Positions 1 to 64,000 of a stretch of DNA of 64,000 nt are shown here, in pieces. A program made the translations under genes and the position numbers. The stretch spans positions 1 through 64,000 of the forward strand of contig NZ_ML703269.1 in the NCBI RefSeq assembly GCF_008520305.1. The letters run 5' to 3'. The first letter of the stretch is position 1. Every line of letters begins with the position of its first letter. The notes under the pieces were generated by a model. It worked only from the letters and a program-made list of their open reading frames with translations, did no database searches and was not told the DNA's origin. The stretch is from Mesorhizobium sp. SARCC-RB16n. GTDB taxonomy: Bacteria > Pseudomonadota > Alphaproteobacteria > Rhizobiales > Rhizobiaceae.

Positions 1-25
1 TTCAACGCAATCGTGAGGTTGCCTG

Positions 26-1066
26 ATGAGCGGCGAATTGGTGCTTGTCACCGGCGGATCGGGGTTCCTCGGCGCTCACTGTATTCTGGCCCTGTTGAAG
101 GCAGGCTACCGCGTGCGGACGACCGTGCGGTCCAGCAAACGCGAGGCCGACGTTATCGCCATGTTGAAGGCCGGCGGCGCCGAGCCGGGCGACAGGCTCT
201 CCTTTGCCATAGCCGACCTCATGAGCGACGCCGGCTGGCCCGATGCTATCGCCGGCTGCGACTATGTTCTGCATGTCGCGTCACCGTTCCCGCCCGGCGT
301 GCCCAAACACGAGGACGAGCTGATCGTTCCAGCCCGCGAGGGCGCCTTGCGGGTGCTCAGGGCTGCACGAGACGCCGGTGTCAGGCGCGTGGTGCTCACC
401 TCATCCTTCGCTGCTATCGGCTATGGCAAGATGCCGCCCGACGGCCGGCCCTTCACCGAGGAGAGCTGGACCGATCCAACGGCCAAGGTCAGCGCCTATG
501 TGAAATCGAAGACGCTCGCCGAACGCGCGGCCTGGGATTTCATCGCCGCCGAGGGGGGCAGCCTGGAGTTGGCGGTCGTCAACCCGGTCGGCATTTTCGG
601 ACCTGTGCTGGGGTCCGATCATTCGACCTCCACCGAATTTGTCCAGCGCATGATGAACGGTGCCATGCCCGGATTGCCGCGCCTGTCCTTCGGCGTGGTC
701 GACGCGCGCGACGTGGCCGACCTACATGTGCGCGCCATGACCAATCCCGCCGCCAAGGGCGAGCGGTTTCTGGCCGTCGCCGGCGATTTCATGACCGTGC
801 GGGCGATTGCGCAGACAGTGAAGACGCGGCTCGGCGTGGCCGCCTCGCGGGTCTCGACGCGGGAGCTTCCCGATTGGCTGGTGCGGGTGGTGGGGCTGTT
901 CAACGCTGAAGCCGCTCAGCTCGTGACGGAACTCGGCAAGGTCAAGAACGCCACCAACGCCAAGGCGGTGCGCATGCTCGGCTGGGCGCCTCGCTCGCGC
1001 GAGGACGCGCTGGCCGCTACCGGAGAAAGCCTGATCAGGCTCGGGCTGGTCAAGACCCCGAAATAG
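26..1066 (+). CDS. NAD(P)-dependent extended SDR, dihydroflavonol-reductase-like
   Basis: A 346-residue extended short-chain dehydrogenase/reductase. The nucleotide-binding motif TGGSGFLG is at residues 9-16, a Ser-Ser pair near 126-127 precedes the catalytic Tyr158-x3-Lys162 (AYVKSK), and the NPVGIFGP segment is typical of the dihydroflavonol-4-reductase/aldehyde-reductase branch. Length is normal for that branch. Members reduce carbonyls on varied small molecules with NADPH; the substrate cannot be read from sequence. It converges on the QorB-like gene, with a strong GC hairpin between them. The ATG at 26 is the only good start before the motif; the left window edge hides any upstream partner. 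Family assignment is firm, substrate unknown. Confidence 0.88.
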   Translation: MSGELVLVTGGSGFLGAHCILALLKAGYRVRTTVRSSKREADVIAMLKAGGAEPGDRLSFAIADLMSDAGWPDAIAGCDYVLHVASPFPPGVPKHEDELIVPAREGALRVLRAARDAGVRRVVLTSSFAAIGYGKMPPDGRPFTEESWTDPTAKVSAYVKSKTLAERAAWDFIAAEGGSLELAVVNPVGIFGPVLGSDHSTSTEFVQRMMNGAMPGLPRLSFGVVDARDVADLHVRAMTNPAAKGERFLAVAGDFMTVRAIAQTVKTRLGVAASRVSTRELPDWLVRVVGLFNAEAAQLVTELGKVKNATNAKAVRMLGWAPRSREDALAATGESLIRLGLVKTPK

Positions 1067-1095
1067 CGCGGCGGGAGAAAGACTTCCCGCCGCGC
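1066..1095. terminator. Hairpin between convergent genes
   Basis: GCGCGGCGGGA at 1066-1076 pairs perfectly with TCCCGCCGCGC at 1085-1095 around an 8-base loop. It lies exactly between the stops of two convergent genes, so it probably serves as a shared terminator or 3' end stabiliser. Neither strand has a long T-tract, so it is not a textbook Rho-independent terminator. Confidence 0.6.
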
Positions 1096-1100
1096 TGGTT

Positions 1101-1991
1101 TCAGCCAGCCAGGGCTGCCTTGTTGGCCTCGAGGAACTGCTTCAGCGGTATCGACTTCCGGCCGGAAAGTGTCTCCACCGAGTCCGTCACCATGCCAAGA
1201 TCGCCGGCGCGCGTGGCGGCGTCGAAGGACACCAGCAGTTTGGCGATCGGCTCGGGAAGCCCGGCTGCCTTCATCCCCTCGGTGAGCGCTTCGTCGGAGA
1301 GCTGGACGACCTGGATCGGCTTGCCGGTGACTTCGGTGACGAGTGCCGCGACTTCGGCTGATGTATAGGCCTTTGGGCCAGTCAGCGTGTAAGTCGTGCT
1401 TTCGCTGTTGTCCGAAGCCAGCCCCGCGGCAATGGCCGCGGCGAGATCGTCGCGCGCGCCATAGGAAATGGCGCCGCCGGCCGCGGACGTATACCATTGG
1501 CCCGATGCGAGGATTTGCGGCATCGCCATGAACAGGTTCTCGTCATACCAGCCATTGCGGAAGATCGTGTAGGGAATGCCACTGGCCTTGATCGCCTGTT
1601 CGGTGTCGTAATGATCGGGGGCAAAGAGCACGGCGCAACCCGGCTCGGTGTTGGGCAGCGAGGTGTAAAGCAAGTGGCCGACGCCAGCCTTGCTGGCCGC
1701 CGCGACCGCCGCCAGCTGCTGTTCGCGCCGCTTTCCCTGGATCGCCAGCTCGTTGGTCGAAATGATGAGCGCCCGGTCGGCGCCGGCGAAGGCCTTGGCA
1801 AGCGAGGCCTGATCGTCGAAATCGGCCTCGCGAACGGTGACGCCGCGCGCCGACAAGTCGGCAAGATTGGCCGGCGTGCGGGTGGTGGCGATGATCCGGG
1901 CCGCCGGCACCTCGAATGTATTCAGCAGATGATTGATAACGCTGCGGCCGAGCTGGCCGGACGCGCCGGTAACGAGAAGAGTTGCGGTCAT
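1101..1991 (-). CDS. NmrA/QorB-like NAD(P)H:quinone reductase (SDR)
   Basis: An atypical SDR of the NmrA/QorB type: TGASGQLG at residues 8-15, no YxxxK catalytic pair, and the FRNGWYDEN block that E. coli QorB (YtfG) has at the equivalent place. Such proteins reduce quinones or act as redox sensors in the cytosol. I start at the ATG ending at 1991 because AGGA lies 5-8 bases upstream; an alternative ATG at 2006 adds five residues. It is divergent from an HxlR regulator, the same arrangement as ytfG/ytfH in E. coli, so control by that regulator in response to electrophiles or quinones is a reasonable inference. Confidence 0.85.
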   Translation of the reverse strand: MTATLLVTGASGQLGRSVINHLLNTFEVPAARIIATTRTPANLADLSARGVTVREADFDDQASLAKAFAGADRALIISTNELAIQGKRREQQLAAVAAASKAGVGHLLYTSLPNTEPGCAVLFAPDHYDTEQAIKASGIPYTIFRNGWYDENLFMAMPQILASGQWYTSAAGGAISYGARDDLAAAIAAGLASDNSESTTYTLTGPKAYTSAEVAALVTEVTGKPIQVVQLSDEALTEGMKAAGLPEPIAKLLVSFDAATRAGDLGMVTDSVETLSGRKSIPLKQFLEANKAALAG

Positions 1992-2125
1992 GGGGGATCC
2001 TGACATTGCGCCGGAAGGCGGTTCGGGTGGCAGTCTCAAAAAGAGCCCAGCACTAAAATAGGAATTGACCCGATGCCGTAAAGAAGGCAGTTTTTCGGGA
2101 GGTAGGCACACGCAGGGAACCAGCC

Positions 2126-2536
2126 ATGGACAGCCGGACCGTCAATCTGAAATCCAAACTCGAAGTCTATAAAGCGATGACCGACGGCGGAAACATTGCC
2201 GATTGCCCGGTCCGCGACGTCATCCAGGGGCTGAATGGCAAATGGAGCTCGCTGTTGACGGCGGCCCTGGCCGAGCAGCCTTATCGCTTCGGCGAATTGC
2301 GTCGGCTGGTTCCCGACATCTCGCAGCGCATGCTGACCCAGACGCTCTATGACTTGCAGCGCGATGGCTATGTGCATCGCGAAGTGTTCCCGACCAAACC
2401 GCCCAGCGTCGAATACAGCCTGACAGACCTCGGACGATCAATGTTCGACGCTTTGCAGTATCTGTTGCAGTGGGCTGAAAACAACCACGACGCGGTGCGC
2501 GACGCGCGCACTGCCTTTGACTCGACACAGGCTTGA
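2126..2536 (+). CDS. HxlR-family winged-helix transcriptional regulator
   Basis: A 136-residue HxlR-type regulator. The family pattern CPVRDVIQGLNGKW begins near residue 27, followed by FGELRRLVPDISQRMLTQTLYDLQRDGYVHRE (recognition helix and wing) and YSLTDLGRSM. The single Cys just before the domain is where many HxlR/QorR proteins sense thiol-reactive compounds; this is known for relatives, not shown here. The 134-bp gap to the divergent reductase gene, with a TTGACC element at about 2064, probably holds both promoters and the operator. Confidence 0.9.
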   Translation: MDSRTVNLKSKLEVYKAMTDGGNIADCPVRDVIQGLNGKWSSLLTAALAEQPYRFGELRRLVPDISQRMLTQTLYDLQRDGYVHREVFPTKPPSVEYSLTDLGRSMFDALQYLLQWAENNHDAVRDARTAFDSTQA

Positions 2537-2589
2537 CCAGCCGCGTAGCGCTCTGCGTCGCGACTTGATTTCATCCGGCGGCTGAAGGA

Positions 2590-3855
2590 TTGTCCCGGCC
2601 AGTTCGGCTTGGGGGCAACGGCATTTCCTACGATATCGCAATTGCAGGCGCCGGTCCGGCGGGACTGGCCATGGCGCTCTATCTCAAGCGGGCCGGACAC
2701 CGCATCACCATCTTCGAGCGTTTCGAGGAACCCAAACCTGTAGGCTCAGGTCTGATCCTGCAGCCGACCGGGCTGACGGTTCTGGCCGATCTCGGTCTGC
2801 TGGACGACATACTGGCGCTTGGGGCCCGCATCGATCGGCTGCATGGCGCCGACGCCTCGACCGGCCGCACCGTGCTCGACGTCCGCTACGACGCTCAGCA
2901 CGGCGGCCGCTTCGGCTTGGCGGTGCACCGGGCGGCCTTGTTCGGCGTGCTGTTTCGCGCTGCCCGGCGCGAGGCGATCGCCATCGAGACCTGCGTCGAG
3001 ATCGAGACTATGGAGACCGGCGAACGGGCGACGCTGATCTGTGGCAACGGACGAAGGGCAGGACCGTTCGATCTGGTTGTCGACGCCAGCGGCGCACGCT
3101 CGAAACTGCGGCAGTGCGCCGATAATGCCGGAGCACCACGACCACTCACCTATGGCGCGTTCTGGGCATCGCTGGACTGGCAAGGCGAGGGCTTTGACGA
3201 GCACGCGCTTTTGCAGCGCTACGACAAGGCCAACGTGATGATCGGCGTGCTGCCGATCGGCCGGCCGGAACCGGATGCCGAAAAGATGGCGGCATTCTTC
3301 TGGAGCCTGAAACCGGCGGATGCCGATGCTCTGCGCAGCCTCGGCATCGATGCCTGGAAGGAGCGGGTGGTGCGACTGTGGCCGCAGGCCGAGGCGTTCA
3401 CCAGCCAGATCGACAGTTTCGACCAGCTCTCGCTGGCCCGCTACGGCCACCACACGATGAAGTTTCCTGTTGGCCGGCGGTTGGCCGTGATCGGCGATGC
3501 CGCGCATTCGACCAGCCCGCAGCTTGGCCAGGGCGCCAATATGGCGCTGCTCGACGCTGCGGCGCTCAGCCATGCGCTGGCGCGCGCGGACGGCGTGGAG
3601 GCGGCACTCGAAGCCTACGCCAATGCGCGGCGCTGGCATGTGCGGGCCTTCCAGGCACTGTCGCTTGCATTCACGCCCTTCTACCAGTCGGATTCCGTGG
3701 CGCTGCCCTTCATTCGCGACAGGCTGGTGGCGACGATCGCCAGGATTCCGCCGGCGCCGCGGTTTCTGGCCTCGATGGTGGCCGGAACGGTGGTCGATCC
3801 GTTCAGGCGGGCTGGACTTGCCGAGGCGCGGTGGCCGGATCGCCTTGCCGAATGA
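2590..3855 (+). CDS. FAD-dependent monooxygenase (p-hydroxybenzoate hydroxylase type)
   Basis: A class A flavoprotein hydroxylase of about 421 residues. The FAD-binding GAGPAG is at residues 20-25, followed by the strand ending in FERF, a central VDASGARSKLR block, and the second FAD/NADPH motif GDAAHS at 302-307 followed by PQLGQGANMALLDA. Such enzymes hydroxylate aromatic or related substrates using NAD(P)H and O2. No ATG or GTG is available: the only conventional start before the Rossmann motif is TTG at 2590, with AAGGA directly against it, an unusually tight spacing, so the exact start is uncertain. The last 53 bases overlap the 3' end of the convergent GST gene. Confidence 0.88.
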   Translation: MSRPVRLGGNGISYDIAIAGAGPAGLAMALYLKRAGHRITIFERFEEPKPVGSGLILQPTGLTVLADLGLLDDILALGARIDRLHGADASTGRTVLDVRYDAQHGGRFGLAVHRAALFGVLFRAARREAIAIETCVEIETMETGERATLICGNGRRAGPFDLVVDASGARSKLRQCADNAGAPRPLTYGAFWASLDWQGEGFDEHALLQRYDKANVMIGVLPIGRPEPDAEKMAAFFWSLKPADADALRSLGIDAWKERVVRLWPQAEAFTSQIDSFDQLSLARYGHHTMKFPVGRRLAVIGDAAHSTSPQLGQGANMALLDAAALSHALARADGVEAALEAYANARRWHVRAFQALSLAFTPFYQSDSVALPFIRDRLVATIARIPPAPRFLASMVAGTVVDPFRRAGLAEARWPDRLAE

Positions 3856-4540
3856 GGCTTGATAGAAAAGATCCCTTCGCCCGCAGGAAAGCCTGCAGGC
3901 GCTGCGGATAGTCCGGCGCCACGGCTTGCCTGATCGACGGACGGTCGCTTAACGCCTTGCGCCAGGCCTGGACAAGCGGCTTGCCGTCCAGGATGCCGAA
4001 ATCGCCGATCCGGTCGAAAGCGTCGAGGTACCGGAAGACCGGGCCGTAAACGGCATCGACCAGGGAAAGGCGGTTGCCAGCGAACCATGGTCCGCTCCGC
4101 GGGGCATCGCCCGGCAGTTCAACCTCAACACGGTCGAACATCGCCGACAGCGCGCTGGACTCGGCGAGGAGGCCGGCCTCGCTCGATGCTGAATAGAGCC
4201 GGCCGATGGCGTTGAGAATGGCTGAGCCATACTCGATCCAGGCACGGTGCCGGGCGCGTGCATAGGGATCAGCAGGGTGGAGGGGATTGGCCTGCGTCTC
4301 CTCGAGGAATTCGAGGATGACCGCGGATTCGAAGATTATCGTCTCGTCGCCAGTTTGCTGTACGCGCAGCAGCGGCACCTTGCCGAGCGGCGAGATTGCC
4401 TTGAACCAGTCCGGTTTGTCGGCGAGGTCGATGTCGATGCGCTCGAACGGGACGCCTTTCTCCGCCAGCGAGATCGCTGCACGCTGGACATAGGGGCAGA
4501 GGGGATGGCTGACGAGAATGAGGGTGTCGGCACGTTTCAT
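3803..4540 (-). CDS. Glutathione S-transferase family protein
   Basis: A 245-residue cytosolic GST. The N-terminal thioredoxin fold has SHPLCPYVQR with Cys15 in the catalytic position, as in omega/beta-like cysteine GSTs, then SPLGKVPLLRV (cis-Pro) and ESAVILEFLEE (the glutathione-gamma-Glu contact). A helical C-terminal domain follows. I use the ATG at 4540 because it places the fold at the N-terminus. It is divergent from a MarR regulator with three palindromes in the 100-bp gap, so inducible detoxification controlled by that regulator is likely. Substrate unknown. Confidence 0.9.
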   Translation of the reverse strand: MKRADTLILVSHPLCPYVQRAAISLAEKGVPFERIDIDLADKPDWFKAISPLGKVPLLRVQQTGDETIIFESAVILEFLEETQANPLHPADPYARARHRAWIEYGSAILNAIGRLYSASSEAGLLAESSALSAMFDRVEVELPGDAPRSGPWFAGNRLSLVDAVYGPVFRYLDAFDRIGDFGILDGKPLVQAWRKALSDRPSIRQAVAPDYPQRLQAFLRAKGSFLSSLIRQGDPATAPRQVQPA

Positions 4541-4560
4541 GGGATGTGTCTCTCGATATC

Positions 4561-4621
4561 GATGCATTTGCATCTATGTAGATGCATCTGCATTGATCGT
4601 CAAGCTTGATGCAGTTGCATC
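4561..4621. promoter_or_regulatory. Three palindromic operator-like sites between GST and marR-type genes
   Basis: Three 14-bp sites of the form GATGCA-N2-TGCATC: 4561-4574 (perfect), 4581-4594 (last base differs) and 4608-4621 (perfect). Starts are 20 and 27 bp apart. They fill the divergent promoter region between the GST start (4540) and the MarR-family start (4641). Size and symmetry suit a dimeric winged-helix repressor, so this is most simply the operator array for the adjacent regulator. Seen directly; the regulator-site link is inferred. Confidence 0.75.
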
Positions 4622-4640
4622 TATCTCTTATGGTGCGGCC

Positions 4641-5093
4641 ATGACAGAGATGCCTTCGCCGGATGCCATCAAGGTCTGGGCCCGCCTGATGCGGGTGTCA
4701 CGCCAACTGATGGAGCGTGCCGAGGACGCGCTGAAGGAGGGCAGTCTGCCGCCGCTTGCATGGTACGACGTGCTGCACGAGCTTGCGGAGGCCGGCGAGG
4801 GCGGCTTGCGGCCGTTTCAATTGATCGAGCGCACCCTGTTTGCGCAATACAACATCTCGCGGCTGTTGGCTCGGCTCGAGGCCGACGGACTGGTCGAGAA
4901 ACTGCCGGTGGCCGATGACGGCCGCGGGCAAATCATCCGCGTCACGGCCAAGGGACGTGAGACGCGCCGCCGGATGTGGGCGGTCTACGGACGCTCGATC
5001 GCCGAACTGGTGGGTGCCAAGCTCTCGCCGGATGAGCTGGGCATGGTCTCGGCACTGCTCGGCCGGCTGCGTCATCCGCCTGCCACGGACTGA
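4641..5093 (+). CDS. MarR-family transcriptional regulator
   Basis: A 150-residue MarR-type winged-helix protein: an N-terminal dimerisation helix, then LFAQYNISRLLARLEADGLVEK as recognition helix and the wing PVADDGRGQIIRVTAKGRE. The start is placed at 4641 (MTEMPSP) because upstream codons in the same frame read through the operator palindromes. It is probably autoregulatory and a repressor of the divergent GST gene. The ligand is unknown. Confidence 0.9.
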   Translation: MTEMPSPDAIKVWARLMRVSRQLMERAEDALKEGSLPPLAWYDVLHELAEAGEGGLRPFQLIERTLFAQYNISRLLARLEADGLVEKLPVADDGRGQIIRVTAKGRETRRRMWAVYGRSIAELVGAKLSPDELGMVSALLGRLRHPPATD

Positions 5094-5180
5094 GCCTGCG
5101 CATGGCGCGGCCGCGCCGGCATCGGCAGATATTTTTCTTCTTTGCCCTTGCGCCGATCCTCGGATTGCGCAATATGCCGA

Positions 5181-5195
5181 ACCGTAACGTACGGT
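5181..5195. promoter_or_regulatory. Palindromic site upstream of the TetR-family gene
   Basis: ACCGTA-ACG-TACGGT is a perfect 6+3+6 inverted repeat, overlapped by a second palindrome CGTAC-G-GTACG at 5188-5198. It sits about 50 bp before the regulator's start, where a TetR autoregulatory operator is usually found. The assignment is inferred from symmetry and position. Confidence 0.55.
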
Positions 5196-5243
5196 ACGGC
5201 GCTCGCGGAGGCGAGCAAGGACCACCATTAACAGGAACGGGAC

Positions 5244-6942
<1,699 letters not shown>

Positions 6943-6962
6943 GCGATCCAGGCTCGACCAAT

Positions 6963-6991
6963 AAAACGGCGCCGCGAGGCGCCGTTTTTAT
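6963..6991 (+). terminator. Rho-independent terminator of ilvC
   Basis: AAAACGGCGCC (6963-6973), a GCGA tetraloop of the stable GNRA type, and GGCGCCGTTTT (6978-6988), running into a T-tract. The stem is perfect over 11 bp. The A-tract on the other side means it may also stop transcripts from the convergent BA14K gene. Confidence 0.9.
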
Positions 6992-7017
6992 TTCAGATTG
7001 CCAGGTTCGGTTACAGC

Positions 7018-7599
7018 TCAACTATAAGGCGACCAGCACTGCTGGCGCGGGCCGTTGTAGGGCTGGAACGTGTTGTCCCAGGCGCGATACGACCGGTACC
7101 TGTTATAGCACCACTGGACATGGGCGCTGGAAAGCCGACCCGCACGGTAGTAGCGATGCGGGTGATAGTACCGCGGATAGGAGTCATAGTAATAGGGATC
7201 ATAATAGTTGTTGTAGGCCAGGCTGCCCAATCCGAGGCCGAGGCCTAGACCCAAAATGGCCGCGTCACCATCATCGAAGTTTCGACGATGATGCCGCCAA
7301 CGCCAGTTGTTATTGCCATTCCAGTTGCCGCCGTTCCAGTTACGGGAAAAATTACGTTGACCGCTGAAGTTGCCGGAGCGGAATCTGAAGTCGCCGCCAC
7401 CGTTGTGCCAGCGCCAGATCGGGCGATTGTTGCCGCCGGCCCAGCTGTCGCGGACGGGGATGATCTGCGGCGCGGGCGCCGTGGTTGCGGTCGAGAGATC
7501 CGGTTGCAGGATCGGGCCGGCGAGCGACGGCACCGTCAGTCCCGCAACAAGGCCGAGGCTTATCAGCCCGGACCGGAAGGAAGAAAAGAGCGGTTTCAT
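7018..7599 (-). CDS. BA14K-family secreted protein
   Basis: A 193-residue exported protein. The N-terminus (from MKPLFSSF) is a signal peptide with a hydrophobic core and an Ala-Gly cleavage region near residue 30. A low-complexity Asn/Gly/Trp/Arg-rich stretch follows, then a short Gly/Leu repeat and a Tyr-rich segment. The C-terminus carries the BA14K block ([19 protein letters not shown] ... QCWSPYS), named after a Brucella immunoreactive lectin-like protein. Precise function in free-living rhizobia is unknown. The start at 7599 is chosen for the signal peptide and GGAGAG eight bases upstream. Confidence 0.85.
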
Positions 7600-7762
7600 T
7601 TCACTCTCCAAGGAGTAAAGGCCCCACGCCGACACACCGGGAAGAGGCCTATTGATGGGACTTTTCCTATGAACGGAAGATGAACAGAAAGGTTCCGTCA
7701 ACCATGACGGGCATGCGCCTCGGCTCTTGTGTTGGCTGTCGCTTGCGGGCAAAGGTCAGGAC

Positions 7763-8875
7763 ATGTCGCTGCGCCTTGCCACCTTCAATGTCGAGAACCT
7801 GATGAACAGGTTCGATTTTTCCGGCTATCGCAACCAGCTCAACGAGGATCGCACGCTGGCGCTGTTCGATATCCAGAGCGAGGCCGAATACAGGATGTTG
7901 GAACAGGCGCGAGCCATCGCGCAATCCGACGATACGCGGCAGCTGACGGCGCTGGCCATCGCCGCCACCCGCGCCGACATCATCTGCATGCAGGAGGTCG
8001 ACAATATCGAGGCCTTGAAAGCCTTCGAATATGGCTATCTGTTCAAGATGGTGGGGCAGGGTTACCGCCAGAAATACACCACGTCGGGCAACGATTCGCG
8101 CGGCATCGACGTCGCCTTGATGATGCGCAATGAAACCGCGCAGGGACAGCCGATCGAATTCGTGCGCATGACCAGCCACGCCTATGTCACCTACGAGCAG
8201 TTCGGGCTGCACACGCCAGAGCTTGCGGCCCTCGGCAACCAGGCCAACGAGCGCATCTTCCGGCGCGACTGCCTGGAAGTCGACATCAAGGTCGGCGGCG
8301 CGCCGATGACGCTCTATCTCGTGCACTTCAAGTCGATGGGGTCGCCCCGCAACGGGCTCGACGGACGCGAGGCGACGATGCCGGTGCGCATCGCCGAGGC
8401 GCGGGCCGTGCGGCACATCATCGAGGAGCGTTTCGGTCGGGAACATGCCGCCGACAAGCGCTGGGCGATCTGCGGCGACATGAACGATTACCGCCAGCGC
8501 GTGAAGATCGCCGGCGATGAGATCGACGGCTATCGTTTCCAGGTGGTGGACGAGAACCTGTCCTGCATCAACGTGCTGACCGCGGGCGGCTTCTGCGAAA
8601 ATGTGGTCGAGCGGCGGCCGGAAATGAACCGCTGGACCTTCTATCACACACGCGGACCCGAAGAGCGGCATCTGTGCCAGCTCGATTATGTCCTGCTTTC
8701 CAGGGGACTGGCGGCGAAGAATGCCACCGCCGTCCCCGACATCATCCGCAACGGCCAACCCTGGCGCACGATCTTTCCCGCGGGCCAGGAAGTCGAGCGC
8801 TTCCCGCGTGCCGGCTGGGATCGGCCCAAGGCTTCGGACCACTGCCCGGTGGCGATCACGCTGGACATGGTCTGA
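7763..8875 (+). CDS. Endonuclease/exonuclease/phosphatase-family hydrolase
   Basis: A 370-residue protein with the full EEP (DNase I-like) motif set in order: TFNVENL at the N-terminus, MQEVDN with the metal-binding Glu, SRGIDVAL, HFKS, CGDMND, LDYVLLS and the C-terminal SDHCPVAI. All expected catalytic residues are present, so it should be an active Mg2+-dependent phosphoesterase. The substrate (DNA, phospholipid or a small phosphodiester) is not evident. ATG at 7763 follows GGTCAGGAC. The NUDIX-like gene begins 27 bp downstream in the same direction, suggesting cotranscription. Confidence 0.9.
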   Translation: MSLRLATFNVENLMNRFDFSGYRNQLNEDRTLALFDIQSEAEYRMLEQARAIAQSDDTRQLTALAIAATRADIICMQEVDNIEALKAFEYGYLFKMVGQGYRQKYTTSGNDSRGIDVALMMRNETAQGQPIEFVRMTSHAYVTYEQFGLHTPELAALGNQANERIFRRDCLEVDIKVGGAPMTLYLVHFKSMGSPRNGLDGREATMPVRIAEARAVRHIIEERFGREHAADKRWAICGDMNDYRQRVKIAGDEIDGYRFQVVDENLSCINVLTAGGFCENVVERRPEMNRWTFYHTRGPEERHLCQLDYVLLSRGLAAKNATAVPDIIRNGQPWRTIFPAGQEVERFPRAGWDRPKASDHCPVAITLDMV

Positions 8876-8902
8876 TGGGCAGAATGGGGCCTGAGCGCCG
8901 GC

Positions 8903-9619
8903 ATGAGTTTTGATCTTCCGCGCAACGTCATCCTCCCGGTCGACGCCATCGATGTGCGCCTCGATGCCGGCCCGCATCCCTTCGCGGTGGATAATGTGGA
9001 GGCGATTGCCGAGAACTGGCGGCAGGAGATAGCGGCCAATCCGGCGCTGTTCGACGGCACTGTGGTTCTGCTTTCAGAGCTTGCCTATCGCGACCGCAGC
9101 CTCATTGGCCGCTGCCATCCGGTCAACTACTCGACCTTCATGCTGTGGCGGAAGCGGCGCGAGAATTCCGGCGCCGAACACGCCTATGCCCATGCCATGC
9201 TGGTGGCCGGCGACAATGCGCTGGTGGCGATCCGCATGGGGCCGCGAACGGTCAATGCCGGTCGGGTCTATTTCGCCGCCGGTTCGTTCGAGCCGATCGA
9301 TTTCCGTGATGGTCTCGTGGATGTCGATTTCAACATGATCCGCGAGGTGCGCGAGGAGACCGGCCTCGACCTGTTGGACGCCAGGCGCGGCGTGCGCTGG
9401 CACGCCCTGTCTACGGCAAGCGGAACCGTCATCTTCCGCCGTTATCATGTCGATGAGCCTGCCGATGAGATCGCGCGCCGAATCTCGGCCTTCGTCGCCA
9501 CCGAAGTCGATCCGGAAATCGAGGGACCGGTGATCATCCGCCATGCCGGCGACCTGCCGGACGGGCTGTCGGCGCACATGAAGCCGCTGATCGAGTGGCA
9601 TTTTTCGAACGAAGGCTAA
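8903..9619 (+). CDS. NUDIX-like hydrolase with degenerate box
   Basis: A 238-residue protein whose centre contains REVREETGL, the diagnostic core of the NUDIX box. The upstream part of the box is not canonical: the usual Gly and first Glu of G-x5-E-x7-REUxEExGU are not in register. Catalytic Glu residues of the REVREE core are intact. Substrate unknown; it may have lost or altered activity. It is probably cotranscribed with the EEP hydrolase upstream. Confidence 0.7.
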   Translation: MSFDLPRNVILPVDAIDVRLDAGPHPFAVDNVEAIAENWRQEIAANPALFDGTVVLLSELAYRDRSLIGRCHPVNYSTFMLWRKRRENSGAEHAYAHAMLVAGDNALVAIRMGPRTVNAGRVYFAAGSFEPIDFRDGLVDVDFNMIREVREETGLDLLDARRGVRWHALSTASGTVIFRRYHVDEPADEIARRISAFVATEVDPEIEGPVIIRHAGDLPDGLSAHMKPLIEWHFSNEG

Positions 9620-9726
9620 ATCGTTGGTATCTTGCGTGCGCCTTGCGGAGAAGCCCAGAGATTGTGTTGTGCGATCAAATTCGCTAAAATGCTATCAACG
9701 ACATCACTACAAGTAGGTTGCTATCG

Positions 9727-9981
9727 ATGAGCGCCGTTACTATACGCAATTTGCCAGAGGAAACGCTCCGCGCCTTGAAGGTGCGGGCTGCGCACCACGG
9801 CCGCAGCACCGAGGCCGAGATGCGAGAGATCCTTGAAACGGCCGTGCGGCCGGCCAATCGGGTCAAACTCGGCTCGCTGCTCGCCGCCATCGGTCGCGAG
9901 GCCGGATTGTCGCAAGAGGATGTCGATACCTTGCAGCAGCTTCGCGACAAAACACCGGGCGAGCCGGTGCGGTTCGAATGA
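9727..9981 (+). CDS. FitA-like ribbon-helix-helix antitoxin
   Basis: An 84-residue antitoxin. The N-terminal ribbon-helix-helix (VTIRNLPEETLRALKVRA ... GRSTEAEMREIL) matches FitA/StbC proteins; the C-terminal tail would thread into the PIN toxin. Start at ATG 9727; a TTG at 9718 is less likely. Its stop overlaps the toxin start by ATGA, the normal coupling for this family. FitA relatives bind TGCTATCA-type half-sites; TGCTATCA occurs at 9690-9697 and TGCTATCG at 9719-9726, as a direct rather than inverted pair. Confidence 0.88.
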   Translation: MSAVTIRNLPEETLRALKVRAAHHGRSTEAEMREILETAVRPANRVKLGSLLAAIGREAGLSQEDVDTLQQLRDKTPGEPVRFE

Positions 9982-10412
9982 TCCTTGTCGACACCAATGT
10001 AATTTCCGAACCGTGGAGACCTGTGCCCGATCCACGCGTCATCGCGTGGATCGATGCGCAGGCGGTCGAAACCCTATATCTCTCGGCCGTCACCGTGGCC
10101 GAGTTGCGTTTCGGTATCGCGGCGATGCCTGCCGGAAAGCGCCGCACGATCTTGCATGATCATCTTGAGCAGCAAGCACTGCCGCTGTTTGCAGGCCGTA
10201 TTCTGCCCTTCGATCTCGATGCGTCGAACGCCTATGCCATCCTCATGGTACAGGCGAGAGCCGCAGGCAAGGCGATCGGCAACGCCGACGGCTATATCGC
10301 GGCCACTGCCGCAGCACACGGTCTCACGGTCGCCACCCGCGACACCAGCCCATTCGCGGCCGCCGGGTTGAAAACCGTCAATCCGTGGGAAAGCAGGATA
10401 GTGGGCAGGTAA
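9978..10412 (+). CDS. FitB/VapC-type PIN-domain toxin
   Basis: A 144-residue PIN-domain ribonuclease, close to FitB throughout. The acidic catalytic quartet is complete: Asp5 in LVDTNVIS, Glu42 in TVAELRFG, Asp104 in NADGYIAA and Asp122 in ATRDTS. It should cleave RNA when free of its antitoxin. Translationally coupled to the FitA-like gene. Nothing indicates decay. Confidence 0.92.
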   Translation: MILVDTNVISEPWRPVPDPRVIAWIDAQAVETLYLSAVTVAELRFGIAAMPAGKRRTILHDHLEQQALPLFAGRILPFDLDASNAYAILMVQARAAGKAIGNADGYIAATAAAHGLTVATRDTSPFAAAGLKTVNPWESRIVGR

Positions 10413-10495
10413 CGGGCGAGATACCATCTGGCGTGAGGCGAAAACATCAAAGGCTGCACAATCGAACAAGTGCAGGATGCAACTCAGCTTGCTGC

Positions 10496-11713
10496 CTATT
10501 CGTGCCGCAGCGCGTCGATCGGATCGAGCCTAGCGCCACGCAGCGCCGGGAAGAAACCGAACACCATGCCGATCAGGGCTGAAAAACCGACGGCGAGCAG
10601 GATGACTGCGGGGCTGGGCGTGAAGGGAATGGTCAGCGTCGCGGAGGCGAGGCCTGCCAGCGCCAGCCCGATCAGGATGCCGATGATGCCGCCGAGCAGC
10701 GACAGCACCGTCGCCTCGACCAGGAACTGGATAAGGATGTGCTTTTCATGCGCGCCGATGGCGAGCCTGATGCCGATCTCTCGCGTTCGCTCGGTGACCG
10801 AGACCAGCATGATGTTCATGATGCCGATGCCGCCGACCAGCAGGCTGACGCCGGCGACCGCGCCCAGCATGCCGGTCATGGTGGTGGTGGCGCTGGCCAT
10901 GGCGTCGGCGATCTGGGTCATGTCGCGGATGCCGAAATCGCTTTCGCGGTCGGGAGTAATACGGCGCGCATCGCGCAAAATGTCCTCGACGCGCGGCTGC
11001 AACTCGCTGGTCGGCGTCCTGTCATCGGCGGCGATGTAGATGTTGTCGATATCGCGGTTGCCGGCGATGCGGCGCTGGTAGGCATGCAGCGGCATCAGCA
11101 CGACATTGTCCTGGTCCTGGCCGAAGCCGGTATAGCCCTTCGGCTCGAGCAGGCCGATGATCTTGCAGGAGGTGCGGTTGACGCGGATGATCTCGCCCTC
11201 GGGATCGCCGGCACCGAAGAACTGCTGGCGCACCGTCTCGCCGATCAGGCAGACGCCGGTGCCCGAGCGGGTTTCGGAATCGCTGAACGGCCGCCCTGAC
11301 ACCAGCTTCCAGTCACGCGCGTCGAGATAGGCGCTGTCGGTGCCGGTGACGCCTGAAGTCAGGCTCTCTGTGCCGAAGATGACGCGGACCTGTTTCTGCG
11401 ATGCCGGCGAAATGGCGCGCGCGCCGGAGAGATGCGCGACCAGCGCCGCCAGGTCCTTTTCGGCGAGCGGCCGCACCGCCTGGTCGAGCCCGCCCGGGCC
11501 GCCGGGGCCGGCCGGGCGCCCAGCCCGGACGACCAGCAGATTGCTGCCGAGCTTGGAAATGTCGGCCTTGACCTTTTGGGTGGTGCCGGAGCCGATGGTC
11601 AGCATGGCAATGACGGCGGCAACGCCAATGACGATGCCGAGCAGCGTCAGGAACGAGCGCAGCACGTTGCGGCGGATCGAGCGCAGCGAGAGACGGACGG
11701 TTTCCCAGATCAT
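10496..11713 (-). CDS. MacB-type ABC transporter permease
   Basis: A 405-residue FtsX/MacB-like permease: one TM helix at the N-terminus (after the [19 protein letters not shown] block), a large periplasmic MacB core domain, then three C-terminal TM helices containing the conserved [15 protein letters not shown] coupling motif and ending [10 protein letters not shown]. The nucleotide-binding domain is a separate gene immediately upstream, overlapping by ATGA. With the adaptor it forms a tripartite-type exporter; the cargo (macrolide, peptide or other) is unknown. Confidence 0.92.
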
Positions 11714-12417
11714 GCCGTCTCCATGTTCATTGTGTCGGAGGCGACATGGCCGTCGAGGAAGCCAATGGTGCGCTCGGCATATTCGGCGACGTCGGCCTCG
11801 TGCGTGACCATGGCGATGGTCAGGCCAAGCTCCCTGTTCAGCCGCGTCAGCAGTTCCATGATCTCGTGCGTGCGTGCGGTGTCGAGATTGCCGGTCGGCT
11901 CGTCGGCGACGAGCAGCGTCGGCTTGGTGACGATGGCGCGTGCGATCGCGACGCGCTGCTGCTGGCCGCCGGAAAGTTCGGCCGGCGTGTGATGCTCGCG
12001 GCCGACAAGGCCGACCTCGGCCAGCGCCTGCATGGCAAGGTCGCGGCGGTCGCGGGCGGCGACGCCGCGATAGATCAGCGGCAGCTCGACATTTTCGGCC
12101 GCTGTGGTGCGCGCCAGCAGATTGTAGCCCTGGAAGACGAAACCGACATAGAGGTTGCGCAGAATGGCGCGGCGGTTGCGGTCGAGCCGGCCAGCATCGA
12201 CGCCCATGAAGGAATAGGTTCCGGCCGTCGGCGTGTCGAGGCAGCCGATGATGTTCATCGCAGTCGATTTGCCGGAGCCGGAGGGCCCCATGATGGCGAC
12301 GAATTCGCCGCGCCGGATGGCAAGGTCGACGCCCGCCAGCGCATGCACCTTGGCTTCGCCTTGGCCGTAGCTTTTCCAGACCTTGTCGAAGGTGATGAGG
12401 GCAGCACCGGCGGCCAC
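11710..12417 (-). CDS. MacB-type ABC transporter ATP-binding protein
   Basis: A 235-residue ATPase of the LolD/MacB subfamily: Walker [11 protein letters not shown]-loop FQGYNLL, signature LSGGQQQR, Walker [13 protein letters not shown], and the H-loop in MVTHEAD. It lies between adaptor and permease and powers the exporter by mechanotransmission rather than transport through the membrane (known for MacB). The preceding adaptor gene ends only 4 bases upstream, so the three genes form one operon. Confidence 0.95.
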
Positions 12418-12421
12418 GGCC

Positions 12422-13714
12422 TCAGCTCCGCGACTGCGAGGCGGTGATCACCTGGGCGCCTTCCTCCAGGCCGGAGGTGATCTCGGTCAGTTCGCCGTCG
12501 GTGGAGCCGATCCTGACGCTGACTGGATGAGGCCGACCGTTCTCCAGCATGTAGAGCGTGCGCGAGCCGTCGGTGGGTGCGGTTGCGGCCTGACGCTGGC
12601 GATTGCCGCCAGGGCGGCCCATGCGGCCGGTGAACAGGTCGCTGAGGCTCCAGCCACGCGCGGCCTGCTGCGCCGGTCGGTAGCGGAAGGCGCTGGCGGG
12701 CACGGTGAGCACATCCTTGGCCTGCCTGGTAACGACCGAAACGGTAGCGGTCATGCCCGGGCGCAGCAGAAGCTCGTTGTTGTCGACCTCAAGCCGCGCA
12801 TTGTAGGTGACGACGCCGTCTGTCGTGACCGAGGCATAGGAGATGTCGCGGATCTCGGCATCGAATGGCCGGTCCGGGAAAGCATCGACCGTGAAACGGG
12901 CGTGCTGGCCGGTCTTGACGGCGCCGATGTCGGCCTCGTCGACCGCCGCCACCAGCTCCATGTTCCTCAGATCCGCGGCGATGATGAACAGCACCGGCGC
13001 CTGCAGCGAAGAGGCGACCGTCTGGCCGGGGTCGACCGAACGCGTTAGTACGATGCCGTCGATCGGCGCGTAGATGGTGCTGTTGCCGAGATCGGTCTGC
13101 TGCGATTTCAAGTCTGCATTGGCGATGGCGAGATTGGCCTCGGCGCTGTCGAGTGCCGCCTTGGAGCGGTCGCGCGTCGCCGTCGCCGCCTCGAGCGACT
13201 GGTCGGTCGCCATGCCGCGCTTGGTCAGGGCCGCCGCGCGGACAAGCGCGCTCTCGTTCTCGGCGAGCGTCACCTTGGCATCCTCGACATTGGCAGCCGC
13301 GGCTTTTGCGGACGCTTCAGCCCGTTCGATCTGGACCTGCAGCTTGGCGGTGTCGAGCGCCGCCAGCACGTCGCCCTTCTTCACCTGCTGGTTCTCGTTG
13401 ACCGCGACCGAGCGTATGATGCCGGAGAGCTGGCTTGATATGTCGACCTGGGTGAGGGGCTGCAGCGTGCCGGTCGCCGACACCTGGACGGTGAGGTCGG
13501 CTTTGGCGGCCGGGACGGTGGTGTAGTCGATCTTGGCCGGACTACCCGCATACCACTGATAGAGACCAAGACCGGCGGCAAGCACGATGAGGGTCAGCAA
13601 CGCATAGAGCCAACCGCGGCGGCGCGTCCTGCGCCGGCCGGTGTGGTCGAGCCCAAGCGCCGTCTCGATGGCGGAATCCGATTCCGTCTTTGGCAGATTG
13701 ACAATCTGGTCCAC
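12422..13714 (-). CDS. Periplasmic adaptor subunit (HlyD/MacA family) of ABC exporter
   Basis: A 430-residue membrane-fusion protein: cytoplasmic Arg-rich N-terminus, one TM anchor at about residues 35-53, biotinyl-lipoyl half motifs around an alpha-hairpin coiled coil (residues about 105-200, Ala/Glu/Lys-rich), then beta-barrel and membrane-proximal domains. First gene of the adaptor-ATPase-permease operon. A perfect 14-bp palindrome lies 30 bp upstream of its start. No outer-membrane channel gene is adjacent. Confidence 0.92.
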   Translation of the reverse strand: MDQIVNLPKTESDSAIETALGLDHTGRRRTRRRGWLYALLTLIVLAAGLGLYQWYAGSPAKIDYTTVPAAKADLTVQVSATGTLQPLTQVDISSQLSGIIRSVAVNENQQVKKGDVLAALDTAKLQVQIERAEASAKAAAANVEDAKVTLAENESALVRAAALTKRGMATDQSLEAATATRDRSKAALDSAEANLAIANADLKSQQTDLGNSTIYAPIDGIVLTRSVDPGQTVASSLQAPVLFIIAADLRNMELVAAVDEADIGAVKTGQHARFTVDAFPDRPFDAEIRDISYASVTTDGVVTYNARLEVDNNELLLRPGMTATVSVVTRQAKDVLTVPASAFRYRPAQQAARGWSLSDLFTGRMGRPGGNRQRQAATAPTDGSRTLYMLENGRPHPVSVRIGSTDGELTEITSGLEEGAQVITASQSRS

Positions 13715-13743
13715 GTCGGACCCCTATGATGCGTAATGTCCCT

Positions 13744-13757
13744 ATCTGTGCACAGAT
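13744..13757. promoter_or_regulatory. Perfect palindrome in a divergent promoter region
   Basis: ATCTGTGCACAGAT is a perfect 14-bp palindrome in the 101-bp gap between the divergent exporter operon and the phzF-like gene. Position and symmetry suggest a repressor or activator site, but no regulator gene is adjacent, so the binding protein is unknown. Confidence 0.5.
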
Positions 13758-13815
13758 CAGGCTTACAGGTTCAAATACCAAATTAAATTTCGCCCATGTT
13801 GGGATTGAGGCAGGA

Positions 13816-14724
13816 ATGCAAACCCGGAATTACTTGCTTTACGATGTGTTTACGACCGAGCGACTGGCCGGCAACCCGCTGGCCGTGGTGTTGGATTGCA
13901 AAGGTCTGAGCACCGCCGCGATGCAAGCCATCGCGCGCGAGTTCAACATGTCCGAATCGGTCTTCGTGCTGCCGCCGGACAATCCCAAGCACCGAAATCG
14001 CATCCGTATCTTCACGCCCGACTATGAAATGCCGTTCGCGGGCCACCCGACAGTGGGCTCGGCCATCGCGCTGGCGGAACTGGCCGGCGAGGGCGGCGCC
14101 GGCATCTTCGTGCTCGAAGAAAACATCGGTCTCGTGCGTTGCGCCGTGAGTAAGCATGACGGCGCCACCTTCGCCGAATTCGACCTGGCGAAGCTGCCGG
14201 AGCCGCTGAAGCTCGAAGCCGATCCGGTGGCGATCGGCGCCGCACTTGGCCTGGCACCGCACGAGATCGGCTTCGAGAATCACCGCGTCGCGTTCTGGTC
14301 GGCGGGTGTGCCCTATGTGACCATTCCGGTTGCCGATCTCGAGGCGGCGGGCCGGATCCGGCTGGACAATCAGGCATGGTCGGAACTGGCGCCGCGCAAG
14401 AGCGAGTGGGCCTTCGCCAGCCCGTACGTCTATTGCCGCGAAACGGTGAATCACGAAAGCGCGTTCCATGTCCGCATGATCGTGCCAGGCACGCCGTCCT
14501 ACGAGGATCCGGCGACCGGTTCGGCGGCGGCCGCCTTCGCCGGGGCCATCATGCATTTCGATGCCCCGACCGACGGGGTTTCGCAGCTATGGATCGAGCA
14601 GGGGCTGGAGATGGGCCGGCCATCGCGCATCCGCCTCGAACTGACCGTACAAGGCGGAAAACTGGCGTCCGCGCGCATTGGCGGCAATGCGATCAAAGTG
14701 GCGGAAGGCAAGCTTTTCGTCTGA
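13816..14724 (+). CDS. PhzF-family isomerase/epimerase
   Basis: A 302-residue PhzF-like protein of the diaminopimelate-epimerase fold. The start motif YDVFTTERLAGNPLAVV is clear, the catalytic Glu is Glu47 in FNMSESVF, and GHPTVGSA and DPATGSAAAAFA mark the two half-barrels. In phenazine producers PhzF isomerises dihydro-hydroxyanthranilate, but no other phz gene is here, so this is one of the many family members of unknown substrate. ATG 13816 follows GAGGCAGGA. Confidence 0.88.
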   Translation: MQTRNYLLYDVFTTERLAGNPLAVVLDCKGLSTAAMQAIAREFNMSESVFVLPPDNPKHRNRIRIFTPDYEMPFAGHPTVGSAIALAELAGEGGAGIFVLEENIGLVRCAVSKHDGATFAEFDLAKLPEPLKLEADPVAIGAALGLAPHEIGFENHRVAFWSAGVPYVTIPVADLEAAGRIRLDNQAWSELAPRKSEWAFASPYVYCRETVNHESAFHVRMIVPGTPSYEDPATGSAAAAFAGAIMHFDAPTDGVSQLWIEQGLEMGRPSRIRLELTVQGGKLASARIGGNAIKVAEGKLFV

Positions 14725-14830
14725 TCGGGAGGGGCCTCGGTCGATTTGTCGGGAAATGATTCCAGCAGGGCTGGACAGGATCGGCATCGGCGGCTATATG
14801 GCCGCCAACGCCGGTTTTTGCCGGCCGAGT

Positions 14831-14906
<76 letters not shown>

Positions 14907-15023
14907 AATTCTAACAAAATCAATTTGTTGGACGAGGTGAGGGACCCTGACGGATGCAGGCGGAAGTCCGTGTCCGCGCTATGTCCAGATATTTTGGGCC
15001 AGCACCGAAATTGCATACTGGAT

Positions 15024-15335
15024 CTAGATGCGCGTCAAGCCGTTCTCCCGGCTGCCAAAATGTCGCGCTGGCGGCGGCCGATCGGTGCTTGGCCCTTGGT
15101 TTGATCCACGGCCCACTTCGATGATTCCCACTAGTGCGCGAATAAACTCAACCATATCGTTTGCCGTGATGGCTGCCTTGTCGGGGTTTTGCCCGATGTG
15201 CTCGGCGGCTTCGCAACATGAGCGGCGGATGAGATCGTAGTGTATATCCCTTTCATCCTCCGGCAACGCCGCCAACTTCATGGCTCGGTTATAAATCAAC
15301 CGCAGCAATAGTTCGAGAGCTGCTCCGACACTCAT
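15024..15335 (-). CDS. Small hypothetical helical protein
   Basis: A 103-residue protein not recognised. It begins with an amphipathic helix (MSVGAALELLLRLIYNRAMKL), continues with charged helical segments and a hydrophobic helix EFIRALVGIIEV, and ends in a polar, probably disordered tail. I start at 15335 because GGAG lies seven bases upstream; the frame stays open as far as 15542, with ATGs at 15350 and 15407. It lies alone beyond tRNA-Lys in a poorly conserved-looking stretch. Moderate confidence that it is expressed. Confidence 0.5.
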   Translation of the reverse strand: MSVGAALELLLRLIYNRAMKLAALPEDERDIHYDLIRRSCCEAAEHIGQNPDKAAITANDMVEFIRALVGIIEVGRGSNQGPSTDRPPPARHFGSRENGLTRI

Positions 15336-15719
15336 GCGTTTGCTCCGCATTGGTCGAGCGTCCCGGCGCTTCAGGGCGCGCGTTTGGAACGTCCGATGAG
15401 GAGGCATTACCCGTCCCCGTATAGAAGGCTGCACCACAGCCGTTAATATATTCTTTCTTGCTAATATGCGTCCCTCGCGGGAGCCTGCAGAAGGGCCGAG
15501 CGGCGACATGAATACCACAAGACCAAATACCAGCGGACCCATGACGCAAAACCAGATCGCTGGCTATGTGGACAAGGCTGGACCGTCCTTCGGTTCACGG
15601 GTACCGAAATTCACGAGAATTTGGATCGTTGTCTCGACGAAATATGTACGTTGGTCGGCGTTGAGCGCTTGAACAGGCCTCAGTGATGAACCAGGTGGGG
15701 TGGCGGGGCTGCAGGTGCC
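15336..15719. other. Gene-poor stretch
   Basis: About 380 bases without a supported gene. A 68-codon plus-strand frame at 15466-15672 has no convincing ribosome site or recognisable motif. A small inverted repeat AAATTC-ACGA-GAATTT lies at 15607-15622. Together with the flanking orphan genes it looks like a strain-variable islet after tRNA-Lys. Confidence 0.4.
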
Positions 15720-16117
15720 TTACTGCGCCGGTTTGCCGATACTGGCCTTGAACTTGACCTTCATGGCGATCTGCCCGGTCACCGTCATCTGCGATCCCGC
15801 AGCACCCCCCATGCTGCGATCTCTGGCGTTGACGTTCGTGGTCACACTGGTGACCTCGCATGTGTCGGCAACGGTATCGAGCACCATGGCACAACTGCCG
15901 GCCGCGACCTTGTAGAATGAACGCAGCGCGGTTTGCTGCTGCGCCGCGACATCCTCGTCGTCCTTAACGGGAAGGGTCATGGTCAGGCTGGATTGGATCT
16001 TGGCCAGCCCGTCGTCGCCGGCGCGCCGGAAGCGGCCATTCTCATCGACATCTGCGAAAAAGCCGGCGCAACAGTGCCGCAAAGCAGCGCAATGACAGTT
16101 ATCGCCTTCAAATACAT
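15720..16117 (-). CDS. Hypothetical secreted protein, frameshifted in the signal peptide
   Basis: The long frame ends at 15720, but its upstream part is not protein-like. In the neighbouring frame, an ATG at 16117 with GGAG eight bases upstream starts a textbook signal peptide (MYLKAITVIALLCGTVAPAF). The two frames meet at a run of five A (16057-16061, T on the coding strand); six would join them as ...VAPAFFA-DVDENGRF, with AxA-like cleavage. The mature part (about 110 residues) has KIQSSLTMTLPVKDDEDVAAQQQ and a C-terminal MTVTGQIAMKVKFKAS strand; family unknown. Either a recent frameshift pseudogene, phase variation at the homopolymer, or a sequencing error. Confidence 0.6.
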
Positions 16118-16207
16118 CGCCTGATCTCCACATGAGATTTACTGGTTTCATGGAACAATCAAAACGGCGTTATCATTTTGGCTCAATCACGTTGAAAATT
16201 TGACGGA

Positions 16208-17218
16208 TTACTTCTCCGACACTCCCGCCTCGGCAAAGCTCGCCATCCTCACGTGGCACTCCAGCGCCGAGCGCACGATGTTGACAGCAAGACAGGCGCC
16301 GGAGCCTTCGCCGAGCCGCATGCCGAGATCGAGCAGCGGCGGCAGGGCGAGCGCTTCGAGCAGGCCGCGATGGCCCGATTCGGCGGAGACGTGTGCGGCG
16401 ATCGTATGAGCAAGTCCGGTTGGGTGCAGCTTCGCCAGCGGTGCCGCGGCGGCGGCGCAGACGAAGCCATCGAGCAGCACGGGTATGCCTAGATGCCGCG
16501 CAGCGAGCGTGGCGCCGAATATGGCGGCGAGCTCGCGCCCGCCAAGATTGGCCGCGACCCCAAGTGGATCGGCTAGGACTGCGGCGTGACGCTTCAAGCC
16601 GGCTTCGATGGCGACCACCTTTCGCTTCAAGCCGGCATCATCGACGCCGGTGCCGCGTCCGGTCCATTTTTCGGCACCGCCGCCGAACAAGGCAGCCGAA
16701 ATGGCGGCGGCCGGCGTGGTGTTGCCGATGCCCATTTCGCCAAAGCAGACGAGGTCCAGATCTTTCGTCACCGCGTCATAACCGGCCGAGACGGCGGCGA
16801 GAAAGGCTTTCTCGTCCATCGCGGATGTCTGCGTGAAGTCGCCCGTGGGATGGTCGAGGTCGAGCGGGATGACGTCGAGTTCTGCGCCGGCGATGCGGGC
16901 GAGCTGGTTGATGGCGGCACCGCCACCGGCAAAATTCGCCACCATCTGCACGGTGACTTCCGAAGGGTAGGCCGACACGCCTTGCGCGGTGACGCCGTGG
17001 TTGCCGGCGAAGACGAAGACTTTCACGCGGTCTAGTCGGGGCATGTCGCGGCCTTGCCAGCGCGCCAGCCAGGCGGCGATCGATTCGAGCCTGCCGAGGC
17101 TGCCTTGCGGCTTGGTCAGCGTGTCCTGGCGGCGGGCAACGGCATTGGCCGCGGCATCGCTGCCGACTGGCAGGTCGAGGCAGGCGGCGCGCAATTCATC
17201 GAGGGATATGAAGGGCAT
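16208..17218 (-). CDS. cobT: Nicotinate-nucleotide--dimethylbenzimidazole phosphoribosyltransferase
   Basis: A 336-residue CobT (named CobU in Pseudomonas denitrificans nomenclature). It transfers phosphoribose from nicotinate mononucleotide to 5,6-dimethylbenzimidazole, giving alpha-ribazole phosphate for the lower ligand of B12. Family blocks visible: PQGSLGRLE near the N-terminus, FAGNHGVTAQGVSAYP, EMGIGNTTPAAA, GRGTGVDD, and GMRLGEGSGA with the catalytic Glu near residue 305. It is the last gene of the minus-strand cob operon, 39 bp after cobS. Confidence 0.97.
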   Translation of the reverse strand: MPFISLDELRAACLDLPVGSDAAANAVARRQDTLTKPQGSLGRLESIAAWLARWQGRDMPRLDRVKVFVFAGNHGVTAQGVSAYPSEVTVQMVANFAGGGAAINQLARIAGAELDVIPLDLDHPTGDFTQTSAMDEKAFLAAVSAGYDAVTKDLDLVCFGEMGIGNTTPAAAISAALFGGGAEKWTGRGTGVDDAGLKRKVVAIEAGLKRHAAVLADPLGVAANLGGRELAAIFGATLAARHLGIPVLLDGFVCAAAAAPLAKLHPTGLAHTIAAHVSAESGHRGLLEALALPPLLDLGMRLGEGSGACLAVNIVRSALECHVRMASFAEAGVSEK

Positions 17219-17257
17219 GGGGGCAAGGTCTCCAGAAGGGAATCAGGTCAAGAGGGA

Positions 17258-18034
17258 TCAGGAAAGGGCGACGGAAGCGACGAGAAGCACTGCGATTTCG
17301 CTCAACTGCTGCAAGGCGCCAACGGTGTCGCCGGTCTGGCCATCAATCTGGTTGAGGCAAAGGGCGTGGAAGGCGGCAAACAGCAGGCCAAGCAGGATCA
17401 ACGCGGCGATGGCGCCGCCGGGGCCAAGCAGGAGCAGCGGAATAGCGCCGAGCACGGCGCCGGCTATTGCCGTTTCGAGCGAGACGGTGCCGGCGCCGGC
17501 CGAGAGGCCGTCGGACCGAGCCGGTGGCAAAAGATGCATGAAGGCGCCCAGCACGCCACGCGAAGCGGCGTGGGCGGCCGCCAGAGCGACGAGGGCTTGC
17601 GTGGGATCGGGAAGTTCCGAAAGCGTGCTCCAGCGGGTCAGCAGCGATAGCGCCAGCGCCATGGCACCATAGGCGCCGATGCGGCTGTCGCGCATGATCT
17701 CGAGCTTGCGTCCGCGCGATTTGCCGCCACCGAAGCCATCGGCGACGTCGGAGAGACCATCCTCGTGCAGGCAGCCTGTGGTGAGCACGGTTGTAACAAG
17801 GGCGAGAGCGGCCGACGGTCCTATGGCAAGGCCAAACCGTTCCGCCGTGGCAAAGACGATGGCGCCGATCAAGCCGACGACGAGGCCGGCAATGGGAGCG
17901 GCCCAGATCGCCGCGGCGAGGCTGCGGCCACGAAAATCGAACACGGGCAGCGGCAGGCGCGTGAAGAAGACCAGGCAGAGCGCGATGTCATCGAGGGCTT
18001 GCCGAGGCGACAGGGTGATTCTTGGGAGCTTCAT
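17258..18034 (-). CDS. cobS: Adenosylcobinamide-GDP ribazoletransferase (cobalamin synthase)
   Basis: A 258-residue integral membrane protein with about six hydrophobic segments (CobV in P. denitrificans nomenclature). It joins adenosylcobinamide-GDP and alpha-ribazole (phosphate), the penultimate or last step of B12 assembly. The family signature CLHEDGLSDVADGFGGGKSRGRKLEIMRDSRIGAYG is intact, with the acidic metal-binding residues. FFTRLP near the N-terminus is also characteristic. It begins 3 bp after cobB. Confidence 0.96.
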   Translation of the reverse strand: MKLPRITLSPRQALDDIALCLVFFTRLPLPVFDFRGRSLAAAIWAAPIAGLVVGLIGAIVFATAERFGLAIGPSAALALVTTVLTTGCLHEDGLSDVADGFGGGKSRGRKLEIMRDSRIGAYGAMALALSLLTRWSTLSELPDPTQALVALAAAHAASRGVLGAFMHLLPPARSDGLSAGAGTVSLETAIAGAVLGAIPLLLLGPGGAIAALILLGLLFAAFHALCLNQIDGQTGDTVGALQQLSEIAVLLVASVALS

Positions 18035-18037
18035 GGT

Positions 18038-19351
18038 CTAGGCCCGCGCAATGGCGTGGAAGAAGGTGCCGCTGACATGGCCGCGCCTGTAGCCGGAAGC
18101 GCCGAGCGGATTGCCCTGGCCGTCGGCGAGGTCGGCCAGCGGCTCGTCATTGCCGGTGGCCGTCATCTGCGCATAGTGGAATTCGTGCCCCCGGATCAGT
18201 GCATCTTGCGGCCCCAGCGGACAGTCGGCGCGCAGCCGTGCCTCGCGATAGCCGAGATTCATCTTGCGCTTGGCGAAGCTGGTGGAATGGCCGAGCAGGC
18301 CGAGCATGCGATGCGTTTCGCCGGAGGCATCCTCCAGCGCTTCACCAAGCACCATGAAGCCGCCGCACTCGCCATGGATCGGCTTTGTCGTGGCGAAACG
18401 CGCCATTCCCGCATGGAAATTCGTGGCAGCTGCGAGTTTGCCGGCGTGAAGCTCGGGATAGCCGCCCGGCAGCCAGCAGACATCACAATCCTCGTCGGGC
18501 GCTTCATCTGCGAGCGGCGAGAACGGGACGATCTCCGCACCAGCCTTGCGCCAACAGGCGGCGACATGCGGGTAGAGGAAGCTGAATGCGGCGTCCTCGG
18601 CCAGCGCGATGCGCTGGCCAGGCGGCTGCAGCGCGTCGGCGAAGTCGCCAATCGCCGGGGTGAGGGGTGTTGCCAGCGCCATGACCGCGTCGAGGTCGAG
18701 CGACTTCTCCGCCATGTCGGCGAGCCGATCGAGATGCGCCATCAGGTCATCATACTCGCCGGCCTGGACGAGGCCGAGATGGCGCTCGGGCAAATTGAGC
18801 GTGGGATCGCGCAGGATGGCGCCGACGACGGGCAGGCCGATCGCCTCGATGGCATCGCCCGACAGCCGCCGATGGCGCTCGCTACCCAGCCGGTTGAGAA
18901 CGACGCCTGCCATGCGGACGTCCGGATCGTAGGTGGCAAAACCCTTGGCGACGGCCGCCGCCGTGGTCGACTGGCCCGACACGTCGAGCACCAACAGCAC
19001 CGGTAGGCCGTAAAGCCGCGCAAGATCGGCCGCCGAGCCGGTGCGGCCTGGCGCGGCCGGAATGCCGTCGAACAGGCCCATGGCGCTTTCGAGGATGACG
19101 AAATCGGTGTCATCGGCGGCTTGCGCTGCCAGCGCATTGAGCAGTGACGGCGGCATCGCCCAGCTGTCGAGGTTGACGCCGGAAAGGCCGGTGGCCGCGG
19201 TGTGGAAGCCGGGATCGATATAATCAGGGCCGGATTTGGCGCCGCGCACCTTCAGGCCACGCCGGGTGAGCGCGCGCAGGATGCCGATGGTGACGCTGGT
19301 CTTGCCCGAGCCGGAGCGCGGTGCGCCGATGATGATCGCGCGCGCCGTCAT
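18038..19351 (-). CDS. cobB: Cobyrinic acid a,c-diamide synthase (hydrogenobyrinate form)
   Basis: A 437-residue glutamine-dependent amidase for the a and c carboxylates of hydrogenobyrinate in the aerobic pathway. N-terminal P-loop GAPRSGSGKTSVTIGI, central ATPase blocks (ESAMGLFDG), and a C-terminal triad-type glutaminase domain with HGECGGFMVLGE carrying the catalytic Cys near residue 327. Length matches aerobic-pathway CobB. Overlaps cobA by 4 bases (ATGA). Confidence 0.96.
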   Translation of the reverse strand: MTARAIIIGAPRSGSGKTSVTIGILRALTRRGLKVRGAKSGPDYIDPGFHTAATGLSGVNLDSWAMPPSLLNALAAQAADDTDFVILESAMGLFDGIPAAPGRTGSAADLARLYGLPVLLVLDVSGQSTTAAAVAKGFATYDPDVRMAGVVLNRLGSERHRRLSGDAIEAIGLPVVGAILRDPTLNLPERHLGLVQAGEYDDLMAHLDRLADMAEKSLDLDAVMALATPLTPAIGDFADALQPPGQRIALAEDAAFSFLYPHVAACWRKAGAEIVPFSPLADEAPDEDCDVCWLPGGYPELHAGKLAAATNFHAGMARFATTKPIHGECGGFMVLGEALEDASGETHRMLGLLGHSTSFAKRKMNLGYREARLRADCPLGPQDALIRGHEFHYAQMTATGNDEPLADLADGQGNPLGASGYRRGHVSGTFFHAIARA

Positions 19352-20166
19352 GCTTGCCCCGCCAGCGCGGCACGCATGGCGACGATGGCGCCGACGACGA
19401 TCAACGCCGGTGAGGCGAGCCCGGCGGCCGCCGCTGCCTCGGCAATGGTGGCGAGTGTGGCGACGACGGTTCGCTCCTGCGGTGTCGTCGCGGCGACGAT
19501 CACGGCCGCCGGCGTCGACGGCGCCAGTCCCCCGTCGAGCAGGGCTCCCGCTATAACAGGCAGATTGGCCATGCCCATATAGACGACGACAGGCTGGCCG
19601 GTGCGGGCGATTGCCGCCCAGTCGATGTCGTCATCGGTGCCGGCGGCGTGGCCGGTCGCCAGAATGATAGCCTTGTTGATGCCGCGCATAGTGGCCGGGA
19701 TGCCGGTGGCGGCCAATGCACTGAGGCCCGATGTCAGGCCCGGCAGCACACGGAACGGGATGTTTTCGCGCGCCAGGGCCAGCGCCTCTTCGCCGCCACG
19801 GCCGAAAATATAGGGGTCGCCGCCCTTCAGCCTGACGACGCGGCGGCCTTCACGCGCCAGTCGCACCAGCAAAGCGGTGATGTCGTCCTGCTTCATCGAG
19901 GGTTGGCCGCCGCGCTTGCCGGCAAAGAACAGCTCGGCATTTCCGGCAACGGCGACGACATCCGGCGAAACCAGAGCGTCGTAGACAAGTGCGTCCGCTT
20001 CGGCCAGCGCCGCCAGCACTTCCAGGGTCAGGCAGCCCGGATCGCCGGGACCGGCGCCGGCCAGCCAGACGTGGCCCGGCTCGAGCGGACGAGGCTTGAA
20101 GTTCAGCCGCGCGAGCGCCTGTTCGAGCGTAGCGTTTTCGCCTTTATTTCCAGTGCAGCCGCTCAC
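19348..20166 (-). CDS. cobA: Uroporphyrinogen-III C-methyltransferase
   Basis: A 272-residue SUMT that methylates uroporphyrinogen III at C2 and C7 to precorrin-2 using S-adenosylmethionine, the entry step to B12 (and siroheme). The N-terminal [31 protein letters not shown] and the P-A-x-M-x-G region characterise the tetrapyrrole methylase fold. There is no fused siroheme-synthase domain, as expected of a dedicated cobalamin copy. Overlaps both neighbours by 4 bases. Confidence 0.96.
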
Positions 20167-20927
20167 AATCCGTCCCGTCCGCGAAAACGCCGCTGATAAT
20201 GGGCGTCATACAATGAACTCTCGCCAAAGCCTTCCGCCGCCAGCGAGCGGCCGACGAAGATGAGCGCCGTACGCTCCATCGGATCGGCGGCCAGGAGCGC
20301 CTCTATGGTCTCCAACGTGCCGGTCAGTACGCGCTCGTCTGGCCAGGAGGCGCGGAAGACGATCGCCACCGGGCAATCGCCGCCATAGTGCGGCGTCAGT
20401 TCGGCGACGACGCGATCGATGGCGTGGATGGCAAGATGAATGGCCAGCGTGGCGCCGGTGCGGCCGAAGCCGGCCAGCGTTTCGCCAGGTGGCATTTTCG
20501 ACGCACGTCCGGAAACGCGGGTCAGCACCAGGCTTTGCGCGACTTCGGGGATGGTCAGCTCGCGGCGAAGCGCTGCGGCGGCGGCGGCGAAGGAAGGCAC
20601 GCCCGGGGTCAGCGTGTAGGGGATGCCATGCTTTTCCAGCCGGCGGATCTGCTCGGCGACGGCGCTCCACACCGACAGGTCGCCGGAGTGCAGACGGGCA
20701 ACGTCATGGCCGGCCTTGTGGGCGGCCACATATTCAGCCTCGATCTCGTCGAGCGACATCGGCGCGGTGTCGATCAGTTTTGTTCCCGGCGCGCAATGCT
20801 GTAGCAATTCCGGCGCGACGATGGAGCCGGCATGGAGGCAGACCGGGCAACTCGCCAAAAGCATAGCGCCACGCAATGTGATGAGGTCGGCGGCGCCTGG
20901 GCCGGCGCCGATGAAATGGACGGTCAT
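20163..20927 (-). CDS. cobM: Precorrin-4 C11-methyltransferase
   Basis: A 254-residue tetrapyrrole methylase. The N-terminus [18 protein letters not shown], the [17 protein letters not shown] block, and [33 protein letters not shown] identify CobM rather than CobI, J or A. It methylates C11 of precorrin-4 to precorrin-5. Translationally coupled to cobE upstream and cobA downstream. Confidence 0.96.
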
Positions 20928-21328
20928 GGCGCGTCTCCGCTGATGGCGATGGCGCAGGTGACCGCGCCGAGCACAGTGCGAGGCCCGAGCAGGCTGGCGC
21001 CTTTGCCGGCGACGGCGAGGGCGGAGGCTTCTGAAACCGAGGGGGTGCCGGCCAGCTCCCGCGAGAGGCTGGACCTGCTGAGTGTGTGCGGCGAGGCGGC
21101 CTGAAGGGCTGCGTCATCGACGATGATGACGGGAAGGTTCAGCTTGCGACCAGCGGCAGCGATCGCGTCTTCATCCTTCTTGAGCGCTGCGGTGGCCAGT
21201 GCCGAAAGAGCCGACATCGCCAGGCCGTGCGCTTCGAGCGCGGTTTCTATCGCGGCGAGCACGTCTTCAACCTGCACGCCTTTGCGGCTGCCGATGCCCG
21301 CGACCATCATGGCTTTACCCAGCTCCAT
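20924..21328 (-). CDS. cobE: CobE / CbiG C-terminal-like cobalamin biosynthesis protein
   Basis: A 134-residue protein matching the CobE/CbiG-C family: [24 protein letters not shown] at the start, [12 protein letters not shown] in the middle, and [12 protein letters not shown] toward the end. In the aerobic pathway CobE is needed for B12 synthesis but its reaction is not settled. The start chosen (ATG at 21328) overlaps the end of cobL by 22 bases; ATGs at 21313 and 21310 (MMVAG) are alternatives. Confidence 0.9.
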
Positions 21329-22548
21329 TGCGTGACAGGCATGGCCGGCCTCCATGCCTGCATGGAGCCGACCGGCGAAGCGCGGGAGATGGCAATCCGG
21401 GTGAGATCGCCGCCCAGTTTCGTGTGCTGGGCGAGGAGCAGGGCTTCCATCTCCAGCGTCACCGCGTTGGCGACGAGACGGCCGCCGGCGCGCAAGGCCT
21501 TGATGGCGGCGTTCAAGACGCCAGCTTCGCTGCCACCACCGCCGATGAAGATGGCATCGGGCGTCGCTAGTTTGGCCAGTGCCTTGGGCGCGCTGCCTTC
21601 CACAATGACGAGGCCGGGAACGCCGCAGGCAATGGCGTTGTGGCCGATGCGGGTGGCGCGGGCCGGGTCGGCCTCGATGGCGATGGCGTGCATCGAGGGA
21701 TGGGCGAGCATCCATTCGATGCCGATCGAGCCTGAGCCGGCGCCGATATCCCACAGCAATTCGCCGCGCCTCGGCGCCAGTGCCGACAGGGTGACGGCGC
21801 GGATTTCGCGCTTGGTGATCTGGCCATCATGCTCGAACAGATGATCGGCAAGGCCTGATGTGAGCGGCAGCACGCGGGCTTGCGGAGCCGAATCGATTTC
21901 GATTGCCAGGATGTTGAGTGGATTGATGTTTTCCAGATTGAAGGCATCGGCACGCGCTGAGCGCAATGTCTCCTTCGGTCCGCCCAACGCCTCCAGCACC
22001 GTCAACCGTGAAGCGCCGAAGTCGAGCTCGGTGAGCAGGCGGGCAATTGCAGTGGGTGCATCGCCATCCGACGTCAGCGCCAGGATGCGCGCATTGGGCT
22101 GCAGCAGCGGGCGGATCAGGTCGATCGGGTGGCCGTGCAACGAGGTGATCTCGATGTCCTGCAGCGCCCAGCCAAGGCGGGCCGCGGCCAGCGAAATCGC
22201 CGAGGGCGCTGATATGACATGCATCTCGTGCGGCTTGACCTTGCGGGCGAGGGTGGCGCCGACACCGTGAAAGAACGGATCGCCAGAGGCGAGCACACAA
22301 ACGTTTCTGCCGGCAAGCGCCAGGACGTCGGCCATCCCGGCATCGAACGGAACCGGCCAGGGACGCGGCTTGCCCTTGGCGAAGGAAGCGACGAGCGCCA
22401 GGTGCCGCTTGCCGCCGAAGATGAACTCGGCCTCGGCGATCCGCCGCTTGGCCTCGTCGCCGAGACCCGCTAAACCGTCCTCGCCGATGCCGACGATGGT
22501 GAGCCATTTTGCGTTGAGCTTGGCGCCGCGCGGACCCTCAGCAGGCAT
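21307..22548 (-). CDS. cobL: Precorrin-6Y C5,15-methyltransferase (decarboxylating)
   Basis: A 413-residue bifunctional enzyme, equal in length to classical CobL. The N-terminal tetrapyrrole methylase half (LTIVGIGEDGLAGLG ... ASGDPFFHGVG) corresponds to CbiE; the C-terminal half has the class I methyltransferase motif ELLWDIGAGSGSIGIEWML and corresponds to CbiT, which also decarboxylates the C12 acetate. It converts precorrin-6B to precorrin-8X. I start at ATG 22548; its start codon overlaps the divergent cobK start at CATG. It lies 732 bp after cobJ, so it probably needs its own promoter or a transcript running antisense through cobK. Confidence 0.95.
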   Translation of the reverse strand: MPAEGPRGAKLNAKWLTIVGIGEDGLAGLGDEAKRRIAEAEFIFGGKRHLALVASFAKGKPRPWPVPFDAGMADVLALAGRNVCVLASGDPFFHGVGATLARKVKPHEMHVISAPSAISLAAARLGWALQDIEITSLHGHPIDLIRPLLQPNARILALTSDGDAPTAIARLLTELDFGASRLTVLEALGGPKETLRSARADAFNLENINPLNILAIEIDSAPQARVLPLTSGLADHLFEHDGQITKREIRAVTLSALAPRRGELLWDIGAGSGSIGIEWMLAHPSMHAIAIEADPARATRIGHNAIACGVPGLVIVEGSAPKALAKLATPDAIFIGGGGSEAGVLNAAIKALRAGGRLVANAVTLEMEALLLAQHTKLGGDLTRIAISRASPVGSMQAWRPAMPVTQWSWVKP

Positions 22549-23317
22549 GATGACCCACCGCATTCTGATCCTTGGCGGCACCACCGAAGCCCGGCAACTG
22601 GCCGGAAAACTGGTGGCGCGCGCCGATTGCTCGGTCACGCTTTCGCTGGCCGGCCGCACGGAAAGCCCTGTCGCGCAGGGCGTGCCCGTGCGAAGCGGGG
22701 GATTCGGCGGCGCCGATGGTCTGGCTGCGTATCTCAGCGAGACAGGCACTGGTCTGCTGATCGATGCCACGCATCCCTACGCGGCGCGAATCTCGGCCAA
22801 TGCGGCAATGGCCGCGCGCAAGACCGGCGTGCCGATCCTTGCCTTGCGGCGCCCGGGATGGGAGGCCGTCCAAGGTGACCGCTGGCTTGAGGTCGACAGT
22901 GTTGCCAGCGCAGCGCGGGCGCTTGGGGATACGCCGCGCCGTGTGTTTCTCGCGCTTGGCCGCCAGGAGGTCGCCGCCTTCGAAGCGGCCCCCCAACACC
23001 ACTATCTCATCCGCAGCGTCGATCCGGTTGAGCCGGAGCTGGCCGTGCCCGATGCTGACTATCTTCTGGCGCGCGGTCCGTTCCGTGAGTCGGACGAGCG
23101 CGCCCTGCTCGAAAAGCATGGCATTGACGCCGTCGTGTCGAAGAACAGCGGCGGCGCGGCGACATACGGGAAGATTGCCGCGGCGCGAACGCGCGGCATC
23201 GAGGTTGTCATGGTGCGCAGGCCTGATCTGCCGCAAGTGCCTTCGGCTGAAACCGTCGAAGCGCTGGCCGCGATGGTCGATCATTTTGTCGAGCCCGATG
23301 CCGAGCGCGGCGTATAG
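22547..23317 (+). CDS. cobK: Precorrin-6A reductase
   Basis: A 256-residue NADPH-dependent reductase converting precorrin-6A to precorrin-6B. Visible family blocks: ILILGGTTEARQLAG at the N-terminus, IDATHPYAARISANA, VFLALGRQEVAAF, VSKNSGGAATYGKI. It is the only cob gene on the plus strand. Its start touches the cobL start (ATG at 22547; the second ATG at 22550 has better spacing from AGG), and its last 37 bases overlap the 3' end of cobJ. Any promoter must lie within the cobL coding region. Confidence 0.94.
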   Translation: MMTHRILILGGTTEARQLAGKLVARADCSVTLSLAGRTESPVAQGVPVRSGGFGGADGLAAYLSETGTGLLIDATHPYAARISANAAMAARKTGVPILALRRPGWEAVQGDRWLEVDSVASAARALGDTPRRVFLALGRQEVAAFEAAPQHHYLIRSVDPVEPELAVPDADYLLARGPFRESDERALLEKHGIDAVVSKNSGGAATYGKIAAARTRGIEVVMVRRPDLPQVPSAETVEALAAMVDHFVEPDAERGV

Positions 23318-24045
23318 ACCAGCGCCGGCTTGTCGCCGCGCTTGATGATCCGGGTTTCCGGCGAACCGATGATGATGCAGGTCGCCATGTCGGCTTTTTC
23401 TGCGTCGACCTCGGCCAGCAGATAGACCTCGATGCGCTCGTCCGGGCGGCCGGCGGCGCGGCCGAAGATCACCGGCGTCGTGCCGGGCAGGATGGCGGTC
23501 AGGCATTCGAAGGCGCGGCCAAGCTGCCAGGGGCGCGCCTTGCTGATCGGGTTGTAGAGCGCGATGACGAAGCCGGCCCCGGCCGCTGCCAGCAGACGCA
23601 GCTCGATCAGGTCCCAAGGCTTCAGGTTGTCGGACAGCGAGATGGCACAAAAGTCGTGGCCAAGCGGCGCGCCGATGCGGGCGGCGACCGCGAGCATGGC
23701 GGTGACGCCTGGCACGACGGCGACATCGACCGCACGCCATTCGGCCGGACCGGCCTCGATCGCCTCGCAGACGGCCGCGGCCATGGCAAACACGCCGGGA
23801 TCGCCACCGGACACCACGGCGACATCGTGGCCCTCGGCGGCCTTGGTCAAGGCGTCCTTGGAGCGGGCGAGTTCCTCACGGTTGTCGGACGCGACCCGTG
23901 TCTGGTCAGGGCGCAGCTCGAGCCGGTCGACATAGGGTTTGTATCCGTAAAAGAATTTTGCCTCGGCGATAGCGCGGCTGGCTTGCGGGGTGACCTGGTC
24001 GGCATTGCCGGGGCCGAGGCCGATGACAGTGAGACGCCCGCTCAT
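23281..24045 (-). CDS. cobJ: Precorrin-3B C17-methyltransferase
   Basis: A 254-residue tetrapyrrole methylase responsible for C17 methylation with ring contraction. LTVIGLGPGNADQVTPQA and FFYGYKPYVDRL at the N-terminus, VVSGGDPGVFAMAA, and LGHDFCAISLSDNLKPW are typical CobJ/CbiH sequence; CbiH-type fusions are absent. Overlaps cobI by 4 bases; its 3' end overlaps the convergent cobK. Confidence 0.96.
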   Translation of the reverse strand: MSGRLTVIGLGPGNADQVTPQASRAIAEAKFFYGYKPYVDRLELRPDQTRVASDNREELARSKDALTKAAEGHDVAVVSGGDPGVFAMAAAVCEAIEAGPAEWRAVDVAVVPGVTAMLAVAARIGAPLGHDFCAISLSDNLKPWDLIELRLLAAAGAGFVIALYNPISKARPWQLGRAFECLTAILPGTTPVIFGRAAGRPDERIEVYLLAEVDAEKADMATCIIIGSPETRIIKRGDKPALVYTPRSASGSTK

Positions 24046-24800
24046 GCCTGGGCTCCAGCCACGCCAGGCCTGCCGGACCAGCCGGCGACCAGCACGATGG
24101 CAAAATAGGGCGCCTTGTCGTCCAGCTTGTCGGCAAGCTTCATCGAGACGCTGCCGGCCATGGTGCCGCGCTCGACATAGACAGCGCGCGTCAGTTTGCC
24201 GGTCGCCTCCAGCGCGCGCCTGATCTTGGGCAGGTTGCGGCCGACCTTCATGATGACGGCGGCATCGGTGTCGGCCAGCCGGCGCGTCAATTCAAACTCG
24301 CTCATCGTGCCGGGCAGGACCGTCAGCACGTCGTCGCCCTGGACGATCGGTACACCGGTCTGCGACCAGCAGCCGGACATGGCGGTGACGCCGGGAATGA
24401 CCTCGGTCGGGAAACGATGGGCGAGGCGGACATGCAGGTGCATGTAGGAGCCATAGAACAGCGGATCGCCTTCGGACAGCACGGCAACGATCTTGCCTGC
24501 GTCGAGGTGCTCGGCGACCCTGTCGGCCGACTCTTCGTAGAAACCGGCGATTTGCGACCGGTAATCGTCGTGATCCTTGTCAATCTCGGTGGTGACGGGA
24601 TAGAGCAGCGGCAGTTCCAGCATGTCGGGCCGGAAGCGCGCTTCGACGATGGCGCGCGCGTTGCTGTTGTTGCCGCGCTTGGCGAAATAGGCCACGACAT
24701 CGGCCTCGGCCAAGGCTCGCGCGGCCTTCAGCGTCAACAATTCGGGGTCGCCCGGACCGGTGCCGACACCGACAAGCCTGCCTTTGGAAATTGCGTTCAC
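24042..24800 (-). CDS. cobI: Precorrin-2 C20-methyltransferase
   Basis: A 252-residue S-adenosylmethionine-dependent methylase adding the C20 methyl that is later expelled during ring contraction. GRLVGVGTGPGDPELLTLKAARAL, LSEGDPLFYGSYMHLHVRL and VIPGVTAMSGCWSQTGVP are diagnostic of CobI/CbiL. Overlaps cobH and cobJ by 4 bases each. Confidence 0.96.
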   Translation of the reverse strand: MNAISKGRLVGVGTGPGDPELLTLKAARALAEADVVAYFAKRGNNSNARAIVEARFRPDMLELPLLYPVTTEIDKDHDDYRSQIAGFYEESADRVAEHLDAGKIVAVLSEGDPLFYGSYMHLHVRLAHRFPTEVIPGVTAMSGCWSQTGVPIVQGDDVLTVLPGTMSEFELTRRLADTDAAVIMKVGRNLPKIRRALEATGKLTRAVYVERGTMAGSVSMKLADKLDDKAPYFAIVLVAGWSGRPGVAGAQA

Positions 24801-25435
24801 AGGCCCGGCCTCGCCAGTGAATTGAGCGCGGCGGCGGTCATGGCGCTACCGCCAAGCCTGCCGCGGACGATGGCGTAGGGAACGCCATAGGAATTTTCGG
24901 CCAGCGCATCCTTGGATTCGGCGGCACCGACAAAACCGACCGGCATGCCGATAATGGCGGCCGGCTTAGGCGCGCCATCGCGTAGTTTTTCCAGCAGGTA
25001 GAAGAGCGCGGTCGGCGCATTGCCGATAGCGATAACCGAACTGGCCATGCGCTCGCCCCACAGGTCGATCGCGGCAGCCGATCGGGTGTTGCCGATCTCC
25101 CTGGCGATGTCGTGCGTGCGCTGGTCGCGCAAGGTGCAGATCACCTCATTGCCGGCCGGCAGCCGGGCACGCGTCACGCCATGCGAGACCATTTCAGCAT
25201 CGCAGAAGATCGGCGCGCCGGCGGCAAGTGCTTTGCGCGCGGCGGTGACGAAATCGGGGGAGAAAACAAAATGACTTGCTGCCTCGACCTGGCCGCAGGC
25301 ATGGATCATGCGGATGGCGACATCGGCCTCGGCTTCCGAGAAGCGCGACAGGTCAGCCTCGGCGCGGATGATGGCGAAGGAGCGCTCGTAGATCGCCGTG
25401 CCGTCGTGGATGTAGTCGTAGGCGGCCATGCTCAT
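24797..25435 (-). CDS. cobH: Precorrin-8X methylmutase
   Basis: A 212-residue methylmutase that moves the C11 methyl to C12, giving hydrogenobyrinate. YDYIHDGTAIYERSFAIIRAE at the N-terminus and the MIHACGQVEAASH block, with the catalytic His, are family hallmarks; GMPVGFVGAAESK and the C-terminal GRLGGSAMTAAALNSL are also present. The ATG at 25435 overlaps the cobG stop (ATGA). Confidence 0.97.
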   Translation of the reverse strand: MSMAAYDYIHDGTAIYERSFAIIRAEADLSRFSEAEADVAIRMIHACGQVEAASHFVFSPDFVTAARKALAAGAPIFCDAEMVSHGVTRARLPAGNEVICTLRDQRTHDIAREIGNTRSAAAIDLWGERMASSVIAIGNAPTALFYLLEKLRDGAPKPAAIIGMPVGFVGAAESKDALAENSYGVPYAIVRGRLGGSAMTAAALNSLARPGL

Positions 25436-26898
25436 TCCTGTTGGTAAGCCTCGGCGATGCCCGCCGTGCCAAGCCTTGTCAGGCAGGCGGCGGCGGTTTC
25501 GCCGGGAAGTCGTGCGCTGTGGATCACCGCCGCGACGCGGCTGATGCCGCGCGCGGCGTCATAGCCCGGCCTGTAGCCGGCAGGAAGAGTCTTTGCCGTC
25601 GCGTTCACGACAAGTCCGGCTCCGTTTTCGCCGCCGACCAAAGTCAGCGCCGCCGGACCCGGATGCGCGCAGCCTTTTGCGCAGCCGGAGACATGTAGCG
25701 TGAAGTCGAGACTATCGGCGTTTTCGGCGGCGATTGCCTCGGCGATGTCGCGGGTCGCGATGCGGCCGGAGGCGCAGGCAGGTGTGCCGGGACAAGCGGC
25801 GATGCGCGTGCGTGGGTCGGCGGGGGAGGTGACGAAGCCGAAGGTGGTGGCCACCTGTTGAAGCGAATGGCAAGCGCCGGCAGTCAGGCCGAGGAAAAGC
25901 AGCGCGCGGCCAGGTGCTAGGCGGATTTCGGTCGCACCGAGAGTGAGGCCGGTTTGCGCGAGGACAATGATCTTGCCTGCTGGCATGCTACCATACGGCA
26001 GCCCGATGCCGAGGGCATGGCCGTCATTTAGATTGAAGAGGCTGATTGATAGGCGACTGCGCTCTACGGCGCCCCCCTCTGTCCTGCCGGATATCTCCCC
26101 CACGAGGGGGGAGATTGCGCTGTTATCGCTGTCTTCGCCAATTTTCGACGTTGAAAGGGAAGTGCTGGCGGCAAAGCTGCCGATCTCCCCCCTCGTGGGG
26201 GAGATATCCGGCAGGACAGAGGGGGGCGCCACAGAATGCCAGCCTGCGAGAGAATTGAGTTGCCGCTCCGACAAATCTCGTGAGTGCGCCTCGAGGCCCT
26301 TTTCGGCGACCATCCTGAGTGCAGCGACGGCTATGTCTCTTGCGGCATCCGCATCGACTGTTGCCAACACCTTCGCGTTTCGGCCGTCGCCGGCAACCGA
26401 TACGCTCCAAACGATGTTGTTGTCGGCTCGCACCGCAACAAGCCGCACATCGGCCGTCACCGCGTCCAGCGTCAGTTGCCCGCCGCCGTCGACGATCACC
26501 GAAACCTTTGGTCCGAGCCGCTGCGTCAGCCCGGCTTCTTCGACTGCCATCCGAATGCGCTCAGCCATCGGCCGCGGATCGGCAATCTCCCGCGGGTCGA
26601 CGCCAGCCAGCGGGCCGGTCTCCACCGGCACGCCGGTGCGCACCGCGATGCCCAATGCATCGACCTCCGCCGCCAGCAACACAGCGCTTTCCGTTGTGAG
26701 CCCGCGGATCTGCAGGCTGCCGCGGGCCGTCACCTCCATGATGCCGTTGCCGTGGCGCAAGGCGGATTCGGCCAAACCGATCAAGAGCTTCGGCGATAGG
26801 CCTCCGGCGACCGGATTGAGCCGCACCAGCAGGCCGTCGCCCGTCTGCATCGGTGCCGACAAAGCGGGGCAGGCGCCACGGCGCGAGACGGCGTTCAT
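25432..26898 (-). CDS. cobG: Precorrin-3B synthase with in-frame palindromic insertion
   Basis: A 488-residue CobG, the oxygen-dependent enzyme that makes precorrin-3B and marks the aerobic pathway. It has two nitrite/sulfite-reductase half-domains and the 4Fe-4S ligands in AACPGTPACASG and HVSGCAKGCAHPG. Residues about 223-277 are not CobG sequence: they are translated from a 163-bp palindromic repeat (26068-26230) and read VAPPSVLPDISPTRGEIG ... AISPLVGEISGRTEGGAV, peptides I recognise as translations of a rhizobial repeat. The frame stays open through it and the cofactor motifs downstream are intact, so the protein may remain functional with an extra surface loop. Confidence 0.93.
   Translation of the reverse strand: MNAVSRRGACPALSAPMQTGDGLLVRLNPVAGGLSPKLLIGLAESALRHGNGIMEVTARGSLQIRGLTTESAVLLAAEVDALGIAVRTGVPVETGPLAGVDPREIADPRPMAERIRMAVEEAGLTQRLGPKVSVIVDGGGQLTLDAVTADVRLVAVRADNNIVWSVSVAGDGRNAKVLATVDADAARDIAVAALRMVAEKGLEAHSRDLSERQLNSLAGWHSVAPPSVLPDISPTRGEIGSFAASTSLSTSKIGEDSDNSAISPLVGEISGRTEGGAVERSRLSISLFNLNDGHALGIGLPYGSMPAGKIIVLAQTGLTLGATEIRLAPGRALLFLGLTAGACHSLQQVATTFGFVTSPADPRTRIAACPGTPACASGRIATRDIAEAIAAENADSLDFTLHVSGCAKGCAHPGPAALTLVGGENGAGLVVNATAKTLPAGYRPGYDAARGISRVAAVIHSARLPGETAAACLTRLGTAGIAEAYQQE
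26068..26230. repeat. 163-bp inverted-repeat element inside cobG
   Basis: Two 48-base arms, 26068-26115 and 26183-26230, are exact reverse complements of each other, separated by 67 bases. Each arm also contains its own smaller hairpin (CTCCCCCxCGxGGGGGAG type). The layout resembles the palindromic mosaic repeats scattered through rhizobial chromosomes, normally intergenic. Here it is inside a coding sequence and open in the cobG frame. No second copy was noticed in the window. Confidence 0.88.
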
Positions 26899-29800
26899 GC
26901 CGCTACCCCGAGCGCTTCCGCCTCGGCAATCAGCGCGGCGAGATCGTCGTCGATGGAATTGCGCAAGGGATGCCAGAGGCCGCGCCGGCGCGCCGACAGG
27001 AAGCGCTCGGCGATGACTTTGGCGGCTGCGGGATTTTCGCGCAGGATGAAGGCGCGAACGTTCGGATCGCCGAGATAGGCATCGTGCACGGCCTCGATCA
27101 GCGCGCCTGAAATGGCATGGGTGGTCTCGGCGAAGCCGACCAGCCGGTCGACGGTTTCGGCGAATTCGGAGGCGCCGCGCGGGCCGTGGCGCATTTGCCC
27201 TGATATGAACCGGGCGTTGACGGCACGGGCACGCACCACGCGCGACACCGCCTCGCCGACCGAGCGCGGCTTCGGCTTCTGCGGATCCGTGGTGTCGAGC
27301 ACGATGACGTCGGCGTTCCTGCCGAGCGTGGCCAAGGCGGCCGAAAAGCCGCCGATGAAGGCGACGTCAGCGGAGCCTTCGAGGATGTCGCGGCCGGGGT
27401 CGTCGCCGGTGTGGACAAGAAGATCGGCTTCGGCGATGCGGCCCTCGAAAGCGCCGGGCGCCGAGATGCCTTCGCCGCCGGCACCGCCATAGGCGTGCGA
27501 GGTGGAGTCGAGATAGGCGCGGCCGATTTCTTCCCGCGCTGTCCAGTCGCCGCTCGACAAAAGTTCCTCGACGCCGGCGCCGTAAGTGCCGGGCGAGGTG
27601 CCGAAGATGCGCGGGCTGACCTTGCCGTCGGCTCGGGTCCTGGCGGCGAGCGGGTTTTCCGAATCGTCCTCGTCGCGTGCAGCAACGGCTTTGGCGGCGG
27701 CGTCGATCAGGGCGATCTGGGTCGGAAACATGTCGCGGAACAGCCCCGATATGCGCCAGGTCACGTCGACGCGCGGGCGGCCGAGCGTAGCCGGTGGGAG
27801 CACTTCGATGCCGGTGATGCGGCCGGTGGCAGTGTCCCATTGCGGCCGACAGCCCATCAGCGCCAGGCCCTGCGCAATCTCCTCGCCACCGGTGCGCAGC
27901 GAGGCCGAGCCCCAGAGGTCTGTCACCAGCGAGCGCGGCCAGTCGCCGCGCGATTGCATGTAGCCGCGTATGACTTCCTCGGCAGCCGCCTTGCCAAGGT
28001 CATAGGCGGTCGGCGTCGGCATGGTGCGCGGATCCGAGGTGAACAGGTTGCGGCCGGTGGGCAAGACATCGGAGCGGCCGCGCGCGGGCGCGCCGGCCGG
28101 GCCTGCCTTGACGTGACGGCCATCGAGCGCGGCGAATAGCGCCGCCTTCTCGGCTTCCGCGCTTTGCCGGCGCATAGTGTCAAGCTCGTCGTCAGCGACG
28201 CGGCCGTAGACATGCAGCCCGTCCTTGATGGCGAAATCCTTGAGGTCGCAGAGCCAGGCGTCGATGCGGCGCAGTGCCTCGTCGGGCGCGTCGGTCTCGG
28301 CGATGCCGGCTTCGGAGGCGAGGCCGGTCTTTTGCGCGGTGTCGACGATCAGCCTGGCGAGACGGTCGCGGCGGCGGCGGTCGAGCCCGTCGGCCTGGGC
28401 ATATTCGTCGACCAGCCGTTCGAGCTTATGCTGGCCCTCGTCCAGTCCGGCGCCTGTCAGCCGCGGCGGCAGATGGCCAAGCGTGACGGCGGCAATGCGC
28501 CGCTTGGCCTGCGCTGCTTCGCCGGGGTTGGAGACGATGAAGGGATAGATGACGGGCAGGGAGCCGGTGACGATCTCGGGGAAGCAGTTTTGCGAGAGCG
28601 CAACGGTCTTGCCGGGTAGCCATTCCAGCGTGCCGTGGGCGCCGACATGGATGAGTGCGTGGACGCTGAGCGATTTGCGCAGCCAGAGGCCGAAGGCGAG
28701 GAGCGCATGGCGCGGCGGGAGCGTCGGGTCGTGATAGTCGGCGCGGCGATCGGCGGAGCGTCCGCGATCGGGGGCGAGGGCCACGGTGATGTTGCCGAAA
28801 TTCGCGGCGTGGAAGGGGAAGTGTTTCTTGCTTGATTGCGAAGGTTTGCGCTCGCGAAGACCTGTCTCATCTTCCGCTCTGCCCCAGGCAGCGTCTACCG
28901 CAGCAATTGCCGCTGACGGCAACTCAGTCGAAAAGGAGTAATAGTCGTCCAGCCTCAGCCCATGATTGCCGCGTTCCAGCAAATCCAGCAATTCACGCGG
29001 CGTTTGCGGAATCCCTTCAACGACATAGCCCTGTTCGCTCAAGTCATGCAGCATGCCCAGCACGCTGGACGGAACATCCAGCCCGACCGCGTAGCCGGTT
29101 CGGCCAGGTGCGCTGGGATAATCGGGGATCAGGATCGCGAGCTTGCGTTCGGCGCGCGCGGTCCCCCGCAAACGGATGAAGGCCGCCACGCGCTTGGCTA
29201 CTTGCTCTACACGATCCGCTTCCGGCCGGTTGGCCAAGGCACGGTGGCCAAGCGCCGGGTCGACATCGCTCTCGCCCTTGAAGGAAATGGCGCCGGCAAG
29301 GATGCGGCCGTCGAGCTCTGGCAGCACGACATGCATGGCAAGGTCGGCGGGGGCGAGCCCGCGCTGGTTGTTTTCCCAGATATCGCGGCGGGTGGTGGCG
29401 ACGATGATCTGGAAGACAGGCACGCCAGCGCGGTCGAACAGGGTTTCCACGCCGGGCTCGGCGCCGGACGCGAAAGCGGTCGCGGTGATGATGGCGGCCG
29501 GTTTCAGCGATGCTATGGCAGTTTCGACGAACGCCAGGGACACCAGGTCCTTGAGACTGGAAACGAAGATCGGGACCGGTGCCAGTCCCTGAGAGTGCAA
29601 AGCCTCGGCCAAGGCATCGATCGGGGCGACATCGGCTGCAAGCAGCATCGATCGGTAAAAGAGAATCGGGATGACGGGAGCGCCGACATTTGAAAGGTCC
29701 GGCTCCTCCGCGACACCCAATCCAGGCTGATAGTAGCCGGCCTTTGGCACGCTGACCGGGTTGGCGACGGGCCTGTCCTGTCCAATCAGTCCTGCCAGCC

Positions 29801-30269
29801 TGTGCACCAGCGCACTCATATTGGCCGGGCCGCCCTCGCGGAAATAGCCGAGCAGGCCGTCGAGTTCGGCGCGCGGCAGCGTCGAGGCTTCGATCAGCCG
29901 GAGATCCTCGTCATGGCTTTCACCGGGAAGCAACGCCAGTCTTATGCCGTGCTCGCGGGCAATTGCCGAGAGCTGGTCGCAGCCATAGCGCCACCAGTCG
30001 TAGCCGCCGAGGATGCGCACCAGGATGACCTTGGCATGGCGGGCGACGCTGTCGATCCAGAGATCGACGGACATGGGATGGCGCAGGTCGCGCAGTGCCG
30101 CGAGCCGCATCGAGGGCAAGCGATCGGCGTCGGCCTTCCATGCAGCCGCCAGTCCGGCGAGATCGCTGTCGGTGAAGGACAGCGCCACGATATCCGCCGG
30201 CGCCTGCCGCAGGTCGACCGGCTCGGCGAGGTCGTCGAGCGAGGCGGAGGTCGTGGTGAGGATGTGCAT
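26895..30269 (-). CDS. cobN: Cobaltochelatase large subunit CobN
   Basis: The 1124-residue ATP-dependent cobaltochelatase subunit that binds hydrogenobyrinate a,c-diamide and inserts Co2+, working with CobS/CobT-type AAA+ and integrin-like subunits not in this window. Chelatase blocks are clear: GGYDWWRYG, HVGAHGTLEWLPGKTVALS, GRSDVLPTGRNLF, GTSPGTYGAGVEELL and the C-terminal MRHGPRGASEFAE. From memory of P. denitrificans CobN (about 1275 aa), this is some 150 residues short; the shortening seems to lie between GLHVYG (about 683) and ALDGRHV (about 714). Ends read as complete. Overlaps cobG by 4 bases. Confidence 0.95.
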   Translation of the reverse strand: MHILTTTSASLDDLAEPVDLRQAPADIVALSFTDSDLAGLAAAWKADADRLPSMRLAALRDLRHPMSVDLWIDSVARHAKVILVRILGGYDWWRYGCDQLSAIAREHGIRLALLPGESHDEDLRLIEASTLPRAELDGLLGYFREGGPANMSALVHRLAGLIGQDRPVANPVSVPKAGYYQPGLGVAEEPDLSNVGAPVIPILFYRSMLLAADVAPIDALAEALHSQGLAPVPIFVSSLKDLVSLAFVETAIASLKPAAIITATAFASGAEPGVETLFDRAGVPVFQIIVATTRRDIWENNQRGLAPADLAMHVVLPELDGRILAGAISFKGESDVDPALGHRALANRPEADRVEQVAKRVAAFIRLRGTARAERKLAILIPDYPSAPGRTGYAVGLDVPSSVLGMLHDLSEQGYVVEGIPQTPRELLDLLERGNHGLRLDDYYSFSTELPSAAIAAVDAAWGRAEDETGLRERKPSQSSKKHFPFHAANFGNITVALAPDRGRSADRRADYHDPTLPPRHALLAFGLWLRKSLSVHALIHVGAHGTLEWLPGKTVALSQNCFPEIVTGSLPVIYPFIVSNPGEAAQAKRRIAAVTLGHLPPRLTGAGLDEGQHKLERLVDEYAQADGLDRRRRDRLARLIVDTAQKTGLASEAGIAETDAPDEALRRIDAWLCDLKDFAIKDGLHVYGRVADDELDTMRRQSAEAEKAALFAALDGRHVKAGPAGAPARGRSDVLPTGRNLFTSDPRTMPTPTAYDLGKAAAEEVIRGYMQSRGDWPRSLVTDLWGSASLRTGGEEIAQGLALMGCRPQWDTATGRITGIEVLPPATLGRPRVDVTWRISGLFRDMFPTQIALIDAAAKAVAARDEDDSENPLAARTRADGKVSPRIFGTSPGTYGAGVEELLSSGDWTAREEIGRAYLDSTSHAYGGAGGEGISAPGAFEGRIAEADLLVHTGDDPGRDILEGSADVAFIGGFSAALATLGRNADVIVLDTTDPQKPKPRSVGEAVSRVVRARAVNARFISGQMRHGPRGASEFAETVDRLVGFAETTHAISGALIEAVHDAYLGDPNVRAFILRENPAAAKVIAERFLSARRRGLWHPLRNSIDDDLAALIAEAEALGVAA

Positions 30270-30287
30270 CGCGGCTCGTGCCTGAGA

Positions 30288-31325
30288 TCAGCCGGCGAGG
30301 ATACGTTCGATCGCGGGGCGGTTCAGCCCCTTGAGACCGATGACGACGAGGCGCGAACGACGGTCGTCCTCGGCGGTCCAGGCGCGGTCATAGTAATGAT
30401 TGACGCGCGGGCCGACAGCCTGCAGCAGGAGCCGCATCGGCTTGCCGCCGACCTCGACGAAGCCTTTCACCCGCAACACGTTTTCCTGTTCGGCGGCCGC
30501 GGCGACGCGCTTTGCCAACTCGTCCGGATTGGCGATCGAGGGAATGTCGACGATGAACGTGTCGAAGTCGTCATGCTCATGGTCGAACGCGCCGTCATGA
30601 TGGGACTTGCGGTTCTCGATGTCGTCCTCGACGGCGAGCCCAAGACCGAGCAGCACCGAGGGATCGACCTTGCCGTGAGACGTCGGCACAATCTTCACGG
30701 CGCGGGCGGAGTGTTCGCCGATGATGGCGTTGGCGCGGGCTGAGCCCTCGGCGTCCATCAGATCGCTCTTCGACAGGATGATCAGATCGGCGCAGGCGAT
30801 CTGATCCTCGAAGACTTCCTCGACCGGATCGTCATGGTCCAGTGTCTCGTCCTGCGCACGCTGCGCCTGCAGGGCGTCCATGTCGTTGGCGACGCGGCCT
30901 TCGGCAAGTGCGGGACCGTCGACCACCGCGATGACGCCATCGACGGTCACCCGGCTCTTCACTGTCGGCCACTGGAAAGCCTGGACCAGCGGCTTGGGCA
31001 GGGCGAGGCCCGAGGTTTCGATCAGGATATGGTCGACCTTGGGCGTCAGCGACAGGATCTGGTCGAGCGCCGGCACGAAATCGTCGGCGACTGTGCAACA
31101 GATGCAGCCATTGGCCAATTCGACGATGTTTTCCTCGGGGCAGGTATCGATGCCGCACCCCTTGAGGATTTCGCCGTCGATGCCGATGTCGCCGAACTCG
31201 TTGACAATGATCGCGATACGCTTGCCGCCGGCGTTTTCCAGGAGATGGCGGATCAGCGTCGTCTTGCCGGCGCCGAGGAAGCCGGTGACGACGGTGCAGG
31301 GAACGCGGGAAACGGACGTGGTCAT
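30288..31325 (-). CDS. cobW: CobW-family GTPase / cobalt chaperone
   Basis: A 345-residue G3E GTPase. Walker A GFLGAGKTTL lies at residues 14-23, the metal-binding GCICC near 75, and a His/Asp-rich loop (HHDGAFDHEHDDFD) precedes the CobW C-terminal domain. Relatives deliver cobalt to CobN; adjacency to cobN supports that here. It follows the DUF1636 gene by 2 bp and precedes cobN by 18 bp. Confidence 0.95.
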   Translation of the reverse strand: MTTSVSRVPCTVVTGFLGAGKTTLIRHLLENAGGKRIAIIVNEFGDIGIDGEILKGCGIDTCPEENIVELANGCICCTVADDFVPALDQILSLTPKVDHILIETSGLALPKPLVQAFQWPTVKSRVTVDGVIAVVDGPALAEGRVANDMDALQAQRAQDETLDHDDPVEEVFEDQIACADLIILSKSDLMDAEGSARANAIIGEHSARAVKIVPTSHGKVDPSVLLGLGLAVEDDIENRKSHHDGAFDHEHDDFDTFIVDIPSIANPDELAKRVAAAAEQENVLRVKGFVEVGGKPMRLLLQAVGPRVNHYYDRAWTAEDDRRSRLVVIGLKGLNRPAIERILAG

Positions 31326-31327
31326 GA

Positions 31328-31756
31328 TCAGTCTTTCAGCATGTCGAGGGGAGGGATGCGGGCAACGAGGCCGCGCTTGAGGCTATCGGGGCGGCCCCGC
31401 CAGGGAATGAGGCCGTCGCGAGAGGTAGCGAAGAGTTTCGCGCCGGTGACGAGATCGGCGCCGCTGGTCGTGGTCAGATCGCCGAAGACATAGCTCCAAG
31501 AGCCATCGCGCAGGATCGCGGCGCTCAGCCGGCGCTTGCAATTGCCGAGGCATTCGACGGTGCGAATGCGAATTTTCTCGCTCGAGGCTGCTTGGCGCGT
31601 ATCTTCAGCCAAAAGTTCGCCGGCCCGGGGATGGGCGTCGGAGCCGGTCTCGTCGCGACAGGAGGCGCAGACGATGACAGTGATCCCGACCAGGGAATCA
31701 TCCTCGCCGGACAAAATGTCCGTTGTTTCAGCCGAAAAACTGCTGTCGCGGTCCAA
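31328..31756 (-). CDS. DUF1636 metal-binding-type protein, first gene of the cob operon
   Basis: A DUF1636 protein with the domain start ITVIVCASC and a second Cys motif VECLGNCKRRLSAAI, a thioredoxin-like ferredoxin pattern. Such genes are frequent neighbours of cobW/cobN; function unproven. I start at TTG 31756 (142 residues) because AAGGAG lies six bases upstream, just below a small hairpin. An ATG at 31804 would add 16 residues but begins one base after the riboswitch P1 stem, with its nearest SD-like sequence 14 bases away inside the B12 box. Confidence 0.82.
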   Translation of the reverse strand: MDRDSSFSAETTDILSGEDDSLVGITVIVCASCRDETGSDAHPRAGELLAEDTRQAASSEKIRIRTVECLGNCKRRLSAAILRDGSWSYVFGDLTTTSGADLVTGAKLFATSRDGLIPWRGRPDSLKRGLVARIPPLDMLKD

Positions 31757-31762
31757 ATCAGG

Positions 31763-31788
31763 CTCCTTGCCCGGAAAACCCGCCGGGC
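31763..31788 (-). promoter_or_regulatory. Shine-Dalgarno with adjoining hairpin (riboswitch expression platform candidate)
   Basis: On the minus strand GCCCGG-N8-CCGGGC (31788-31769) forms a 6-bp hairpin immediately followed by AAGGAG (31768-31763), then six bases to the TTG at 31756. Placed between the B12 aptamer and the first gene, it would suit translational control by the riboswitch. Inferred from layout. Confidence 0.5.
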
Positions 31789-31805
31789 GATCGGATTCTT
31801 GCATT

Positions 31806-31990
31806 CCAGACGGCAGGTCTCCTGGCTTGCGGGTCATCGCCTTGGGTAGCCGCCTTCCCGGGACAATCCCAGTGGCTTTCGGCCTTGGCTCTTCGCTTAC
31901 AGTTGCGGGGACAGCCGCGGATTTGGGATTTTTCAATCCCGCACCGCATTCCCTCTTGGCTCCTCCCTTTGCCGAGAGGAGACCGTCTGG
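31806..31990 (-). promoter_or_regulatory. Cobalamin riboswitch
   Basis: A full adenosylcobalamin-type aptamer on the minus strand. P1 is CCAGACGG (31990-31983) paired with CCGTCTGG (31813-31806). The conserved CCCGCAACTGTAAGCG core (P5-L5 side), GCCACTG, and the B12 box AGCCAGGAGACCTGCC (31827-31812) are in the right order and spacing. It lies directly upstream of DUF1636-cobW-cobN..., so B12 should repress this operon by feedback. Confidence 0.96.
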
Positions 31991-32031
31991 ACTGGATTTA
32001 GGCTCTTGCGGGCAGCGGTGTCAACGCGAGC

Positions 32032-33231
32032 TTACGACACCGCGATGTCGGACAGCGCCGGGCCCAGATCGCCGGCAGGCGTCACTTCGATGCGTTCGAG
32101 GCCAAGCCAGCCCTGCATCTGCTTCAATTCCTCGAAAAGCTGGGCGGCAGTTTCGGCAGGCGCGCGGGGTTCGGCGTAAGCAGCATGGACACGCAAGACA
32201 CTGGCCGGCCGGTCGGCCTTGAGGTCGACGCGCGCGACGATCCTGTCGCCGAGCAGGAAAGGTAGGACGTAGTAGCCGTATTGGCGCTTGTCGGCCGGGG
32301 TGTAGATCTCGATGCGGTAGTGGAAATCGAATAGCCGCTCCGAGCGCGAGCGCTCGAAGACGACCGGATCGAACGGCGCCAGCAGAGCGCGGGCGTCGAT
32401 CTTGCGTGGCAAACGAGCATCGTTGTAAAGATAAGCCGGCTTGTCCCAGCCTTCGACCCGCACCGGCAGCAATTCGCCGGTCTCGACCAGTTCCTCCAGC
32501 CGGCCTTTCATGTCCGCCGGAGACAGGCGGAAATAGTCGCGTAAATCGCCTGATGTCGCGACGCCATGGGCGCGAGCGGAAATGCGCAGCAATTCGCGAT
32601 GCGCATCCTCGACGGCCGGTACCGGCAGGTCGAGGATCGCCTGCGGCAGCACGCGTTCGGGCAGGTCATAGAAGCGCTCGAAACCGCGCCGATGCGCCGT
32701 GGTGATGCGCCCGGCCCAGAACAGCCATTCGAAGGCATGCTTGGCGTGGCTCCAGCCCCACCAGCCGCCGGAGCCCTTCTGGCCTTCCAGCGCGGAGGCG
32801 GCGACCGGGCCGCGCGCGACGACCTCGCGGTAGATCTCTTCTATATAGGTGGCGTGCTCGCGGCCCCATTTGGCCAGGCCCAGATACATTTCATCGCCTT
32901 GCTCGGCGCGCTGCATGCGCCAGCGCATCAGCGGGTAGGTCTCGACCGGCAGGAACGAGGCCTCATGCGCCCAGTATTCGAACACGGTGCGCTTGCGCGT
33001 CACGGCGGCGTTGTCGAGCAAAGCGATGGGATAGGGGCCAAGACGCGAATAGAGCGGCATGTAATGGGCGCGAACCACCGCACTGACGGAATCGATCTGC
33101 AGTAGGCCGGTGCGGGACAGAACGCGGGCGAAGTGGCGGCGGTCGGGCGTGCCGGCGGGGCGGGGATCGAGAAACCCCTGAGCGGCGAGCGCGATGCGCC
33201 GGGCGGCGGCAAGCGAGATCTTTTCCTTCAT
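32032..33231 (-). CDS. AlkZ/YcaQ-like winged-helix DNA glycosylase family protein
   Basis: A 399-residue protein of the HTH_42 (AlkZ/YcaQ) family. N-terminal ISLAAARRIALAAQGF and GLLQIDSVSAVVRAHYMPLYSRLGPY, an EYWAHEASFLPVE block, and a C-terminal FDPVVFERSRSERLFDFHYRIEIYTPADKRQYGYYVLPFLLGDRIVARVDLKADR segment are family hallmarks. E. coli YcaQ unhooks interstrand crosslinks; the QxQ/QxD active site corresponds to the LLQIDS region here. It is divergent from the nuo operon and unrelated to it. Confidence 0.88.
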   Translation of the reverse strand: MKEKISLAAARRIALAAQGFLDPRPAGTPDRRHFARVLSRTGLLQIDSVSAVVRAHYMPLYSRLGPYPIALLDNAAVTRKRTVFEYWAHEASFLPVETYPLMRWRMQRAEQGDEMYLGLAKWGREHATYIEEIYREVVARGPVAASALEGQKGSGGWWGWSHAKHAFEWLFWAGRITTAHRRGFERFYDLPERVLPQAILDLPVPAVEDAHRELLRISARAHGVATSGDLRDYFRLSPADMKGRLEELVETGELLPVRVEGWDKPAYLYNDARLPRKIDARALLAPFDPVVFERSRSERLFDFHYRIEIYTPADKRQYGYYVLPFLLGDRIVARVDLKADRPASVLRVHAAYAEPRAPAETAAQLFEELKQMQGWLGLERIEVTPAGDLGPALSDIAVS

Positions 33232-33566
33232 GCGGATGCGTCTCTGATGGACCTGTCTGGCGTCATTGCGAGGCGTGATTCCTGTCCATGCTAGCAGGGT
33301 TTTGGCGGCAACCCTGTCAGGAGAGAAAAGTGGAGTAAAAAACGAAGGAAATCAAACAAGAGCGTATGGGACCAGTTTCTCCCGGAATGCCGTCCAGCTC
33401 GGCGTTTTGAACAAGGTTTGACTTGCTTCGCTGGAAGTGCTGCGCTAACCCTCGCCGCGTTGCAGCATAAGCTCCTTAAAACGGTTCAGCGGTTAAACTG
33501 TCACGCTTCCGCATTAAGGACCGGTGCTGTAATCAACGTGGATTGGCGCCAACGGAAAGCCGCTGC
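33232..33566. other. Divergent intergenic region carrying the nuo promoter
   Basis: 335 bases between the glycosylase gene (minus) and nuoA (plus), without an ORF I would support. TTGACT at 33418-33423 is a plausible -35, but no good -10 stands 16-18 bases on, so the nuo start site is not placed. No strong hairpin or palindrome was recognised. Confidence 0.4.
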
Positions 33567-33932
33567 ATGAACGCACTCCTCAGTTCGTACCTGCCCATCG
33601 TCCTGTTCATCGGCGTGGCGCTGGTCGTCGGCCTGGCGCTGCTGGCCGCACCGTTCCTGGTGGCGTATCGCAACCCCGATCCCGAAAAGCTGTCCGCCTA
33701 TGAGTGCGGGTTCAACTCGTTCGACGACGCCCGCATGAAGTTCGACATCCGTTTCTACCTGGTGTCGATCCTGTTCATCATCTTCGACCTCGAAGTGGCC
33801 TTCCTGTTTCCCTGGGCGGTGTCCTTCTCGAAGATCGGCATGCTCGGCTTCTGGTCGATGATGGTATTTTTGGCAGTGCTGACAATCGGCTTTGCCTATG
33901 AATGGAAAAAAGGAGCGCTGGAATGGGATTGA
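33567..33932 (+). CDS. nuoA: NADH-quinone oxidoreductase subunit A
   Basis: A 121-residue membrane subunit of complex I with three TM helices. [32 protein letters not shown], with the conserved Cys loop and acidic helix residues, is characteristic. First gene of the 14-subunit nuo operon, which couples NADH oxidation and quinone reduction to proton pumping in the inner membrane. The ATG at 33567 is chosen for length; upstream codons in frame add eight residues not seen in the family. Confidence 0.97.
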
Positions 33933-34504
33933 ACGACAGTTCAGGCACCCTCGTCGCGCCAAAGCCCAAGGGAATCATCGATCCCAACACCGGCAGGCCG
34001 GTGGGGGAGGACGATCCCTTCTTCCTCGAAATCAACAATGAGCTTGCCGACAAGGGTTTTCTGGTCACCTCGACCGAGGCGCTGATCACCTGGGCGCGAA
34101 GCGGCTCGCTGATGTTCATGACCTTCGGCCTGGCGTGCTGCGCCGTCGAGATGATCCACACCTCGATGCCGCGCTATGACTCGGAGCGGTTCGGTGTCGC
34201 GCCGCGTGCGTCTCCGCGCCAGTCCGACATCATGATCGTGGCCGGCACGCTGACCAACAAGATGGCACCGGCGCTACGCAAGGTCTACGACCAGATGCCG
34301 GAGCCGCGCTACGTCATCTCGATGGGCTCCTGCGCCAATGGCGGCGGCTATTATCACTATTCCTATTCGGTGGTGCGCGGCTGCGACCGCGTCGTGCCGG
34401 TAGACATCTATGTGCCCGGCTGCCCGCCGAGCGCCGAAGCCCTGCTCTACGGCATTCTTCTCCTGCAGAAGAAAATCCGCCGCACCGGCACGATCGAACG
34501 GTAA
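33923..34504 (+). CDS. nuoB: NADH-quinone oxidoreductase subunit B
   Basis: A 193-residue subunit carrying the N2 4Fe-4S cluster, the last electron carrier before quinone. Ligands are visible as the tandem Cys in [28 protein letters not shown] and [14 protein letters not shown]. The start ATG at 33923 overlaps the end of nuoA by 10 bases and is preceded by AGGAGCGCTGGA. Confidence 0.98.
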
Positions 34505-34508
34505 ATCC

Positions 34509-35111
34509 ATGGCCGCCTCCTTAAGCGAACTGTCGACCTATCTCGGCGAGAAGCTGCCTGGCCGCTTCGGCGATGCGGTGCTCGCCTATGGCGAGCTCAC
34601 CGTTCAGGTCGAGCCGGGCAATCTGGTCGAAGTGATGACTTTCCTGCGCGACGATGCGCGCTGCCAGTTCATATCGATCATCGATGTCTGCGGCGCCGAC
34701 TATCCGTCGCGGGCCAAGCGCTTCGACGTCGTCTATCACCTGCTTTCGCCGAAGCAGAATGTGCGCATCCGCGTCAAGGTGCAGGCCGACGAGGAGACGA
34801 TGGTGCCGTCGATCACCGGCGTCTATCCCGGCGCCGACTGGTTCGAGCGCGAGACCTACGATCTCTATGGCGTGCTGTTTTCGGGCCACCCGGACCTGCG
34901 CCGCCTGCTAACCGACTACGGGTTCGAAGGCCATCCGTTGCGCAAGGATTTCCCGCTGACCGGTTTCGTCGAAGTGCGCTACGACGACGAGGCCAAGCGC
35001 GTCATCTACGAGCCTGTGGAATTGAAGCAGGAATTCCGCAATTTCGATTTTCTTTCCCCTTGGGAAGGCACCGACTATGTGCTGCCCGGGGATGAGAAGG
35101 CAAAGCAGTAA
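34509..35111 (+). CDS. nuoC: NADH-quinone oxidoreductase subunit C
   Basis: A 200-residue 30-kDa subunit of the peripheral arm Q module. The signature [40 protein letters not shown] is intact. It is not fused to NuoD, unlike in enterobacteria. Ends immediately before the nuoD start. Confidence 0.98.
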
Positions 35112-36302
35112 ATGGCTGAAACCTCCGTCCGCAATTTCAATATCAATTTCGGCCCGCAACATCCTGCGGCGCACGGCGTTTTGCGCCTCGTGCTGGAACT
35201 CGACGGCGAAGTCGTCGACCGCGTCGATCCGCATATCGGGCTGCTGCATCGCGGCACCGAAAAGCTGATCGAGGCAAAAACCTATCTGCAGGCGGTGCCT
35301 TATCTCGACCGGCTCGACTATTGCGCGCCGATGAATCAGGAGCACGCCTTCGCGCTCGCCGCCGAGCGCCTGCTCGGCATCGAGGTGCCGAGGCGCGGCC
35401 AATTGATCCGCGTGCTCTATTGCGAAATCGGCCGCATCATGTCGCACATCCTCAACGTGACGACGCAGGCGATGGATGTCGGCGCGCTGACGCCGCCGCT
35501 GTGGGGCTTCGTCGAGCGCGAAAAGCTGATGGTGTTCTATGAGCGCGCCTCCGGTTCGCGCATGCATGCGGCCTATTTCCGGCCCGGCGGCGTCCACCAG
35601 GACCTGCCGCGGCAGTTGGTCGAGGACATCGGCAAGTGGATCGATCCGTTCCTGAAGTCGATCGACGATCTCGACAAGCTGCTCACCGGCAACCGCATCT
35701 TCAAGCAGCGCAATGTCGATATCGGCATCGTTTCGCTGGCCGATGCCTGGGCCTGGGGCTTTTCGGGCGTCATGGTGCGCGGCTCGGGTTCGCCTTGGGA
35801 CCTGCGCAAGTCGCAGCCCTATGAATGCTATTCGGAAATGGATTTCGACATTCCGATCGGCAAGAACGGCGACTGCTTCGACCGTTATCTCGTGCGCATG
35901 GAAGAAATGCGCCAGTCGGCACGGATCATGCGCCAGTGCGTCGACCTGCTGCTCGGCAAGGAAAGCACCGGCCCGGTGTCGAACCTCGACGGCAAGGTGG
36001 TGCCGCCCAAGCGCCAGGCGATGAAGCGTTCGATGGAAGCGCTCATCCATCACTTCAAGCTCTACACCGAAGGCTATCGCGTGCCGGCCGGCGAGGTCTA
36101 TGCGGCGGTCGAGGCACCGAAGGGCGAGTTCGGCGTCTATCTGGTCTCCGATGGCACCAACAAGCCCTACCGCTGCAAGCTGCGCGCCCCCGGCTTCGCG
36201 CATCTGCAAGCCATGGATTTCCTGTGCCGCGGCCACATGCTGGCCGACGTCACCGCCGTTCTTGGCTCCCTCGACATCGTGTTTGGTGAGGTCGATCGCT
36301 AA
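35112..36302 (+). CDS. nuoD: NADH-quinone oxidoreductase subunit D
   Basis: A 396-residue 49-kDa subunit that, with NuoB, forms the quinone site. [21 protein letters not shown] opens the protein, with [12 protein letters not shown] and the C-terminal DIVFGEVDR ending typical of the family. The start directly abuts the nuoC stop. Confidence 0.98.
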
Positions 36303-37304
36303 ATGTCAGTCCGCCGTCTCGCAGAAGCCAGCGTCCAGCCAGCGTCCTTCGCCTTCAACAAGGCGAATACGGCGGCTGCCAAGCAATGGATCAAGAAATA
36401 TCCGAAGGGCCGCGAGCAGTCGGCGATCATTCCGCTTTTGATGATTGCGCAGGAGCAGGAAGGCTGGGTCACCAAAGCGGCGATCGAGACCATCTCCGAC
36501 ATGCTCGGCATGCCACGTATTCGCGGTCTCGAAGTCGCGACCTTCTACACGCAGTACCAGTTGAATCCGGTCGGCACACGCGCGCACATCCAGGTTTGCG
36601 GCACCACGCCCTGCATGCTGCGCGGCTCGGAAGCGCTGATGGATGTTTGCCGTTCGAAAATCCATCACGACCAGTTCCACACCAATGACAAGGGCACCTT
36701 GTCGTGGGAAGAGGTCGAGTGCCTCGGCGCCTGCGTCAACGCGCCGATGGTCATGGTGTTCAAGGACACGTTCGAGGACCTCACGCCGGAACGGCTGGCC
36801 GAAATCATCGATCTCTACGACGCCGGCAAGGGCGCTTCGGTGACGCCGGGACCGCAGAACGGCCGTACCGGCTCGGAGCCGGCCTCCGGTTTGACGACGC
36901 TGAAGAGCGAAAAGGCAATCCTCAAGTCGACCCGCGACCGTGAAGCCCGGGAAGCGGCCAAGGCTGCCAAGGCAGCGCCCGACGCGATCATCGCGGCGCC
37001 GGTGCCGGCACCGGCGGCGCCCCCTGTCGCGCCGTCCAACGCCAGCAAGCCGAAGACCGATGCGGCTGAGACCAGCCCGGCTTTGAAGACGCCTTCAAAG
37101 GCCAAGGTGGCGCCAGCGGCGGAGAAGGCGGCGAGCGTTTCGGCCCCGCCGCATTCGGCCGCCAACGCCAACAAGGCGGCGCCGGAAGTCGAGAAGGTCT
37201 CCAAGCAGCGCAGTGGGCCGAAGAAGCGGGCCGAACCGAGCAGCGCCTTCAAGGCGCCGGAGACCAAGCAGCCTACCGCCAAACCGACCAAGAAGCCGGT
37301 CTGA
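36303..37304 (+). CDS. nuoE: NADH-quinone oxidoreductase subunit E with long low-complexity tail
   Basis: A 333-residue NuoE. Residues 1 to about 173 are the 24-kDa thioredoxin-like subunit with the N1a 2Fe-2S ligands in [10 protein letters not shown] and [10 protein letters not shown]. From about 175 to the end it is Ala/Pro/Lys-rich, without predicted fold, ending in repeated PTxKPTKKPV-like sequence. Classical NuoE stops where this tail begins. Base composition and frame are consistent with coding to the stop. The tail may dock to other peripheral-arm proteins; that is conjecture. Confidence 0.96.
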
Positions 37305-37314
37305 GGGACGAAAA

Positions 37315-38619
37315 ATGCTTCAGGACAAAGACCGCATCTTCACCAACATCTACGGCCTCTTCGACAAGTCTCTGGCCGGCGCCATGGCGCGCGGCGCCTG
37401 GGACAACACGCCCGGCATCGTCGCCAAGGGGCGTGACTGGATCGTCAACGAGATGAAGGCGTCGGGCCTGCGCGGACGCGGCGGCGCCGGCTTCCCGACC
37501 GGCCTCAAATGGTCGTTCATGCCCAAGCAGAGCGACGGCCGGCCGAGCTATCTCGTCATCAACGCCGACGAATCCGAGCCCGGCACCTGCAAGGACCGCG
37601 ATATCCTGCGCAACGATCCGCACACGCTGGTCGAAGGTGCGTTCCTGGCCGGCTTCGCCATGGGCGCGATTGCCGCCTACGTCTATGTGCGCGGCGAGTT
37701 CATCCGCGAGCGCGAGGCGCTGCAGCGGGCGATCGAGGAGGCCTACGAGGCCAAGCTGATCGGCAAGAACAATACGTCGGGCTACGATTTCGAAATCTAC
37801 ATGCATCATGGCGCCGGCGCCTATATCTGCGGCGAGGAAACGGCGCTGCTGGAAAGCCTCGAAGGCAAGAAGGGCCAGCCCAGGCTGAAGCCGCCATTCC
37901 CGGCCAATGTCGGCCTCTATGGCTGCCCGACCACCGTCAACAATGTCGAATCGATCGCGGTGGCGCCGACCATCCTGCGCCGGGGAGCGGCCTGGTTCTC
38001 GTCCTTCGGCCGGCCCAACAATGTCGGCACCAAGCTGTTCTGCGTCTCCGGCCACGTCAATAATCCGTGCACCGTCGAAGAGGCGATGTCGATCCCGTTC
38101 CGCGAGCTGATCGAGACGCATTGCGGCGGCATTCGCGGCGGCTGGGACAATCTGCTCGCGGTCATTCCGGGCGGCGCCTCGGTGCCGCTGGTGCCGGCCG
38201 AACAGATCATCGACACGCCGATGGATTTCGACGCTTTGCGCGACCTCAAGTCGGGCCTCGGCACGGCGGCCGTCATCGTCATGGACAAGTCGACCGATGT
38301 CGTGAAGGCGATCGCGCGGCTGTCCTACTTCTACAAGCATGAAAGCTGCGGCCAGTGCACGCCGTGCCGCGAAGGCACCGGCTGGATGTGGCGGGTGATG
38401 GAGCGGCTGGTGCGCGGCGAGGCGCAAAAGCGCGAGATCGACATGCTGCTGGACGTCACCAAGCAGGTCGAGGGCCACACGATCTGTGCGCTGGGCGATG
38501 CGGCGGCATGGCCGATCCAGGGCCTGATGCGGCATTTCCGAGGCGAGGTGGAGCGGCGCATCGACGAGTTTTCGCGGAACGCGCACCGGGCAGAACCGGT
38601 GATGGTGGCGGCGGAATAA
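37315..38619 (+). CDS. nuoF: NADH-quinone oxidoreductase subunit F
   Basis: A 434-residue 51-kDa subunit that binds NADH and [16 protein letters not shown] (NADH/FMN loop), [28 protein letters not shown] and the N3 cluster motif [15 protein letters not shown] are all present. ATG 37315 follows GAGGGACG. Confidence 0.98.
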
Positions 38620-38686
38620 TAAGAAAACTTTTGAACGCGGGAAGAAAACGGGGCGGGGCGAACGAAGAAACGACCAGGAGAACTCT

Positions 38687-39376
38687 ATGGCACCGTATTC
38701 GACACCCTACCCATTGATGCCCAGTTTGGACCAGATCGAGAAAATGAACCAGGACCTGACCAGGATGATGCCGAAGGAGATGGCAAGCGCCGTCAACCTT
38801 TTCGCGCACCCTGTCGCGGGTGCGGTGACGATGTCGGCGCTTGGCATGGGGCTCGCCAATCATGCGTTCGGCGTCTGGATGGGCGCACTTTCGGGAGCCG
38901 CGGAGGCATCACAGCGCCTCATGCAGCCGCTGATCGAGGATTTCGAGGCCCGCGTCGAGCAATTCGAAGACGCGTCGTCCACCAAGGCGCGGGCGACCGC
39001 GAAGACCATGATTGCCGAGGCGCAGTCCTTTGCGCAGGAAGTTACGGACATTGCCGCCAAGGAAGCCGCCATCACGGCGCCCGTGGCCGATGCAGCTCCG
39101 GCAACGGACGATGCTCCCGGTGTGCTGATGCCCGAGGATTTCCGTCAGCCCAAGGCCATGGACAGGCCGGCGGAGCCGTCGGATCTGAAGGCGATATCGG
39201 GCATCGGTCCGAAGCTGGAGAAGGTGCTTAACGGCCTCGGTATCTGGACGTTCGCCCAAGTCGCCGCTTGGTCGCCGCAAGAGATCGCCTGGGTCGACGA
39301 CTATCTGTCGTTCAAGGGCCGCATCGGCCGTGACGACTGGACTGCCCAGGCGGCGGCGCTGGCCGCGAAGAAGTGA
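38687..39376 (+). CDS. Nuo-operon accessory protein with C-terminal helix-hairpin-helix
   Basis: A 229-residue protein between nuoF and nuoG, known from other rhizobial nuo operons but without a defined role. The N-terminal half is helical with a hydrophobic segment ([21 protein letters not shown]) and resembles phasin-like helical proteins. The C-terminus (residues about 166-229) is a helix-hairpin-helix domain ([20 protein letters not shown]) followed by a [19 protein letters not shown] motif. In some alphaproteobacteria a similar domain is attached to NuoE, suggesting an assembly or structural role in complex I. Function not established. Confidence 0.85.
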
Positions 39377-39449
39377 AAGAAATGTCGGGCGCTGCGTCTG
39401 TCGCGCCCGGAAAATGAGATTGCGGGAAATCCGCAGGGGTTTGAGGCGA

Positions 39450-41531
39450 ATGGCAAAGCTCAAGGTCGACGGGAAAGAAATCACTGTACCCGACCACTAC
39501 ACGCTGCTCCAGGCGGCTGAGGACGCGGGCGCGGAAGTGCCGCGCTTCTGCTTCCACGAGCGGCTGTCGATCGCCGGCAATTGCCGCATGTGCCTGATCG
39601 AGGTGAAGGGCGGTCCGCCCAAGCCGCAAGCGTCCTGCGCGATGGGCGTGCGCGACCTGCGCCCCGGTCCGAACGGTGAGCCGCCGGAAATCTTCACCAA
39701 CACGCCGATGGTCAAGAAGGCCCGGGAAGGCGTGATGGAATTCCTGCTGATCAACCATCCGCTGGACTGCCCGATCTGCGACCAGGGCGGCGAATGCGAC
39801 CTGCAGGACCAGGCGATGGCCTTCGGCGTCGATTCCTCGCGCTACCACGAGAACAAGCGCGCGGTGGAAGACAAGTATATCGGCCCGCTGGTCAAGACGG
39901 TGATGAACCGCTGCATCCACTGCACGCGCTGCGTCCGCTTCACCACCGAGGTTGCCGGCATTTCCGAACTCGGCCTGATCGGCCGCGGCGAGGATGCCGA
40001 GATCACCACCTATCTGGAACAGGCGATGACCTCGGAGCTGCAGGGCAACGTCATTGATCTCTGCCCGGTCGGCGCGCTGACCTCCAAGCCCTTCGCCTTC
40101 CAGGCGCGGCCATGGGAACTGACCAAGACCGAATCGATCGACGTGATGGATGCCGTCGGCTCGGCGATCCGCGTCGATAGCCGGGGTCGCGAAGTGATGC
40201 GCATCCTGCCGCGTGTCAACGAAGCGGTGAACGAGGAATGGATTTCCGACAAGACCCGCTTCATCTGGGACGGCCTGCGCACGCAGCGCCTCGACCGCCC
40301 CTATGTGCGCAAGGACGGCAAGCTGGTTCCGGCGAGCTGGGCCGAAGCGTTCGCTTCGATCAAGGACGCGGTGTCGAAGACGACGCCCGAGAAGATCGGC
40401 GCGATCGCGGGCGATCTCGCCGCGGTCGAGGAAATCTATGCGCTGAAGCTCCTCATGGCTTCGCTCGGTTCGAAGAACGTCGATTGCCGCCAGGATGGAG
40501 CCGCACTCGACCCGGCGCTCGGACGCGCCAGCTACATCTTCAACCCGACCATCGAAGGCATCGAGCAGGCCGACGCGGTGCTGATCATCGGCGCCAATCC
40601 GCGCTTCGAGGCTTCGGTGCTCAACGCCCGCATCCGCAAGCGCTGGCGCCTCGGCAATCTGCCGGTCGGCATCATCGGCGATGTCGGCGACACGCGCTAT
40701 GACTACGAACAGTTGGGCGCCGGGCCGGACTCGCTGAAGGATCTGGCTGACGGCAACGGCAAGTTCTTCCAGACGCTGAAGAAGGCGACGCATCCCCTGA
40801 TCATCGTCGGCCAGGGCGCTCTGGCGCGCTCCGATGGTGCGGCCGTGCTCGGCCAGGCGGCCAAGCTTGCGGCAGCCGTGAATGCTGCCCGCACCGACTG
40901 GAACGGCTTTGCCGTGCTGCACAATGCAGCGGCGCGCGTTGGCGGCCTCGATCTCGGCTTCGTTCCGAGCGAGGGTGGCAAGAACGTTGCCGGCATGCTG
41001 GGCGAGACGGATGTGCTGTTCCTGCTCGGCGCCGACGAGATCGACATGAGCAAGACCGGTGGCGCCTTTGTCGTCTATGTCGGTACACACGGCGACGCTG
41101 GCGCGCACCGCGCCAATGTCATCCTGCCGGCGGCTGCCTATACCGAAAAGTCCGGCACCTACGTCAACACCGAGGGGCGCGTGCAGCAGACCAATCGCGC
41201 CGGCTTCGCGCCGGGCGATGCACGCGAGGATTGGGCGATTCTCAGGGCACTGTCCGATGTGCTGGGCAAGAAACTGCCATTCGATTCTCTGCCGCAGCTG
41301 CGCGCCAAGCTTTATGGTGAATTTCCGCATCTCGCCCGCATCGATCAGGTCGCGGCCGGCAGTGCCGGGGATATCGCCAATGTCGCGAAGCTCGGTGGGC
41401 GGCTGAACAAGGGCACCTTCACCTCGCCGGTCAAGGATTTCTACCTGACCAACCCGATCGCGCGGGCATCGGCTGTCATGGCGGAATGCTCGGCACTGGC
41501 CAAGAGCGGCTTCAAGCAGGCGGCGGAATAA
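39450..41531 (+). CDS. nuoG: NADH-quinone oxidoreductase subunit G
   Basis: A 693-residue 75-kDa subunit of the N module. The N-terminal ferredoxin domain has [16 protein letters not shown] (N1b), then [15 protein letters not shown] and [10 protein letters not shown] (N4/N5 clusters), followed by a molybdopterin-oxidoreductase-like region. I start at ATG 39450 ([13 protein letters not shown]), where homologues begin; the open frame runs further upstream through non-coding sequence. Confidence 0.98.
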
Positions 41532-41533
41532 GC

Positions 41534-42577
41534 ATGGACACCTTCTTCTCCTTCTACGTGCTGCCGGCGTTGCTGATCCTTCTGAAGTCAGTCGTGCTGA
41601 TCGTGGTGCTGCTGATCTTCGTCGCCTACATCCTCTACGCCGACCGCAAGATCTGGGCGGCGGTGCAGTTGCGCCGTGGCCCGAATGTCGTCGGCCCCTG
41701 GGGTACGCTGCAGGCCTTCGCCGATTTGTTGAAGTTCGTCTTCAAGGAGCCGGTCATTCCGTCCGGCGCCAACAAGGGCGTTTTCCTGCTGGCGCCGTTG
41801 GTCTCCGCCGTGCTGGCGATCTCGGCCTGGGCGGTCATTCCGGTCAGCCAGGGCTGGGCGATCGCCAACGTCAATGTCGGTATCCTCTATGTCTTCGCCA
41901 TCTCCTCGCTCGAGGTCTATGGCGTGATCATGGGCGGCTGGGCGTCCAACTCGAAATATCCGTTCCTCGGCGCGCTGCGCTCGGCGGCGCAGATGGTGTC
42001 CTACGAAGTCTCGATCGGCTTCGTCATCGTCACCGTGTTGCTCACCGCCGGCTCGCTCAACCTCAGCGATATCGTGCTGTCGCAGCAGGGTGGGCTTGGT
42101 ACGCGGCTCGGCCTGCCCAACACGTTCCTCGACTGGAACTGGCTGGCCCTGTTCCCGATGTTCATCATCTTCTTCATCTCGGCCCTGGCCGAGACGAACC
42201 GTCCGCCCTTCGATCTGGTCGAAGCCGAATCGGAGCTGGTCGCCGGCCACATGGTCGAGTATTCGTCGACACCGTTCCTGCTGTTCTTCCTCGGCGAGTA
42301 TGTCGCCATCGTGTTGATGTGCGCCTTGGCCACCATCCTGTTCCTCGGCGGCTGGCTGCCGCCCTTCGACTTCGCGCCTTTCACCTGGGTGCCCGGCGTG
42401 ATCTGGTTCGTGCTGAAGGTCTGCTTCGTGTTCTTCGGCATCTCGATGGTGAAGGCCTTCGTGCCGCGCTACCGCTACGACCAGCTGATGCGGCTGGGCT
42501 GGAAGGTGTTCCTGCCGATCTCGCTGTTCATGGTCGTCGCCACCGCGGCCTTCCTCAAGATCACGGGGTTTGCGTGA
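41534..42577 (+). CDS. nuoH: NADH-quinone oxidoreductase subunit H
   Basis: A 347-residue membrane subunit with about eight TM helices, joining the quinone site to the proton-pumping arm. [29 protein letters not shown] and [22 protein letters not shown] (Q-chamber acidic loop) are the family hallmarks. Its stop overlaps the nuoI start as TGATG. Confidence 0.98.
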
Positions 42578-43068
42578 TGTCCGCTCTGTCCCAAGCCGCA
42601 AAATCGCTGCTGCTGCAGGATTTCGTCAGCGCCTTTTTCCTGTCGATGCGCCAGTTCTTCGCACCGAAGGAGACGATCAACTATCCGCACGAGAAGGGCC
42701 CGACCAGCCCGCGCTTCCGGGGCGAGCATGCATTGCGCCGCTATCCCAATGGCGAGGAACGCTGCATCGCCTGCAAGCTGTGCGAGGCGATCTGCCCGGC
42801 GCAGGCGATCACCATCGAGGCCGGCCCGCGCCGCAATGACGGCACGCGCCGCACGGTGCGTTACGACATCGACATGGTGAAATGCATTTATTGCGGCTTC
42901 TGCCAGGAGGCCTGCCCGGTCGACGCCATCGTCGAGGGGCCGAATTTCGAGTTCGCGACGGAGACGCGCGAGGAACTCTACTACGACAAGGACAGGCTGC
43001 TGGCGAATGGCGACCGGTGGGAGCGCGAACTGGCGCGCAACATCTCGCTGGACTCGCCCTATCGTTGA
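42577..43068 (+). CDS. nuoI: NADH-quinone oxidoreductase subunit I
   Basis: A 163-residue TYKY subunit with two 4Fe-4S clusters (N6a/N6b): [16 protein letters not shown] and [34 protein letters not shown] is typical. It is followed by an unusually long 240-bp gap containing palindromic repeats before nuoJ. Confidence 0.98.
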
Positions 43069-43108
43069 CATTTGACGCATGGACGGGGCGAGGGTCCTCG
43101 TCCAGAGA

Positions 43109-43147
43109 ATGATCCCGAAAAGTTGCAGACGTTTCGGACAAGATCAT
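43109..43147. repeat. Palindromic repeat unit in nuoI-nuoJ gap
   Basis: ATGATC and CCGAAA (43109-43120) are mirrored by TTTCGG (43132-43137) and GATCAT (43142-43147). I recognise this as the common rhizobial intergenic palindrome of the ATGATCCCGAAAAG ... TTTTCGG ... GATCAT type, here somewhat degenerate. On RNA it would form an imperfect hairpin inside the nuo transcript. Confidence 0.65.
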
Positions 43148-43166
43148 CCTCCGGAAGACAAAAGTG

Positions 43167-43214
43167 TCGCATGTTTTTTTCGATCGGGTATTTCAACGCG
43201 ATCGGAACATGCGA
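43167..43214. repeat. Second hairpin in nuoI-nuoJ gap
   Basis: TCGCATGTT (43167-43175) pairs with AACATGCGA (43206-43214), and inside it CGATCG (43181-43186) pairs with CGATCG (43199-43204). A run of seven T (43174-43180) lies in the 5' side. It follows the first repeat unit by 20 bases. It could attenuate or stabilise the nuo transcript, or simply be repeat debris. Confidence 0.6.
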
Positions 43215-43308
43215 TAGGACAACGCGGCTTCGGTATCGGAAATAGGACGAAGCCAGAGATAACGAACAGGACGATTGTCCTGTTTGGACAGGAACCGGGG
43301 GATCCCCA

Positions 43309-43929
43309 ATGCTGAGTGGACTAGAGGCGGCCTTTTTCTACCTCTTCGCCTTTGTCGCCGTGGCGTCGGCGTTCATGGTCATTTCGTCGCGCAACCCCGT
43401 GCATTCGGTGCTGTTCCTGATCCTGACCTTCTTCAACGCCGCCGGCCTGTTCATGCTGACGGGCGCCGAGTTCCTGGCGATGATCCTGCTCGTCGTCTAT
43501 GTCGGCGCTGTCATGGTGCTGTTCCTGTTCGTCGTCATGATGCTCGACGTCGACTTCGCGGAGATGAAGGAGGGAGCCCTGCAATACGCGCCGATCGGCG
43601 CGCTGGTCGGGCTGATCCTGGCGGCGGAGCTGATCGTCGTGCTGGGCGGCTACACCTTCGCGCCGAAGCTCGCCTCGACGATCGCAAAGCCCATCCCGGA
43701 TCTCGCCGCGCGCTCGAACACGGCAGCGCTCGGCGACATCCTCTACACCGACTACCTCTACTACTTCCAGATTTCGGGCCTCATCCTGCTGGTCGCCATG
43801 ATCGGCGCCATCGTCCTGACGCTACGCCACAAGGAAGGGGTCAAGCGGCAGTCGATCGCAGCCCAGGTCGGCCGCACCGCGGCGACCGGCATGGAAATCC
43901 GCAAGGTCAAGTCGGGCGAAGGAGTCTGA
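43309..43929 (+). CDS. nuoJ: NADH-quinone oxidoreductase subunit J
   Basis: A 206-residue membrane subunit with five TM helices. [51 protein letters not shown], including the pi-bulge helix, is diagnostic. The start ATG at 43309 follows CAGGAACCGGGGGATCC. One base separates its stop from nuoK. Confidence 0.97.
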
Positions 43930-43930
43930 G

Positions 43931-44239
43931 ATGGTCGTCGGCATCGCACATTATCTGACCGTATCGGCGATCCTGTTCACGCTCGGCGTGTTCGGCATCT
44001 TCCTCAACCGCCGCAACATCATCGTCATCCTGATGTCGATCGAATTGATCCTGCTCGCGGTCAACATCAACTTCGTCGCCTTTTCGGCGGCGCTCGGCGA
44101 TCTGGTCGGCCAGGTGTTCGCGCTGTTCGTGCTGACGGTCGCAGCGGCTGAAGCCGCCATCGGACTTGCCATTCTCGTCGTCTTCTTCCGCAACCGTGGC
44201 TCGATCGCGGTCGAAGACGTGAACACCATGAAGGGTTGA
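43931..44239 (+). CDS. nuoK: NADH-quinone oxidoreductase subunit K
   Basis: A 102-residue membrane subunit with three TM helices. [33 protein letters not shown] carries the conserved Glu residues of the proton path, and [20 protein letters not shown] ends the protein. Normal length. Confidence 0.98.
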
Positions 44240-44249
44240 CGGGGCGACT

Positions 44250-46223
44250 ATGTATCAAGCGATCGTCTTCCTTCCACTGCTCGGCTTTCTGATCGTCGGC
44301 CTGTTCGGCACGTCGCTCGGTGCCAAGGCATCCGAATACATCACCTCGGGCTTCCTGGTGATCGCGGCCGTGCTGTCATGGATCGCCTTCTTCAGCGTCG
44401 GCTTCGGCCATGGCGAGGTGTTCACCGTGCCGGTGCTGCACTGGATCCAGTCCGGCGGCCTGGATGTCTCCTGGGCACTCAGGATCGATACGCTGACGGT
44501 GGTGATGCTGGTGGTGGTCAACACCGTGTCGGCGCTGGTTCACGTCTATTCGATCGGCTACATGCACCACGATCCGAACCGGCCGCGCTTCTTCGCCTAT
44601 CTGTCGCTGTTCACCTTCGCCATGCTGATGCTGGTGACGGCCGACAACCTCGTGCAGATGTTCTTCGGCTGGGAAGGGGTGGGCCTCGCGTCCTACCTGC
44701 TGATCGGCTTCTGGTACAAGAAGCCCTCGGCCAATGCCGCCGCCATCAAGGCCTTCGTCGTCAACCGCGTCGGCGATTTCGGCTTCGCGCTCGGCATTTT
44801 CGGCCTCTTCGTGCTGTTCGGCTCGGTCAATCTCGGCACCATCTTCGCCAATGCGGCGACGTTCATTCCTGCTGAAGGCGCGCCGCAGGGAGCGGCCGTG
44901 CTCACATTCCTCGGCCATGCGCTGGACAAGCAGGCCGCGATGACCGTCGTCTGCCTGCTGCTGTTCATGGGTGCCATGGGCAAGTCGGCGCAGGTGCCGC
45001 TGCACACCTGGCTGCCGGACGCCATGGAAGGCCCGACCCCGGTGTCGGCGCTCATCCATGCCGCCACCATGGTGACGGCCGGCGTGTTCATGCTGGCACG
45101 GCTGTCGCCGCTGTTCGAGCTGTCGCATTCGGCGCTGACGGTGGTGACCTTCATCGGCGCCTTCACCGCCTTCTTCGCCGCGACAGTCGGTCTCGTCCAG
45201 AACGACATCAAGCGCGTCATCGCCTATTCGACCTGCTCGCAGCTCGGCTACATGTTCGTGGCGCTCGGCGTCGGCGCCTATGGCGCGGCGATCTTCCATT
45301 TGTTCACGCATGCCTTCTTCAAGGCGCTGCTGTTCCTCGGCTCCGGCTCGGTCATCCATGCCGTCTCCGACGAGCAGGACATGCGCAAGATGGGCGGTTT
45401 GAGGAAACTGATCCCGACCACCTACTGGATGATGGTGATCGGCACTCTGGCGCTGACCGGCGTCGGCATTCCGGTGACCGTCATCGGCACCGCCGGCTTC
45501 TTCTCCAAGGACGCCATCATCGAAGCATCCTTCGCCGGCCACAATTCGGTCGCGGGCCTGGCCTTCGTGCTGCTGGTCATCGCCGCGTGCTTCACTTCCT
45601 TCTATTCTTGGCGGCTGATCTTCATGACCTTCCACGGCGAGCCGCGAGCGAGCCATGAGGTGATGCATCACGTCCACGAATCGCCGCCGGTAATGCTGGT
45701 GCCGCTGTTCATCCTGGCGGCCGGCGCGCTGTTTGCCGGCATCATCTTCCACAATTCCTTCATCGGCGAAGGCTATGCCGAGTTCTGGAAGGCGTCGCTG
45801 TTCACGCTGCCGGACAATCATATCCTGCACGAGATCCATGAATTGCCGCTGTGGGTCGAACTGTCGCCCTTCATCGCCATGCTGATCGGGCTCGCGCTGG
45901 CCTGGCAGTTCTACATCCGCTCGCCGGACATGCCGAGGAACCTCGCTGCCCACCATCGCGGGCTCTACGACTTCCTGCTCAACAAGTGGTATTTCGACGA
46001 ACTCTACGACTTCCTGTTCGTGCGGCCGGCCAAGCGTCTCGGTTCCTTCCTGTGGAAGACCGGCGACGGGACCATCATCGATGGGCTCGGGCCTGACGGC
46101 ATTTCGGCGCGCGTCGTCGATGTCACCAACCGCGTCGTCAAGCTGCAGACCGGCTACCTCTACCACTATGCCTTCGCCATGCTGATCGGCGTTGCCGCAC
46201 TCGTCACCTGGATGATGCTCTGA
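44250..46223 (+). CDS. nuoL: NADH-quinone oxidoreductase subunit L
   Basis: A 657-residue antiporter-like subunit with some sixteen TM helices and the long C-terminal lateral helix. [19 protein letters not shown], the [41 protein letters not shown] block and the discontinuous-helix region are intact. Overlaps nuoM by one base. Confidence 0.98.
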
Positions 46224-47728
46224 TGACCGCCTGGCCAATTCTCTCGCTGGTCACCTTCCTGCCGCTGGTTGGTGTGCTGCTGATCCTGTTCATCAACGAT
46301 GACAGCGAAAATGCGCGCCGCAACATCCGCGCCATTGCGTTCATAACCACGGCATTCACCTTCCTGGTGTCGCTGTTGATCTGGGCAGGCTTCGACAATT
46401 CGCAGGCCGGCTTCCAGTTCGTCGAAAAGGTCGCCTGGCTCGACTCCGGCATTTCCTACCATATGGGCGTCGACGGCATTTCCATGCTGTTCGTCATCCT
46501 GACAACCTTCCTGATGCCGCTTTGCATCCTGGCGTCGTGGGAAGCGATCGAGAAGCGCGTCAAGGCCTACATGATCGCCTTCCTGCTTCTGGAAACGCTG
46601 ATGATCGGCGTGTTCTGCGCGCTCGACATCGTGCTGTTCTACGTCTTCTTCGAAGCCGGCCTGATCCCGATGTTCATCATCATCGGCGTCTGGGGCGGCA
46701 AGCGGCGCGTCTACGCCTCGTTCAAGTTCTTCCTCTATACGCTCGCCGGCTCGGTGCTGATGCTGCTCGCCATCATGGCGATGTTCTACCAGTCCGGCAC
46801 CACCGACATCCCGACGCTTTTGACGCACAGCTTCCCAGCCAACATGCAGACCTGGCTGTGGCTAGCCTTCTTCGCCTCCTTCGCGGTGAAGATGCCGATG
46901 TGGCCGGTGCATACCTGGCTGCCGGACGCGCACGTCGAGGCGCCGACGGCAGGTTCCGTCATTCTGGCCGGCATCCTGCTGAAAATGGGCGGGTACGGCT
47001 TCCTGCGCTTCTCGCTGCCGATGTTCCCGATGGCGTCCGAAATGTTCGCGCCGCTGGTGTTCACGCTGTCGGTCGTCGCCATCATCTACACCTCGCTGGT
47101 GGCGCTGATGCAGGAGGACATGAAGAAGCTGATCGCCTATTCGTCGGTCGCCCATATGGGCTTCGTCACCATGGGTATCTTCGCCATGAACCAGGAAGGC
47201 GTGCAGGGCGCGATCTTCCAGATGCTCAGCCACGGCCTGGTCTCGGGCGCGCTGTTCCTGTGCGTCGGCGTCATCTATGACCGCATGCACACGCGCGAGA
47301 TTGCGGCCTATGGCGGCCTTGTCAACAACATGCCGAAATACGCCACCGTGTTCATGATCTTCACCATGGCCAATGTCGGCCTGCCTGGCACGTCGGGCTT
47401 CGTCGGCGAGTTCTTGACCATGCTGGGTGTTTTCCGGGTCAACACCTGGGTGGCGTTCTTCGCCGCGACCGGTGTCATCCTGTCAGCCGCCTACGCGCTT
47501 TGGCTCTATCGCCGGGTGATTTTCGGCGCGCTGACCAAGGACAGCCTGAAAGGGCTGCTCGATCTGTCAACTCGCGAGAAGGCGATCATCTATCCGCTGG
47601 TCGTGCTGGTCATCTTCTTCGGCGTCTATCCCGCACCCGTCTTCAACGCGACGGCCCAGTCGGTCAAGTCGCTCGTCACCAATGTCACCGCATCCATCGG
47701 CACCGCGCAGACCGCGGCGGCGAACTGA
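46223..47728 (+). CDS. nuoM: NADH-quinone oxidoreductase subunit M
   Basis: A 501-residue antiporter-like pump subunit. [21 protein letters not shown] contains the key Glu, and [43 protein letters not shown] the key Lys and helix break. The start overlaps nuoL as TGATG. Confidence 0.98.
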
Positions 47729-47747
47729 CCCAGGGGGTTTGCGAACC

Positions 47748-49184
47748 ATGACGCCGGACCTTCTTTCCAGCCTGTCGCTCTCGACGCCCGAGCTGATCCT
47801 TGCCATCGGCGCGCTCGCGCTGCTGATGGTCGGGGCCTATTCGCGTTCCAACACCGCCAATACGGTGACCGGCCTTGCTGTCGCCGTGCTGGTAATCGCG
47901 GGCGCCTGGCTGATCTTCCACGCAGGGCAGGGCAGCGCCTATGGCAACGCCTTCGTCCAGGATTCCTTCGCCCGCTTCATGAAGGTGCTGGCGCTGGTCG
48001 GCTCGGCGGTGACGCTGGTCATGTCGATGCGCTTTGCCAAGACGGAGCGTTTCGACAAGTTCGAATATCCGGTGCTGATCCTGCTTTGCACGCTCGGCAT
48101 GATGCTGATGATCTCGGCCAACGGCATGGTCGGGCTCTATCTCGGCCTCGAACTGCAGTCGCTGGCGATCTACGTGCTGGCGGCGATCAATCGCGACAAT
48201 CTGCGTTCGACCGAGGCGGGCCTCAAATATTTCGTCCTTGGCGCGCTGTCCTCGGGCATGCTGCTCTATGGCATCAGCCTAGTCTATGGTTACACCGGCA
48301 ATGTGGGCTTCCACGAGATCGCCACGGCGCTGGGCAGCGGCGAGCGCCAGCTCGGCCTCGTCGTCGGCTTGGTTTTCGTGCTGGCCGGTCTTGCCTTCAA
48401 GATTTCCGCGGTGCCGTTCCATATGTGGACGCCCGATGTGTATGAAGGCGCGCCGACGCCGGTGACCGCCTTCCTGGCGGCCGCACCCAAGATGGCGGCG
48501 ATGGCGCTGATCGTGCGTGTCACCATGGGCGCGTTCAAGCCGATCGCCGCAGACTGGCAGCAGATCGTCGTCTTCATCTCGATCGCCTCGATGGCGCTCG
48601 GCTCCTTCGCCGCGATCGGCCAGACCAACATCAAGCGCCTGATGGCCTATTCCTCGATCGGCCACATGGGCTACGCGCTCGTCGGCCTTGCCGCCAACAG
48701 CCAGGCCGGAGTGCGCGGCGTCGCCATCTACATGCTGATCTACCTCGTGATGACGCTCGGCACCTTCGCCTTCATCCTCGCCATGCGGCGCAAGGAAGGC
48801 AATGTCGAGCAGATCAGCGATTTGGCCGGGCTTTCCTCGACCAACCCGATCATGGCGACGATCCTGACCGTCCTGATGTTCTCGCTGGCCGGCATCCCGC
48901 CGCTCGCCGGCTTCTGGGGGAAGTGGTACGTCTTCCTCGCCGCCATCAACGCCAATCTCTATGCGCTGGCGATCATCGGCGTGCTGGCCTCGGTAGTGGG
49001 CGCTTATTACTATCTGCGTATCATCAAGATCATGTGGTTCGATGAGCCTGTCGGTGGCTTCGTGCCGATGGCCAGTGAACTGCGCCTCGTGCTCGGGGTC
49101 TCCGGCGCCTTCGTGCTGTTCTATGTGCTGATCGGCGGTCCGATCGGCACCTACGCCGAAGCCGCCGCCAAGACCTTTTTCTGA
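47748..49184 (+). CDS. nuoN: NADH-quinone oxidoreductase subunit N
   Basis: A 478-residue antiporter-like subunit, the last structural nuo gene. [21 protein letters not shown] and [34 protein letters not shown] are typical. I start at ATG 47748 after the CAGGGGG ribosome site. birA follows after 4 bp. Confidence 0.98.
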
Positions 49185-49188
49185 CGGG

Positions 49189-50010
49189 ATGGCATTTCGG
49201 CTGGCTCCAACCTCGGCGTCGGAAGGGTTCCGGCTCGAGGCGCATGACAGTGTCGGCTCCACCAACGCTCTGGCACTGGACCATGCCCGGGCGGGCGATC
49301 CGGGCAAGCTCTGGGTCGTTTCCAAGAAGCAGGAAAGCGGGCGTGGCCGGCGTGGCCGTGCCTGGGCAACGCCGGAAGGCAATCTGGCGGCGACGTTGCT
49401 CGTCATCACCGGCGGCGAACTTCGCCTTGCCGCGACGCTCGGCTTTGTCGCCGGGCTGGCGCTGGCCGACGCGCTCGACGCGGTGGTGCCGAAGGGCCGC
49501 ATCGCGATAGGCCTCGATGGCGCGAGCCAGGGCCAGAACCGCTTCGAGCTCAAATGGCCGAACGACGTGCTCGCCTCTGGGGCCAAGCTCGCCGGCATCC
49601 TGCTGGAATCGGCGATGCTTGACGGTGGTCGCTTCGCGGTGGCGGTGGGCATCGGCGTCAACGTGGTGGCGTACCCGCAGGATTTGCCGTATCCCGCGAC
49701 GTCACTTCATGCGTTGGGCGCGGCTTGCGATGCCGAAACCCTGTTTCTGGCGCTGTCGGATGCCTGGAGCGAGAATGCCCGCCTTTGGGACGAAGGGCGT
49801 GGCCTTGCCGCCATCAGGAAGCGTTGGCTGGCCCGCGCCGCGGGCCTTGGCGGCGAGGTTGCTGTCAGAATTGACGGCAATGTGGTGCGTGGCGTGTTCG
49901 AGACCATTGACGAGGACTGCCGTTTCGTGATCCGCGACGATGACGGGTCTGTTCTGACAGTCGCCGCCGGCGATGTGCATTTCGGCGCGGTCGGGTCCGC
50001 GCGGATTTAG
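49189..50010 (+). CDS. birA: Biotin--[acetyl-CoA carboxylase] ligase
   Basis: A 273-residue group I biotin protein ligase lacking the N-terminal HTH repressor domain. KKQESGRGRRGRAWATPEGNL is the biotinyl-AMP loop, FELKWPNDVLASGAKLAGIL the lysine-containing catalytic core; a small C-terminal SH3-like domain ends the protein. It activates biotin with ATP and attaches it to carboxylases. Placement directly after nuoN is usual in Rhizobiales and suggests cotranscription. Confidence 0.95.
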   Translation: MAFRLAPTSASEGFRLEAHDSVGSTNALALDHARAGDPGKLWVVSKKQESGRGRRGRAWATPEGNLAATLLVITGGELRLAATLGFVAGLALADALDAVVPKGRIAIGLDGASQGQNRFELKWPNDVLASGAKLAGILLESAMLDGGRFAVAVGIGVNVVAYPQDLPYPATSLHALGAACDAETLFLALSDAWSENARLWDEGRGLAAIRKRWLARAAGLGGEVAVRIDGNVVRGVFETIDEDCRFVIRDDDGSVLTVAAGDVHFGAVGSARI

Positions 50011-50020
50011 TTTTGTTTTT

Positions 50021-50068
50021 GAGCAATTCCGGACTGAAAACCGTTAGACACTTTTGCTTGAATTGCTT
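50021..50068. repeat. Small palindromic repeat upstream of RNase J
   Basis: AGCAATTC (50022-50029) is mirrored by GAATTGCT (50060-50067), with AAAA and TTTT facing each other inside. The sequence resembles another widely scattered Mesorhizobium intergenic palindrome. It lies between birA and the RNase J gene and may fold in the transcript leader. Confidence 0.5.
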
Positions 50069-50104
50069 TAACGGCTTGGCCTGAGGGCCAGGAAGGGAAA
50101 AATC

Positions 50105-51775
50105 ATGGCGAAAGCGGACAACGCCGAACTCGTCTTCGTGCCGCTCGGCGGCGTCGGCGAGATCGGCATGAACTTCGCCCTCTACGGCTACGGCCCGCCG
50201 AGCGCGCGCGAGTGGATCGTCATCGATGTCGGCGTCACCTTTCCCGACGCGGCGCATCCGGGCGTCGACCTGATCCTGCCCGACACGCGCTTCATCGAGG
50301 AGAACCTCGCCAATCTGCGCGGCATCATCATCACCCATGCGCATGAGGACCATTACGGCGCGCTGCTCGACATCTGGCCGAAGCTGAAGGCGCCGGTCTG
50401 GATGACACCGTTCAGCGCCGGGCTGCTGGAAGCCAAGCGGCAGGGCGAGCAGGGCGCGCCCAAGATCCCGCTGACGATCTACCGGGCCGGCGAAAAGTTC
50501 ACCGTCGGTCCCTTCGAGATCGAAGCCATTTCGGTGGCGCACTCCATTCCCGAACCCATGTCGCTGGCGATCACGTCGCCTGCCGGCACCGTCATCCATA
50601 CCGGCGACTGGAAGATCGATCCGGAACCGACGATCGGACCCAAGACCGACGAGGCGCGCTTCCGCGCTTATGGCGACAAGGGCGTGCTGGCGCTGATCTG
50701 CGATTCGACCAATGCGCTGCGCGAAGGCGAGTCGCCTTCGGAAGTGGCCGTGGGCGAGGGCCTGAAAGGCGTCATCCAGGCCGCCAAGGGCCGCGTCGCC
50801 GTCACCACATTTTCTTCCAATGTCGGACGCATCGTCTCGATCGCCAGGGCGGCGCGCGATGCCGGCCGCCAGTGCCTGGTGCTCGGCCGCTCGCTGAAGC
50901 GCGTCATCGATGTGGCTGACGAGCTTGGCTACATGGACGGGCTGCCGGAGTTCATCGCCGAGGAGGATTTCGGTTTCATCCCGCGCGAGAACCTGGTCAT
51001 CATCTGCACCGGCAGCCAGGGCGAGCCGCTGGCGGCGCTGGCGAAACTGTCACGCGACGAGATGAAATCGGTGTCTCTGACAGCGGGCGACACGGTGGTG
51101 TTTTCCTCGCGCACCATTCCCGGCAACGAGAAGGCGATTCTCGAAATCAAGAACCGCCTGATCGATCTCGGCATCAAGATCATCGAGGATGGCGACGCGC
51201 TGGTGCACGTTTCCGGCCATCCCCGCCGCAGTGAGCTGCGCAAGATGTATGAATGGGTGCGTCCGCAGATCGGCGTTCCCGTGCATGGCGAGGCCGCGCA
51301 TCTGGTGGCGCAGGGCTCGCTGATGTCGACCTCCGGCATCGGCCAGGTGGCGCAGGTGCGCGACGGCGACATACTGCGGCTCGCGCCAGGTCCCGCCACC
51401 ATCATCGACCAGGTGCCGTTCGGCCGCGTCTACAAGGACGGCAACCTGATCGGTACCGATCAGGCGATGGGTATTCGCGACCGGCGCAAATTGTCCTTTG
51501 CCGGTCATGTCGCGGTTAATGTCGTTCTCGACGAGAAGTATGAACTGGCGGGCGATCCCGATCTGGTCGCCATCGGCGTCGCCGAGGCCGATGCTCGTGG
51601 CGAGGCGCTCGAGGACCTGATGATCGATGCGGCCGTTGGCGCGGTCGAATCGATCCCCCGTCAGCGCCGCAAGGACCTCGACCTCGTGCAGGAGGCGGTG
51701 CGGCGCGCGGTGCGCGGTGCGGCCAACGAAGCATGGGGCAAGAAACCGCTGGTTACGGTGTTCGTCACCCGTTGA
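50105..51775 (+). CDS. rnj: Ribonuclease J
   Basis: A 556-residue metallo-beta-lactamase/beta-CASP ribonuclease. Zinc motif HAHEDHYGALL begins at His78; GDWKIDPEP and the beta-CASP CDSTNALREG and HVSGHPRRSELRKMYEWVRPQIGVPVHGEAAHL blocks are clear. RNase J is a 5'-3' exo- and endoribonuclease for rRNA maturation and mRNA turnover in alphaproteobacteria. ATG 50105 follows AGGAAGGGAAAA. Confidence 0.96.
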   Translation: MAKADNAELVFVPLGGVGEIGMNFALYGYGPPSAREWIVIDVGVTFPDAAHPGVDLILPDTRFIEENLANLRGIIITHAHEDHYGALLDIWPKLKAPVWMTPFSAGLLEAKRQGEQGAPKIPLTIYRAGEKFTVGPFEIEAISVAHSIPEPMSLAITSPAGTVIHTGDWKIDPEPTIGPKTDEARFRAYGDKGVLALICDSTNALREGESPSEVAVGEGLKGVIQAAKGRVAVTTFSSNVGRIVSIARAARDAGRQCLVLGRSLKRVIDVADELGYMDGLPEFIAEEDFGFIPRENLVIICTGSQGEPLAALAKLSRDEMKSVSLTAGDTVVFSSRTIPGNEKAILEIKNRLIDLGIKIIEDGDALVHVSGHPRRSELRKMYEWVRPQIGVPVHGEAAHLVAQGSLMSTSGIGQVAQVRDGDILRLAPGPATIIDQVPFGRVYKDGNLIGTDQAMGIRDRRKLSFAGHVAVNVVLDEKYELAGDPDLVAIGVAEADARGEALEDLMIDAAVGAVESIPRQRRKDLDLVQEAVRRAVRGAANEAWGKKPLVTVFVTR

Positions 51776-51789
51776 AAAGGGGCGGGTGC

Positions 51790-52653
51790 TCAGACGTTCA
51801 GCTGGTAGCTGACCGGAATCCAGCGAAAGGACCCACCTGTCTGCCCGACATAGCCCAGGCCCGGAAACGGCATGTGATGGCCGGCGACGAGCAGGCGTCG
51901 TTCCGCAGCCATCCTCAGCAACCGCTTGCGGGTCTCGGTTGCCTTTTCCTTGTCGTCGTCGAAATCGGCATGCCACTCCGGACGCTGGATGGACACGACA
52001 TAGTGCAGGAAAGCGTCCGACCAGATCAGCAATTGCTGGCCGCCGCTTTCGACAAGGAATGCCAAAAGCCCGGGTGAGTGGCCCGCCGCGTCGATGGCAG
52101 TGATGCCCGGCACCACTTCGTATCCAGGCGCAATGAATGTCGCGCGATCGGCGAGCCCGGTGCAGATTCGCCTGAAGAGATCACGATTGGCCAACCTGGG
52201 CGCACGCACTGCATTTCCCTCGGTCCAGAAGGCGAATTCCGCCCTGCCAAATACGTATCGCGCTCGGCTGAAGACGGGTTGGTCATTCCTGACAAGCCCA
52301 CCAATGTGGTCCGGGTGCCCGTGCGTGATGACCACCACATCGATGTCATCGGGGCCGAACCCAAGGGCTTGCAGACACTCCAGGAGTGAACTGTCCTCAT
52401 CCCCGCATCCAGTGTCGAACAGGATCTTTTCGGAACCGATGTCGATCAGCGTCGGGATGAAGCAATGCTCGTAGCGATCTGGGTCGATGAAGTTCGAGAC
52501 CGCGAGTTCGAGCACGGCGGCCGGCGGCTGTCCGGCCGCGAAGGCCGATGCAAGCTCGTCTCTGATATCGACGGCGTCGAGCAGGGCGGCTACTTTGAAC
52601 GACCCAAGATCGAAGGTGAAAACGCGGGCACGGGCAGGGCTGATTCCGGACAT
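51790..52653 (-). CDS. Metallo-beta-lactamase-fold hydrolase
   Basis: A 287-residue MBL protein: LFDTGCGDED, the zinc motif THGHPDHIGGL, DAAGHSPGLLAFLVES and WSDAF, with a second His in LVAGHHMPFPGLGY. It resembles lactonase- or esterase-like MBL proteins rather than nucleases; substrate unknown. It lies on the opposite strand within a cluster (rnj - mce - DUF1467 - proS) that is usually continuous in rhizobia, so it looks inserted. Confidence 0.85.
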   Translation of the reverse strand: MSGISPARARVFTFDLGSFKVAALLDAVDIRDELASAFAAGQPPAAVLELAVSNFIDPDRYEHCFIPTLIDIGSEKILFDTGCGDEDSSLLECLQALGFGPDDIDVVVITHGHPDHIGGLVRNDQPVFSRARYVFGRAEFAFWTEGNAVRAPRLANRDLFRRICTGLADRATFIAPGYEVVPGITAIDAAGHSPGLLAFLVESGGQQLLIWSDAFLHYVVSIQRPEWHADFDDDKEKATETRKRLLRMAAERRLLVAGHHMPFPGLGYVGQTGGSFRWIPVSYQLNV

Positions 52654-52778
52654 TTCCCTTTGTACTTTGCTGATATCAGTTGGAACAGGTGCGACAGTGC
52701 GCGCCTCCCGAATGGCTGTTGGTCTCGGTCGATTTGACGTATGACGCCAGTCATTGGACCTGGGAGAAGAGCTCGGAC

Positions 52779-53183
52779 ATGCTCGGACGGCTGAACCATG
52801 TCGCGCTTGCGGTGCCGGATTTGGCTGCCGCCGTTGCAGCTTACCGCAACACGCTCGGCGCCGAAGTGACCGAGCCGCAGGCCTTGCCGGAGCATGGTGT
52901 CACCGTGGTGTTCGTCAATGTCGGCAACGCCAAGATCGAATTGCTGGAGCCGCTTGGCGAGGGCTCGCCGATCGCGGCATTCCTGGCGAAGAATCCGTCG
53001 GGCGGCATGCACCATCTCTGCTACGAGGTCGACGACATCCTGGCCGCGCGCGACCAGCTCAAGGGCGCCGGCGCCCGCGTGCTTGGCGACGGCGATCCCA
53101 AGATCGGCGCCCATGGCAAACCGGTGCTGTTCCTGCATCCGAAGGATTTCTTCGGTACGCTGATCGAACTGGAGCAATCATGA
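52779..53183 (+). CDS. mce: Methylmalonyl-CoA epimerase
   Basis: A 134-residue vicinal-oxygen-chelate protein. LNHVALAVPDLAAAV (metal His), KIELLEPLGEGSPIAAFLAKN, GGMHHLCYEVDDI (second His) and the C-terminal LIELEQ (metal Glu) are the family pattern. It racemises (2S)/(2R)-methylmalonyl-CoA in propionate metabolism. The stop overlaps the DUF1467 start. Confidence 0.94.
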   Translation: MLGRLNHVALAVPDLAAAVAAYRNTLGAEVTEPQALPEHGVTVVFVNVGNAKIELLEPLGEGSPIAAFLAKNPSGGMHHLCYEVDDILAARDQLKGAGARVLGDGDPKIGAHGKPVLFLHPKDFFGTLIELEQS

Positions 53184-53464
53184 GCTGGGTTTCGTTCACC
53201 GCCCTGTTTTTCGCGACCTGGTGGGTGGTGCTGTTTGCCGTTCTGCCGTTCAGCGTCAAGACGCAGGAGGACGATCACGACGTGACGCTGGGCACGGTTC
53301 CGAGCGCGCCGCGCGGGCCGCATATGTTGCGTGCCGTGATCCGCACCACCATCGCGACGGCGATCCTGATGGGCATTTTCTATGGTTTGACGCACGGGCT
53401 GGGATACAGCCTCAACGACATCCCGCACATCGTGCCGGACTTCGGCCAGAGCCCAGCGAAGTAG
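53180..53464 (+). CDS. DUF1467 inner-membrane protein
   Basis: A 94-residue protein with two TM helices flanking a polar loop: SWVSFTALFFATWWVVLFAVLPF, then VKTQEDDHDVTLGTVPSAPRGPHM, then a second hydrophobic segment. This is the DUF1467 family, alphaproteobacterial and usually found after mce and before proS, as here. Function unknown. ATGA coupling to mce. Confidence 0.92.
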   Translation: MSWVSFTALFFATWWVVLFAVLPFSVKTQEDDHDVTLGTVPSAPRGPHMLRAVIRTTIATAILMGIFYGLTHGLGYSLNDIPHIVPDFGQSPAK

Positions 53465-53601
53465 AGAGCCCCGGCAACGGTGTTCCGACGAGATCGGAGC
53501 GCTGCGGATGGACTTGAGATGCAGCCCCGCCCGGCGGCCATGGGAGGCTGACGCAAGGTCATGTAGCCTGGTAATTCGCGGCGCTAACCAGATGATTGCA
53601 C

Positions 53602-53630
53602 AAAAAAAATGCAAGGCACAAGGCCTTGCA
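53602..53630 (-). terminator. Rho-independent terminator, minus strand
   Basis: On the minus strand TGCAAGGC-N5-GCCTTGCA (53630-53610) forms a perfect 8-bp stem followed by eight T (53609-53602). There is no supported minus-strand protein gene above it, so it most likely ends a non-coding RNA. Confidence 0.85.
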
Positions 53631-53750
53631 ATTAAACGCGTCCGATCTGTTTCCGGTGTCCGGCGGCAGCGAGTAACCGCGCCTAGATCGCATCCTCCCA
53701 AGACTTTGACCGCGTAGGAAGGCAGATTTGTTTCTGCCCTCTCGGTTATC
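53602..53750 (-). ncRNA. Candidate trans-acting sRNA between DUF1467 and proS
   Basis: A roughly 149-nt minus-strand transcript unit inferred from a promoter (53786-53757), an early hairpin GGCAGA-AACAAA-TCTGCC, a GC-rich middle (GCCGCCGGACACCGG), and the terminator with eight T. No convincing ORF or ribosome site is inside. Size and architecture match the rhizobial alpha-r sRNA families; I cannot assign one. It is opposite in direction to proS. Confidence 0.65.
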
Positions 53751-53756
53751 GGGGCA

Positions 53757-53786
53757 CATTAGCCTAACGGAAATGAAAATGTCACG
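53757..53786 (-). promoter_or_regulatory. Sigma-70-type promoter for the candidate sRNA
   Basis: On the minus strand CGTGAC (53786-53781) and CTAATG (53762-53757) are spaced by 18 bases, close to the rhizobial CTTGAC / CTATAT consensus. Predicted start at about 53750. Confidence 0.5.
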
Positions 53787-54117
53787 AAGAATTTTGCCTT
53801 GAAACGGGCATTCTCGTGCTGCACTGCACAATAGTGCGGCAGGCTTTGCTTTTGAAACGGACAGGCAGGGTCGACAGAGCCTTTGCGGCATGTTCGCAAT
53901 TGACGCGCGCAAAGAATTGGCGGTCAACCCCGAAGAGGTTCGGTGCGTTCCATTGTCGGCGTGGACTGATCCGGAAGCGAGGGATTCCGGGGCGGAAGGA
54001 GCTGATGTGGTGGGATGGCCGGGTTTCCATTCCGTCATGAAATCGCTATGAAGCCGGGGCAAGCAAGCCTGCGCCGCGCCGATTCTGGCGTGGACATTCT
54101 CATTCACGGACCAGTCC

Positions 54118-55446
54118 ATGCGTTTGTCGCGCTATTTCCTGCCTATCCTCAAAGAAAATCCGCGCGAGGCCGAAATCGTCTCGCATCGGCTGATGTTGCG
54201 CGCCGGCATGATCCGCCAGCAGGGGCAGGGCAGTTTTTCCTGGCTGCCGCTGGGCAAGAGGGTGCTGGACAAGGTTTGCAAGATCATCCGCGAGGAGCAG
54301 AACCGCGCCGGTGCGCTGGAGATCCTGATGCCGACCATCCAGTCGGCCGATCTGTGGCGCGAGAGCGGCCGCTACAACGACTACGGCAAGGAGATGCTGC
54401 GCATCAAGGACCGTCAGGACCGCGACATGCTCTACGGACCGACCAACGAGGAAATGGTCACCGAGATTTTTCGCGCCTACGTCAAGTCCTACAAGGACCT
54501 GCCGCTCAACCTCTACCATATCCAGTGGAAGTTCCGTGACGAGGTGCGGCCGCGCTTCGGCGTGATGCGTTCGCGCGAATTCCTGATGAAGGACGCCTAT
54601 TCCTTCGATCTCGACTTCGAGGGCGCGAGAGCCGCCTATAACAGGATGTTCGTGTCCTATCTCAGGACTTTCACCCGCATGGGCCTGCAGGCGATCCCGA
54701 TGCGGGCCGACACCGGGCCGATCGGCGGCGACCTCAGCCACGAATTCATCATCCTGGCCGATACCGGCGAAAGCCAGGTCTTCTGCCATCGCGAGTATCT
54801 GTCGCTTGCCGTGCCCGGTGCGAACACCGACTTCGCCAATGACGGCGAGATATCGGATATCGTCAAGACGTGGACGACACCTTACGCCGCCACCGACGAG
54901 ATGCATGACGAGGCGGCCTGGCAGAAGGTCCCTGAAAGCGACAAGGTTTCGGCTCGCGGCATCGAGGTCGGCCATATCTTCCACTTCGGCGAGAAATACT
55001 CCAAGCCGATGGGTGCCAAGGTGACCGGGCCCGACGGCAAGGATCATTTCGCCTCGGGCGGCTCCTACGGCATCGGCCCGTCGCGGCTGGTCGCGGCGAT
55101 CATCGAGGCAAGTCACGATGAGAACGGCATCATCTGGCCGGAAGCGGTGGCGCCGTTCGATATCGGGCTGATCAACATGAAGGCGGGCGATGCCGACTGC
55201 GACCGCGTCTGCGACGAACTCAACGCTGCCTTCACCGCCGCCGGCAAGGATGTGCTCTACGACGATACCGACCAGCGACCGGGCGGCAAATTCGCCACTG
55301 CCGACCTGATCGGCCTGCCCTGGCAAGTGATCGTCGGACCGCGCGGCGTAGCCGCCGGCGAGATCGAGATCAAGAATCGCAAGAGCGGCGAGCGGGTGAC
55401 GCTGCCGATCGCCGACGCGAAAAAACGCTTCGGTGCCGCCGCATGA
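54118..55446 (+). CDS. proS: Prolyl-tRNA synthetase (short alphaproteobacterial form)
   Basis: A 442-residue class II aminoacyl-tRNA synthetase. Motif 2 ([27 protein letters not shown]) and motif 3 ([17 protein letters not shown]) are intact, as is the GPTNEEM block. It lacks the INS editing domain of the approximately 570-residue E. coli enzyme, as expected in alphaproteobacteria, so clearance of mischarged Ala-tRNA would depend on a separate protein. Its stop overlaps lolC by ATGA. Confidence 0.97.
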
Positions 55447-56728
55447 GCGAGGCGGCGGCAGCGAGATCGGCGGGCGCCGGACCGTTCTCAATCTTCGAAC
55501 GCATGGTTGCGTGGCGCTATTTGCGCTCGCGGCGCAAGGAGACGGTGATCTCGGTGATCGCCTCGATCTCCTTTCTCGGCATCATGCTGGGCGTCGCCAC
55601 GCTGATCGTGGTCATGGCTGTGATGAACGGGTTCCGCGCCGAGCTTTTGACGCGCATCCTTGGCGTCAATGGACACCTGATCGTGCAGCCGCTCGATTCG
55701 CCGCTCGAGGACTATGCCCAAGTCGCCAGCCGCATCAACGGTGTGTCCGGGGTCAAGTACGCCATTCCACTAATCGACGGCCAGGTGCTGGCGCAAGGTA
55801 ATGTCGGCGGCGGCACCGGCGCGCTGGTGCGCGGCATCCGGGGTGAGGATCTCGGCAAGATCGCCATCGTTGCCAAAAACATCAAGCAAGGCTCGCTTGC
55901 CGATTTCGATACGGGCGAGGGCGTCGCCATCGGCAAGCGGATGGCCGAGAATCTCGGCCTGACGCTCGGCGATACCATCACCTTGATCTCGCCGGACGGT
56001 GACGTGACGCCGCTCGGAACGACGCCGCGCATGAAGGGCTACAAGATCGCGGCGATCTTCGAAGTCGGCATGTCGGAGTATGACAGCTCCATCGTCTACA
56101 TGCCGTTCTCCGAAGCGCAGCTCTATTTCAACATGGACGGCCGGGCGCAGACGATCGAGATCTATGTCGACAATCCCGATGATGTCGACGCGCTGAAGCC
56201 GAAGGTGGAAGAGGCGGCGCAACGCCCGATCGACCTTGTCGACTGGCGCCAGCGCAACGAGACCTTCTTTTCGGCCCTGCAGGTCGAGCGCAATGTCATG
56301 TTCATGATCCTGACGCTGATCGTGCTGGTGGCGGCGCTGAACATCATTTCCGGACTGATCATGCTGGTGAAGGACAAGGGGCACGACATCGCCATCCTGC
56401 GCACCATGGGCGCCTCGCGCAGCGCCATCCTGCGCATCTTCCTGATGACGGGAGCGGCAATCGGCGTGACGGGCACGCTCGCCGGCGTGCTGCTCGGCGT
56501 GTTGATCTGCACCAACATCGAATCGATCCGCCAGTTCTTCTCCTGGATGACTGGCAAGGTGCTGTTCAATCCGGAGCTCTATTTTCTCAGCCAACTGCCG
56601 GCCAAGATGGACCCGCGCGAGACGACCTATGTCATCATCATGGCACTGGCGCTGTCCTTCCTGGCAACGGTGTTTCCAGCGTGGCGGGCGGCCCGCCTCG
56701 ATCCGGTCGAAGCCTTGAGGTACGAGTA

Positions 56729-56729
<1 letters not shown>
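55443..56729 (+). CDS. lolC: Lipoprotein-releasing ABC transporter permease
   Basis: A 428-residue LolC/E-type permease: N-terminal [46 protein letters not shown], a periplasmic domain, three C-terminal TM helices with the [20 protein letters not shown] coupling motif, and [10 protein letters not shown] at the end. With LolD it extracts outer-membrane lipoproteins from the inner membrane; a single permease gene implies a homodimer (LolF-like) arrangement. ATGA overlap with proS. Confidence 0.94.
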
Positions 56730-57409
<680 letters not shown>

Positions 57410-57877
57410 GGAATCGTTTCGCTCGGGGTGTACCGCGCGGAGCTGGCTTAGAATCGCCAGTGAGCGTTTATTGCGATCAGAGTGGACGATATCGCGCTCG
57501 TCGCCACAATGAACAACCAAATTACAAGGTTGCGAGAGAGGCGTCGCCGGCGGCCTTGTCGCATACGCTTTCGCCAGCGGTCACCTTGATTTGCGCCTCC
57601 GTACTTCCCCACGTCCATCGCTCAGCAGTGCCTCAGCCCAAGAATTGTCGCCTCGGCCAAACTTTAACACAAGCGCGCTCTAATCCTGATCCTCCAGGAC
57701 TGGAAGCCTACGCCGCCGCGCCATCTGTGGCACCTCCAGTCATAACTTCGGCCGCGCATTGGATGAGATAATATTGAACCGAATCGTAGAATACTTCTTC
57801 CGAATTTAGCCGATTTACGTTGTTTACAAGCTCCAGCCCGACGCGGCCATATCAAGTCTGATCGGACCGTCGCCAGA
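57410..57877. other. AT-richer stretch without a supported gene
   Basis: About 470 bases between lolD and the LRR gene. Composition is clearly less GC-rich than the flanking operon. A 103-codon plus-strand frame (57460-57771) has no ribosome site, no fold-like pattern and a Pro/Ser/Ala-rich shadow composition. No terminator-like hairpin directly after lolD was recognised. Confidence 0.45.
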
Positions 57878-58906
57878 TCAAAGCCAGAGGTCGCTGCTCT
57901 CGTTTAGATTTCGCGCAGTCAGCCGAGCTGCGGCGTCATCGTTCCATTTGTTTTTGCCGGAGAAAAGCCTAACGGATCGCGTAGCTGAAGGCCATTCCCG
58001 ATCACGCAGGCCGTCAAGGTCGAGTGCTACGCGAGACGCTAAGAATTCCCGAAGTTGATCCTGCGTATCCAACCCGGGCAACTCCGCCAAGCTTTTGCAA
58101 TTGAACAGAGCAAGCCGCTTGAGGCTCGCTCCGTTCAAGTCCACCTGCTTCAGTTGAATCTGGTCGTCAATCCGAAGCGCCGATAGTGCGGGCAACCGAG
58201 ACAGATCACCCATCGTTGTTAGCCCCTGCACGCGGATAATCTGCAAAATCTCAATAGACTTGCTCGACAGGTCGTCAAGATCGGCACGACCTCCCAAGAT
58301 CAACTTCAGCTCCTTCAGCGTCGATATGCCGTTCACAAAATTCAGCGCATGTTTCTTGGCATAACCACTTAATGTCAACGTCCGCAACCGAGGCACGCCT
58401 TCCAACCCGTCGATACCCTTTGAGTGGCCTTGGATAAAAAGGCTGTCGAGCAACTCGCAGTCGGCCAAGGGTGAAAGATCAAAGTTCCGCTTGCGGTTTT
58501 CGCCGAGCGAAAGCTGCGCCAAATGGCGAAGTTCTATCGTTCTCAGAAAGTCTGGGCGGTCCAGCTCAAAGACCCCGAAGTTTAGCAACTTCAGATTTGG
58601 GAGCCGCCCGATCTCCTCCTCATTGTCGATTGCAGTCAGGCAATCGACTGCGAGGTTACGTGTTTCAGGCAGATGACGGAGAGTCATTGCATCGAAACGC
58701 CCGCTGTAATGCCCGTAGAATCGAACTTGAAGGCGATCTTTGACTAGCCCGCAGGCCTCATTCAGCGACGCCAAAATCCCGGGCGTATATGCTTCTGGCC
58801 TGCTGAACTGAACAACCAATCGTCCACGTGTCTCGCATTCCTGGACAATCTCAACCGGTGAAAGAATTTTCGGGTCTTGTAATCGCCCGCTATCTATTTT
58901 CAGCAT
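57878..58906 (-). CDS. Leucine-rich-repeat protein, probably acquired
   Basis: A 342-residue protein with about ten imperfect leucine-rich repeats of 20-24 residues from residue about 70 to 310 (IGRLPNLKLLNFGVFEL, LEGVPRLRTLTLSGYA, ISTLKELKLILGG, LSRLPALSALRID, ASLKRLALFNCKSL and similar). No signal peptide or TM segment, so cytosolic; no effector or ligase domain. GC content is visibly lower than neighbours and codon choice differs, consistent with horizontal acquisition. It sits alone between the lolD operon and unrelated genes. LRRs mediate protein binding; partner unknown. Confidence 0.8.
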   Translation of the reverse strand: MLKIDSGRLQDPKILSPVEIVQECETRGRLVVQFSRPEAYTPGILASLNEACGLVKDRLQVRFYGHYSGRFDAMTLRHLPETRNLAVDCLTAIDNEEEIGRLPNLKLLNFGVFELDRPDFLRTIELRHLAQLSLGENRKRNFDLSPLADCELLDSLFIQGHSKGIDGLEGVPRLRTLTLSGYAKKHALNFVNGISTLKELKLILGGRADLDDLSSKSIEILQIIRVQGLTTMGDLSRLPALSALRIDDQIQLKQVDLNGASLKRLALFNCKSLAELPGLDTQDQLREFLASRVALDLDGLRDREWPSATRSVRLFSGKNKWNDDAAARLTARNLNESSDLWL

Positions 58907-59212
58907 GGTTCAACCAGTTCATTGACGATGGCTTGGAATACTACCGATTTCAAGAATGACGGCAAATGGCGAATAGTTGCCGCGCCGATCACCGCTGCTA
59001 TCCCGGATATCGACTGTCGAACCACAATCAACGTGCTAGCAAGACACCGCTTACGGCATTCACAAGCTGATCTTCAGCTATCTGGCGATTTGAAATCCGT
59101 TAACCCCTCGCTAACCCTGCTAATTTCTCGACCTATCTCCATACCCCCCTAGCAATTGACATTGAAACAAAATTAGAACAAATTGCGAACATATCAACAA
59201 CAGGAGAGAGTT
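58907..59212. other. Intergenic region with microprotein promoter
   Basis: About 306 bases between the LRR gene and the 28-codon ORF. Left two thirds show no gene. A TTAA-N7-CTAA element at 59100-59114 resembles a CtrA-type site with one mismatch. A good promoter follows at 59156-59184. Confidence 0.4.
59156..59184 (+). promoter_or_regulatory. Promoter of the 28-codon ORF
   Basis: TTGACA (59156-59161), 17-base spacer, CAAATT (59179-59184). The -35 is consensus, the -10 moderate. Predicted start near 59191, giving a leader of about 22 bases that just contains the ribosome site. Confidence 0.6.
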
Positions 59213-59299
59213 ATGACCGATCTGGTTCAGGATGTCATCTCGCTGGTTTGCATGAGCGCGTTTCTTGTTTCCATGGCGATCTGGATCGGAGCCATGTGA
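59213..59299 (+). CDS. 28-residue membrane microprotein
   Basis: ATG 59213 to TGA 59299 encodes a protein starting MTDLVQDVISLVCMSAFLV and ending MAIWIGAM: a short acidic N-terminus and one uninterrupted hydrophobic helix of about 20 residues. AGGAGAGAG is 3-10 bases upstream and a TTGACA-N17-CAAATT promoter stands 29 bases before the ATG. Two small hairpins follow at about 59302-59335. Too short for default gene callers. Not recognised; a single-TM small protein by appearance. Confidence 0.65.
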   Translation: MTDLVQDVISLVCMSAFLVSMAIWIGAM

Positions 59300-59410
59300 G
59301 TTGGCGGCGTCCGCCATCGCTGTTTCCCGATGGCCATAAGCCGCTCCGCCGTTAAGCTTTTCTTGCCGCCGCGACGTTAGGGTGCGCCTCCAGGCAGGAG
59401 CAACGTCCAG

Positions 59411-60661
59411 GTGTCGCCCATCGTCACGGCCATTCTCGTGGCCAGCAATCTCGGGCTGATTTTTCTCTTGATGACCGTGCCGCTTGGTTTGCGCACGGTC
59501 CGGTCCAGCCGCATCGTGGCAATGGACCGACAGCGCCTGTGGCAGGCCCTGTGGCCACTTGGCAGCGATGCCGGCTGGTCCGGCGAGATCCTGTCGGCTC
59601 AGCCGCTGGACGAAGATGGCGTGGCCCGCATCATGCTGTCGTGGGAGGGCCGCGACGGCAAGCCGATAGAGCGCAGGGCGCGGTTCGAAGATGTCGTCGA
59701 GGGCAGCCGCTTCTCGATGCGGGTGATCGAGGATACCGCGCTCGATGGCTCGTTCTGGAAGGATTATGGCGAGACCGCCGAACTGGTTTCTCAGGGCAGC
59801 GGCACGCGCGTGACGCTCAGCCGAACCGACCGGTATCGCGGCGTCGCCTTCCTGGTGTTCCGTTACTTCGCCATGCGCCGCGAGTTGTCCAAATTGCAGC
59901 GTTGGGCAAGGACCGGGCAGTATCGCAAGGGCGGGTGGTTCGAGCATCCGCTGAGCCAGGTCGGCTTTGCCGTGCTGTCGGCATTGATGCTGTGGCCGTT
60001 CTTCGGCCTTCACCTCGGCGGGCTGGCGCTGGCCGCGATCCTGACGTCGGTGGTGGCACTGCACGAACTCGGCCACATGGCGGCGTTCCGGCTGACGGGC
60101 CATCGCAGGGCGCGGATGATCTTCATCCCGCTGCTTGGCGGCATCGCCATTGGCGGCCGGCCCTATAACAGCCGTTTCGAAGTGGCTTTCGTGGCATTGA
60201 TGGGGGCGGGGTTCTCCGCCTTCCTGGTGCCGATCGTCATCGCCGCCAGCGTGCTTGCCGGTGGCGAAGGCCACAAGGCCGCAGCCGCGCTGCTGGCCGC
60301 TCTTGCAGGCTGCGTGGCCCTGTTCAACATCGCCAATCTGGTGCCGGTGTGGAAATTCGACGGTGGCCAGGTGCTGCGCCAGATCTGCCCGGGGCCGGTC
60401 GTCCTGGCGCTGGCGTCGTTCTCGCTGCTTTCGGCCTTTCTGGCGCTTGGCTGGCGGGCGGGTTTTTCGTCAGGTTTTCTGCTCGCGGCCGGCGCGGTCT
60501 TTTCGATCCTCAGCCTGCTCACCGTCGGCAGCGGGGTGAAGCCACGTCACGAACTGGAGCCGATCGGCACCGTCGACCGCTTCGTCATCGCAGGGGCCTT
60601 GCTGGCGGTGTTCGCCATCCATGGCTGCGGCGTGCTGTGGGCTTCCGCCCAACTGATCTAA
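59411..60661 (+). CDS. M50-type membrane metalloprotease with N-terminal SRPBCC-like domain
   Basis: A 416-residue protein starting at GTG 59411. One TM helix at residues 5-25 is followed by a region of about 130 residues that looks like an SRPBCC/START-type fold (RQRLWQALWPLG ... ARFEDVVEGSRFSMRVIEDT ... SGTRVTLSRTDRYRG). Then come about six TM helices with the zinc motif HELGH (His218, Glu219, His222) and the second site NLVPVWKFDGGQVL (Asn308, Asp317) of site-2 proteases. All catalytic residues are present. The lipid- or ligand-binding-like domain fused ahead of the protease is unusual; substrate unknown. Its stop codon begins a palindromic repeat. Confidence 0.82.
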   Translation: MSPIVTAILVASNLGLIFLLMTVPLGLRTVRSSRIVAMDRQRLWQALWPLGSDAGWSGEILSAQPLDEDGVARIMLSWEGRDGKPIERRARFEDVVEGSRFSMRVIEDTALDGSFWKDYGETAELVSQGSGTRVTLSRTDRYRGVAFLVFRYFAMRRELSKLQRWARTGQYRKGGWFEHPLSQVGFAVLSALMLWPFFGLHLGGLALAAILTSVVALHELGHMAAFRLTGHRRARMIFIPLLGGIAIGGRPYNSRFEVAFVALMGAGFSAFLVPIVIAASVLAGGEGHKAAAALLAALAGCVALFNIANLVPVWKFDGGQVLRQICPGPVVLALASFSLLSAFLALGWRAGFSSGFLLAAGAVFSILSLLTVGSGVKPRHELEPIGTVDRFVIAGALLAVFAIHGCGVLWASAQLI

Positions 60662-60804
60662 GGTGTGTTGATATTCAGGTGATGCCGGCCTGCAAACGGT
60701 GGCTTCCTGCGCTTCCGGTGCTCACGTACTTCAAGTACGCTCCGCTCCGGTTCTCGGAACCCACAGTTTTCGGCTCGGCCTGACCTGAATCTCAATACAC
60801 CTTA
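60659..60804. repeat. 146-bp palindromic repeat between convergent genes
   Basis: TAAGGTGT (60659-60666) is mirrored by ACACCTTA (60797-60804), and the two 73-bp halves are imperfect reverse complements along their whole length, with a perfect 15-mer CGTACTT-C-AAGTACG at the centre (60725-60739). I recognise it as a frequent Mesorhizobium intergenic repeat. It contributes the stop codon of the M50 gene and ends 22 bases before the lipB stop, so it probably acts as a bidirectional terminator. Confidence 0.8.
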
Positions 60805-60826
60805 AGCAGTTCCCAGACCGACAGTG

Positions 60827-61570
60827 TCAGCCGGCCTTGCGCGAAGCTTCGGCGGGCAAGGCTGTGGCGGGACCGAATACGTCCTCGAAAGCGGATTTCA
60901 GCGCCAGGTCGAGATCGGCCATGGTCAGGGGCAGGCCGAGATCGACGAGGCTGGTGACGCCATGGTCCTGCACGCCGCAAGGAACAATGCCGCCGAAATG
61001 GGCGAGGTCCGGCTCGACATTGATGGCGATGCCATGAAAACTGACCCAGCGCCGCAGCCGGATGCCGATCGCCGCGATCTTGTCCTCGCCCAGTGAGCCG
61101 TCCGGCAGGGCAGGGCGATCGGGCCGCACCACCCAGACACCGACCCGGTCCTCGCGGCGTTCGCCCCGCACGTTGAAGGCGGCGAGCGTAACGATGATCC
61201 ACTGTTCGAGCGCGGCGACGAAGGCGCGCACGTCCTCGCGACGGCGCTTGAGGTCGAGCATGACATAAGCAACCCGCTGGCCAGGCCCATGATAGGTGTA
61301 TTCGCCGCCGCGTCCTGCCGCGAAGACCGGAAAGCGGTCAGGCTCGATCAGGTCCTCGATGCGGGCGCTGGTGCCGGCGGTGTAGAGCGGCGGATGCTCG
61401 ACCAGCCAGACCATCTCGCCGGCGGCTCCGCTACGGATCGCCTCGGCGCGCGCCTCCATGAAGGCCAGCGCATCGGGATAGGCGGTAAGGCCAGGTTCGA
61501 CCAGCCATTCGACCGGCGCCGAACCGGGCAAAGGCAGGAACGACGTGGCGATCTGGCTGCGTTCTGGCAT
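60827..61570 (-). CDS. lipB: Octanoyl-[ACP]--protein N-octanoyltransferase
   Basis: A 247-residue LipB that moves octanoate from acyl carrier protein to lipoyl domains of E2 subunits and Gcv[48 protein letters not shown] with the catalytic Lys, and [13 protein letters not shown] with the catalytic Cys are all present. ATG 61570 is preferred; the frame stays open further upstream through sequence unlike LipB. Confidence 0.95.
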
Positions 61571-61699
61571 GGCGTCTCTCTCGTCGCCTTCCATATGGCT
61601 ATGTCGGGCGGAAACGTCCAGTTCGCCGTGCGCTTGGGCTCCAGCAAGGCAATTGAGTGCTTGCTCGTTCGATCCGCAGGCTGTGTCGCCAGGATGATT

Positions 61700-61784
61700 T
61701 GGTGCGGTCGAGAAGACTCGAACTTCCACGGGTTGCCCCACAGCGACCTCAACGCTGCGCGTCTACCAATTCCGCCACGACCGC
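61700..61784 (-). tRNA. tRNA-Leu(GAG)
   Basis: An 85-nt class II tRNA on the minus strand with encoded CCA. GCGGTCG pairs with CGACCGC; CAGCG-TTGAGGT-CGCTG is the anticodon arm with anticodon GAG (reading CTC/CTT, Leu); a variable arm (GGGCAACCC region) and GTTCGAGTC T loop follow. Discriminator A, as required for Leu. Confidence 0.96.
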
Positions 61785-61973
61785 ACGTGGTAGAGCCGGA
61801 ACCGACCGGCTCGCGGCGTGTAGCAAATCGTTTCCAGCGAAACAAGTGCGCCACGAGGATTTAATCGCTGAGAGTGGCTATAACGGATCAACCGCTTTGC
61901 ACGCCCGAGACCAAGGCGGGCGGCGCATTACCGAGACCGCGTTGCCGCGTCTTGATTTCGCCCGACCCTGCGG

Positions 61974-62873
61974 CTAAGCCGCCTTCTTCGTCCGAGCCAG
62001 CGTATCGGCCACGACGTCGCCGAAGGACGACGGCGTCGGCACGATGATCACGCCTGCCTCTTTCAGGATCTCGACTTTTTCCTGCGCGGACTCGCCGAAG
62101 GCCGAGATGATGGCGCCGGCATGGCCCATGCGGCGGCCTTTCGGGGCGGAAAGTCCGGCGATATAGGCGATCAGCGGCTTCCTCATATTGTCGCGCGCCC
62201 AGATCGCGGCTTCGGCTTCCTGCGGTCCGCCGATCTCGCCGATCATCACCACGGCGTCGGTTTCGTCGTCCTGCTCGAACAGCTTCAGAACGTCCTTGAA
62301 GGAGGAGCCGTTGATCGGATCCCCGCCGATGCCGACGCTGGTCGAGACGCCGATACCGAGCGCCTTCATCTGCGAAGCGGCCTCGTAGCCCAGCGTTCCC
62401 GAGCGGCCGACGATGCCGACGCGGCCGGGAAGGTAGATCGAGCCGGGCATGATGCCCATCAGCGCCTGTCCCGGCGTGATGATGCCGGCGCAGTTCGGCC
62501 CGACCAGCCGCATGCGGTCCTCGAATCGGTAGCGGCGCATGTAGCGCTTGACCTGCATCATATCCTGCGAGGGGATGCCGTCGGTGATGCAGACGCAGAG
62601 CTTTATTCCCGCATCCGCCGCCTCCATGATCGAATCGGCGGCAAAGGGCGGCGGCACGAACACGATGCTGGCTTCGGCACGGGTTTCGCGCACCGCGCCC
62701 TTGACTGTGTTGAAGATCGGCAGGCCGAGATGCGTCTGGCCGCCTTTCCCCGGAGTGACGCCGCCGACGAGCTTGGTGCCGTAGCGCTTCATGTCCTCGG
62801 CATGGAAGCTGCCGATCTTGCCGGTGAAACCTTGCACGATGACGCGCGTGCTGCGATTGAGCAGGATTGCCAT
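61974..62873 (-). CDS. mtkB: Malate--CoA ligase alpha subunit (MtkB-like; succinyl-CoA synthetase family)
   Basis: A 299-residue alpha subunit with TRVIVQGFTGKIGSFHAEDM, GGVTPGKGGQTHLGLP and the phosphohistidine block GRRMGHAGAII. Several stretches match malate thiokinase rather than SucD: ITDGIPSQDMMQVKRYMRRY, NCAGIITPGQ, IYLPGRVGIVGRSGTLGYEAASQMKALGIG, and the SSFGDVVADTLAR end. MtkAB makes malyl-CoA from malate, CoA and ATP in the serine cycle. I rate MtkB above SucD from memory of Methylobacterium sequences; a SucD role cannot be excluded. 14 bp separate it from the beta subunit. Confidence 0.8.
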   Translation of the reverse strand: MAILLNRSTRVIVQGFTGKIGSFHAEDMKRYGTKLVGGVTPGKGGQTHLGLPIFNTVKGAVRETRAEASIVFVPPPFAADSIMEAADAGIKLCVCITDGIPSQDMMQVKRYMRRYRFEDRMRLVGPNCAGIITPGQALMGIMPGSIYLPGRVGIVGRSGTLGYEAASQMKALGIGVSTSVGIGGDPINGSSFKDVLKLFEQDDETDAVVMIGEIGGPQEAEAAIWARDNMRKPLIAYIAGLSAPKGRRMGHAGAIISAFGESAQEKVEILKEAGVIIVPTPSSFGDVVADTLARTKKAA

Positions 62874-62887
62874 TTTTCTGTCCTCCC

Positions 62888-64000
62888 TCAGGCTGCTTTT
62901 TTCTTGGTGGCCGTGCGCCATGCGGCGACGGCTTTTTCGGCGGCTTCGGCGAGTGTGTCGGCGACGATCACCGCCTCGCCGGAATCGGCTAGGATCTTGC
63001 GTCCTTCCTCGGCCCTGGTGCCGGAAAGCCGCACCACCAGCGGCACGTTGACACCGACCTCGCGGATCGCCTTGATGACACCTTCGGCAACCCAGTCGCA
63101 ACGGTTGATGCCGGCAAAGATGTTGACCAGGATCGTCTCGACATTCTTGTCGCCGAGCACGGCGCGGAAGGATTTCGCCACCCGCTCGGGCGAAGCGCCG
63201 CCGCCGATGTCGAGGAAGTTCGCCGGCTCGCCGCCGGCGATCTTGATCATGTCCATCGTCGCCATGGCGAGCCCGGCGCCATTGATGATGCAGCCGATAT
63301 TGCCGTCGAGGCCGACATAGGAGAGGCCCCGGTCGCTGGCGAAGGTTTCGCGCGGGTCTTCCTGGCTCTTGTCGCGCAATTCGGAGATTTCCGGCCGCCG
63401 GAACAGCGCGTTCTCGTCAAACGACATCTTGGCGTCAAGCGCCACCAGGCTGCCGTCGCGGGTCACCACCAGCGGATTGATCTCCAGCATCGAGGCGTCG
63501 TAGTCGCGGAACACCTGATAGCAGCTGAAGATGGTCTCGGTCGCCTTGCCGATCAGGCTGTCCTCAAGCCCGAGCCCGAAGGCGATCTCGCGCGCCTGGA
63601 AGCGCTGCATGCCGACGCCCGGATCGACGGTGGCGCGGATGATGGAATCCGGCGCTCTTTCGGCGATCTCCTCGATCTCCATGCCGCCGGCGGCCGAGGC
63701 GACGATCATGACGCGCTCTTCCTTGCGGTCCAGCACGAAGCCGAGATAGAGCTCCTGCGCGATGTCGACGGCTTCCTCCAGATAGAGGCGCGAGATCAGC
63801 TTGCCGCGCGGGCCGGTCTGGTGGGTCACCAGCTTGCGCCCGAGCATGGCTTCGGCGGCGCTGGAAATCTCCTCGTCATTGGAGCAGACCTTGATGCCGC
63901 CGGCCTTGCCGCGCGCACCGGAATGAACCTGCGCCTTCAGCACCCATTTGCCGCCGCCGATCTCGCGCGCCCGGTAGGTCGCCTGCTCCGGGCTGTAGGC
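62888..64000 (-). CDS. mtkA: Malate--CoA ligase beta subunit (MtkA-like), truncated by window edge
   Basis: The beta subunit, missing its N-terminus beyond the right edge: the open frame continues to base 64000 (ending there as ...[15 protein letters not shown] in reverse). ATP-grasp features include [43 protein letters not shown] and [53 protein letters not shown] and GASPERVA are closer to MtkA than to alphaproteobacterial SucC, where FGGIMKCDVIAEG is usual. First gene of the mtkA-mtkB pair. Confidence 0.8.

Follow-up and report, generated by a model that had tools for sequence, protein, structure and literature searches.

Protein-coding palindromes are reportedly, in the wording of a title by Ogata from 2002, a unique feature of Rickettsia. 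Among rhizobia, the Rhizobium intergenic mosaic elements (RIME) are palindromic repeats of mosaic make-up located between genes. Compared with this description, the element reported here differs in being coding.

The Rickettsia palindromic elements (RPEs) are described as inserts of ~100–150 bp in unrelated genes, whose frame they leave unbroken (PMC3767692, PMC10969869). According to the account given in PMC3767692, the position of the insert is shared between orthologs, and the identity of the repeats is stated to be lost with time (PMC6649704, citing Claverie and Ogata 2003). Coding inverted repeats with maintained arms are also described in nematomorph mitochondrial genes, for which template switching was proposed (PMC6649704). 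In the case of the Correia elements of Neisseria (MITE), a bacterial repeat is reported to invert (PMC10969869).

In the window, that is, the whole stretch of 64,000 nucleotides analyzed in this work (Mesorhizobium sp. SARCC-RB16n), a palindrome is located within cobG. By description, it is similar to the RPEs and the Wolbachia palindromic elements, since in all of them a palindrome is found in unrelated genes, the frame is kept, and the site is common to orthologs. The size of the element (~160 nt), its multiple copies, and its in-frame presence in several unrelated genes are likewise those of an RPE, and the parallel with Rickettsia drawn by the earlier note is a fair one as an analogy. The differences are that the host belongs to Rhizobiales and not to Rickettsiales, that the spacer of the rhizobial element inverts, and that its arms stay complementary, whereas RPE arms are described to lose their identity; arm decay after insertion was not seen here, as arm identity remains at ~0.92 in all but one of the seven bins into which the pairs were sorted by the divergence of the gene. 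With the nematomorph palindromes, the element shares the coding inverted repeats and the upkeep of their arms. On the contrary, the nematomorph ones lie in conserved protein regions, and the account of PMC6649704 does not present them as one multicopy element; the word “inversion” occurs 0 times in that article. The Correia elements carry promoters and are mostly situated upstream of genes in the description of PMC10969869, whereas the rhizobial spacer is translated, in frame, as part of a protein. As in a MITE, inverted repeats (the 48-bp arms) are found at the ends of the element, although its exact ends are not fixed, and as in invertible DNA, inverted repeats surround a segment which is found both ways, in this case between species only.

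The in-place inversion of the spacer, the upkeep and co-variation of the arms, and a linker which accepts unrelated repeats are the new features of this system. No earlier description of a coding palindrome of this type in rhizobia was found in the open-licence literature searched.

The palindrome within cobG

The features of the locus are the following:
24797..25435, minus strand: ORF downstream of cobG, putative cobH, named from its position and in the earlier note
25432..26898, minus strand: cobG, precorrin-3B synthase, 488 aa in a single intact frame
26895..30269, minus strand: cobN, upstream of cobG in the operon
26061..26068, no strand assigned: outer end GCTCTACG (read inward), with one base common with the arm
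26068..26115, minus strand: C-terminal-side arm, 48 nt, peptide ISPLVGEISGRTEGGA
26093..26115, no strand assigned: internal hairpin, fold within the arm 26068-26115
26116..26182, minus strand: spacer (loop), 67 nt, encoding ~22 residues
26183..26230, minus strand: N-terminal-side arm, 48 nt, perfect complement of the other arm, peptide APPSVLPDISPTRGEI
26183..26205, no strand assigned: internal hairpin, fold within the arm 26183-26230
26230..26237, no strand assigned: outer end ATTCTGTG (read inward), of another type, with one base common with the arm

The identity of CobG was supported by a profile search (TIGR02435, 438.8 bits vs a cut-off of 234.8). The perfectly complementary 48-bp arms with internal hairpins, which had been noticed from the letters of the sequence, were confirmed at 26068-26115 and 26183-26230; they are the inner part of 53-nt arms (26063-26115 and 26183-26235) with 96% complementarity. 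As had also been claimed, the element is translated in the intact cobG frame, as approximately residues 223-277 (PPSVLPDISPTRGEI...ISPLVGEISGRTEGG). The two halves of the protein are matched by Pfam at residues 16-184 (PF03460/PF01077) and 293-420 (nitrite reductase match), and the element, placed between them, is therefore an insert of the interdomain linker. The reading of the window spacer in this frame is open on both strands. An antisense ORF of 357 aa (25943-27016, plus strand) crosses the palindrome, and its product contains the arm peptides found in CobG; it is probably incidental.

The fold of the palindrome is far beyond chance. For the coding strand, an RNA fold of -148.1 kcal/mol was computed (z = -15.4), which was equaled by none of 200 shuffles, and the hairpin in the cob mRNA that the earlier note had proposed is accordingly a predicted one. 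In Rfam, the element matches miRNA models only, below their gathering scores (best 47.9 bits vs 84); membership of an Rfam family was rejected, and such sub-threshold scores may be given by a long hairpin.

No second copy was detected in the window with the 25-nt core of the arm and up to 5 mismatches, and the cobN of the window is without the element. The two outer ends of the window copy differ, as GCTCTACG and ATTCTGTG are separate types.

Distribution in the CobG linker, in genomes, and in other genes

The genus survey covered 144 genomes of Mesorhizobium, the genus of the nearest relative examined (G001), and CobG was found in 142 of them. One CobG locus per genome was taken from 137 genomes, with the exclusion of five partial-match genomes (G080, G082, G098, G101, and G121), and the 135 loci in which both CobG halves were recovered form the base of the tally. 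A further 80 loci from an earlier search were kept out, since one of its search patterns derived from the query’s own insert.

The full element is located at the CobG site in 101 of the 135 genomes (102 of 136 with the window). A shorter piece only, defined by an exact arm match of at least 15 nt and here measuring 15–26 nt, is found in 20; these pieces are mostly readable as scars, while that of L245 is rather a short palindrome. The remaining 14 genomes have neither; among these, L229 shows a weak scar, and the linker of L208 is occupied by a different repeat. Shorter pieces and absences, which amount to 34/135 genomes, speak against a needed function.

The frame of the linker is open in 131 of the 135 genomes, among them L223, where most of the element is read in another frame. 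It is broken in four (L183, L209, L212, and L217), with the breaks in or just after the linker. The selection for a readable frame suggested in the earlier note is supported by this only trivially, insofar as cobG has to remain an open frame. A decaying allele, which the same note had named as a possible objection, does not apply to the window, whose cobG frame is intact.

In the family-wide search of 247 genomes, CobG was detected (E ≤ 1e-60) in 38, of which four belong to the genus. Among the 34 CobG loci of other genera, 12 contain an exact arm match of at least 30 nt and 11 passed a two-arm test (up to 16 mismatches per arm). The CobG relatives bearing the element are named Mesorhizobium, Aminobacter, Pseudaminobacter, and Oryzicola. 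The occurrence of the same residues in distant taxa had been proposed as a sign against an insertion. Such residues do occur in other genera, but the DNA palindrome is present there too, which indicates an older or a repeated insertion and not a native segment of CobG. One ancient insertion for all the genera was considered and set aside, as the loops are too diverged to tell. Mean loop identity is 0.649 among cobG copies and 0.648 between cobG and genomic copies; the loops, therefore, do not prove deep common descent of a single insertion.

The claim that the element is a multicopy repeat of the group was borne out by the genomes of G001 and G039, with about 40 scored copies in each. Each genome gave 80 matches with both strands counted, from the best 40 of 97 and 142 candidates, respectively. 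The 58 genomic copies taken from the loci listed for these two genomes have the same arms and loops of 62–65 nt; they are the best-scoring ones, so that other loop types may be missed. Their outer ends are of recurring types, the most frequent being GCTCTACG (14 of 116 ends).

A search for copies inside other ORFs, which had been advised, revealed in-frame members of the family in three further genes of the relatives, namely cobN, an ABC-ATPase gene, and a nitrate-reductase-like ORF. In CobN of G001 and G039, the element is in frame at a linker. Of ten hand-picked CobN linkers, seven have the element, two an apparently different repeat, and one none; single alignments across this site were not scored as presence, as L363 and L364 held another sequence. 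Similarly, seven out of eight picked ABC-ATPase linkers carry the element and one does not, a ninth locus being excluded because it is cut by a contig end. In the nitrate-reductase-like ORF of G039 (L291), the copy is placed between the molybdopterin oxidoreductase and the dinucleotide-binding domains, and its left arm is read in a different frame than in cobG. Several other genomic copies are spanned by long ORFs which were left out of the list of genes: those of L338 and L339 have no Pfam match, and in those of L281, L024, and L335 the element precedes the conserved domain.

In L301, L305, and L208, palindromes of other sequence are inserted in frame in the CobG linker. Searched in the genomes from which they come, the palindromes of L301 and L208 proved to be multicopy (28 and 92 matches, respectively, with strands counted apart). 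The linker is therefore a site at which insertions are tolerated. As side observations, the different repeat-like sequence in the CobN linkers of L363 and L364 is also in frame (peptide with LSPSLRGEGKGEG), and CobN of G039 (L267) has, at approximately residues 170-225 of its translated part, a stretch which is missing from the window CobN and resembles another translated repeat.

Arms and spacer at the DNA level

Mean arm identity is 0.92–0.93 in six of the seven bins of flank divergence, while the identity of flank third positions spans 0.57–0.71; only for the 2% of pairs that are most distant is arm identity down to 0.69. Third codon positions inside the arms show an identity of 0.88–0.90. 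Being about as constant as the rest, they do not point to the peptide as the cause of the conservation.

Spacers and co-variation were studied in the window and 94 genomes, which together provide 95 copies whose two arms could be measured; seven further full copies, in which the arms are gapped, nested, or masked, were set aside. Paired arm positions co-vary, with the limit that the shuffles ignore the kinship of the copies: position 33 is matched in 87/95 (shuffle mean 36.5, maximum 51), position 2 in 87/95 (52.0, 66), position 7 in 89/95 (75.5, 85), and position 35 in 60/95 (38.3, 53). Position 0 only equals the shuffle maximum (77), and positions 36 and 47 are within chance. One C-to-T change is private to the window, where it is found in the two arms alike. 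Rare arm states were encountered 96 times in one arm and five times in both; rapid arm-to-arm conversion was rejected on this basis. Since conversion does not act on each new mutation, homogenization with genomic copies, selection on the DNA or RNA of the arms, or both are needed.

The spacer, on the contrary, varies freely and is found in both orientations. For instance, the window spacer and that of L113 are 92% identical after turning one of them, i.e., they are in opposite orientation. Spacers of equal length form 32 pairs with an identity of 90% or more; orientation agrees in 21 of these pairs and is opposite in 11, for which the unturned identity is 0.58–0.68. The element of L115 is matched in G109 and G122 as two pieces on opposite strands, which is the mark of an inversion. 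In the 35 cobG copies with long loops (80–92 nt), the extra stretch is co-located after turning, with 19 and 16 copies in the respective orientations; a few copies about as long as this type also exist outside cobG (G068:C34:320575-320751 and G113:C6:7895-8073). Judged from these sequences, several in-place inversions of the cobG spacer separate the species, with the gene staying readable.

The cobG tree, with one genome per species, requires 28 changes of orientation, compared with a mean of 31.9 and a minimum of 24 after shuffling. Orientation, therefore, hardly follows descent, a result which fits frequent flips and also allele exchange; exchange between species may add to the scatter. Similarly to cobG, CobN copies are divided in seven of one orientation and two of the other, with one opposite pair at 0.89 identity, and the ABC gene copies in eight and one. 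The respective counts for genomic copies (32/26) were discarded as meaningless, because their strand is arbitrary.

All of the intact copies (92 of the 95) are open in sense, and 80 of these 92 would remain open after a spacer flip, so that an inversion would seldom break the gene. The other two antisense frames are open in 61/92 and 34/92 copies (Fisher p = 0.0015 and 2e-12 vs 80/92). When mononucleotides are shuffled, 42 flipped frames are open, fewer than observed, but shuffling of codons gives 83.4; selection for antisense openness is thus not supported. Division of the spacer length by three leaves a remainder of 2 in 93 of the 95 cobG copies, compared with 17 of the 58 genomic ones.

Origin and persistence of the element

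The explanation which is considered probable is that of a selfish or neutral multicopy (MITE-like) coding palindrome of Mesorhizobium and its kin, tolerated in the interdomain linker of CobG, with its arms kept by DNA-level processes and its spacer flipped via the palindrome. CobG would bear the extra residues because the linker is presumably exposed and flexible. The inversion may proceed through template switching during replication or through recombination of the two inverted arms within one molecule. The arms may be kept by conversion (between themselves and with genomic copies), or the hairpin may be under selection as DNA or RNA. For CobG, the net effect would be close to neutral, and the element would persist since its removal must be in frame. 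With approximately 100 copies at one site of a B12 gene, accompanied by shorter pieces, inversions, and replacements, in a free-living and symbiotic soil genus, the birth, upkeep, and loss of coding palindromes become measurable. The re-coding of a protein segment by in-place inversion is, to our knowledge, rarely documented.

A partly overlapping explanation is that the linker is a hot spot, filled by recurrent insertion or replacement and not by descent; this is possible, if on the whole doubtful, and may hold for part of the tree. It agrees with the other palindromes in the linkers of L301, L305, and L208, two of them multicopy, with outer-end types that vary as in genomic copies, and with the mean loop identity, which is the same among cobG copies as between these and genomic copies. 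L180 and L191 have close flanks (third positions 0.857), yet their loops share an identity of only 0.63. The 179-nt element of L191 illustrates both sides: its best match is cobG in four of seven genomes (own included) and another copy in three (G126, G041, and G005), but the cobG copies of G072, G113, and G103 match it at 98, 86, and 86%, whereas the other listed copies reach at most 81%. Against the hot spot, the L115 element (E ≤ 1e-32, 40 candidates scored per genome) has cobG as its sole match in five of five genomes, that is, in all four besides its own, and the nearest loop is another cobG loop in 90/95 copies, in a comparison with 58 copies from two genomes only.

A broader view of the tolerated palindrome can be offered as a speculation with rather low expectations: cobG would contain an ambidextrous, invertible coding segment, near-random in orientation with respect to the gene tree and maybe providing two CobG variants per population, and, with the linkers of other proteins behaving alike, coding palindromes would be a general generator of peptide linkers in rhizobia.

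The earlier note regarded the element as domesticated. In such a reading, the inserted peptide or the mRNA hairpin would be useful for CobG or the cob operon and kept by selection. The presence in 101/135 genomes, the constraint and co-variation of the arms at the DNA level, and the strong RNA fold are in favor of this, but it is unlikely. Besides the 20 genomes with a shorter piece only and the 14 with neither, 21 switches between presence and absence have to be placed on the cobG tree, compared with a mean of 30.7 and a minimum of 24 after shuffling. The spacer peptide is variable and read from either strand, the third codon positions of the arms are about as constant as the others, and unrelated repeats occupy the same linker elsewhere.

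Even less probable is a dedicated site-specific recombinase which flips the spacer as a phase-variation switch. The in-place inversion between species and the usually open frames of both orientations would suit it; CobN and ABC gene copies, however, are also found in both orientations, which fits a general effect of the palindrome over a switch of cobG. An assembly or sequencing artefact in the orientation or the frame of the spacer is hardly credible: four of 135 frames are broken and two of these genomes (G030 and G079) also have a short or interrupted cobN, but G039 and G109, of opposite orientations, are assembled in one and two contigs, and the 48-bp arms are shorter than common sequencing reads.

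The cobN frame is short or interrupted in G018 as well, where cobG is oddly read, and assembly indels are possibly involved in all three genomes. In L211, L223, and L312, the right arm of the element in cobG itself contains a second small sequence with its own inverted repeat, which leaves the frame unbroken in L211 and L312.
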